32,203 bases of DNA, taken from NCBI RefSeq assembly GCF_030682515.1, contig NZ_JAUXOD010000110.1:1-32203 (forward strand), given 5' to 3'. Positions within the stretch are counted from its first letter, which is position 1, and every line of letters starts with the position of its first letter. Shown here in pieces: positions 1-32,203 of the stretch. Under the pieces are notes generated by a model. It was given only the letters and a program-made list of their open reading frames with translations, was not told the origin of the DNA and ran no database searches. The stretch comes from Hoeflea sp. (lineage in GTDB: Bacteria; Pseudomonadota; Alphaproteobacteria; Rhizobiales; Rhizobiaceae). Both the position numbers and the translations under genes were made by a program.

Positions 1-80
1 ACCATCGCATCCTCCGACGCATGGTTGCTCATCGCCTCCATCCGACGCACCGCAAGGCTCATCGCAAGGGCTTGAAATCA

Positions 81-812
81 ATGCGTATTAGTTTTGAGTC
101 GGACTCTCAGCGCACAATCAGCCTGTTTCAGGATCTCGTGCTTGCGTCCGAAAAACTACTGGAGACTGCCACTGCTGTCGCCGAAACTTATCACGACTTC
201 CGCTTTGTTCCTCTCAATCTCATCATCCAGGCCGGGCAACTCGGAAAAGATGGCGCGGCGATTGGCAGGATCTCGAACAATTACAGCCTGCTGGCGGAGG
301 AAATACGGTTGGCGCTTGGCGGTTTCGTAGACGCCGCAAGGCAGGTCTCAGATACAATTCGCGAAGGTGCTTTCCTGCTTGCAACATCCAATATGCAGGA
401 AGAAATTGCCAACACCTTCGCCAAGGAAGGCAAAGCCTCGAAGGTCGATCATGCCAACGAGATGGAACACCTGATCCGACAGCGCGCGCTCTATTCTGCC
501 AAAGCTCTGACAACCCTGGAGAACCTGGTGAGCATTCAACAGGAACTTGGAGCGTTTGCCGAGGGAACGGATGAGATAAGGCGTTTGACCTCTGGTCTTG
601 CCGCCGTTCGTATCATGGGAAAGGTCGAAGCTGGGCGATTGAGCAGCAGCGTTTTGAACGACCTGATCACCGACCTTGATTCGTTCCAGCAGATTCTGAG
701 CGAAGGCCTGACCGAAATTCAGTCCCTCAACACCGATCTGTCGAAACGCTCCGGCCATCTGCTGGACGCCCATGCGGCCGAGACAAGAGGGACAAGAGCA
801 TTGGCCGCCTGA
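81..812 (+). CDS. Soluble protein resembling a degenerate chemotaxis-receptor signalling core
   Basis: A 243-residue protein if started at the ATG at 81, which has an AAGGG-like site about 10 bases upstream. An in-frame ATG at 21 would add 20 basic residues that look non-native. It is almost entirely helical, with no signal peptide or membrane segment. Residues about 44-79 (VPLNLIIQAGQLGKDG, then RISNNYSLLAEEIR) resemble the hairpin tip of methyl-accepting chemotaxis proteins, where an asparagine-rich turn leads into an A-A-R-x-G and A-x-E-I-R pattern. HAMP, sensor and clear methylation helices are absent. By eye its G+C is lower than that of its neighbours. It may be a cytoplasmic partner of a receptor or an unrelated helical protein. 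The reading frame is well supported; the function is inference. Confidence 0.6.
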   Translation: MRISFESDSQRTISLFQDLVLASEKLLETATAVAETYHDFRFVPLNLIIQAGQLGKDGAAIGRISNNYSLLAEEIRLALGGFVDAARQVSDTIREGAFLLATSNMQEEIANTFAKEGKASKVDHANEMEHLIRQRALYSAKALTTLENLVSIQQELGAFAEGTDEIRRLTSGLAAVRIMGKVEAGRLSSSVLNDLITDLDSFQQILSEGLTEIQSLNTDLSKRSGHLLDAHAAETRGTRALAA

Positions 813-1127
813 TCTCTTCGCAGCCTATGCTGTGATGAGCGACCGACTGCGTCCTGATACTTCAGTACATGGATTGCCTGCCGATATATATATATTTGGC
901 AGCTTCGGGCGGGGATACTCCATCAACAAACTGGAGTAGGTCGCTGCACCCGCGGTGGCGGCATTCATCCATCAAAAAAGCTGCGTGACTGAGGAATGTC
1001 GGGAATGCGGCAGGTCGGGTGCAGTATTTGATCGGGTGACGGAGGTCGGCTCAGGGCCGAGAGCGTCGCTGCCGAAATCCAAGCCGCCCCAGCGGGGGTC
1101 GGGACAAGCGTCGGACTAATCCGGCCG
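813..1127. other. Intergenic region between the MCP-like gene and folD (315 bp)
   Basis: This is a convergent gap: the gene on the left reads rightward and folD reads leftward. It holds a short (AT)6 run at 884-895 and small GC-rich inverted repeats next to the folD stop, none followed by a convincing T-run. I see no supported ORF, RNA gene or strong terminator. Confidence 0.6.
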
Positions 1128-2027
1128 TCAGAACGCCGGCGGCTTCATCCCGTGGGCGCGCATGGCGGCGGTCACCGTGTTGGCCATCAGCATGGCGATG
1201 GTCATGGGGCCGACGCCGCCGGGGACCGGGGTGATGGTGGCGGCAATTTCCGCGCATTCGTCGAAAGCCACGTCGCCGACGAGCCGGGTCTTGCCCTCGC
1301 CCCGCTCGGGCGCGTCGATGCGGTTGATGCCGACGTCGATGACGGTGGCGCCGGGCTTGACCCAGGAGGCCTTGACCATCTGCGGGCGGCCGACGGCGGC
1401 AACGAGAATATCGGCGTTGCGGCAGACGCCAGCCAGGTCCCTGGTGCGCGAATGCGCCGTGGTGACGGTGGCGTTGGCGGCCAGAAGCAGCGCCGACATC
1501 GGCTTGCCGAACAGGTTGGAGCGGCCGATGACGACGGCGTTCAGTCCGGAGAGATCGGGGCCGTGGGTCTGGCGGACGAACAGCATGGCGCCGGCGGGCG
1601 TGCAGGAGATCAGGCCGCCGTCCAGGTCTCCGGTCATCAGCTTGCCGGCATTGACGACATGCAGGCCGTCGACATCCTTCTCGGGCCTTATCGACTGGAT
1701 CACCGCGTCGGAATCGAGATGGGTGGGCAGCGGCAGCTGCACCAGGATGCCGTGGATCTCGGGATCGGCGTTGAGCGTGGCGATCAGCGCCTCGAGCTCT
1801 TCCTGGGAGGTGTCTTCGGGCAGCGTGTGCTGCACCGACTTGAAGCCGCACTGCTTGGCCATGCGGCTCTTGGACGAGACATAGACGTGGGAGGCGGGGT
1901 CATTGCCGACGATCACCACGGCGAGGCCCGGCCTCACGCCGGTGCTGGCCTCGAGCGCCGCGCTGGCCGCGGTCACCTGGTCGACGACTTCCGCCGCGAC
2001 GGCCTTGCCGTCAATCACCTTCGTCAT
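1128..2027 (-). CDS. folD: Bifunctional methylenetetrahydrofolate dehydrogenase / methenyltetrahydrofolate cyclohydrolase FolD
   Basis: A cytoplasmic one-carbon enzyme that oxidises 5,10-methylene-THF with NADP and hydrolyses the methenyl form to 10-formyl-THF, supplying purine and formyl-Met synthesis. The protein has 299 residues from the ATG at 2027, which has an AAGGA site about 7 bases upstream; this is the usual family length. Visible signatures are YVSSK (residues 49-53, with the catalytic Lys), QLPLP, the PEKDVDG block, the Rossmann-fold [12 protein letters not shown] segment and PGGVGPMT near the C-terminus. An in-frame upstream extension to 2120 lacks family similarity and was discarded. 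The gene is unrelated to its polysaccharide neighbours and is probably a separate housekeeping unit. Identification is secure. Confidence 0.97.
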
Positions 2028-2173
2028 GGAAAATTCCTTCCCGATATCCGTGTCCCGCGCCGTCAGCGGGCAGCCGTGACGCGGAGTTCCCTCGTGCCGG
2101 ACCCTACAAACCGGACGCAAGGGCTGATCGCCTCTTTGCGTCCTTCCATGTCAAAAAACAAGACGGAGCCGCG

Positions 2174-5100
2174 TCAGGCGTGACGGCGAGACGCGCCGTA
2201 GCCGTCGATCCGGGACCTGAGCACATCCATGTCGCGGCGGATGCGGTCGACCGCGTCGGCGCGGGGCGGCTGGGCGGCCGGCTGGGGGGCCGGCGCAGGC
2301 TGGCTGACGACCGGAGCCGGGGCAGCCTGGTAGGGCGCAGCCTGCATATGCGGGGCAGCCGGCGCGTGCGGGGCGGCCTGGGGCCAGACCGGCGCGGGCT
2401 GCGCCGGCATGGGCTGCAGCGGCTGGGGCGCGCCGTAGACGGGCTGGGGCTGGCTGTATCCGGGTTGCGGGTGGCCGTAGCCGGGCTGGCTCATGGCGTA
2501 GGCTGACGCAGGAGCCTGAGCCACGGCCGGATAGGGAGCGGTCGGCGCCGCGGCGTGGGACGGATAGGCCGGATAGGCGGGGTCCGCCTGAGGATGGAGC
2601 TGGGGCTGAAACGGGGCGTGGGGCTGGACCTGCGGCAGCGGCTGATAGAGGACCTGCGCCTCGGCCGGGACGTGCGCGGGATAGGCCGTCCAGAGCGGCT
2701 GGCTCTGTCTCGGGTCATGGCCGCGTGGATCATGGGCGCTCGGATTGGTGGCGGCCGGATAAGGTGCCGGATAGAACCCGGGCGCCTGCGGCGCAGCCAT
2801 CATCTGCGGCGCCGGCATCATCGGCGGCTGCATCATCGGCTGCGGCTGGGCGAACGGCGCCTGCGCGGCGACATATCCCTGCGCGGGGCGACCCTGGTCA
2901 AAACCGGGGTGGGGCGCCTGGGGCTGGGCGTAACCCAAATGGGGCGCAGGGCCGGCAAAGGTCCGGGCCGGCTCGGCAGGCGCAAAACCGGCGCCGAAAA
3001 CGGGCTGGGCATAGGCGGGCAGGTAGGGATAGGACATGGGGACGGTCTCATTGTCTGCGGCCCTGACCGGGCGGTCGTCGGGCGCGGGCCGGTCGGGTCC
3101 GGGTGCGGCGCCAGGATATGCCGCCTGCGCCGGATGGGGCGCGGGGTCACGGGATGCGGTGGCGGGCGAAGGTTCGGGCGGGCGGGCGGCGCGGGGCGCG
3201 GCGAAGGCTGCCGCCGTGGCCTCGTCGGCGGCGCGATCGAAAGCGGCGGACTCGCCCGCGTCGCGACGCCAGCCGCGGCGGGGAGAGCCCTGAGGCGGGG
3301 TCCGCGGCGCGGGATCGGGACCAAGGGGATAGTCGCCGAAGGGCGGGGTCTGGAACCGGGCCTGCACCGGGCCGGAATTGTAGGCGCGGATGCTTTCCAC
3401 CGCGCCTGCCGCGAGCGCCAGCCCGAGACCGGCGAAGAGGCCGGCGAACAGACCGCCGATGGCAATCAGCTTGCGCGACGGGCCCATCGGCTGCAGCGGC
3501 GCTTCCGCCGGGGAGATGACGCGGACATTGCGGGTGGTGAAATTCGAGCGTTCGCTGGTTTCGCGCGAACGGGTGAGGAAGGCCTCATAGATGCCCCGGG
3601 TGGCGGCGGCCTTGCGCTCGAGCTCGCGCAGGGTGACGAACTCCACCGACTGGTCCATGGCGCGGCTCTTGGCCACCGCCATCTGGCTGTTGAGTTCCTG
3701 CTCGGTCTCGACGGCGCGCTGCAGCTCGGTCTGAGAACTGGCGACGATGCGGCGCAGCTCGGCGCTGATCTCGTTGCGGATCGTGTCCATCGAGGACTTG
3801 GCGGCGACATATCGCGGGTGGCGCGGTCCGAGGGAGGTGGCCAGCGACTCTGCGTTCGAGCGGGTCTCGGTGTATTGCTTGCGCAGCTCGGTGAGGTTGG
3901 ACGACAGCAGCTCCTCGGGGAAGGCGCCCGAGAGCACATCGTTGATGTTGACCCGGGTGAGATTGTTGGCCTTGACCTGGATGCCGATCTTCAAGGCGCG
4001 CGCATTGGCGAGCTGCTCGCTCAACGCCAGGATCACGTCGTCATCGATATATTTGCCGCCGACGCCGACAAGGCCGTTCTCGGCCTTGAACCGTTCGACC
4101 TCGCGCTCGGCGGCGTCGAGATCGGCACGCAGCGCGTTGATTCGGGTGTCGATGGATTCCGAGGTGCGCTCGAGGAGGCTGGACTGGGCCTGGCCTTCGG
4201 AATCGAGATAGGTCTCGACGACCTGGTTGGCGATGAGGGCGGATTTCTCCGCATCGCGGGAATCCACGCCGACGATGATGACAAAGGTCTTGGCGTCGCG
4301 CGCCACGCTCAGCGAATCGCGCAGCTTCTCGAGCGCCTTCTGTTCGGCATCCGACTGGCCGCCGGCGCCGGTGAAGAGTTCCCGGATCAGCGTCAGCCCG
4401 CCGGACAGGCCGCCGGTGGGAAGCGAGCCGTTGAACTCCGGATCCCGGTCCAGGCCGAGATCGGCAACGACCTTCTGCAGGACGCTGGTGGAGGACAGAA
4501 TCTGCAGCTGGCTGTCGGTGATGGCGAGCATCGCCTCGGTCGACAGCTGCTGGTTGCGGACGTCGTCCTCGGTGACGCGGACTTCGCGCGGGTCGATGAA
4601 AAGCCGGCTTTCGGCGTAATAGCGGTGCGGGGTCGACAAGGCCATCAGCACGCCCGCCACGGCGCCGATGACGGCGGCGGCGCCGATCTGCTTCCAGTAG
4701 CGCACGACGGCGGCGATCAGGATGGAGGCATCGAGCAGCGGACGCGACCCATCATCGCCACGGCCTCCCGGCGCGGCGGCATGCCAGTGATAGTGATCGT
4801 CGCGGCCCTGATCCTCGGGCCGCGCCCGGGGTGGAGGGGGCGCAGTCTCGGGCTCGCGGGCTTCCCACCGCGGCGGCGCCTTAAAGGTGCTGTCGGGCTC
4901 CACGGACGGAGGCGGGGCGGACGCGGGCCGATCCTCCGGCGCCGCGGCGGATGCGGCCTTGGTGTGCCGAGGCGGGACGGTGCCGATCAGGCGGGTGATC
5001 CTGTCGCCGAATTTCTCGCGGCCGGGTTTGTCGTCCCGAGGCTTCAGCCCGGCAGGCGCTTCACCCCCGGTGTCTTCCCGGCTCGAGCGGACCGGTTCCG

Positions 5101-5380
5101 TTCGGGCCGGCGCCGCATCGGCGGAGACGGCCTCGGGGTCCCTGCGCTCGCCGGCATGGGGCGCGGTCGACAGGCGGGCGCGGCGCGACGGCGTCGCCAG
5201 CAGGGACGGCAGGGGACGCGGGGCGGACGCCGGCGCGCGGACCGGAGCAGGATTCCGCCTGTCCGAGGCGTCGGGCGCCAGGGCGCGCGGCGGCACAGGC
5301 GGACTGTGCGGATCTGCGGCGTGATCGAGCAGAGAACCCCGCCGGGACGGTTGCCTACGGTCGTTGGGGTAATCGCTCAT
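2174..5380 (-). CDS. Wzz/GNVR polysaccharide co-polymerase (GumC/ExoP-like) without kinase domain, with long Pro-rich tails
   Basis: A 1068-residue inner-membrane protein of the chain-length/export family. Residues 1-220 form a Pro/Ala/Arg-rich cytoplasmic arm. TM1 lies near 231-249 and is followed by the Wzz signature region (about 251-300, RYYAESRLFIDPREV). Long periplasmic helices span 400-590, a GNVR-type segment about 575-635 (VTLRELERKAAATRGIYEAF, then a PAEAP-like stretch), and TM2 about 637-660. Family members such as ExoP carry a tyrosine kinase after TM2. Here residues 661-1040 are instead low-complexity Pro/Ala/Gln/Tyr sequence with no Walker A motif, ending in a short charged helix (DRIRRDMDVLRSRIDG). 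Start: ATG at 5380. The adjacent flippase and glycosyltransferases support a surface-polysaccharide role. The polymer itself is unknown. Confidence 0.88.
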   Translation of the reverse strand: MSDYPNDRRQPSRRGSLLDHAADPHSPPVPPRALAPDASDRRNPAPVRAPASAPRPLPSLLATPSRRARLSTAPHAGERRDPEAVSADAAPARTEPVRSSREDTGGEAPAGLKPRDDKPGREKFGDRITRLIGTVPPRHTKAASAAAPEDRPASAPPPSVEPDSTFKAPPRWEAREPETAPPPPRARPEDQGRDDHYHWHAAAPGGRGDDGSRPLLDASILIAAVVRYWKQIGAAAVIGAVAGVLMALSTPHRYYAESRLFIDPREVRVTEDDVRNQQLSTEAMLAITDSQLQILSSTSVLQKVVADLGLDRDPEFNGSLPTGGLSGGLTLIRELFTGAGGQSDAEQKALEKLRDSLSVARDAKTFVIIVGVDSRDAEKSALIANQVVETYLDSEGQAQSSLLERTSESIDTRINALRADLDAAEREVERFKAENGLVGVGGKYIDDDVILALSEQLANARALKIGIQVKANNLTRVNINDVLSGAFPEELLSSNLTELRKQYTETRSNAESLATSLGPRHPRYVAAKSSMDTIRNEISAELRRIVASSQTELQRAVETEQELNSQMAVAKSRAMDQSVEFVTLRELERKAAATRGIYEAFLTRSRETSERSNFTTRNVRVISPAEAPLQPMGPSRKLIAIGGLFAGLFAGLGLALAAGAVESIRAYNSGPVQARFQTPPFGDYPLGPDPAPRTPPQGSPRRGWRRDAGESAAFDRAADEATAAAFAAPRAARPPEPSPATASRDPAPHPAQAAYPGAAPGPDRPAPDDRPVRAADNETVPMSYPYLPAYAQPVFGAGFAPAEPARTFAGPAPHLGYAQPQAPHPGFDQGRPAQGYVAAQAPFAQPQPMMQPPMMPAPQMMAAPQAPGFYPAPYPAATNPSAHDPRGHDPRQSQPLWTAYPAHVPAEAQVLYQPLPQVQPHAPFQPQLHPQADPAYPAYPSHAAAPTAPYPAVAQAPASAYAMSQPGYGHPQPGYSQPQPVYGAPQPLQPMPAQPAPVWPQAAPHAPAAPHMQAAPYQAAPAPVVSQPAPAPQPAAQPPRADAVDRIRRDMDVLRSRIDGYGASRRHA

Positions 5381-5646
5381 GTCAGGCTTCAGCCACCCTT
5401 ACTGGGAAACGGTCAACTTCGTTAAGGCAAGCTATAAATTCATGGGTAACAAATGGTTAATTTCCGGACGCCAAACGCGATTTCGTCACTTATTCCGTGA
5501 AATGGCGGCCCCGCGGCCGCGCCGCCGAGGCCCCGGAAGGTCCCGTGGCCATCGCGCCCAAACGTCGAATTAACACATTTCAGCTATGGCTGATCGACTG
5601 AAACGGCGATTGCGGCCCTCCCGCTCGTCCCGCTGATACGGTATCC

Positions 5647-6912
5647 ATGATCGCTCGCCTGAAAGATTTCACACGCGACAACGGCGGCTCGATCCGCGCC
5701 TATCTGTCCCTGGTGGGCGGGTCGGCCGGGCGGCTGGTCATCTCGCTTGTGTATTTCATCGCGATCGCCAACACCCTGTCGATCAGCGAGTTTGGCCTGT
5801 TCGCCACCGCGTCCGCCTGCGGGATCATGCTGTCGCGGCTGCTGGCTTTCGGATTTGTATCTCCGCTCTACCGGATCGCCACGGTCAAGACCCGGCTGCT
5901 CGGCGCCTATACCGCGGGCTTCCTGGGCGGCATGGTGCTGTCGGCGCCGGTGATCGCGCTGGCTGCCTGGGCCACCTACGCCCTGATCTTCGCGGGTCAG
6001 ATGGACGGCATCACCTTCGCCAAGATCATCCTGGCGGAGGTCTTGTGCTGGCGGCTGATGGAGATCGCGGTGATCGTCAGCTATGGCGTCAACCGGTTTG
6101 CGGCCGGGGCGGCGCTTGTGGTGATCGCCACAACCTTCAAGACCGTGGCGGCGGTCTTGTTTTCCTTGCTGTCGGACGGGTCGCTGGAGGTCTGGGCCAC
6201 CTATTACATCCTGGCCAACGATCTCGCCGCCATCATCGCCGTGGCGTTCTTCTACCCGAAGATCAGGCTGCGCTGGAAGCCCGCGCTCTACATGAGGCGC
6301 TGGGCCGACGCGGTGTCGGTGGCGGGCGCCGAGATGCTGTTCTACGTCCAGTCCGAACTCGACAAGGTGCTGGTGCTGTCGCTGGGCGGGCCGGCGGCGG
6401 CGGGGATCTATGCGATGATCATGCGGCTGGTCGACCTGACCGCGCTGCCGGTGCGCGCGTTCCTCACGGTGCTGACGCAACGGCTGATGCGCTCGTCGAA
6501 GATGCTCGACAGTCTGAAAACCCGCTTCATGATGGAGGGCGCGGTGGCTGCGGTCTCGACGGCCGGCATTCTGGGCATGGCCGGGTTCCTGTGGATCTTC
6601 CCCAATGCGCTGGGCAGGAACGTCTCCGAAGCCGCGCCGCTGCTGATCCTGGTTGCCCTGGTTCCGGCCTTCCGCAACCTGATCGAATATCATTCCGAAC
6701 TTCTCTATGCGACGGGACGGACCTTCATCCGAATGCTGGTGCTGGCATCGCTTGCGGTGACCAAGGCCCTGCTGCTTGCCTGGGTGCTGGGAATGGCGGT
6801 CGACACGCCGGTCTGGGTGACCCTGCTCAACGCGGCCTTCCTGGTGCTCTATGCGCAGTCTGCACTCCTGACCTACCGCGCGCTGCGGTCGGTCAAGGGA
6901 CGGGCGATCTAG
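5647..6912 (+). CDS. Wzx-like polysaccharide flippase (MOP/oligosaccharide flippase superfamily)
   Basis: A 421-residue polytopic membrane protein with about 10-12 hydrophobic segments throughout and a positively charged N-terminus. The first membrane segments (ISLVYFIAIANTLSISEFGL) carry the S/T-x-x-E-F/Y-G-L motif at the loop after TM1 that is common in Wzx/RfbX-type lipid-linked oligosaccharide flippases. Members translocate undecaprenyl-linked repeat units from the cytoplasm to the periplasm. The ATG at 5647 has only a weak ribosome site. The gene diverges from the Wzz/GNVR gene across 266 bp that should hold both promoters. Partnership with that co-polymerase and with the glycosyltransferases at 7.5-11.7 kb is inference from proximity. 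Substrate unknown. Confidence 0.85.
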   Translation: MIARLKDFTRDNGGSIRAYLSLVGGSAGRLVISLVYFIAIANTLSISEFGLFATASACGIMLSRLLAFGFVSPLYRIATVKTRLLGAYTAGFLGGMVLSAPVIALAAWATYALIFAGQMDGITFAKIILAEVLCWRLMEIAVIVSYGVNRFAAGAALVVIATTFKTVAAVLFSLLSDGSLEVWATYYILANDLAAIIAVAFFYPKIRLRWKPALYMRRWADAVSVAGAEMLFYVQSELDKVLVLSLGGPAAAGIYAMIMRLVDLTALPVRAFLTVLTQRLMRSSKMLDSLKTRFMMEGAVAAVSTAGILGMAGFLWIFPNALGRNVSEAAPLLILVALVPAFRNLIEYHSELLYATGRTFIRMLVLASLAVTKALLLAWVLGMAVDTPVWVTLLNAAFLVLYAQSALLTYRALRSVKGRAI

Positions 6913-7047
6913 GCCCGGAGGCGACGGTCAGACCGGTCTTGCGACCGGAACATATCGTGACCAAAGGCGCGATTATTTTCGTCGACTTTCCCTCCGGAGA
7001 ATGCCAGAAGGTTTCGCGTTACGCCCTCATTCCTCAAAGGAAATACC

Positions 7048-7392
7048 ATGAAAATCAACAGAGTTCGCGCCGGTATTGTTGCGCTCGCTTTCGGCCTCGC
7101 AGGCAGCGGCCTGCTCGCCACCGCCGCCCACGCCGCGGAATTCTCCTTCACGGCCACCAACACGACCGGGTCGGCCGTCACCGAAGTCCTGGTCTCCGAA
7201 AACAAGAGCGACTGGGGCTACTTCGACATCGGCAACGGCATCGCGCCGGGCGCGACCGTCAATCTCGTCTGGTCGCAGAGCACGAACGGCGAAGCCTGCG
7301 AACAGTGGGTGAAGGCTGTCTTTGCGGACGGCAGCGAATCCGAGCCGGCCATGTTCGACTTCTGCGAAGACGGGCTTGAACTGGACCTGTAA
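7048..7392 (+). CDS. Small secreted protein of unknown function
   Basis: A 114-residue protein starting at the ATG at 7048, with AAAGGA spaced about 6-7 bases upstream. Residues 1-30 form a classical Sec signal peptide: basic start, hydrophobic core, and AHA-A cleavage near residue 29-30. The mature part is about 85 residues, acidic and probably beta-rich (FSFTATNTTGSAVTEVLVSE, then WGYFDIGNGIAPG). Two cysteines, C84 and C106, could form a disulphide in the periplasm. The pattern (N-x-T-G, I-x-x-L-Y/V-V-S, D-W-G, L-x-P-G, C, DG, F-D-x-C) resembles a recurrent family of small periplasmic proteins in Rhizobiales whose role I do not know. A good hairpin terminator follows at 7429. It appears monocistronic. 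Confidence 0.75.
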   Translation: MKINRVRAGIVALAFGLAGSGLLATAAHAAEFSFTATNTTGSAVTEVLVSENKSDWGYFDIGNGIAPGATVNLVWSQSTNGEACEQWVKAVFADGSESEPAMFDFCEDGLELDL

Positions 7393-7428
7393 GCCGTCCA
7401 AAGCGGACTGCCAAACCAGACATGCGAG

Positions 7429-7460
7429 CGGCAGGTCATCGAAAGGTGGCCTGCCGTTTT
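7429..7460 (+). terminator. Rho-independent terminator after the small secreted protein gene
   Basis: A 10-pair stem (CGGCAGGTCA with TGGCCTGCCG, one G-T wobble) has an 8-nt loop and is followed by TTTTAG. It begins 37 bases after the stop codon at 7392 and reads in the direction of that gene. On the opposite strand there is no T-run, so it should act mainly on the plus strand. Confidence 0.75.
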
Positions 7461-7485
7461 AGTGTGGGGATGGTGCGATCCCGCT

Positions 7486-8364
7486 CTATTGCGGCGTGAC
7501 GGAAAAGGCCGCGCGCCGGATCTCGGACAGGGGATGATCGACGAAGGACTGGACGCCGATGGCAATCTGGTCGGGCCCAAGTTCGCGCATGAACTGATCG
7601 AGCCCTTCGGGCGTCTGCGGGAAGCTCTCCCTGAACCAGATCACATGCGACAGCGACCGGTCGTCGGGATAGTGTCCGGCGCCCTCCAGGATCTCGTCGA
7701 CATAGCGCCCGTAGATCATGCATTCGGAGATGGCGCGGGAGGAGATGACCGCCCGAACCCAGGACTTGCCGGTGCGGGTCTCGAGATGATCGAGCAGCGC
7801 GCGGGCGGTGTCGACCCGCCAGGCCACCATGTTGGAAATGTAGTCATGGGCCGGATCGGGCCTCCGCGGCAGGCCCAGGATGGCGCCCGCATGGGCGAGC
7901 CAGTCGAGATGGCCGGGCGTGGCGTGGATGGCGCCGTTGTCGGCGCGGAACATGCGCAACAGGTTGCCATCCCACAGACTGGCGGGATCGAAGGGGCGCA
8001 CCAGAACGACATCGGAATCGATGGAGAGCAGCGTGTCGGCCTCGACATGGCGCGCCAAGGCGAGCCGCCTGAGCTGCTGCGCATGCCAGCCGCGCAAGGG
8101 GGCGGAGAACGGACTGAGCCAGACCCTGCGCCGGCCCAGGCTCAAGGGATCGGGAAAGGACCGCAGCCACGAGGGAAACAGCGTGGCCTCGCTGACAACG
8201 ACCCGCCGGGGGCCTTCGAGCGTGCGGAACAGCGCGACATCATTGCGCGCCACCAGAATGTGGTGGCGCCAGTCTCCCTGCATGAAACGGTCCATGCTTT
8301 CGCACAGAAGCGCGCAGCGATCGAAATCGCCGGCATAGGAGGAGGTCATCACAGCTGTCTTCAT
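7486..8364 (-). CDS. DUF6492-type glycosyltransferase
   Basis: A 292-residue cytoplasmic protein with the look of a GT-A glycosyltransferase. Residues 1-10 are a beta strand (MKTAVMTSSY) of the nucleotide-sugar fold, GWHAQQLRRLA lies at 92-102, and DSDVV at 116-120 supplies the DxD metal/nucleotide motif. The following ISNMVAWR and ISECMIYGRYV stretches match what I know of the DUF6492 group found in polysaccharide clusters. Donor and acceptor cannot be predicted. It is the last gene of a minus-strand run after the GT4 and GT26 genes, 45 bp from the GT26 stop codon, so co-transcription is likely. Start: ATG at 8364. Confidence 0.78.
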   Translation of the reverse strand: MKTAVMTSSYAGDFDRCALLCESMDRFMQGDWRHHILVARNDVALFRTLEGPRRVVVSEATLFPSWLRSFPDPLSLGRRRVWLSPFSAPLRGWHAQQLRRLALARHVEADTLLSIDSDVVLVRPFDPASLWDGNLLRMFRADNGAIHATPGHLDWLAHAGAILGLPRRPDPAHDYISNMVAWRVDTARALLDHLETRTGKSWVRAVISSRAISECMIYGRYVDEILEGAGHYPDDRSLSHVIWFRESFPQTPEGLDQFMRELGPDQIAIGVQSFVDHPLSEIRRAAFSVTPQ

Positions 8365-8409
8365 GACGGTCCCGGACGGCTCCTCAGGCGTTTCTCGGCG
8401 GTGCTGCGC

Positions 8410-9180
8410 TCAGGCTGGGATTTCGGAATCGCGGTGCACGCGCCGGAACTTGTAGCGGAAGACGTGGAAGAGGAAAACCGGATTGCCGACAATGTAGCGG
8501 TACCACAGACGGGAGGGTTCCTGGACAAGCCTCCAGACCCATTCGAGCCGCAGCTGGCGCACCGCCATCGGCGCGCGCGGCACGGCGCCCGAGATGAAAT
8601 CGAACAGGGCGCCAACACCGAACACCATGCGGCCGTGGCCTGGCCTGATATTGCTGTCGATCCAGAGTTCCTGCTGCGGGGTTCCCATCGCCACAAGCGT
8701 GATGTCCGGATCGATCGCCGCCAGCTTCTCCAGCACCGGCGAACTGTCGGACTTGTCGAAGAAGCCGTCGGACACCTCATGGAATTCGTGCCAGGGCGTG
8801 AGGATCTTGAAGTTTTTCGCGGCGCCCGCGAGCATCTCCGGGCGCGCGCCGATCAGCGCAATCTTGAGCGGGCGCTCGGCATGGACAAGAAGTGCGGGAA
8901 CGAAGTCGGTGCCGTTGAGATTGGCCGGAAACGAGATGCCGTGCAGGGTGCGGGAGGCGATTTCGACGCCCACGCCATCGGGCAGGACCTCGCAGCGGGA
9001 CAGGCCCTTCCGGTAACCCGGATCGCGCATGGCCAGGTTGGCATTGTTGGCGTTGAGGAAATTGAAGATGCGCTGCGGCCCCTTCTCATCGAGGGCGCGG
9101 GTCAGGTCATCGAGCGCCTGGCGCCAGCCGAGCGCCGCCACCCGGATGCCGATGATGTCGCGATGCTGCTGTTGTTCCAT
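8410..9180 (-). CDS. WecG/TagA/CpsF family glycosyltransferase (GT26)
   Basis: A 256-residue protein from the ATG at 9180, which has an AGGG-type site close upstream. An in-frame GTG at 9237 lacks a ribosome site. Family signatures are all present: NFLNANNANLA (39-50), VLPDGVGV (65-72) with the putative catalytic Asp, NGTDFV, KIALIGARPE (106-115), GTPQQELW (166-173), FGVGALFDFISGAVPRAP (187-204) and the C-terminal RLEWVWRLVQEPSRLWYRYI block that mediates membrane binding in TagA-like enzymes. Members transfer a ManNAc- or glucuronate-type sugar to an undecaprenyl-linked acceptor at the inner membrane face. Here it probably adds the second or a later sugar of the polymer repeat. Lies between the GT4 and DUF6492 genes. 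Confidence 0.92.
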   Translation of the reverse strand: MEQQQHRDIIGIRVAALGWRQALDDLTRALDEKGPQRIFNFLNANNANLAMRDPGYRKGLSRCEVLPDGVGVEIASRTLHGISFPANLNGTDFVPALLVHAERPLKIALIGARPEMLAGAAKNFKILTPWHEFHEVSDGFFDKSDSSPVLEKLAAIDPDITLVAMGTPQQELWIDSNIRPGHGRMVFGVGALFDFISGAVPRAPMAVRQLRLEWVWRLVQEPSRLWYRYIVGNPVFLFHVFRYKFRRVHRDSEIPA

Positions 9181-9316
9181 TGCCGGCCCTGAACTCCACT
9201 CGTCGTCCGATGCGGGCAACCCGTCACGGGTTGTCACAGGCTATGGTGTTAGCAGTTTCTTAACTCCCTCGCACCGCCATTCGCTTATCTCGGTTAAGCC
9301 ATGGATTTACCAATTG

Positions 9317-10489
9317 TTAACCTTGCCAGCCGGCCCGTGACAGGCCGAGCGCGAGGGCGCTCATCAAGCCTGAAAGCTGACCCTCGTGAAAGGCGCGCCC
9401 GTCGCTGTCGAGCGTCTCTCCGGCGCGGGACCGGCCCACCCGGTCGACGAGCGCCGTGGCGAAGGACGCCGGATCATCGGCCGCGACGCAATTGCCCGGC
9501 ACATGCGAAATCCCGCGCAGGGCGTTGGCGGTCGCCACCGAAGGCAGGCCCATCTCGAAGGTCTCGATGGTCTTGAGCTGGACGCCGGTGCCGGTGCGCG
9601 AGATCAGCGGGATGACGCGGCAGGAGCGGACGAAGGCGCGGGCATCGTCGACGCGGCCGAGAAAGGCAACATTGGCCGGGGCGGCGGGCGCGACGGCTCC
9701 GGTTCCGCCGGCAATGGCGAGGGTGAAATCGGACGGCAGGCGCGGCACCACCTCGGCGATGAACCAGTCGAGCCCGGCGCGGTTGGCGGCCCAGGTCCAG
9801 GAACCGATCATGCCCGCGTCATAGCGCGCGGCGCGCGGCGCGGGGCCGCCGGGCAGCGTGACCGAGGTCACCAAGGGCAGCGCGGTGGAGCGAAGGGCGT
9901 CGCCCACGCCCAGTTCGGCCCGGTCGGCCTCGGCCAGGGTGAAGACATGCCGCGAGGCCGCGCACAGGTCGCCTTCGAGGCGGGCAAGCAGGCGGGCGTC
10001 ACGCTGGAAGAGAAGGCGGGTCAGCGGATTGCCGGCGGCGCGTGCATTGTCGGCCGCGCTGCGGGCCTCGACATTGTGGGCGATGAAGAGGCAGGGCCAG
10101 GCCCTGAAGATGTCGAGGAACGCGCCGGGCAATTGCACCGAGTTGAGGATCAGCCCGTCGATCGCCCCGCAGGCCTCGAGCGCCGCCCTCACCTCCGCCG
10201 GCGCGGCCGCGTGCATCTTGGCGACAGATACCGGTTCGCCGTGGACAAGGGACTCCTTGAGCCACAGTGCCTTTTGCCATTTCGACACCCGGGCATTGGT
10301 GACTTCGAGCCGGCCCAGGAGATGCGTGTGGGCTGGCTCTGCCGCCTCGTGGCCCGGCTGCAGGAATCCCAGCACCGACACCTTGTGGCCAAGCAGCCGG
10401 AGGGCGTCGACAATCACCCGGTTGGCGATGTCATAGCCTGACGCCGGGGCCTTGACCGGGACAAGCGAGGAGATAAAGACAAAATGCAT
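9317..10489 (-). CDS. Glycosyltransferase family 1/4 (GT-B fold)
   Basis: A 390-residue protein from the ATG at 10489, which gives a canonical GT4 N-terminus (MHFVFISSLVPVKAPASGYD: first strand plus Gly-containing loop). The in-frame extension to 10597 has no family character. HNVEARS at 139-145 marks the N-domain switch region. The C-domain begins near 226 (MIGSWTWAANRAGLDWF) and includes AGG, FLGRVDD, and KTIETFEMGLPSVAT at 306-320, containing the E-x7-E-like nucleotide-sugar site in a modified form. This gene opens the minus-strand glycosyltransferase run. A 136-bp gap separates it from the GT26 gene, so that gene may also have its own promoter. Sugar specificity unknown. Confidence 0.88.
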   Translation of the reverse strand: MHFVFISSLVPVKAPASGYDIANRVIVDALRLLGHKVSVLGFLQPGHEAAEPAHTHLLGRLEVTNARVSKWQKALWLKESLVHGEPVSVAKMHAAAPAEVRAALEACGAIDGLILNSVQLPGAFLDIFRAWPCLFIAHNVEARSAADNARAAGNPLTRLLFQRDARLLARLEGDLCAASRHVFTLAEADRAELGVGDALRSTALPLVTSVTLPGGPAPRAARYDAGMIGSWTWAANRAGLDWFIAEVVPRLPSDFTLAIAGGTGAVAPAAPANVAFLGRVDDARAFVRSCRVIPLISRTGTGVQLKTIETFEMGLPSVATANALRGISHVPGNCVAADDPASFATALVDRVGRSRAGETLDSDGRAFHEGQLSGLMSALALGLSRAGWQG

Positions 10490-10686
10490 GCGGGATCCAT
10501 TTTGAAGCGTCCAGCGCACCGCGCCGCAGCCGGCGGCGACCGGCCAGCAGACAGGAGATGCGTGGAGGACCATAGCCGATCGGCTTGAAGGTCGCATTAA
10601 GCGCTCGCCTCAAATGCCGCCTCGGATTTTCAGGCATTCTTCAGACTCCTGTGCTTGGATGGGCACGCCTCAAACCGGACGCCGCC

Positions 10687-11676
10687 ATGACGCCTGATCC
10701 CGCCTCTGTTTCCGAACATGCCCGCTCCGCCGGCCTGAAGCCGGCAAGCGTCCGTGTCGCCGTGACGCTTCCGACCTTCCGCCGTCCCGATCACCTGATC
10801 ATGACGCTGGATTCGCTGCAGGCGCAGGGGCTGGGAAGCGAGACCGCCATCATCGTCATGGAAAACGACGCCGAAGGGCTCGAGGGCGCGCGGGCGGCGG
10901 CGGAGTGGCTCGAAAGCTCCCATGTCAAGGTCATCGTCATCGTGGCGCACCAGCGCGGCAACTGCCATGCCTACAATGCCGGCTGGGAGACTGCGCTGGC
11001 GGAATTTCCCAAGCTCACCCACATCGCCGTGATCGATGACGACGAGATCGCCGGCCCCGGCTGGCTCTCGGGGCTGATGAAGACCGCGCAAAAGACCGGC
11101 GCCGACCTGGTGGGCGGGCCGCAGGTGCCGGTTTTCGCCGACAAGGCGCTCGACGGCTGGCGCCGGCATCCCGTGTTCACGCCGCATTACCGGGACACCG
11201 GCCCGGTGCCGATCCTCTATTCCTCGGGCAATGTGCTGATCTCCCGGCCCGTTCTCGACATAATGCCGCGGCCGTTCCTCGATCCGGCCTTCAACTTCAT
11301 AGGCGGCGGCGACAGCGACTTCTACCGCCGTGCCAAGGCGCGCGGCTTCAGCTTCGCCTGGAGCGCGGAGGCGGCGGTGATGGAGACGCTGATGTCGCGG
11401 CGGGCCGAGTTCTCCTGGCTCAATGCCCGCTCGCTCAGGAACGGCGCCATCTCGTCCATTCTCGAAAAACGGCAATGGCCGGGAATGCAGGGCCGCGTCC
11501 GGACCTTCGCCAAATCGCTGGCGCTGCTCGCGGCGGCGCCGTGGCGGGGCCTCAGACTCGGGCTGCAGACCGGATCGGCGGTGATTGGCCTCTATCACAT
11601 CCAGGTGGCGCTCGGCCGCCTGATGGAGGAATTCGGCCTGGTCAACGAGCAGTACCGCAATCCCGAAAGCAACTGA
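10687..11676 (+). CDS. Glycosyltransferase family 2
   Basis: A 329-residue GT-A protein from the ATG at 10687. A TTG 34 codons upstream is less likely because the extension carries no family features. VRVAVTLPTFRRPDHLIMTL (22-41) is the typical GT2 start, VIDDDEIAGPGWL (115-127) contains the DxD site at 117-119, and GGGDSDFYRRAKARGF (206-221) is the ED/DxDF-type acceptor/catalytic-base region followed by an amphipathic C-terminus. It diverges from the GT4 gene over about 200 bp, which should hold both promoters. It resembles rhizobial ExoU/ExoW-type succinoglycan transferases in layout, but the actual sugar is unknown. It ends 134 bp before the convergent flagellar operon end. Confidence 0.87.
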   Translation: MTPDPASVSEHARSAGLKPASVRVAVTLPTFRRPDHLIMTLDSLQAQGLGSETAIIVMENDAEGLEGARAAAEWLESSHVKVIVIVAHQRGNCHAYNAGWETALAEFPKLTHIAVIDDDEIAGPGWLSGLMKTAQKTGADLVGGPQVPVFADKALDGWRRHPVFTPHYRDTGPVPILYSSGNVLISRPVLDIMPRPFLDPAFNFIGGGDSDFYRRAKARGFSFAWSAEAAVMETLMSRRAEFSWLNARSLRNGAISSILEKRQWPGMQGRVRTFAKSLALLAAAPWRGLRLGLQTGSAVIGLYHIQVALGRLMEEFGLVNEQYRNPESN

Positions 11677-11810
11677 TCGGGTCTGCCGCGTAACGTCGTC
11701 ATGCGCGCGCTGGCTGCGCGGGCGCAAAGGGCGCGCGGGAACCTTGCTCCGTCCTGAAACAGTGCCTGCCCGCTCACCCCGATCCCGGTGAGAGCGACAT
11801 GCCGACAGCG

Positions 11811-12374
11811 TCAGTTTGTGGACGCCGCGGGGTCCGCGGACTCGGATCCGGCCTCGCCCGCCGGCTCCTCGCCGTCGGTCACCGCCTTACCCGTCTTCAT
11901 GGTGAAGTTGCCGCGGCGCATGTTGGAGCGGATATCGGCTTTCGACAGGAAATCGATCTGCTCGACAATGACATCGTGAAAGACGACTTCGCCAAGCCGC
12001 GCGTTGAGCTTGTCCTTGATCTGGGTCTTGAAGCCCTCGAGATCGAATTTCTTCTTGCGCGAAAAGTCGATGACCTGCTCTCCGACCAGCGCGGTGTAGA
12101 GCGTATCGGTGACCAGGTCGGGCACCGGAATCGTCAGTTTCTTCGCCTTCTCCCCATCCAGCGTGTAGGACAGCCGGGTCAGGAAATAGCCCTGAACCGC
12201 GCCATCGCTGATCACGGGGATCGAGGTGATTTCGCCGCGAACGGTCTCAAGCCCGCCGAACATGGCCGGATCAGGCTCGACCTGATCCTTCTTGTTGGCG
12301 GTCTGGACGGAAAAATAGACTGATGCGAGCGCCACTCCGCAGATCCAGACGCCCGTGATCAGCAGCTTGATCAT
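11811..12374 (-). CDS. Membrane-anchored periplasmic protein of the flagellar operon (FliL-like architecture)
   Basis: A 187-residue protein with one N-terminal membrane anchor (residues about 3-22, LLITGVWICGVALASVYFSV), a periplasmic domain of about 130 residues and a disordered acidic tail (EEPAGEAGSESADPAAS). The middle (VPDLVTDTLYTALVGEQ, then KDKLNARLGEVVFHDVIVEQ) has the topology of FliL-type stator-associated proteins, where a short periplasmic domain ends in a conserved V-x-D/F-x-x-I-x-Q strand. I could not match key FliL residues with certainty. It is the last gene of the flhA-fliR run, and its ATG overlaps the preceding stop as ATGA. Such a small gene is commonly present at this place in rhizobial flagellar clusters. 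Role inferred only. Confidence 0.65.
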   Translation of the reverse strand: MIKLLITGVWICGVALASVYFSVQTANKKDQVEPDPAMFGGLETVRGEITSIPVISDGAVQGYFLTRLSYTLDGEKAKKLTIPVPDLVTDTLYTALVGEQVIDFSRKKKFDLEGFKTQIKDKLNARLGEVVFHDVIVEQIDFLSKADIRSNMRRGNFTMKTGKAVTDGEEPAGEAGSESADPAASTN

Positions 12375-12751
12375 GTCAGATCATAGGCCCTGAACTGGTC
12401 GGCCGAGTAGGTGCCGTCGGCTTCCGAGGCGGTGACCGTTTCCTTGATCATGTCGGCGATGCCGCGCACCGCCTCCATATGCGCCCGCACCTTGAGGTGG
12501 TTGAGGTCGAGCTTGGCCTTGACGGTGCCGAGAAGGTTTTTCTGCTGGTCGTCGAGATCGGCCGGGTTGATCGTCCGGAACAGCACCGTCATGTCATAGA
12601 GACAGCGGCTCTTGAGCGCGTTGGACTGCTTGAGATCAAAGCGCGGATCGCTGCCGATGGCGGCATTCTCCGCATCAATGATGGCTTCCAGGCGGGCCAG
12701 GACGCCGTTGATGCGCAGGTCCTGGGATGGCTGTTCAATCACTTGGGTCAT
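12371..12751 (-). CDS. Small helical flagellar protein, FlgN-like (probable hook-associated protein chaperone)
   Basis: A 126-residue soluble, all-helical protein. It begins RINGVLARLEAIIDAENAAI with a run of heptad-like leucines, continues through LKQSNALKSRCLYDMTVLFR, and ends with DGTYSADQFRAYDL. A long helix pair holding an E-x-E/N-x-A/L pattern and a short C-terminal Tyr segment are what FlgN-type chaperones for FlgK and FlgL look like, and length fits. flgK and flgL lie about 7 kb upstream in the same cluster. ATGA overlaps join it to both the FlgJ-like gene before it and the FliL-like gene after it, so the three are translationally linked. The family assignment is tentative. Confidence 0.6.
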   Translation of the reverse strand: MTQVIEQPSQDLRINGVLARLEAIIDAENAAIGSDPRFDLKQSNALKSRCLYDMTVLFRTINPADLDDQQKNLLGTVKAKLDLNHLKVRAHMEAVRGIADMIKETVTASEADGTYSADQFRAYDLT

Positions 12752-13326
12752 GCTGTCCGCCCGGCTTGTTCGGTTACGTCGAGAGGTTCGCCCGTTGCCG
12801 AGATCTCGGCAAGGATCTGCATCTGGACTTCATTGACCAGGCTTGCGGCCCGGTTGGTGACATTGGAGGTGAGACCATTTGCGGCCTCGGGCTTCAGCTC
12901 GGCTCTGAAGCGCTCGGCCAGCATGCGCTCGGCAATGCCGATGCCGCCGCCCTTGGCGAGCGCCGCACCCAGCTGCTCGGCCATCATGCCTTTCCAGATT
13001 TCGCCCGCCGTGCCCTTGCCGTAGATCTCTTCGTTGTCCTGCGGCAGCATGGAGCCGATGAAGCTCTGCAGGATCATGGCCTCGAACCGCTGGTAGGAGA
13101 GGGCCGCCTTGTCCTGCTCGGACGGCATCACCGGCTTGCCGAGAGCCAGGGCGCCCGACGCGTCGGCGGAGGCCAGCAATTGCTGCTCGAAGGCAGGGGT
13201 CGCGGCGGCCTGCCCGGATCTGCGGATCGACGCCGCCTCGAGCAGGGCCTCGGCCTTCTGCGCGATGGCAGGATCGGCCGCCTTCACAACGTCCAGAATG
13301 AGATCGGTTGCCGTTTGAATGGACAA
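12748..13326 (-). CDS. FlgJ-like rod-binding protein (N-terminal FlgJ domain only)
   Basis: A 192-residue protein from a TTG at 13326, chosen because GAGGGA lies 6 bases upstream and the longer ORF to 13488 would start inside the previous gene with an Arg-rich non-native segment. Residues about 85-150 (FEAMILQSFIGSMLPQ, then EIWKGMMAEQLGAALA, then GGGIGIAERML) form the rod-binding domain of FlgJ, a cap protein for periplasmic rod assembly. The muramidase half of enterobacterial FlgJ is absent; the separate lytic transglycosylase at 23.4-24.0 kb could serve instead. ATGA overlap with the FlgN-like gene downstream, and it overlaps or nearly abuts the FliJ-like gene upstream. Confidence 0.82.
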   Translation of the reverse strand: MSIQTATDLILDVVKAADPAIAQKAEALLEAASIRRSGQAAATPAFEQQLLASADASGALALGKPVMPSEQDKAALSYQRFEAMILQSFIGSMLPQDNEEIYGKGTAGEIWKGMMAEQLGAALAKGGGIGIAERMLAERFRAELKPEAANGLTSNVTNRAASLVNEVQMQILAEISATGEPLDVTEQAGRTA

Positions 13327-13332
13327 AGAGCT

Positions 13333-13338
13333 TCCCTC
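13333..13338 (-). promoter_or_regulatory. Shine-Dalgarno site that sets a TTG start
   Basis: GAGGGA on the minus strand lies 6 bases before the TTG at 13326. No ATG or GTG with a comparable site lies near the conserved part of the FlgJ-like protein, so this decides the start codon. Confidence 0.7.
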
Positions 13339-13384
13339 GCAGCAATTGACCGGAAATGATCGAAACGAGTATCGCTGACGAAGC

Positions 13385-13789
13385 TTACGCTGGCCTTGTG
13401 CCGCCGGGCGTTGCCCCAAACGCCGCCTCGAGCAGGTCGAGCAGGGATTCATCCGCGGTGAGACGGTCTTCCGCTCCCGCCGCCTCACCTGCCTGCTCGG
13501 AGAGGCGGTCCGCCTTGGTCTTTTCGATCAGCACCCGCCTTTCCTGCACGGCCTTCATGCCGGACAGCTGCTGGGCGCGGGCGGACAGCCGTTGAAAGCG
13601 CAGGGCGTACTGGTGCGACATGGCCGCATGGACCGGATCGAAGGAGCCGATCGCATCCACCAGCGCATCCTGGGTCGCATCGGCCGCGGCCTGCTCCCTG
13701 AGGATATGCGACAGCTCGTTCTCGGTCATGCGCTCGATCTGGCGCTGGACCCGGGCCAGGCGGGCAAGTTTCTCGGCGCGCGAGGCCAT
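13385..13789 (-). CDS. Coiled-coil flagellar protein, FliJ-like in size and composition
   Basis: A 134-residue hydrophilic protein, mostly one long charged coiled-coil: RAEKLARLARVQRQIERMTE at the N-terminus, then LRFQRLSARAQQLSGMKAVQ and ERRVLIEKTKADRLSEQAGE. An acidic and then Gly/Pro-rich tail follows. FliJ, which links the export ATPase FliI to FlhA, is about 145 residues with the same antiparallel coiled-coil plan, and a location directly after flhA-fliR (one base after the fliR stop) is in keeping with an export function. No diagnostic FliJ residue is certain because this family diverges strongly. Alternatively it is a Rhizobiales-specific flagellar protein. The gene itself is secure. 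Confidence 0.65.
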   Translation of the reverse strand: MASRAEKLARLARVQRQIERMTENELSHILREQAAADATQDALVDAIGSFDPVHAAMSHQYALRFQRLSARAQQLSGMKAVQERRVLIEKTKADRLSEQAGEAAGAEDRLTADESLLDLLEAAFGATPGGTRPA

Positions 13790-13790
13790 C

Positions 13791-14546
13791 TCAGGGCAGA
13801 CCCAGATAGAGCGGTTCGAAGCCTGCGATGAACAGGGTGAAGAACGACCGGGAGCCGAAGTAGAACAGGATCAGACCGCCGAACAGGATGAACGGAATGG
13901 AGATGAAGTAGACCGGGATCTGCGGGGAGAGCTTGTTGACCATGCCGATCGAGAGGTTGAAGATCAGGCCGTAGGCAAGGAAGGGGCTCGCCAGCCGGAG
14001 CGCCAGCATGAAGGCGCTGGCCAGCGTGTCGGTGAGCGTCATCAGCGCCATCCGCGGATCGAACTCCGTGCCGAGCGGCATGAAGGTGTAGGAGCGCACC
14101 AGCGACGCGATCACCAGATGATGAAAGTCGCTCAGGAACAGCACGAACAGTGCGGTGAACGAGATCAGCGCCGTGATGTGGCCTTCGGCTTCATTTTCGA
14201 TGAGCCCTCCCCCGGGGGCGGCGTTGAAGCCGATCGCCATGGAGATGCCGGTGCCGGCGAACTGCAGCGCCAGCACGATGTAGCGGGCGATCAGTCCCAT
14301 GGTGACGCCGATCAGCATCTCGGTGGCCACCAGCCGGATGTAGAGGCTGCCGCCGCCCTGGACCTGGGGATAGATCGAGTCCCACATGACGGGCAGCAGG
14401 GCCATCGACACGGCGACCGCCAGCATCAGGCGGATCTGCACCGGAACGCGGAAACTGGAAAAGCCCGGAAGCACCATGATGCAGCTGCCGATGCGGCAGA
14501 AGGCCGCGAACAGGGCCAGGACGGTGCCTTCCGGGTCGCCGATCAC
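13791..14546 (-). CDS. fliR: Flagellar type III export protein FliR
   Basis: A 251-residue polytopic inner-membrane protein of the flagellar export gate. It shows about six hydrophobic helices and conserved FliR stretches: [20 protein letters not shown] (conserved R-x-P motif), [20 protein letters not shown] (E-x-x-I/L-G-x-x-x-G), [17 protein letters not shown], and [20 protein letters not shown] near the end. FliR assembles with FliP and FliQ into the gate pore above FlhA. The ATG at 14546 overlaps the flhA stop as ATGA, so it is translationally coupled to flhA. Normal length (about 250). Confidence 0.95.
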
Positions 14547-16630
14547 GAGATCGCGCCCAGGAGCTTGACCTCGATGCCCTTGGCGATCTCGACATGGGAC
14601 AGGACCGGCAGGGTCGCGAAGATGCGCTCGACGATCATGCGGACATAGGGGCGGGAATCGGGCGACGTCACCAGCACGAAGGGCACGCCCTTGTCCATGT
14701 GCTCGCGGACCACCTTGGTGGCGTCCTCGGAGAATTCCTCGAGCATCCGCGGATCGATGTCGAACTCGACGACCTCGCCCTTGGGGTCGCGCTTGAGCGC
14801 CTGGTGGAAGGCCAGGTCCCAGCGGTTGCCGAGTCTCAACACATTGAGCTGGCCGTTGCGGGCAATGTCGCCGCAGAGCTGCTGGGCCATGCGGATGCGC
14901 ACATGCTCGACGATCTGCTCGGTCTTGCGCACATGCGGCGCCAGTTCCGCCACCGCCTCGAGGATGAGGTGCAGGTTGCGGATCGAGACGCGTTCGGCGA
15001 GCAGCAGCTTGAGCACCGCCTGGAAGCCGGAATAGGACATGTGCGAGGTGCAGATCTCGTCGGCGAGCTTGCGGTATTCGGGATCGAGCCGGTCGATCAG
15101 GATCTTCATGTCCTTGTAGGACAGCAGTTGCGGCAGGTTGTTGCGGATCACCTCGGAGAGGTGGGTCAGCACCACCGAGACATTGTCGATGGGCTGGAAG
15201 CCCTCGCGCTTCAGGTCCTCGGCGAAGTTCTCGGGCACCGAAAGCGCGGGCAGGCCGAAGGCGGGCTCGCGGATCTCGTCGCCCGGAAGCGTGGGGCGGC
15301 GCGAGCCCGACAGCACCACCATCAGTTCGCCTACCCGGAGATCATTGGCCGCCACCGTGGTGCCGTGAATGCGGATCTGGTAGCTCTTGTCCTTGATCGA
15401 GATGTCGTCGGTGACCTTGATCTCCGGCACGACGAAGCCGAACTGGGTGGCGAACTTCTTGCGCATCTTGGCGACGCGGAACGCCAGTTCCTCGTGGCTG
15501 CCCAAGAGCTTGGTGGCCACCTGCTTGCCGAGCACAAGTTCGATCTCGGCGGTCTTGAGGATGGACTTGACCGAATCCTTCTCCTTGTCCTTTTCCTCCT
15601 GGGCGCTGCGGTGGACCTCCTGCGCCTCGGCGCGGGCCTTGCGGTCGCGCTGGCGCGGGATCAGCCAGCTGCCGAAGGCCATGATCGAAGCCAGGGCCAC
15701 GAAGGGCAGGAATGGCAGGCCGGGCATGATGGCGAGCAGGAACAGCAGTCCCGAGGCCGCGAACAGGGCGCGCGGGTAGCCCGCCAGCTGATCGATCACC
15801 GCCTCGTCGGTAGTGCCGAGCTGGCCGCCGCGCGACACCAGCAGACCGGCGGCGAGCGACACGATCAGGGCCGGGATCTGGCTGACCAGTCCGTCGCCGA
15901 CCGAGAGGCGCACGAAGACATCCGCCGCCTCGCCGATTTCCATGCCGTGGCGGGCGTAGCCGATGATGACGCCGCCGAACATGTTGATGGCGGTGATCAG
16001 CAGGCCGGCGATGGCGTCGCCGCGGACGAATTTCGAGGCGCCGTCCATGGAGCCGAAGAACGAGCTTTCCATCTCCAGTTCACGGCGCCGGTCGTGGGCC
16101 TGCTTTTCATCGATCATGCCGGCCGACAGATCGGCGTCGATGGCCATCTGCTTGCCGGGGATCGAATCGAGCGTGAAGCGCGCGCCAACCTCGGCGATGC
16201 GGGTCGCGCCCTTGGTGATGACGATGAAATTGACCGTGACCAGGATGAGGAAGACGATGACGCCGATGACGAAATCGCCCGACATCACCATCTGGGAGAA
16301 GCCGCCGATCACCTGCCCGGCTGCCTCGGGGCCAAGATGGCCTTCCGAGAGGATGACGCGCGTGGTGGCGATATTGAGCGACAGCCGCATCATGGTGGCG
16401 ATCAGCAGGATGGTCGGGAAGGAGGAGAAGTCGAGCGGCCGCTTGATCCACAGCGCCACCATCAGGATCAGCACCGAGAAGGCGATGGAAAAGGCCAGGC
16501 CGATATCGATGAGAAAGGCGGGGATGGGCAGGAACAGGATCGAAAGGATGACGACGATGCCGAAGGCAAAGCCCATGTCCTTTCCCTGGAAACTCGTCTT
16601 CTGGATCGCCAGCGCCTGCGGATCGGCCAT
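14543..16630 (-). CDS. flhA: Flagellar export protein FlhA
   Basis: A 695-residue export-gate protein, a typical rhizobial length, from the ATG at 16630. A GTG at 16651 would add only seven residues and has no better ribosome site. The N-terminal half has eight membrane helices. The FHIPEP signature region reads [20 protein letters not shown], followed by [14 protein letters not shown] in the cytoplasmic FHIPEP loop. The C-terminal half is the soluble domain that docks export substrates and chaperones (ending [16 protein letters not shown]). FlhA uses proton motive force with the FliH/I/J ATPase to drive export of rod, hook and filament proteins. fliR follows in ATGA overlap. A gap of 317 bp separates flhA from fliQ, so it may have its own promoter. 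Confidence 0.97.
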
Positions 16631-16947
16631 TACTGCGGAGCTCCGGATCACGGCGCCGGCATCATGCCAGCGCGATTTCTGGAACGACCCTACGGCGCGA
16701 AGCTTGCGCCAAGGTGGCAGGGCAGGAATTTTCGTCCCGTGGGGGTATGGCGACGAGCCTGGCCAAACCGTGCGGGGCGGGACTCACTGCGGACCGGGCA
16801 TGAGCGCCGCTTGACAGTTCAATCCCGGATCCAGGCCAAACGGCTCCGCCCGTGCGGCAGCGACCCGTTCCGCTAGGGCCGCGAGCGGATCCCTGTCTCC
16901 TGGCGCTACAGGGGCCTTTGTCCGTTTGATAAAACGCACGGCAAGGA
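16631..16947 (-). other. Intergenic region between fliQ and flhA (317 bp)
   Basis: This gap breaks an otherwise tight operon. It contains short inverted repeats, including CCCTGT (16891-16896) with ACAGGG (16908-16913) and CCGCT/AGCGG just beside it, but no T-run on the minus strand, so termination after fliQ is unproven. A separate flhA promoter is likely here, though I see no convincing -35/-10 pair. An ORF across it (16662-16982) has no protein-like features. Confidence 0.5.
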
Positions 16948-17214
16948 TCAGAAACCGGTCTCGATGCGTTCGAAGACGACATTGGTGAAGGTGGAGATCT
17001 GGGCGCCGACGAAGGGGGCGGAGATGGCCACGGTGACCAGAATGGCCACGATCTTGGGCACGAAGGTCAGGGTGATTTCCTGGACCTGGGTCAGCGCCTG
17101 GATGAAGGCGATGCCGACGCCGACGGCCATGGCCACGAAGACGGCCGGTCCGGAACAGACCAGCACGGTCCAGATCATGTTCTGGACGATATCGAGGGCG
17201 TCGGCTTCGTTCAT
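16948..17214 (-). CDS. fliQ: Flagellar type III export protein FliQ
   Basis: An 88-residue protein with two membrane hairpin helices, the standard FliQ size. Conserved features are SGPAVFVAMAVGVGIAFIQA, then LTQVQEITLTFVPKIVAILV, in which the T-Q-V/I-x-E-x-T-L-x-F-V-P-K motif is diagnostic. It forms part of the export-gate ring with FliP and FliR. It lies 55 bp after flgD in the same direction and reads ahead of flhA. Start: ATG at 17214, with only a weak GGA-type site. Confidence 0.95.
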   Translation of the reverse strand: MNEADALDIVQNMIWTVLVCSGPAVFVAMAVGVGIAFIQALTQVQEITLTFVPKIVAILVTVAISAPFVGAQISTFTNVVFERIETGF

Positions 17215-17269
17215 CTCAGCGCAGGTCCATGACGTGAAGGGGTCAAATCAGATCGTCCGGTCGGCAATG

Positions 17270-17674
17270 CTACCAGACCGTCACGCCCGAGGACACGGCG
17301 AGTTTCTGGCCGTCGGCCAGCACCGCGGTCAGGCCGCTGTCGCTCACCACGACCTGCTTGATGACACCGCTGATGGTGCCGTCGGCGCTGGTCAGGGAGC
17401 GGCCGATCATGGTGCCGGCCTGGGTGAGGTTCGAGGATTTAATGAGCGATTCCAGGTTCTTGTTGGTGATGATGGTCTGCTCGACCTGGCTGAAGGTTGC
17501 AAGCTGCGCGATCTGCGCCGTCGCATCCATCGGATCGGTCGGATCCTGGCTCTTCATCTGCTGCACCAGCAGCCTGAGGAAGGTATCGTAATCCAGGTTC
17601 ATCTTGCTGCTTGCCTTGTCCGCAGCCGAATTGCTGGTGGCGGCTGCGGCGGTGTTGACTCCATTCACGACCAT
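17270..17674 (-). CDS. flgD: Flagellar hook-assembly scaffold FlgD (short rhizobial form)
   Basis: A 134-residue protein with the FlgD N-terminal core [20 protein letters not shown] and [20 protein letters not shown] (residues about 29-70), followed by a short beta region ([20 protein letters not shown]). The Ig-like/Tudor C-terminal half of enterobacterial FlgD (about 230 residues) is largely missing, as is usual in rhizobia. FlgD caps the growing hook. Its ATG at 17674 lies inside the end of flbT (10-bp overlap), which suggests coupled translation. Confidence 0.93.
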
Positions 17675-18114
17675 GGTGCGAGCTCCCTGCGGATCTGTTC
17701 GATGGTGCCGGCGGGCATCGCCGACGTGTTGAGGATCTGTTCCTCGATGGGATAGAGCGCGCGGATCGCCTTGAGCGCCTCGAAGGCGCGGCCCTGGGTG
17801 ACCATGCCGTCAATGTGCTTGAGCTCGGCCAGCACCTCGTCATTCTTGAAGCAGGTGAGAAGCATGACCACCGACTTGCGGAACATGACCATGGCCTGAT
17901 CGGCGCCCTCGGGATTGATCAGCATCATCTGGACGATGAAATAGAGCTGCCGGAGCGGCGTCGTCGCCTGTTCGGGCTGGAGCACGTGGTTCTCGAGCAG
18001 GAACGTGACGTCGTTCAAGAACTCCAGCGCCACTTTCCGGTCCACCCGGAGGACGGCGCCGTTGATGAAGATGCGTTCGCCTGCCTTGAGGGAAATACGC
18101 AGTGAACTTTTCAT
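17665..18114 (-). CDS. flbT: Flagellin mRNA regulator FlbT
   Basis: A 149-residue cytoplasmic protein from the ATG at 18114. An in-frame extension to 18210 is Gln/His-rich and not family-like. Hallmarks are [20 protein letters not shown] at the N-terminus, [20 protein letters not shown] in the middle and a C-terminus ending [10 protein letters not shown]. In Caulobacter, FlbT binds the 5' leader of flagellin mRNA and controls its stability and translation; in Brucella, FlbT and FlaF act oppositely on flagellin output. The ATG overlaps the flaF stop as ATGA. Its expected RNA targets would be the conserved flagellin leaders at 30.0-30.1 and 31.3-31.4 kb. Confidence 0.94.
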
Positions 18115-18458
18115 TTCAGCCCGTCCCTGATGATGGTGGAAATGTCGATGATGCCCTGGAAATTGTCCGATTTGCGCTGCCGGATGCGCTCGGCTTCCTT
18201 GATGATCCATATCCCGATCGAGATGAGATTGGCCCGAAGCTCCTGGGACAGCTGATTTTCAGGGGACGCCAGGTCCTCGACGAAGCGCACCCAGAGGCGG
18301 CTGACGAAATAGACGGCTTCAATGGCGTCGCGGGATTCGAGTCCACTGCTCTTGGCTGCGGTCAGCAGGGCGATGGAGTGATTGATCGCCTCTCGCTCGC
18401 GTTCGCGCGCTTCGGCAACCCCATCCTCCTGCACATCCGCATATGAAAACTGGTACAT
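18111..18458 (-). CDS. flaF: Flagellar biosynthesis regulator FlaF
   Basis: A 115-residue soluble helical protein with the FlaF hallmarks of an early MYQFSYADV segment, [19 protein letters not shown] and [20 protein letters not shown], then [20 protein letters not shown]. FlaF is needed for flagellin production or secretion in alphaproteobacteria and works with FlbT, whose gene follows with an ATGA overlap. The ATG at 18458 has AAGGG about 8 bases upstream. It lies 50 bp after flgL. Length and sequence are normal for rhizobia. Confidence 0.94.
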
Positions 18459-18508
18459 TCAGACGCCCTTCATGTTTGTCCATTTCGCCCGGCTACCCCG
18501 GGTACACG

Positions 18509-19561
18509 CTACAGGTAGTTCATCAGGCTCATCTGCTGGATCCGGGCAGTGAGCGCGTAGGAAATTTCCACCTGATCCAGCAATGTCTGCATCCGGGTGG
18601 AGGCCTCGTAGGCATCCACGCCTTCAATATCGCCAATATGCAGGGTTATGATCTTGATCTGAGATTCCAGTGCCTTGTTTGCCTTGACGACACGGTTCTC
18701 AGTCACGCCAAGGTTGGAACGCTGGTTGTCGATGCCGGTAACCGCCTTGCCCGCGAATTCGATCGCCTTGGCATTAAGGGCGGTGCGAACCTCGCTGCTG
18801 ATCGCGGCATCGAGCAGCTCGATGCCGATGACGGCTGCGAGCGCGAAATTGCGCATGCCGGCCGCATTCGCGTTGACGCCCGAATCCACCACCTCGTTGC
18901 TCAGGATGCGGCTTGAAATGTTGGTGTCGGACGCGCTGGACCAGTTCGTGTTCCAGTCCGCACCCGAAAATGCCGGGACGAGGTCATTGTCGATGAAATC
19001 GGTCATATCCGCGACCGTGATGGTGGCCGCGGCCGGGTCGTTCTGGCTGAAGCCGAAACGCGCCAGGAACAAGGCGTCGAACGCAGCCTTCGGCGTCGAA
19101 CCGGCTTGGAAATAGTCTTCAACCGGCTTGGTGTTGGAATTGATGCCGGAGAACAGATACTCGCCGTTCGACGAGGTGTTGATGGCCACCGTGAACGAGC
19201 CCAGCGACGCCTCGACATCGCGGCGCGCGATGAGCAGGTTGTTGGCGTCATCCGAGCCGTTGACCGAGATGAAGGCTTCCAGCATCTGCTGGGCGCTGTC
19301 GGCCATCAGATTGAGCGCCGACTGGGACGCCGACAGTCGCTGGGTCACCAGCGCGTTGGAATCCTGAATGGTCTTCAGACGCGAGACATCCTGGTTGAGC
19401 GAGACGCTGTTGGAGGTTTTCGCGCCGAGCGACAGGCCAATATCGGCGAAACGGCCCGTGACGATTTCCTTCTGAAGCGTCTGCACCTCGTTCTGCCCGC
19501 GGGAAATGGTCAACCGCATCGAGTTTTGCAGGGCCAGGTTGGATATGAAACTGACTTTCAT
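18509..19561 (-). CDS. flgL: Hook-filament junction protein FlgL (HAP3)
   Basis: A 350-residue flagellin-related protein. Residues about 10-60 (NSMRLTISRGQNEVQTLQKE, with TGRFADIGLSLG) and the C-terminal helix (TLLDQVEISYALTARIQQMS) are the paired coiled-coil termini shared by FlgL and flagellins; no hypervariable filament-like insert is seen. FlgL forms the second junction ring between FlgK and the filament. It starts four bases after the flgK stop (ATG at 19561), so they are in one operon. The Shine-Dalgarno site is weak, which suggests re-initiation after flgK. Confidence 0.93.
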   Translation of the reverse strand: MKVSFISNLALQNSMRLTISRGQNEVQTLQKEIVTGRFADIGLSLGAKTSNSVSLNQDVSRLKTIQDSNALVTQRLSASQSALNLMADSAQQMLEAFISVNGSDDANNLLIARRDVEASLGSFTVAINTSSNGEYLFSGINSNTKPVEDYFQAGSTPKAAFDALFLARFGFSQNDPAAATITVADMTDFIDNDLVPAFSGADWNTNWSSASDTNISSRILSNEVVDSGVNANAAGMRNFALAAVIGIELLDAAISSEVRTALNAKAIEFAGKAVTGIDNQRSNLGVTENRVVKANKALESQIKIITLHIGDIEGVDAYEASTRMQTLLDQVEISYALTARIQQMSLMNYL

Positions 19562-19565
19562 GAGC

Positions 19566-21026
19566 TTACCCCGCCGCCGCCATGAGCGCCTTCAGCATTT
19601 CGTCGACAACCGAGATCAGGCGAGCGGCGGCCTTGTAGGCCTGTTCGAGTTCCAGCAGCATCGACATTTCTTCATCCAGCGAGACGCCGGTCTTGTTGGA
19701 CAGCGCTTCAGCCGACCGGTAGCGCGTTGCCTCGCGGGTCTCATAGGAGGAATTGGCTTCACTGCGGTTGAGTTCAAGCCAGCCGATCGAATCGGCCGCG
19801 AAATCGAGAACGCTGACCGATGCGGACAGGCCGGCGGCGGGGTCGAACGCCATGGGTGTGTCGAGCGCCAGCACGTAGCTGTCGAGGCGCGTTGAAAACC
19901 CGGCATTTCCGGCCGTGTTGGCAATATAGGCCGCGCCGTTGATGCCGCCATCGCGCAGCAGCTGCGGATTGCCGCCCAGAGACTGAACCAGCGCCGGATT
20001 GACGGAGATGGTGGCCGCGATGCCGGCGACCATCGTCGATCCGGGAACCGTGCCGCCGCCCCAGGTGAACAGGCCCGGCGCATCGGCAAGCGTGGGCACT
20101 GCCGACTGATCGGTCTCGGCGAAGGTGACGATCAGCGCCCGCGCGATTTCGTCGAGCTGCCGCTGCATGGTGGGGGCGTAGACATCGCGGACCTGGAGAA
20201 GCGCCTGCAGGGATCCGCGGGCAGTGGTGGTGGCGCCGTTGCCGGGGGCGAGGGCCACGCCGTCGACATAGATCGCCTTGCCCTCGATGCCTGCCGCAAA
20301 TCCGGACGAGGCCTCGAACGTGACCGGTCGCGCCACGGTTTCAAACAGGGTCGTGCCGTCGGACGTGTAGATGGCCATGTCGTTGCCGGAGCGGCTGACG
20401 GTGGTCACACCGATGATCTCGGAAATCCGCTTGAGAAGCGAGTCGCGATGGTCGAGTTCGGCGCTGACATCCCTTCCGGTCTGCGTGCCGCTGTAGATCG
20501 CGTTGTTGTTGGTCTCGAAGTCGGCCAACAGCTCGTTGAGCGTGTGGACCTGGCGCGAAATCTCCTGGTCGGCCTGGAGGCGGACATTCTGGACGGCGGC
20601 GGAGGCATCGCGCAGACCGATGGCCACGGTGTTGGCGTCGGCGATGGCGGTCTGGGCCAGCGTGCTTTCGCCGGGCTTGGCGGCATAGCTCGACAGCGTG
20701 TCGCGCATGGTGGCGATCATTGTGGCGGGCGCGCTCTCGTAATCGTTCCCGCCGAAGATGTCCTTGAGATTGGTGAGGCCCGAGAGAAGCGTGGACTGGC
20801 CGCTTGCCGTCGAGGTGCTGCTGATGGACTTGCGGAACAGCACCTCGTCCTGGGCGCGCTGGATGGTGACGACCTGGGCGCCGACCAGCGAGGTGGCCAG
20901 CACCGCATTGCGCCGCGAATAATCCACGTTGGAAGCGTTGGAGATGTTGCGCGACAGAATGTTGGTCTGTGTCGCATAGTTGGACAAGGACGACTGCGCT
21001 GAGTTGATCGCCGATGATAAAGTCAT
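19566..21026 (-). CDS. flgK: Hook-associated protein FlgK (HAP1)
   Basis: A 486-residue axial protein. It starts with an amphipathic D0-type helix and the rod/hook motif NILSRNISNASNVDYSRRNA, and ends with a conserved coiled-coil and tail (SMLLELEQAYKAAARLISVV, then DEMLKALMAA). Between these lies a variable outer domain (about 180-400). FlgK is the first ring between hook and filament. Start: ATG at 21026 with AAAGG 7 bases upstream. It is 32 bp after the flgE stop and four bases before flgL. Confidence 0.95.
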   Translation of the reverse strand: MTLSSAINSAQSSLSNYATQTNILSRNISNASNVDYSRRNAVLATSLVGAQVVTIQRAQDEVLFRKSISSTSTASGQSTLLSGLTNLKDIFGGNDYESAPATMIATMRDTLSSYAAKPGESTLAQTAIADANTVAIGLRDASAAVQNVRLQADQEISRQVHTLNELLADFETNNNAIYSGTQTGRDVSAELDHRDSLLKRISEIIGVTTVSRSGNDMAIYTSDGTTLFETVARPVTFEASSGFAAGIEGKAIYVDGVALAPGNGATTTARGSLQALLQVRDVYAPTMQRQLDEIARALIVTFAETDQSAVPTLADAPGLFTWGGGTVPGSTMVAGIAATISVNPALVQSLGGNPQLLRDGGINGAAYIANTAGNAGFSTRLDSYVLALDTPMAFDPAAGLSASVSVLDFAADSIGWLELNRSEANSSYETREATRYRSAEALSNKTGVSLDEEMSMLLELEQAYKAAARLISVVDEMLKALMAAAG

Positions 21027-21058
21027 GCGCTAGCCTTTCTGTCGCTCCGACCCCGGAC

Positions 21059-22321
21059 CTATCGCTTGAGGTTGACGAGGACGTCCATCAAATCGGAACC
21101 GGTCTGGAACACCTTGGAATTGGCCGTGTAGCTGCGCTGGGACGCAATCATGTCGGTCAGTTCCTGGGCCATGTCGACATTCGAGCTTTCGAGCGCATTG
21201 GAGATGATCTGGCCGAAGCCGCCGGAGCCTGCAAATCCGGTGGTGATGACGCCGGAATCCACACCCTGCTGGTAGACGTTGCCCGCCAGCGGCTGGAGCT
21301 TGTCCGGGCTCGAGACCCTGGCCAGCGCGATGCGATAGAGCGGCTTGAGTTCGCCGTTTTCCTGCTTGGCGTAAATCGTCCCGTCCGCGGAAATCACCAC
21401 ATCGGTGATGGCGCTGGGCTTGTTGCCGTTGACGTCGCCCTTCTGGACCGTGAAGCTGTAGTCAAGCTGCGTCATCTTCGACAGGTCGATGGTCAGGGCG
21501 GCGCCGCCGGGCACGGTCAGTGCAATGTCGGTCGGGCTGGCGGCCGCCAGAAGGCCCTTGTTCAAGGGATCGAATGTCAGCGTGGTGGTCGCCAGGGGCC
21601 CGGAAGCGTAGGGGAACGACGTGCCCGCGGTTGCGCCGGAACGGTCATAGACCGAGACTTCCCATGTGTCGTTGCCCGACTTGGTGTAATAGAAATCGAG
21701 CAACACTTCGCCGCCGAGATTGTTGTAGGCTACGAGCGAGCTCTTGTGGCTGTAGACCGCGGTGCCGGTGTTGGTGGAGGGCAGGTCGCCCGCCGGGACG
21801 ATGGCCTCGCTGGCGTCGAGGTTGGCTGAGAAGATGCCGGCGGTCGAGGCATTGGCCGCGAGAGCGCCCGAGGAAATGTTGACCGGCACCAGGCCGTCGA
21901 AACCGTTGACCACGGGGGCTGGGACGCCGCTCTCGTAATCGTAGCCGAGCAGCATGAAGCCTGCGGCGTTGACCAGGTTGCCGTCGCCATCGGGAACGAA
22001 GGATCCCGCGCGGGTCAGGAAGGGAATGCCGTTGCTGTCCTGGACGATGAAGAAACCGTCGCCGTCAATGGCCAGGTCCGTGGCTGATGTGGTGAAGGCG
22101 AGCGTGCCCGGCTCGGAAATGGCGTAGCGCACATCGGACTTCACCGCGCCGGAATTGTAGGAGCTGTTGGAGCCTGGCAAGACCAGTGAGGAGAACTGGA
22201 CCGAGGCCTTCTTGTAGGCCGTGGTGTTGGCGTTGGCGATGTTGTCGGCTACCGTGCTCAACCTGTTCGCCTGAGCGTTCATACCGGAAGCTCCGGTGCT
22301 CATCATTCCATAAAGGCTCAT
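21059..22321 (-). CDS. flgE: Flagellar hook protein FlgE
   Basis: A 420-residue hook protein. N-terminal core: MSLYGMMSTGASGMNAQANR, then LSTVADNIANANTTAYKK, the diagnostic rod/hook segment. C-terminal core: ALESSNVDMAQELTDMIASQ, then a segment of the RSYTANSKVFQT type. The central domain is variable. Export by the FlhA/FliQ/FliR apparatus and length control by FliK (gene in this window) are known for the family. Start: ATG at 22321 with GAGGG 8 bases upstream. It follows rem after 118 bp containing a striking three-arm inverted-repeat structure. Confidence 0.96.
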   Translation of the reverse strand: MSLYGMMSTGASGMNAQANRLSTVADNIANANTTAYKKASVQFSSLVLPGSNSSYNSGAVKSDVRYAISEPGTLAFTTSATDLAIDGDGFFIVQDSNGIPFLTRAGSFVPDGDGNLVNAAGFMLLGYDYESGVPAPVVNGFDGLVPVNISSGALAANASTAGIFSANLDASEAIVPAGDLPSTNTGTAVYSHKSSLVAYNNLGGEVLLDFYYTKSGNDTWEVSVYDRSGATAGTSFPYASGPLATTTLTFDPLNKGLLAAASPTDIALTVPGGAALTIDLSKMTQLDYSFTVQKGDVNGNKPSAITDVVISADGTIYAKQENGELKPLYRIALARVSSPDKLQPLAGNVYQQGVDSGVITTGFAGSGGFGQIISNALESSNVDMAQELTDMIASQRSYTANSKVFQTGSDLMDVLVNLKR

Positions 22322-22375
22322 CGCTTCATCCCTCGTTTCATACGGTGGTCCAGACTAGCTGGCGGGCCTTGCGTG

Positions 22376-22440
22376 AACCTGTTTCCGGCTTGTCCGGAAA
22401 GCCCGACGGAGTGACGTCATTCAGCCCGTCGGGACAGGTT
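22376..22440 (-). repeat. Three-arm inverted-repeat structure between rem and flgE
   Basis: An outer 7-bp stem pairs AACCTGT (22376-22382) with ACAGGTT (22434-22440). Inside it are a 7-bp hairpin TTTCCGG (22382-22388) / CCGGAAA (22394-22400) with a 5-nt loop, and an 8-bp hairpin CCCGACGG (22402-22409) / CCGTCGGG (22426-22433) with a 16-nt loop. Together they would fold into a three-way junction in the transcript. It begins at the last bases of rem. It may be a terminator or processing site after rem; there is no good T-run. Confidence 0.6.
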
Positions 22441-23111
22441 CAATTCCAGTCGATCAGGTAGCCAAGGAACCGCTTGGAATCGATCGGATCGAAGCCCAGG
22501 CGCTTGCGCAGTTTCTTGCGCAGCTTGGAGATGTGGCTTTCCACCACATTCTCTTCGACGTCCTCGTCAAAGATCCCGTAGATCGCATTGAAAATCTGTT
22601 GTTTTGTCACCCGACGGCCACGGTTGGCCACGAGATATTCGAGAATCCGCCGCTCGCGCCGCGGAAGGGCGAATGTCTGCTGTTCGATCTCCGGATCGCG
22701 CCCGTCCGAGAACACCCGGATCGGACCGATGTCGATATGGTTGGTCAGGGTCTTGAGACGACGCCGGATCGCCGCCGCCCGGGCGAGGATTTCGCGCGGG
22801 TGAACCGGCTTGCGCACGACGTCGTCGACGCCGCTGTCGAAGAACGCCAGAGTCGATTCAAGGGACGGCGTGTCGCTGACCGCGATCACCGGCGCCTGGG
22901 AGCGATCCCGGATCGCCCTGGGCAGATCCAGGGTGTGTGCGCCCTGGCCGATCAGGAAGGCCTCCACGGCCTCCAGATCCGAATCCGCCGCGGTGTGAAC
23001 CCACTCGCCGAATTCCATGGAATCAAAACTGGCCGAAGGAACGCCTTCCCTTCCGAAAAGGGATGTGTACCCGTCTTTGACCAATTGCCTGTCATCAACC
23101 ACTACGATCAT
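22440..23111 (-). CDS. rem: Rem, OmpR-family transcriptional activator of flagellar genes
   Basis: A 223-residue two-domain response-regulator-like protein. The receiver domain (1-120) keeps the acidic pair D6-D7, a Ser at 79 and the conserved Lys at 101 (VVRKPVHP), but the position of the phosphoacceptor Asp appears to be E50. The C-terminal winged helix (about 148-220) includes [20 protein letters not shown] and [20 protein letters not shown], the recognition helix. In Sinorhizobium, Rem is an orphan growth-phase activator of class II/III motility genes, under VisNR control and self-activating. The ATG at 23111 has GGAGG 8 bases upstream. flgE follows, and the lytic transglycosylase gene precedes it after 280 bp. 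Confidence 0.93.
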
Positions 23112-23201
23112 TCGTCCGCCTCCGAATCAGTGTGGTGCCTCGTGACCCTAGACGTACGAAGGCGCTGATTCGGGGTAAACTATGAAAACCGGAGGGTATG
23201 A

Positions 23202-23221
23202 TTTAAGAGTTGATTAACCAT
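23202..23221 (+). promoter_or_regulatory. TTAA-N8-TAACCAT box in the rem upstream region
   Basis: TTTAA, eight bases, then TAACCAT, read on the plus strand. The same box with the same spacing occurs on the minus strand upstream of two flagellin genes. The two TTAA-type half-sites lie 11 bp apart, the helical repeat expected of OmpR/PhoB-family binding sites. It lies about 90-110 bp upstream of the rem ATG. Candidate Rem autoregulatory site; inferred. Confidence 0.45.
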
Positions 23222-23279
23222 GTTTTCCACTGATTTGACTAGATGTAGTGGATGGGTTGTGGATATCCCCTATTTTTTC

Positions 23280-23300
23280 GTGGAAAAGTTAACAAGAAGT
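23280..23300 (+). promoter_or_regulatory. Second TTAAC repeat plus GTGGAAAA arm in the rem upstream region
   Basis: GTTAA at 23288-23292 is followed eight bases later by TAA at 23301, again 11 bp between TTAA half-sites. Immediately upstream, GTGGAAAA (23280-23287) is the exact inverse of TTTTCCAC at 23223-23230. The pair forms inverted composite sites around the presumed rem promoter. Candidate sites for Rem, VisNR or MucR; inferred. Confidence 0.35.
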
Positions 23301-23391
23301 TAATTTTTTACTTGCCGCGTTAACCTTTGCCCCAATGCCGCCAAAATTGCTTTCGCCACATCCTTGCGCGCCATTTCTTGTCATGGTTGTA

Positions 23392-23970
23392 TTATCCGCA
23401 GAACGTTTTGGCCTCGGGGGTCCAAGCACCGTAGCCGGTGGCGACGAGGTTTGCGATCACCCGGCAGACATAGCGTTTCTGCGCGGGATCGTTGTTGGGG
23501 CCTGCGTGATAGCGCGCCACCGCCATCGTCCAGGTCTCGTGTCGCGCATGCAGCCGGGCCAGGAACCGCGCCGCATATTGGACATTGGCCTGCGGGTCGA
23601 GCATCGCGGTCACCGACCTGAATTCGGCGCCGTGATAGTGGTGATTGATCTGCATGCAGCCGAGATCGATCAGGCTCTTTCCCTCGCTCCGGGCGCGTTC
23701 GAACTCCTGGATCGCCTCCGCCCGGCTCGCGGCATAGACCGTGCGGCCCTCGATGTTGAGCGCGTAGGGATAGAGCGCGCCCTTGCGCCCGGTCTCGGTC
23801 AGGCCAACGGAATAGAGAATGCCCGCAGGTACGCCATAGGCCCGCGCCGCGGTCAGGATCTCGGCTTCACAGACCCCGCTGGCGGCTTGCGCGGAACGGG
23901 GAGCCAGGGTTTCAAAGATAAACGCCGTCAGAACGGCCAGCGCCAGACCCAGGATACGGATTTTGCTCAC
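23392..23970 (-). CDS. Secreted lytic transglycosylase of the flagellar cluster (Slt-like)
   Basis: A 192-residue periplasmic protein if started at the GTG at 23970, which has GGAGG 8 bases upstream; an ATG five codons earlier (23985) is an alternative. Signal peptide (residues about 1-30): SKIRILGLALAVLTAFIFET and a SAQA-A cleavage. The catalytic domain shows GLTETG with the likely catalytic Glu at 59, LGCMQINHHYHGAEF (103-117) and VARYHAGPN. It probably opens peptidoglycan for rod or flagellum insertion, complementing the muramidase-less FlgJ-like protein. The start overlaps the end of fliK by about 60 bp. In Sinorhizobium the gene in this place (between fliK and rem) is the one called orf38. 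Confidence 0.88.
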   Translation of the reverse strand: MSKIRILGLALAVLTAFIFETLAPRSAQAASGVCEAEILTAARAYGVPAGILYSVGLTETGRKGALYPYALNIEGRTVYAASRAEAIQEFERARSEGKSLIDLGCMQINHHYHGAEFRSVTAMLDPQANVQYAARFLARLHARHETWTMAVARYHAGPNNDPAQKRYVCRVIANLVATGYGAWTPEAKTFCG

Positions 23971-25405
23971 GGCCCTGTCCTCCATTCTGGTTTGCTCCCT
24001 GCTGGCCCGTGCTGCGGCCATCGGTTCCGCGGTCTGATGTCTGCGTGTCGGCAGAACCGGAGCCCTGGAAACTGCCCTGGAAGCCCTGCTGCTGCGCCGC
24101 ATTACCGGAGCGGTCGCCCGAGGCCACATGCTGGACCGTGATCTGCTCGACCGCGTAGCCCTGGGCGCGCATGGCCTTGAGGATCGACTGGTTGTCGTCG
24201 CTGAGCTGCCGGTAGGCCTCCGCCGTCTCGACCTGGATCTTCACCGACAACTCCTCTCCGGTGAGCTTCAGGACAGCGATCACGCTGCCCAGGGAGATGG
24301 GATTGAGCTGAAGCTTGAGCGTATGCAGCATCTGTCCGGTCTGCGGCTGGGCGGCGGCTGCGGCTTGGGACGGCGCTGTCCGCTGCGTGGCCAATGCGGC
24401 GTCCGAGGCGTCAATCAATGAACGGGTCAGCATTTGCGCATTGCCGCTCACCGCTTGCGCGGGCATGAACCTGCGCGAGTCAATCACTTCCACGGCGCCG
24501 GCCCTGGCGCTCAACGGTTCTTCAGCGGCACGGGCGGCCATGGCGCTCCTTCGTCCGGACCCGGCGGACCGGTCATCAGACCCTGCATTCTTCGATTCGG
24601 ATCTCGGCGACGGCTCGCCTGCCATGCCCAGCGTCCGGACCGTCTCCCTGTTCTCGCCGGATACCTTCTGCTGATCCGAACCGGCAGTGGCGGCTTGCGG
24701 ATTTGCCGGGCCCGGGCGGGCGGTTGCGGCATTCGGCCCGGCCGCCACGAGTGCCGCCACAGGCATCGCACCGGCGGCAGCGGACGCGCCGCCCGGTCTG
24801 CCGACGCCGGCGGCCACGACGGCGGCGGACTGCGCGTTGCCCCTGGCTTCCGGATTCAATCCAGCACCGAGCTGGTCAGCGGCCGGCCTGGCCATTGCGT
24901 GGGCCTCGGCCTTGAGGCCCGGCCCGGTTGCGGTTGCGGTTGCGGCAGTTGCGGCAAGACCTTCGGTTGCCGGATCATCAGCGCCGGCCGAAACGAGGTC
25001 GTCCGCCGTGACGTCAATGGCACTGCCGCCATCGCTTGCAGGAACCTTCGGCCCGGCCGCGTCCTCGCCCAAGGCGCCCGGTTGCAGTGTTTCGGAGAGG
25101 GCCGTGCCGGTCATCAGGCTTTCGAGCAGCGACAGCATGTCGTCGGGCTGCTCCTGGCCGCCGGCCTCCGGCTGGTCGGTTCCGTCCGCCGCGTCGGCCG
25201 CGAGACCAGGCGCTGGATCGGGATCACCGTTCCGGCTGACGGACTGGCGCTCCGCTGCGGGGTTGCGCGACTTGCCGGAGAGAACCGAGGAAAACGCCTC
25301 CTCGGCCGGACCGCCGCCTGCATCGGCGCGGTTCGATTCCCCGCCCATCCTGGCGACTGACCGGACAGGCATCTGACGCTGCAGCACAAAATCCAAGGTG
25401 CTCAA
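23912..25405 (-). CDS. fliK: Flagellar hook-length control protein FliK (formerly MotD)
   Basis: A 497-residue Ala/Gly/Gln-rich protein. The start is a TTG at 25405 overlapping the motC stop as TTGA, with GAGGA nine bases upstream; the ATG at codon 12 is an alternative. Residues 1-350 are disordered and exportable. The conserved flg_hook domain lies at about 357-426 (LKLQLNPISLGSVIAVLKLT, then SVKIQVETAEAYRQL). The C-terminal 70 residues are Gln/Gly/Ser-rich. FliK measures hook length and switches export specificity through FlhB. In Rhizobiales it was named motD because it lies in the mot operon. It overlaps the transglycosylase start. Confidence 0.92.
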   Translation of the reverse strand: MSTLDFVLQRQMPVRSVARMGGESNRADAGGGPAEEAFSSVLSGKSRNPAAERQSVSRNGDPDPAPGLAADAADGTDQPEAGGQEQPDDMLSLLESLMTGTALSETLQPGALGEDAAGPKVPASDGGSAIDVTADDLVSAGADDPATEGLAATAATATATGPGLKAEAHAMARPAADQLGAGLNPEARGNAQSAAVVAAGVGRPGGASAAAGAMPVAALVAAGPNAATARPGPANPQAATAGSDQQKVSGENRETVRTLGMAGEPSPRSESKNAGSDDRSAGSGRRSAMAARAAEEPLSARAGAVEVIDSRRFMPAQAVSGNAQMLTRSLIDASDAALATQRTAPSQAAAAAQPQTGQMLHTLKLQLNPISLGSVIAVLKLTGEELSVKIQVETAEAYRQLSDDNQSILKAMRAQGYAVEQITVQHVASGDRSGNAAQQQGFQGSFQGSGSADTQTSDRGTDGRSTGQQGANQNGGQGREQNPYPGSGAGRSDGVYL

Positions 25406-26859
25406 GACCCTTTATCCTCTTCAACCCCCTCGAGCAGTTTGTCGATGCGCTCGAGCGTCTGTTTCCGGTCCGAGACAAATCCGCGAAAGACTTCGTCCGC
25501 CGCGGCGGTTTCCTCGTCGATTTCGGCTTCATCCTTGTCCGTGTCCGCGCCTCCGGCCTTGCCATTCTCGCCTTCGGCGTCCGGACGGCTGTCGGTCCCG
25601 TCTTCTGTCGCCACATTGGGCGAGAATGCTTGCGTGAGGCTGTTCGGGTCGGGTTTGCGCAGCACTTCCTCGGCGATGATTTGGGCTGCTTCCCGCAAAG
25701 CGCGATCGCGGCCCGACAACTGGCGTTCGGAAACGGCATTGAGCCCCGTCAGGACACCGCCGACGCCGTCGGTCGGGATCCTGGCCATGCCGGAATAGAG
25801 ATCCGCCAGCGCCTGCGGTGCCGTGTCGGTGGGGCCGACCAGCTCTTCGGCCTTGCCGGAGGCAAACACCGCCAGATCCCTCAGTCCCGAGATGACGGCC
25901 TTGCGGGCAATGCGCAGATAGACCTCGCGTTTGCGCGGCCGATCCATGAAGGAGAGGATCTCGTTCAGCCGCGCATCGCCCACCTTGCCGTAATTGAGCA
26001 CCACCAGGTCGACCAGGAGATCGGCATACTGGCCGGCATAAGGCGAGTTGATGAAACGCCGGGCGTAGAGCTGGGCATAATGCAAGGCCTCATCGACGAG
26101 GTTCTTGCGGGCCGCGATGAACAGCGAGCGGCGAAGTGCGGCTTCTTCGACCAGCGTTCCCGGCGCGGTCAGCCTTGCCCAGTCGAACAGGTCAAGCGCC
26201 GCCTCGGCCTCGTTGGTGGACGCCATCACATTGGCCGCGACCAGGGTGAGATACGGCCCGATCTCCGTGTCCTTGTAGATCTTGACGACGTCGGCGAGCG
26301 ATGTCTTGGTCTTGGCGGCCCGGCCGTTGAGATAGGCGCGGAGCACCGTGACCACCTCGTTGTCGAAATTTCCGAACTTGTCCCTGACCGCGAGAAGCTC
26401 GAGCGTCTCGGGATTGCCGCCGCTCATGGCGTAGATCAGCGCCGCGTCGACATTGCGGGGATCATCGAAGACCTGCTGATCGGCGCTGCGCAGGCGGCTT
26501 TCGATGACGCCGACGAGATAGCGCTGCATCTCCATGGCCGAGTGGTCGCCCTTGACCACGGCGTCCTGCACCAATTGCAGCGAGCGCACCAGCTTGTAAG
26601 GTTCGAGGGTGGCCATGTCGCCTCCCATGGTGAAGTCGGCAATTTCGGCGCCGGCGGTCGCAGCTTCTGAGGGAAGGCCGTCTTCGCCGCCCTCGTCTTG
26701 AGTCTGGGCAGCCTCCCCGGCCGGCTGGCCTGCCGCGCCGCCGACCTGAACTTCGGCCGACGGCTGCGCCGCGGGCTGGTCCTGCGCCGCTGCCGCAAAC
26801 GAGAATGCCGCCGCGAGAACGGCGCAACTCAAAAGCCCTGGGCGAAGCGTGCGCGGCAC
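25402..26859 (-). CDS. motC: Periplasmic motility protein MotC
   Basis: A 485-residue periplasmic protein. The signal peptide (LLSCAVLAAAFSFAAAAQ) ends about residue 25, followed by a low-complexity Gln/Ala/Glu stretch. The body (LEPYKLVRSLQLVQDAVVKG, then YLVGVIESRLRSADQQVFDD) is a helical repeat resembling tetratricopeptide-like motility proteins. An acidic disordered tail follows (about 430-465). In Sinorhizobium, MotC binds MotB in the periplasm and tunes flagellar rotation speed. Start: GTG at 26859, two bases after the motB stop, with GGAGGGA seven bases upstream. Longer than the roughly 430-residue Sinorhizobium form because of the linker and tail. fliK overlaps the 3' end. Confidence 0.9.
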   Translation of the reverse strand: MPRTLRPGLLSCAVLAAAFSFAAAAQDQPAAQPSAEVQVGGAAGQPAGEAAQTQDEGGEDGLPSEAATAGAEIADFTMGGDMATLEPYKLVRSLQLVQDAVVKGDHSAMEMQRYLVGVIESRLRSADQQVFDDPRNVDAALIYAMSGGNPETLELLAVRDKFGNFDNEVVTVLRAYLNGRAAKTKTSLADVVKIYKDTEIGPYLTLVAANVMASTNEAEAALDLFDWARLTAPGTLVEEAALRRSLFIAARKNLVDEALHYAQLYARRFINSPYAGQYADLLVDLVVLNYGKVGDARLNEILSFMDRPRKREVYLRIARKAVISGLRDLAVFASGKAEELVGPTDTAPQALADLYSGMARIPTDGVGGVLTGLNAVSERQLSGRDRALREAAQIIAEEVLRKPDPNSLTQAFSPNVATEDGTDSRPDAEGENGKAGGADTDKDEAEIDEETAAADEVFRGFVSDRKQTLERIDKLLEGVEEDKGS

Positions 26860-26861
26860 GA

Positions 26862-28142
26862 TCAGCTCCCTCCGGCCTCGACAAGGATCTCAATGCGACG
26901 ATTGACTTCGGACAGCGGATTTTCCCGATCCTTGAGGCGCTTGTCGGCAAAGCCGGACACCTGGACGATCCGCTCTTCCGGAACCCCGCCACGCACCAGC
27001 ATGAACAGGGCGGAATGGGCGCGCGCCATCGACAGGCGCCAGTTGTCGTCCGTGCCCGAGGCAAAGGGCCGCGCATCGGTGTGTCCCCGAATGGCGATGG
27101 CCCCCGGACGCTCGGCCAGCAGCTGGCCGATCTTCTCCATGGCCACGACCAGGTCGCGCTCCGGCACGGCCGAGCCCACCCGGAACATGCCGAAATCCAG
27201 CTGGTCGGTGATCGACACCAGCAGTCCGCCTTCCGTGGGAGACACGGTAATGCCCTCGGCCAGCTTGCCGATCGCTCCGCCGAGCGCCTTGGCGATCTGC
27301 TCCTTGAGCACATCGGCCTCGGCTTCGGCGCGGGCCAGTTTTAGCGCGGCCTGTTCCGGCGTCATCGCCCCGGTGCCGCCTTCGCCCGCTGTCTCTGCGG
27401 TCTGGCTGCCGCTCAACCCGTCCTCAGGGGACGCAGGCAAGGCATTGTCGGCCGGCGCGGCAAGCTGCGCCTGGTCAGAAGTCTGGTCGGGGGGCTGGCT
27501 CCCGGTTCCCGGCGTTTCGGGGAACCCATCCGCCTGGACCATCGACTGGCTCTCCTCCAGCGACTTGCGCTCCTGCTCGATCTGCTTGGACCAGAAGTCG
27601 GGATCGAAGGGATCGCGGTAGGCGTCCCCGCCCGACGCGCCGGTGGCGGGACCGGACTGCTGCGCGCCGCCATCGCCCTTGGCCGAGACATTGGTCTGGG
27701 TGCCGGTTTCCTGGGCAATCTCGGCCAGCACCGAATAGGGGTTTTCGAAATAGTCGGCTTCCGAATAGTCCGTTTTCTCGCCGGCGGTGGTGCTTTCCTT
27801 GTCTCCGGCGTCACCCGCCTGCCCGTCGGTGGTCGCTTCGCCCTCGGACTTGGATTTGGGCGCGGTGGCTTCGCCATCGGCGCTGTTGCCGACCTGCTTG
27901 ATGCCCCGATCCGTGGGCTTTTCGTCCATCAGCTTGATCGGGTTGAAATAGCTTGCGACCGAGGCCTTGGTTTCCTCATTGGCGGCGTTGACCAGCCACA
28001 TCACCAGGAAGAACGCCATCATCGCCGTCATGAAGTCGGCATAAGCGATCTTCCAGACGCCGCCGTGATGGCCGTCCTCGCCGCCGCGGCGGCGCTTGAC
28101 GATGATGATCTCGTTCTTGCCCTGATGGGTGGAGTCGGTCAT
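26862..28142 (-). CDS. motB: Flagellar motor stator protein MotB
   Basis: A 426-residue inner-membrane protein. A single membrane helix follows a basic N-terminus (KIAYADFMTAMMAFFLVMWL, with proton-binding Asp at about 36). A long disordered, acidic periplasmic linker (about 70-290) precedes the C-terminal OmpA-like peptidoglycan-binding domain (IAIRGHTDARPF, then SMARAHSALFMLVRGGVP, then NPLSEVNRRIEI). With MotA (not in this window) it forms the proton-driven stator; MotC and FliK follow. The ATG at 28142 overlaps the preceding FliH-like gene's stop as ATGA. The linker is longer than in enterobacteria, as is common in rhizobia. Confidence 0.96.
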   Translation of the reverse strand: MTDSTHQGKNEIIIVKRRRGGEDGHHGGVWKIAYADFMTAMMAFFLVMWLVNAANEETKASVASYFNPIKLMDEKPTDRGIKQVGNSADGEATAPKSKSEGEATTDGQAGDAGDKESTTAGEKTDYSEADYFENPYSVLAEIAQETGTQTNVSAKGDGGAQQSGPATGASGGDAYRDPFDPDFWSKQIEQERKSLEESQSMVQADGFPETPGTGSQPPDQTSDQAQLAAPADNALPASPEDGLSGSQTAETAGEGGTGAMTPEQAALKLARAEAEADVLKEQIAKALGGAIGKLAEGITVSPTEGGLLVSITDQLDFGMFRVGSAVPERDLVVAMEKIGQLLAERPGAIAIRGHTDARPFASGTDDNWRLSMARAHSALFMLVRGGVPEERIVQVSGFADKRLKDRENPLSEVNRRIEILVEAGGS

Positions 28143-28756
28143 GCCAGGCTCTCCGCGAGAGCTTCCGCCCAGGCCGAAAGCCGCGTGGCAAACCGGGTCC
28201 GGTCCACGTCCACCTCGATCTCGAACCCGTCGGTCTCGCGACTGTCGAGCCTGTCGGCGGCAGGACCGAGGGCTTCGCGCAAGGCGGCGATCAGCGCCGG
28301 CGGGCCGGAGAGGCTGATGCGGCCGGCGGCCTCGAGTTCGAGGATCCCGCGTATCTCATCGGCCAGGGCGGCGACGATGCGGGCGCGCACAGCCGTGTCG
28401 ATCAACGGCGCCAGGACTGCCTCGACATCGGCCGCGATCTCCGCGGCGATGCTGTCGCGTCGGGCGGCGACGGCCGCGGGGATGGCGTGGCCGGCGCGCG
28501 CCTCGAGCTCCGCCCGCAGCGCCTCGAGTTCGGCGGCGTGGCGACTGGCATCGGCCTGGCGTTCGCTCTCGTGCCGCAAGGAAAGCTCGGCACGGGCCGC
28601 GGCTTCGCCCTCAGCCCGGGCTGCGGCGCGAACGGCCTCGAGATCGAAGCCGGGTTCATCGGACGGCGTGGAAAGATCTTCATGGCGAGCGGCCTGAAAG
28701 GCGCTGATGCGCGACAGTTCGAAATCCGGCAGGAACCGCGCGAGACTGGCCGTCAT
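28139..28756 (-). CDS. FliH-like (YscL-type) export ATPase regulator, tentative
   Basis: A 205-residue protein between the flagellin genes and motB. The N-terminus (ASLARFLPDFELSRISAFQA) is followed by a long Ala/Glu/Arg helix (about 40-125) including EAVRAAARAEGEAAARAELS, and a mixed C-terminal domain (LIAALREALGPAADRL, ending FEIEVDVDRTRFATRLSAWA). This is the plan of FliH/YscL proteins, which have a Glu/Ala helix, often with G-x-x-x-G-like repeats, and a C-terminal ATPase-binding domain. FliH controls the FliI export ATPase. I cannot confirm the key sites, so the function is inferred. Its stop overlaps the motB ATG as ATGA; a start at ATG 28756 is 308 bp downstream of the flagellin. Confidence 0.6.
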   Translation of the reverse strand: MTASLARFLPDFELSRISAFQAARHEDLSTPSDEPGFDLEAVRAAARAEGEAAARAELSLRHESERQADASRHAAELEALRAELEARAGHAIPAAVAARRDSIAAEIAADVEAVLAPLIDTAVRARIVAALADEIRGILELEAAGRISLSGPPALIAALREALGPAADRLDSRETDGFEIEVDVDRTRFATRLSAWAEALAESLA

Positions 28757-29064
28757 GATTGTCTCCGACTGGTGGCGGGTGCTGGCAATGGCCGGTTCAA
28801 GGTCTTTCCCTTCGTTTGGCCAAGACGGGAGCGGCAGAATCCGACCACACGGTCATCGGCCCCGAATACCTAAAGAGTAAAACTTGCGTGAGCATGAACG
28901 ACGCCCTGAATCGCCAGGGCCTGCGGCCGGCCAGGTGCCCGAATAGCCGTTGGACCGCACCAAGGGCAATTTTGGCGCGGTCCAACTGATCCACCATGAC
29001 CGATGACCGGCGGCACAGCAGAATTTGTTCACTCGTTCCGTCCGCCATCGGGACGGTTTCCGGC
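28757..29064 (-). other. Intergenic region downstream of the first flagellin (308 bp)
   Basis: It holds an imperfect 15-pair hairpin at 28949-28986 (described separately) and an AT-richer patch at 28870-28890 that could be the promoter of the FliH-like/motB operon, though no clear -10/-35 pair stands out. An ORF at 28797-29048 starts 16 bp after the flagellin stop but has no protein-like features. Confidence 0.55.
28949..28986 (-). terminator. Large hairpin downstream of the first flagellin
   Basis: GTTGGACCGC (28949-28958) pairs perfectly with GCGGTCCAAC (28977-28986), 10 bp. Inner CCAA/TTGG extends this to about 14 pairs with one A-C mismatch, around an 8-nt loop. It lies 78 bp past the flagellin stop. 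No T-run follows on either strand, so it may protect the mRNA 3' end rather than terminate by itself. Confidence 0.55.
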
Positions 29065-30042
29065 TTACTGCTGGAAGAGAGACAGGATGTTTTGCGAGTT
29101 GGTATTGGCGATGGAGAGAGACTGGATGCCCAGCTGCTGCTGGGTCTGCAGCGCCTTCAGCCTGGTCGATTCCTCGTTCATGTCCGCGTCGACCAGACGG
29201 CCAACACCCTTGTCGATGGAATCCATCAGATTGGCGACGAAATCCTCCTGCATCGAGACGCGCTTGTTGATCGCACCCAGGTTGGAGGCCGCATCGGTCA
29301 TCTGGTTGAGCATGGCGTCAACCACCCGGATCATGTCGTCGACCTCGGCATCCGTCGTGGTGGCCGTCAGCTGGATTGCCGTGCCGCTCGCCGGGGTGCC
29401 GGTGGTGGAGCCGGTGTCGATCAGGAAATAGTTGCGTGCCGTGGTGGTGGTCGCATCGGGATCGAGCGCATTGGCGTCGATGTCCTTGGTCAGGATGCCA
29501 AGGCTTTCGTTGTTGGCGCCAATCATCGTCAGGCTGGTGACGTTGATATCGAGCGTGGTGATCGTCACCAGGCCGTTGACGTCGCGGTTGAAGCCGCCGA
29601 CGACCGATTTGGTCCCCGCCGCAGCGGTGGAGCCATTGTTGAGCCAATTCTCACCGGAGAACGAGGCTGATTCGGAAATCGACCGCAGCTGGTTCTTGAG
29701 CTCCGTGAGTTCCTTGTCGATCTTGGTCTTGTCGACGCCAGGCTCGCGGGCCGCAACCAGCTTTGCCTTGATTTCGGAGATCACGTCGATCGAACTGTTC
29801 ATGGCGGTGTAGGCGATATCGACCTTGGCGGCGCCGAGGCCGAGAGCGTCCTTGACGGTGGACAGCGCCTTGTTGTCGGATCGCATCGTTGTCGCGATCG
29901 ACCAGTAGGCCGCATTGTCGCCCGCATTCTCCACGCGGAATCCCGAGGAGACGCGTGCCTGTGTGGTTTCCAGATCGGAGTTGATCGACCTGAGGGTCTG
30001 CAGTGCCGCCATGGCGGCGATGTTGGTCATAATGCTGGTCAT
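29065..30042 (-). CDS. Flagellin (first complete copy)
   Basis: A 325-residue flagellin. The conserved N-terminal helices (TSIMTNIAAMAALQTLRSIN) and C-terminal helix (STRLKALQTQQQLGIQSLSI, ending LSLFQQ) form the filament core; the short central region (about 150-250) is the variable surface. This copy is the most distinct of the three, differing in the variable region and in its tail (FQQ instead of FR). Start: ATG at 30042, with a GGGG site 8 bases upstream that can pair with the conserved leader element. It is the flagellin nearest motB, the position occupied by one of the four fla paralogs in Sinorhizobium. Exported by the FlhA/FliR/FliQ gate. Confidence 0.96.
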   Translation of the reverse strand: MTSIMTNIAAMAALQTLRSINSDLETTQARVSSGFRVENAGDNAAYWSIATTMRSDNKALSTVKDALGLGAAKVDIAYTAMNSSIDVISEIKAKLVAAREPGVDKTKIDKELTELKNQLRSISESASFSGENWLNNGSTAAAGTKSVVGGFNRDVNGLVTITTLDINVTSLTMIGANNESLGILTKDIDANALDPDATTTTARNYFLIDTGSTTGTPASGTAIQLTATTTDAEVDDMIRVVDAMLNQMTDAASNLGAINKRVSMQEDFVANLMDSIDKGVGRLVDADMNEESTRLKALQTQQQLGIQSLSIANTNSQNILSLFQQ

Positions 30043-30066
30043 AAGAAATGCCCCATAAATTGCCCA

Positions 30067-30112
30067 GGGACATACCGGCCGCTCTTCCGGTTACGGTGAA
30101 GTTGCATCATGC
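30067..30112 (-). promoter_or_regulatory. Conserved flagellin leader element (first copy)
   Basis: Minus-strand order: GCATGATGC (30104-30112), CCGG-N8-CCGG hairpin (30075-30090), then CCGGTATGTCCC (30067-30078). The same blocks occur at the same offsets upstream of the second flagellin. TGTCCC can pair with GGGGCA that contains the Shine-Dalgarno (30049-30054). Lies 25-70 bases upstream of the ATG. Candidate FlbT-type translation control site. Confidence 0.65.
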
Positions 30113-30174
30113 AGCCCGGAGCATTTCATTGCCCATGCGTTCCGGTTCACCGTTGGTAACTAAGGGGTAAACGT

Positions 30175-30196
30175 TTATGGTTAATCAACAGTTAAC
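30175..30196 (-). promoter_or_regulatory. GTTAA-N8-TAACCATAA box upstream of the first flagellin
   Basis: Minus strand reads GTTAA, eight bases, TAACCATAA. The left edge lies 133 bp from the start codon and 108 bp from the conserved leader 12-mer, exactly as in the second flagellin. TTAAC half-sites are 11 bp apart, as in OmpR-family sites. Candidate activator site (Rem); inferred. Confidence 0.5.
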
Positions 30197-30232
30197 TCAA
30201 GCCCTTGTTCGTGATTAGGCGCGACGAGGGGC

Positions 30233-30277
30233 AAAAAAAGAATGCGAAAAGGCCGCATCGTTGCCGATGCGGCCTTT
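30233..30277 (-). terminator. Rho-independent terminator after the second flagellin
   Basis: A perfect 12-bp stem (AAAGGCCGCATC at 30248-30259 with GATGCGGCCTTT at 30266-30277) and 6-nt loop, followed on the minus strand by TTTT and a further run of seven T (30233-30239). It lies 49 bp after the flagellin stop. Confidence 0.9.
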
Positions 30278-30325
30278 GTGAGGTGGATCCTGAACCGCGC
30301 GCGGCGGTTCGGGGCCTGCTCGTCC

Positions 30326-31300
30326 TTAACGGAAGAGCGACAGGATGTTTTCCGAGTTCGAGTTGGCGATCGACAGCGACTGGATGCCCAGCTGCTGCTG
30401 GGTCTGCAGGGCCTTGAGCCTGGTCGATTCCTCGTTCATGTCCGCATCCACAAGACGGCCGACGCCGCTGTCGATGGAATCCATGAGGTTGGAGACGAAA
30501 TCGTCCTGCATCGAGATGCGCTTGTTGACGGCGCCGAGATTGGAGGCGGCATCGGTCATCTGGGTGAGGATCGAGTCGACCACCCGGATCATGTCGTCGA
30601 CTTCAGCGTCCGTCGTCGTGCCGGTCAGCGCGATCGCGGTGCCCGAGGCCTGGGTGCCGGTCGTCGAACCAGTGTCGATCAGGAAGTAATCCCGCGCCGT
30701 CGTCGTGGTGGCATTGGGATCAAGCACGTTGGCGTCGATATCCTTGGTCAGGATGCCGAGGCTTTCGTTGGCCTTGCCGATCAGCGTGGTGGAGGTGGTG
30801 TTCACTGCGAGCGTGGTCAGCGAGACCATGCCGGAGGAGTCACGGTTGAAACCACCGACGATTTCCTTGGTGCCGGACGCAGCCGTCGAGGTGTTGTTGA
30901 GCCAGTTCTCACCGGAGAACGAGGCCGATTCCGAAATCGACACGAGCTGGTTCTTGAGCTCGGTCAGTTCCTTGTCGATCTTGGTCTTGTCGACGCCGGG
31001 TTCGCGGGCGGCAACCAGCTTTGCCTTGATTTCGGACACCACGTCGATGGCCGATTCCATACCGGTGTAGGCGACGTCCACCTTGGCGGCGCCGAGGCCG
31101 AGAGCGTCCTGCACCGTGCCGAGCGCCTTGTTGTCGGAGCGCATCGTGGTTGCGATCGACCAATAGGCCGAGTTGTCGGCGGCAGTATCAACCTTGTAAC
31201 CCGAAGAAATACGGTTCTGGGTCATCTCCATGTCGGAGTTGATCGAACGAAGTGTCTGCAACGCAGCCATCGCCGATGCATTGGTCATGATGCTTGTCAT
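30326..31300 (-). CDS. Flagellin (second complete copy)
   Basis: A 324-residue flagellin with the standard N-terminal (TSIMTNASAMAALQTLRSIN) and C-terminal (TRLKALQTQQQLGIQSLSIA, ending NILSLFR) core. Over the 205 residues that can be compared it is about 90% identical to the third, window-edge copy and clearly less similar to the first. Start: ATG at 31300, with AAAGGGA about 7 bases upstream; this site can be covered by the leader stem described separately. It has its own leader, box and terminator, so it is probably monocistronic. Differences from the neighbours cluster in the exposed central region and at a few core-adjacent residues. Confidence 0.96.
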   Translation of the reverse strand: MTSIMTNASAMAALQTLRSINSDMEMTQNRISSGYKVDTAADNSAYWSIATTMRSDNKALGTVQDALGLGAAKVDVAYTGMESAIDVVSEIKAKLVAAREPGVDKTKIDKELTELKNQLVSISESASFSGENWLNNTSTAASGTKEIVGGFNRDSSGMVSLTTLAVNTTSTTLIGKANESLGILTKDIDANVLDPNATTTTARDYFLIDTGSTTGTQASGTAIALTGTTTDAEVDDMIRVVDSILTQMTDAASNLGAVNKRISMQDDFVSNLMDSIDSGVGRLVDADMNEESTRLKALQTQQQLGIQSLSIANSNSENILSLFR

Positions 31301-31303
31301 TAT

Positions 31304-31376
31304 GGTGTCCCTTTAGACATGAAATTACACGGGACATACCGGGTTATCTACCGGCAACGACGGCAAAGCATCATGC
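31304..31376 (-). promoter_or_regulatory. Conserved flagellin leader element with predicted Shine-Dalgarno sequestration (second copy)
   Basis: Order on the minus strand: GCATGATGC (31368-31376), CCGG-N8-CCGG (31339-31354) and CCGGTATGTCCC (31331-31342). GGT-AT-GTCCC of the last block can pair with GGGACACC (31304-31311), which overlaps the AAAGGGA ribosome site: 8 pairs with a 2-nt bulge. Block offsets equal those of the first flagellin. Confidence 0.65.
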
Positions 31377-31438
31377 TCGTCGTCCCCGGAATCTTCCGAT
31401 CGACGACCCGTCATTTCTTGAAAACCATTAATGACTGA

Positions 31439-31460
31439 TTATGGTTACGGAAGATTTAAC
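31439..31460 (-). promoter_or_regulatory. GTTAA-N8-TAACCATAA box upstream of the second flagellin
   Basis: Minus strand GTTAA, eight bases, TAACCATAA; 139 bp from the start codon and exactly 108 bp from the leader 12-mer, as in the first flagellin although the intervening sequence differs. It lies 35 bp past the terminator of the third flagellin. Candidate activator binding site; inferred. Confidence 0.5.
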
Positions 31461-31494
31461 CGGCGAGGCAAGTTTTTAATTTTCCGCGGGGGTC

Positions 31495-31526
31495 AAAAAA
31501 AACGCCGGGGATTGCTCCCCGGCGTT
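31495..31526 (-). terminator. Rho-independent terminator after the third flagellin
   Basis: AACGCCGGGG (31501-31510) pairs perfectly with CCCCGGCGTT (31517-31526), plus one A-T pair, leaving a 4-nt loop; on the minus strand it ends in eight T (31495-31502). It begins 38 bp past the stop at 31565. Confidence 0.93.
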
Positions 31527-31564
31527 CGGTGTTGGTCATCCCCTGGGTCGGGGTGAAGCGCCGC

Positions 31565-32203
31565 TTAACGGAACAGCGACAGGATGTTCTGCGAGCTGGA
31601 GTTGGCGATCGACAGCGACTGGATGCCCAGCTGCTGCTGGGTCTGCAGGGCCTTCAGTCGTGTCGACTCTTCGTTCATGTCCGCATCCACCAGCCGGCCG
31701 ACACCCTTGTCGACGGAGTCCATCAACTTGGCGACGAAGTCGTCCTGCATGGAAATGCGCTTGTTGACGGCGCCGAGATTGGAGGCGGCATCGGTCATCT
31801 GGGTGAGGATCGAGTCGACCACCCGGATCATGTCGTCAACCTCGGAGTCGGTCGTCGTGCCGGTCAGCGCGATCGCGGTACCCGAGGACTGAGTGCCGGT
31901 GGTCGAACCGGTGTCGATCAGGTAGTAATCCCGCGTTGTCGTGGTGGTAGCATTGGGATCGAGGGCATTGGCGTCGATATCCTTGGTCAGGATGCCGAGG
32001 CTTTCGTCGGCCTTGCCGATCAGCGTGGTCGAGGAGGCGTTGATGCCGAGCGTGGTCAGCGAGACCATGCCGGAGGCGTCACGGTTGAAACCACCGACGA
32101 TTTCCTTGGTGCCGGCGGCCGTCGTCGAGGTGTTGTTGAGCCAGTTCTCACCGGAGAACGAGGCCGATTCCGAAATCGACACGAGCTGGTTCTTGAGCTC
32201 GGT
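31565..32203 (-). CDS. Flagellin (third copy, 5' end beyond the window)
   Basis: A partial flagellin: 212 C-terminal residues are present, beginning TELKNQLVSISESASFSGEN and ending NILSLFR. The start codon and about 110 N-terminal residues lie beyond 32203; the frame stays open to the edge. An apparent GTG start near 32182 is only an internal Val. It is about 90% identical to the second flagellin in this part (roughly 18-19 differences over 205 residues), consistent with recent duplication or gene conversion. A strong terminator follows. Confidence 0.95.
   Translation of the reverse strand, partial: TELKNQLVSISESASFSGENWLNNTSTTAAGTKEIVGGFNRDASGMVSLTTLGINASSTTLIGKADESLGILTKDIDANALDPNATTTTTRDYYLIDTGSTTGTQSSGTAIALTGTTTDSEVDDMIRVVDSILTQMTDAASNLGAVNKRISMQDDFVAKLMDSVDKGVGRLVDADMNEESTRLKALQTQQQLGIQSLSIANSSSQNILSLFR

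Follow-up and report, generated by a model that had tools for sequence, protein, structure and literature searches.

The window, by which we mean the whole stretch of 32,203 nucleotides analyzed here, comes from a Hoeflea sp. genome of 4.67 Mb in 144 contigs. Toward its end are two flagellin genes in tandem on the minus strand, with starts at 30042 and 31300, which are paralogues sharing 84% identity over 324 amino acids. Their upstream regions are referred to as leaders A and B, and the helices that we assign to them as P0 to P3. The features, all on the minus strand, are as follows.

29065..30042, minus: flagellin gene A, 325 aa
30116..30145, minus: P0 hairpin of leader A, CCGGA...TCCGG, the least certain helix
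30103..30113, minus: P1 hairpin of leader A, TGC-ATGAT-GCA, outer pair T-A (A-T in leader B)
30104-30112, minus: GCATGATGC 9-mer of leader A
30074..30091, minus: P2 hairpin of leader A, ACCGG-N8-CCGGT, drawn shifted in the minimum-energy fold
30067-30078, minus: CCGGTATGTCCC 12-mer of leader A
30067..30072, minus: P3 5' arm of leader A, anti-Shine-Dalgarno TGTCCC
30049..30054, minus: P3 3' arm of leader A, Shine-Dalgarno region GGGGCA
30326..31300, minus: flagellin gene B, 324 aa
31379..31407, minus: P0 hairpin of leader B, GTCGTC...GACGAC, the least certain helix
31367..31377, minus: P1 hairpin of leader B, AGC-ATGAT-GCT
31368-31376, minus: GCATGATGC 9-mer of leader B
31338..31355, minus: P2 hairpin of leader B, GCCGG-N8-CCGGT
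31331-31342, minus: CCGGTATGTCCC 12-mer of leader B
31331..31336, minus: P3 5' arm of leader B, anti-Shine-Dalgarno TGTCCC
31306..31311, minus: P3 3' arm of leader B, Shine-Dalgarno region GGGACA
17668..18114, minus: FlbT, type B, above the NCBIfam NF001995 cut-off, candidate reader of the leaders
18111..18458, minus: FlaF, adjoining FlbT

A preliminary description of this DNA had noted the same ordered blocks in both leaders, namely, GCATGATGC, CCGG-N8-CCGG, and CCGGTATGTCCC, and all of them were found again; the offset between the 9-mer and the 12-mer, given there as 37 bp, is 34 from start to start in both leaders. The 12-mer has no further copy in the window, and the 9-mer has one, at 16659. 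What had been missed is that the 9-mer is a small hairpin (P1) in itself and that a further stem (P0) lies upstream of it. The proposed pairing of TGTCCC with the Shine-Dalgarno region of leader A holds, with six pairs including one U-G, and a flanking A-U pair extends it to seven in the folds; the minimum-energy folds of this leader shift P2 to ACCG/CGGT around CCG/CGG. For leader B, the eight pairs with a 2-nt bulge described previously appear only in a 60-nt fold, in which the P2 stem is lost; folds of 80 and 110 nt retain P2 and give a P3 of six pairs. The differing Shine-Dalgarno partners had been read as a hint of selection on structure. Because G-U wobble accommodates the change between them, the window pair alone is no proof of such selection, and the support comes from leaders across the order. 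Elsewhere in this genome, the leader recurs at a third flagellin N terminus, on contig C36 (C36:75121-75211), and the element was not found upstream of a diverged flagellin on contig C74 (L140).

Conserved architecture of the flagellin leader

To describe the leader, we compiled 172 flagellin starts from the window genome, 17 genomes of the same genus, and 43 of the 48 further genomes of the same family in which a match was present, the flagellin regions taken per genome being the best-scoring clusters and not all matches. The P1 hairpin, NGC-AUGAN-GCN', was present by pattern with its two inner pairs at 153 of the 172 starts and with all three pairs at 134, and P1 together with P2 (CCGG..CCGG) at 140. 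Shuffled upstream sequences contained a three-pair P1 in 1.5% of cases, and conservation over the 172 starts relative to this control excludes a chance origin of the blocks. Among the 19 starts at which P1 was absent by pattern, 3 had the loop ATCAG instead of ATGAN. The anti-Shine-Dalgarno TGTCCC, which forms P3 with the Shine-Dalgarno region, was found within the last 70 nt upstream of 119 starts.

Covariation was assessed in an alignment of 96 leaders (A1), for which 97 of the 130 leaders having P1 and P2 by a stricter pattern were chosen to limit the weight of the genus, and one misplaced leader (L124) was dropped. That CATGANG and CCGG..CCGG do not vary in A1 is a product of this selection, so that only the other columns are evidence. 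(i) The outer P1 pair 3-13 is formed in 87 of the 96 leaders (64 GC, 8 AU, 6 GU, 6 UA, and 3 CG), as against a mean of 65.4 (sd 2.5, maximum 74) in shuffles, and pair 4-12 is formed in all 96 (91 GC, 4 AU, and 1 GU). (ii) The outer P2 pair is formed in 66 of 91 leaders (shuffle mean, 48.1). (iii) Three of the six P3 pairs (57-98, 58-97, and 59-96) exceed the shuffles. The other three (54-101, 55-100, and 56-99) showed no excess in A1, so part of the conservation seen in the P3 3' arm is that of the Shine-Dalgarno sequence. (iv) The structure as a whole is 92.8% paired, a value that drops to 32 to 50% when the partners are slid, and RNAalifold, with no structure supplied, returned the same helices P1, P2, and P3.

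P0, directly upstream of P1, has little sequence conservation and is the least certain helix. Its Watson-Crick runs averaged 4.90 in 147 leaders, compared with 3.92 (sd 0.067) for swapped arms; when each locus contributed a single leader (n = 52), the values were 4.37 and 3.86 (sd 0.118, maximum 4.23 in 300). Some unpaired positions in the P1 loop and in the P1-P2 spacer are conserved, the P1-P2 spacing is nearly constant, the loop base N of P1 is free to vary, and the sequence between the blocks diverges among leaders. Taken together, sequence comparison indicates that the shared blocks belong to a structured and conserved 5' leader with the order P0-P1-P2-P3, in which the succession of the three conserved hairpins, P1 (with its AUGAN loop), P2, and P3, is fixed and often preceded by the variable P0.

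A long-range pairing of the 9-mer with flagellin codons 3 to 6, suggested by minimum-energy folds, was rejected, as its mean run in 147 leaders (5.81) was no longer than that with swapped partners (5.85) and N varies freely. With 102 leaders aligned on P1, no column between -120 and -1 exceeded 0.42 bit, and hence no fixed promoter motif was detected upstream of P1. We assume that P0 and P1 are part of the mRNA; the available portions of PMC3616915 and PMC10469942 contained no mapped flagellin transcription start that we could find.

Pairing over the Shine-Dalgarno sequence across the order

At the level of the order, we collected 60 flagellin regions, 40 with a start assigned by pattern (a few of them wrong calls) and 20 without. 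Those 40 and 69 candidate starts from other order loci made 109, of which 31 had no ATGT anchor, and 64 rows were left after removal of duplicates. The mean P3 helix run in these rows was 6.12, versus 5.40 in 200 arm swaps (sd 0.10, maximum 5.70); the element is present in some of the ATGT-less leaders left out (e.g., L437 and L476), and the 64 rows contain a few internal start codons, which lower the real mean. The two arms change together across families, with the combinations TGTCCC/GGGACA, TGTCCTC/GGGGACA, TGTCTTTC/GAAAGACG, and GTTTCC/GGAAAC, and P2 has the variant CATGTCGG..CCGACATG in L236 and L241. There is thus a helix conserved over the Shine-Dalgarno sequence with compensatory changes, two hallmarks of a translational leader that sequesters this site, and selection on RNA structure and on Shine-Dalgarno pairing is well supported by the aligned leaders.

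Folding predictions gave a mean pairing probability of the Shine-Dalgarno core of 0.82 in 139 leaders. In silico replacement of the P3 5' arm lowered it from 0.86 to 0.66 in 111 leaders and from 0.98 to 0.89 in leader A, and barely altered it in leader B (from 0.52 to 0.49); folding energy alone would predict a weak effect of P3 in the latter. The site is usually covered by P3, with some exceptions (L084, L115, L117, and L204-L206) that have lost the anti-Shine-Dalgarno TGTCCC and kept P1-P2. The Shine-Dalgarno regions of L204-L206, L115, and L117, such as AAGGTAC, resemble the P2 3' arm CCGGTATG, and from its sequence the P2 5' arm could compete for the Shine-Dalgarno site in these leaders.

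Distribution of the leader

The covariance search proposed in the preliminary description retrieved the element across Rhizobiales flagellin leaders. Two models were used, R1, which covers 85 positions, and R2, which covers P1-P2. In the order sample of 199 genomes, R1 matched 50 at an E value of ≤0.1 and 37 at ≤1e-3, the latter spanning 11 GTDB families. At this stricter threshold, 59 of 65 matches end 0 to 40 nt upstream of a flagellin domain; of the remaining 6, five (L226-L230) are upstream of chemoreceptor-like genes, and one, G160:C1:1982114, is within a flagellin cluster. In the class sample (240 genomes, including the window genome), the best match outside the window genome had an E value of 0.002, which is at chance level, and of 14 class loci with a weak match, 10 gave a site, none with a flagellin-like downstream frame. 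A pattern scan of named genomes added 141 matches among those listed. Of these, 69 precede a flagellin-like start, assigned by pattern, by 22 to 46 nt, and the genomes with the leader include Agrobacterium pusense, Ensifer adhaerens, Sinorhizobium glycinis, Bradyrhizobium, Roseibium, and Pannonibacter. Those of the other 72 listed matches that carry a title span many phyla and look like chance, with a few from the same order (e.g., L306, L308, and L343). The window leaders resemble those of the named Agrobacterium and Ensifer genomes.

P1-P2 outside flagellin leaders

P1-P2 also occurs without P3, upstream of the chemoreceptor-like genes of L226-L228. In L226 (G000:C36:47543-47600), L227, L228, L263, L273, and L274, P1-P2 and a P0-like stem lie approximately 120 to 195 nt before the likely start codon of a globin-coupled chemoreceptor gene; the gene in the window genome (L226) encodes a protoglobin-MCP protein according to Pfam, and those of L227 and L228 are similar by eye. 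Sites of the L226 type probably mark the start of a chemotaxis operon, which contains a gene that we take to be icpA-like. R2 picked up an additional site in at least 13 of 18 genomes of the genus, with some 28 kb separating it from the closest flagellin leader of the same contig; the gene behind it was inspected in L226, L263, L273, and L274. At L229 and L230, in two genomes of family f2, P1-P2 with at most a weak P3 is found about 78 nt before genes that, judged by eye, are chemoreceptor-like and of the membrane type, 17 to 20 kb from the flagellins.

Three further observations concern related sequences. (i) The window contains at 16642-16670 (minus strand) an GGCATGATGCC hairpin without clear P2 or P3, just before a 702-aa ORF at 14543-16651 (R2 E value, 0.0025). 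(ii) A weak P1-P2-like match at 22383-22424 (minus strand) is located upstream of flgE (R2 E value, 0.067). (iii) In four genomes of the genus (L484, L488, L493, and L495), a conserved block GCATGATGCGGG..GCCGG..CCCGGCA precedes a 186-aa ORF by about 160 nt.

Association with FlbT

The preliminary description had correctly placed FlbT in the window, and we used NCBIfam NF001995 to classify its homologues. A gap in the scores separates a type B with at least 109 bits (42 genomes) from other copies with at most 98.7 bits. The window FlbT, with 170 bits, is of type B, and so is the FlbT of Caulobacter vibrioides, included as a control; the window genome thus has an FlbT of the experimentally studied type. 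R1 matched at an E value of ≤1e-3 in 36 of the 42 type-B genomes but in only 1 of the 157 others (Fisher p of about 4e-32, which ignores kinship, the genomes not being phylogenetically independent). The one exception, G188, is 86% complete, and FlbT was not found in it. Among the type-B genomes without such a match (G139, G175, G195, G234, G258, and G271), inspection revealed the element in G139, G175, and G234 (E values, 0.001 to 0.005) and in G258 (L451-L453); it was not seen in the one leader read in G271 (L461). Seven genomes contain both FlbT types. In six of these (G110, G194, G218, G224, G250, and G255) the element is 12 to 21 kb from the type-B gene, and the seventh, G271, had no R1 match.

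According to the available parts of the literature, the flagellin 5' UTR of Caulobacter is bound by FlbT (PMC3930126, PMC4347634), which represses there (PMC3930126, PMC4347634) and activates in Brucella and Bradyrhizobium (PMC4347634, PMC9812332, PMC8429497). In B. diazoefficiens, FlbT is described to induce translationally the two lateral flagellins, LafA1 and LafA2 (PMC8429497), and the two R1 matches in each of the Bradyrhizobium-like genomes G110 and G218 fit this pair. As far as its text was available, a 2015 review leaves the FlbT motif blank and calls the mechanism unresolved, noting the opposite effects in Caulobacter and Brucella (PMC4347634). The circumstantial evidence of distribution makes type-B FlbT the likely reader of the leader. 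The association would be explained just as well if the lateral-type flagellar system were inherited as a linked whole; lateral and subpolar systems are distinguished in the part of PMC6406911 available.

A CsrA-like fold for FlbT, suggested by an N-terminal likeness noted by eye, was not supported (hhalign probabilities of 1.7 and 4.3). Searches against Pfam at an E value of 10 gave no CsrA, and Sm_like appeared for 3 of 19 sequences (best E value, 0.016). A profile search of the PDB gave nothing meaningful, and Foldseek with a single-sequence model of FlbT (pLDDT 75, pTM 0.68, with a low N-terminal part) gave no match better than an E value of 0.24.

DISCUSSION

Our preferred reading, to which we assign a probability of roughly 60%, is that the element acts at the level of translation, as a structured 5' leader of flagellin mRNAs in which P3 closes the ribosome site and of which type-B FlbT is the likely reader. 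We infer translational control, and an OFF state formed by P3, from the helix over the Shine-Dalgarno sequence. In the mechanism proposed, P3 would keep ribosomes off the flagellin mRNA until a trans-acting factor reads the conserved P1-P2 module and opens P3 (or, alternatively, holds it shut). This factor would be type-B FlbT, whose gene accompanies the flagellar system concerned; in rhizobia, FlbT would act mainly as an activator. As the P1-P2 modules upstream of chemoreceptor genes mostly lack P3, a number of late motility mRNAs may be marked by this one reader, and P3 may have been added for strict translational control of flagellins. A broader version, which we put forward tentatively and would not yet expect to hold, is that lateral-type systems have a late-motility regulon whose RNA operator is P1-P2. 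Type-B FlbT, perhaps held by a flagellin-like partner until export begins, would recognize flagellin and chemotaxis mRNAs by their AUGAN hairpin, P3 would make flagellin translation dependent on FlbT, and the whole would be an assembly checkpoint at the RNA level that replaces sigma28/FlgM.

Four other explanations were weighed. (i) The same Shine-Dalgarno-sequestering leader may have another reader, which could be a small molecule, an Hfq-associated small RNA, or a different RNA-binding protein. The conserved unpaired positions in the P1 loop and the spacer could serve any reader, and in Agrobacterium an hfq mutation is reported, in the part of the article available, to decrease 13 motility proteins (PMC4201532). 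The close match between the distribution of the leader and that of type-B FlbT, and the reported action of FlbT on flagellin 5' UTRs, speak against this explanation, which we consider rather unlikely. (ii) It is improbable that the hairpins mainly shield the mRNA from decay as a 5' stabilizer, Shine-Dalgarno pairing being a side effect. Such a function would suit the P1-P2 and P0-like stems located far upstream of the globin-chemoreceptor starts without P3 (L226-L228, L263, L273, and L274), but stability alone would not need P3 arms that covary across families. (iii) P1 might be a DNA element, i.e., a promoter or operator dyad of late motility genes, and P3 alone act in the mRNA. P1 is indeed near-palindromic and found upstream of flagellins and chemoreceptor-like genes alike; nevertheless, its outer pairs change together (GC, AU, UA, and CG) with no conservation of half-sites, N varies freely, and the spacing to P2 is nearly fixed, which leaves this explanation very doubtful. 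(iv) That the leader is a functionless copy from a recent duplication, as the tandem paralogues of the window might suggest, is refuted by its occurrence in 11 GTDB families at an E value of ≤1e-3 while the sequence between the blocks diverges.

The preferred reading of an FlbT-read translational leader has several consequences. The leader is probably a control point for the timing of filament protein synthesis and would be a candidate for the RNA target that FlbT has long lacked. With two helices, a loop, and a further helix that covers the Shine-Dalgarno sequence, a conserved candidate target of about 85 nt makes the FlbT question directly testable. It would also add a structured RNA family present in at least 11 families of a large order; an Rfam 15 scan of the window gave no family at its threshold. 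We found no description of this flagellin leader in the open-access literature, as far as its text was available; subscription papers may hold one.

Of the known systems, flg-Rhizobiales RNA (RF01736) is likewise a structured cis-regulatory RNA of Rhizobiales with three stem-loops and linked to flagellar genes, according to the accessible parts of PMC2864571 and PMC3765529. Identity with the window leader was rejected, as RF01736 had no window match at its gathering score (55 bits) and none at 29900-31700 at an E value of 10; it exceeded the cut-off in none of 61 family genomes. Its order loci differ also in their genes, since 27 of 30 have nearby, by pattern, a basal-body-type start MENxxLIGLSRQ (which we take to be that of FlgF) and not a flagellin, and 28 of 30 have no GCATGANGC within 320 nt. 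The RF01736 locus of the Bradyrhizobium-like G110 belongs to the other flagellar system, some 21 kb away from the type-A FlbT. Matches to RF01736 at L150-L179 are mostly under the gathering score, and many are located behind a TGGCACG-type sequence, presumably sigma54-like; the Rfam family may be too narrow.

In ribosomal-protein leaders and other translational operators that sequester the Shine-Dalgarno sequence, a helix hides this site and upstream conserved hairpins serve a protein. They differ from the flagellin leader in sequence, genes, and presumed reader, and none was matched at threshold. CsrA-FliW resembles the proposed system in that an RNA-binding protein controls translation of flagellin mRNA. 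A CsrA target has GGA in a hairpin loop, whereas the common P1 loop AUGAN (ATGAN at 153 of the 172 starts, ATCAG at 3) has no GGA and the P2 and P3 loops vary, and FlbT has no significant similarity to CsrA. FlaF-FlbT has been called a possible analogue of CsrA-FliW in the part of PMC4894983 available. A parallel in presumed reader is the Caulobacter flagellin (fljK) 5' UTR, also a flagellin leader under posttranscriptional control with a type-B FlbT, as reported in the available part of PMC3930126. Caulobacter is outside the order and was compared through the FlbT score and reviews, R1 being at chance level in the class sample outside the window genome. Its FlbT is reported as a repressor, whereas the rhizobial reader proposed here would be mainly an activator of flagellin translation.
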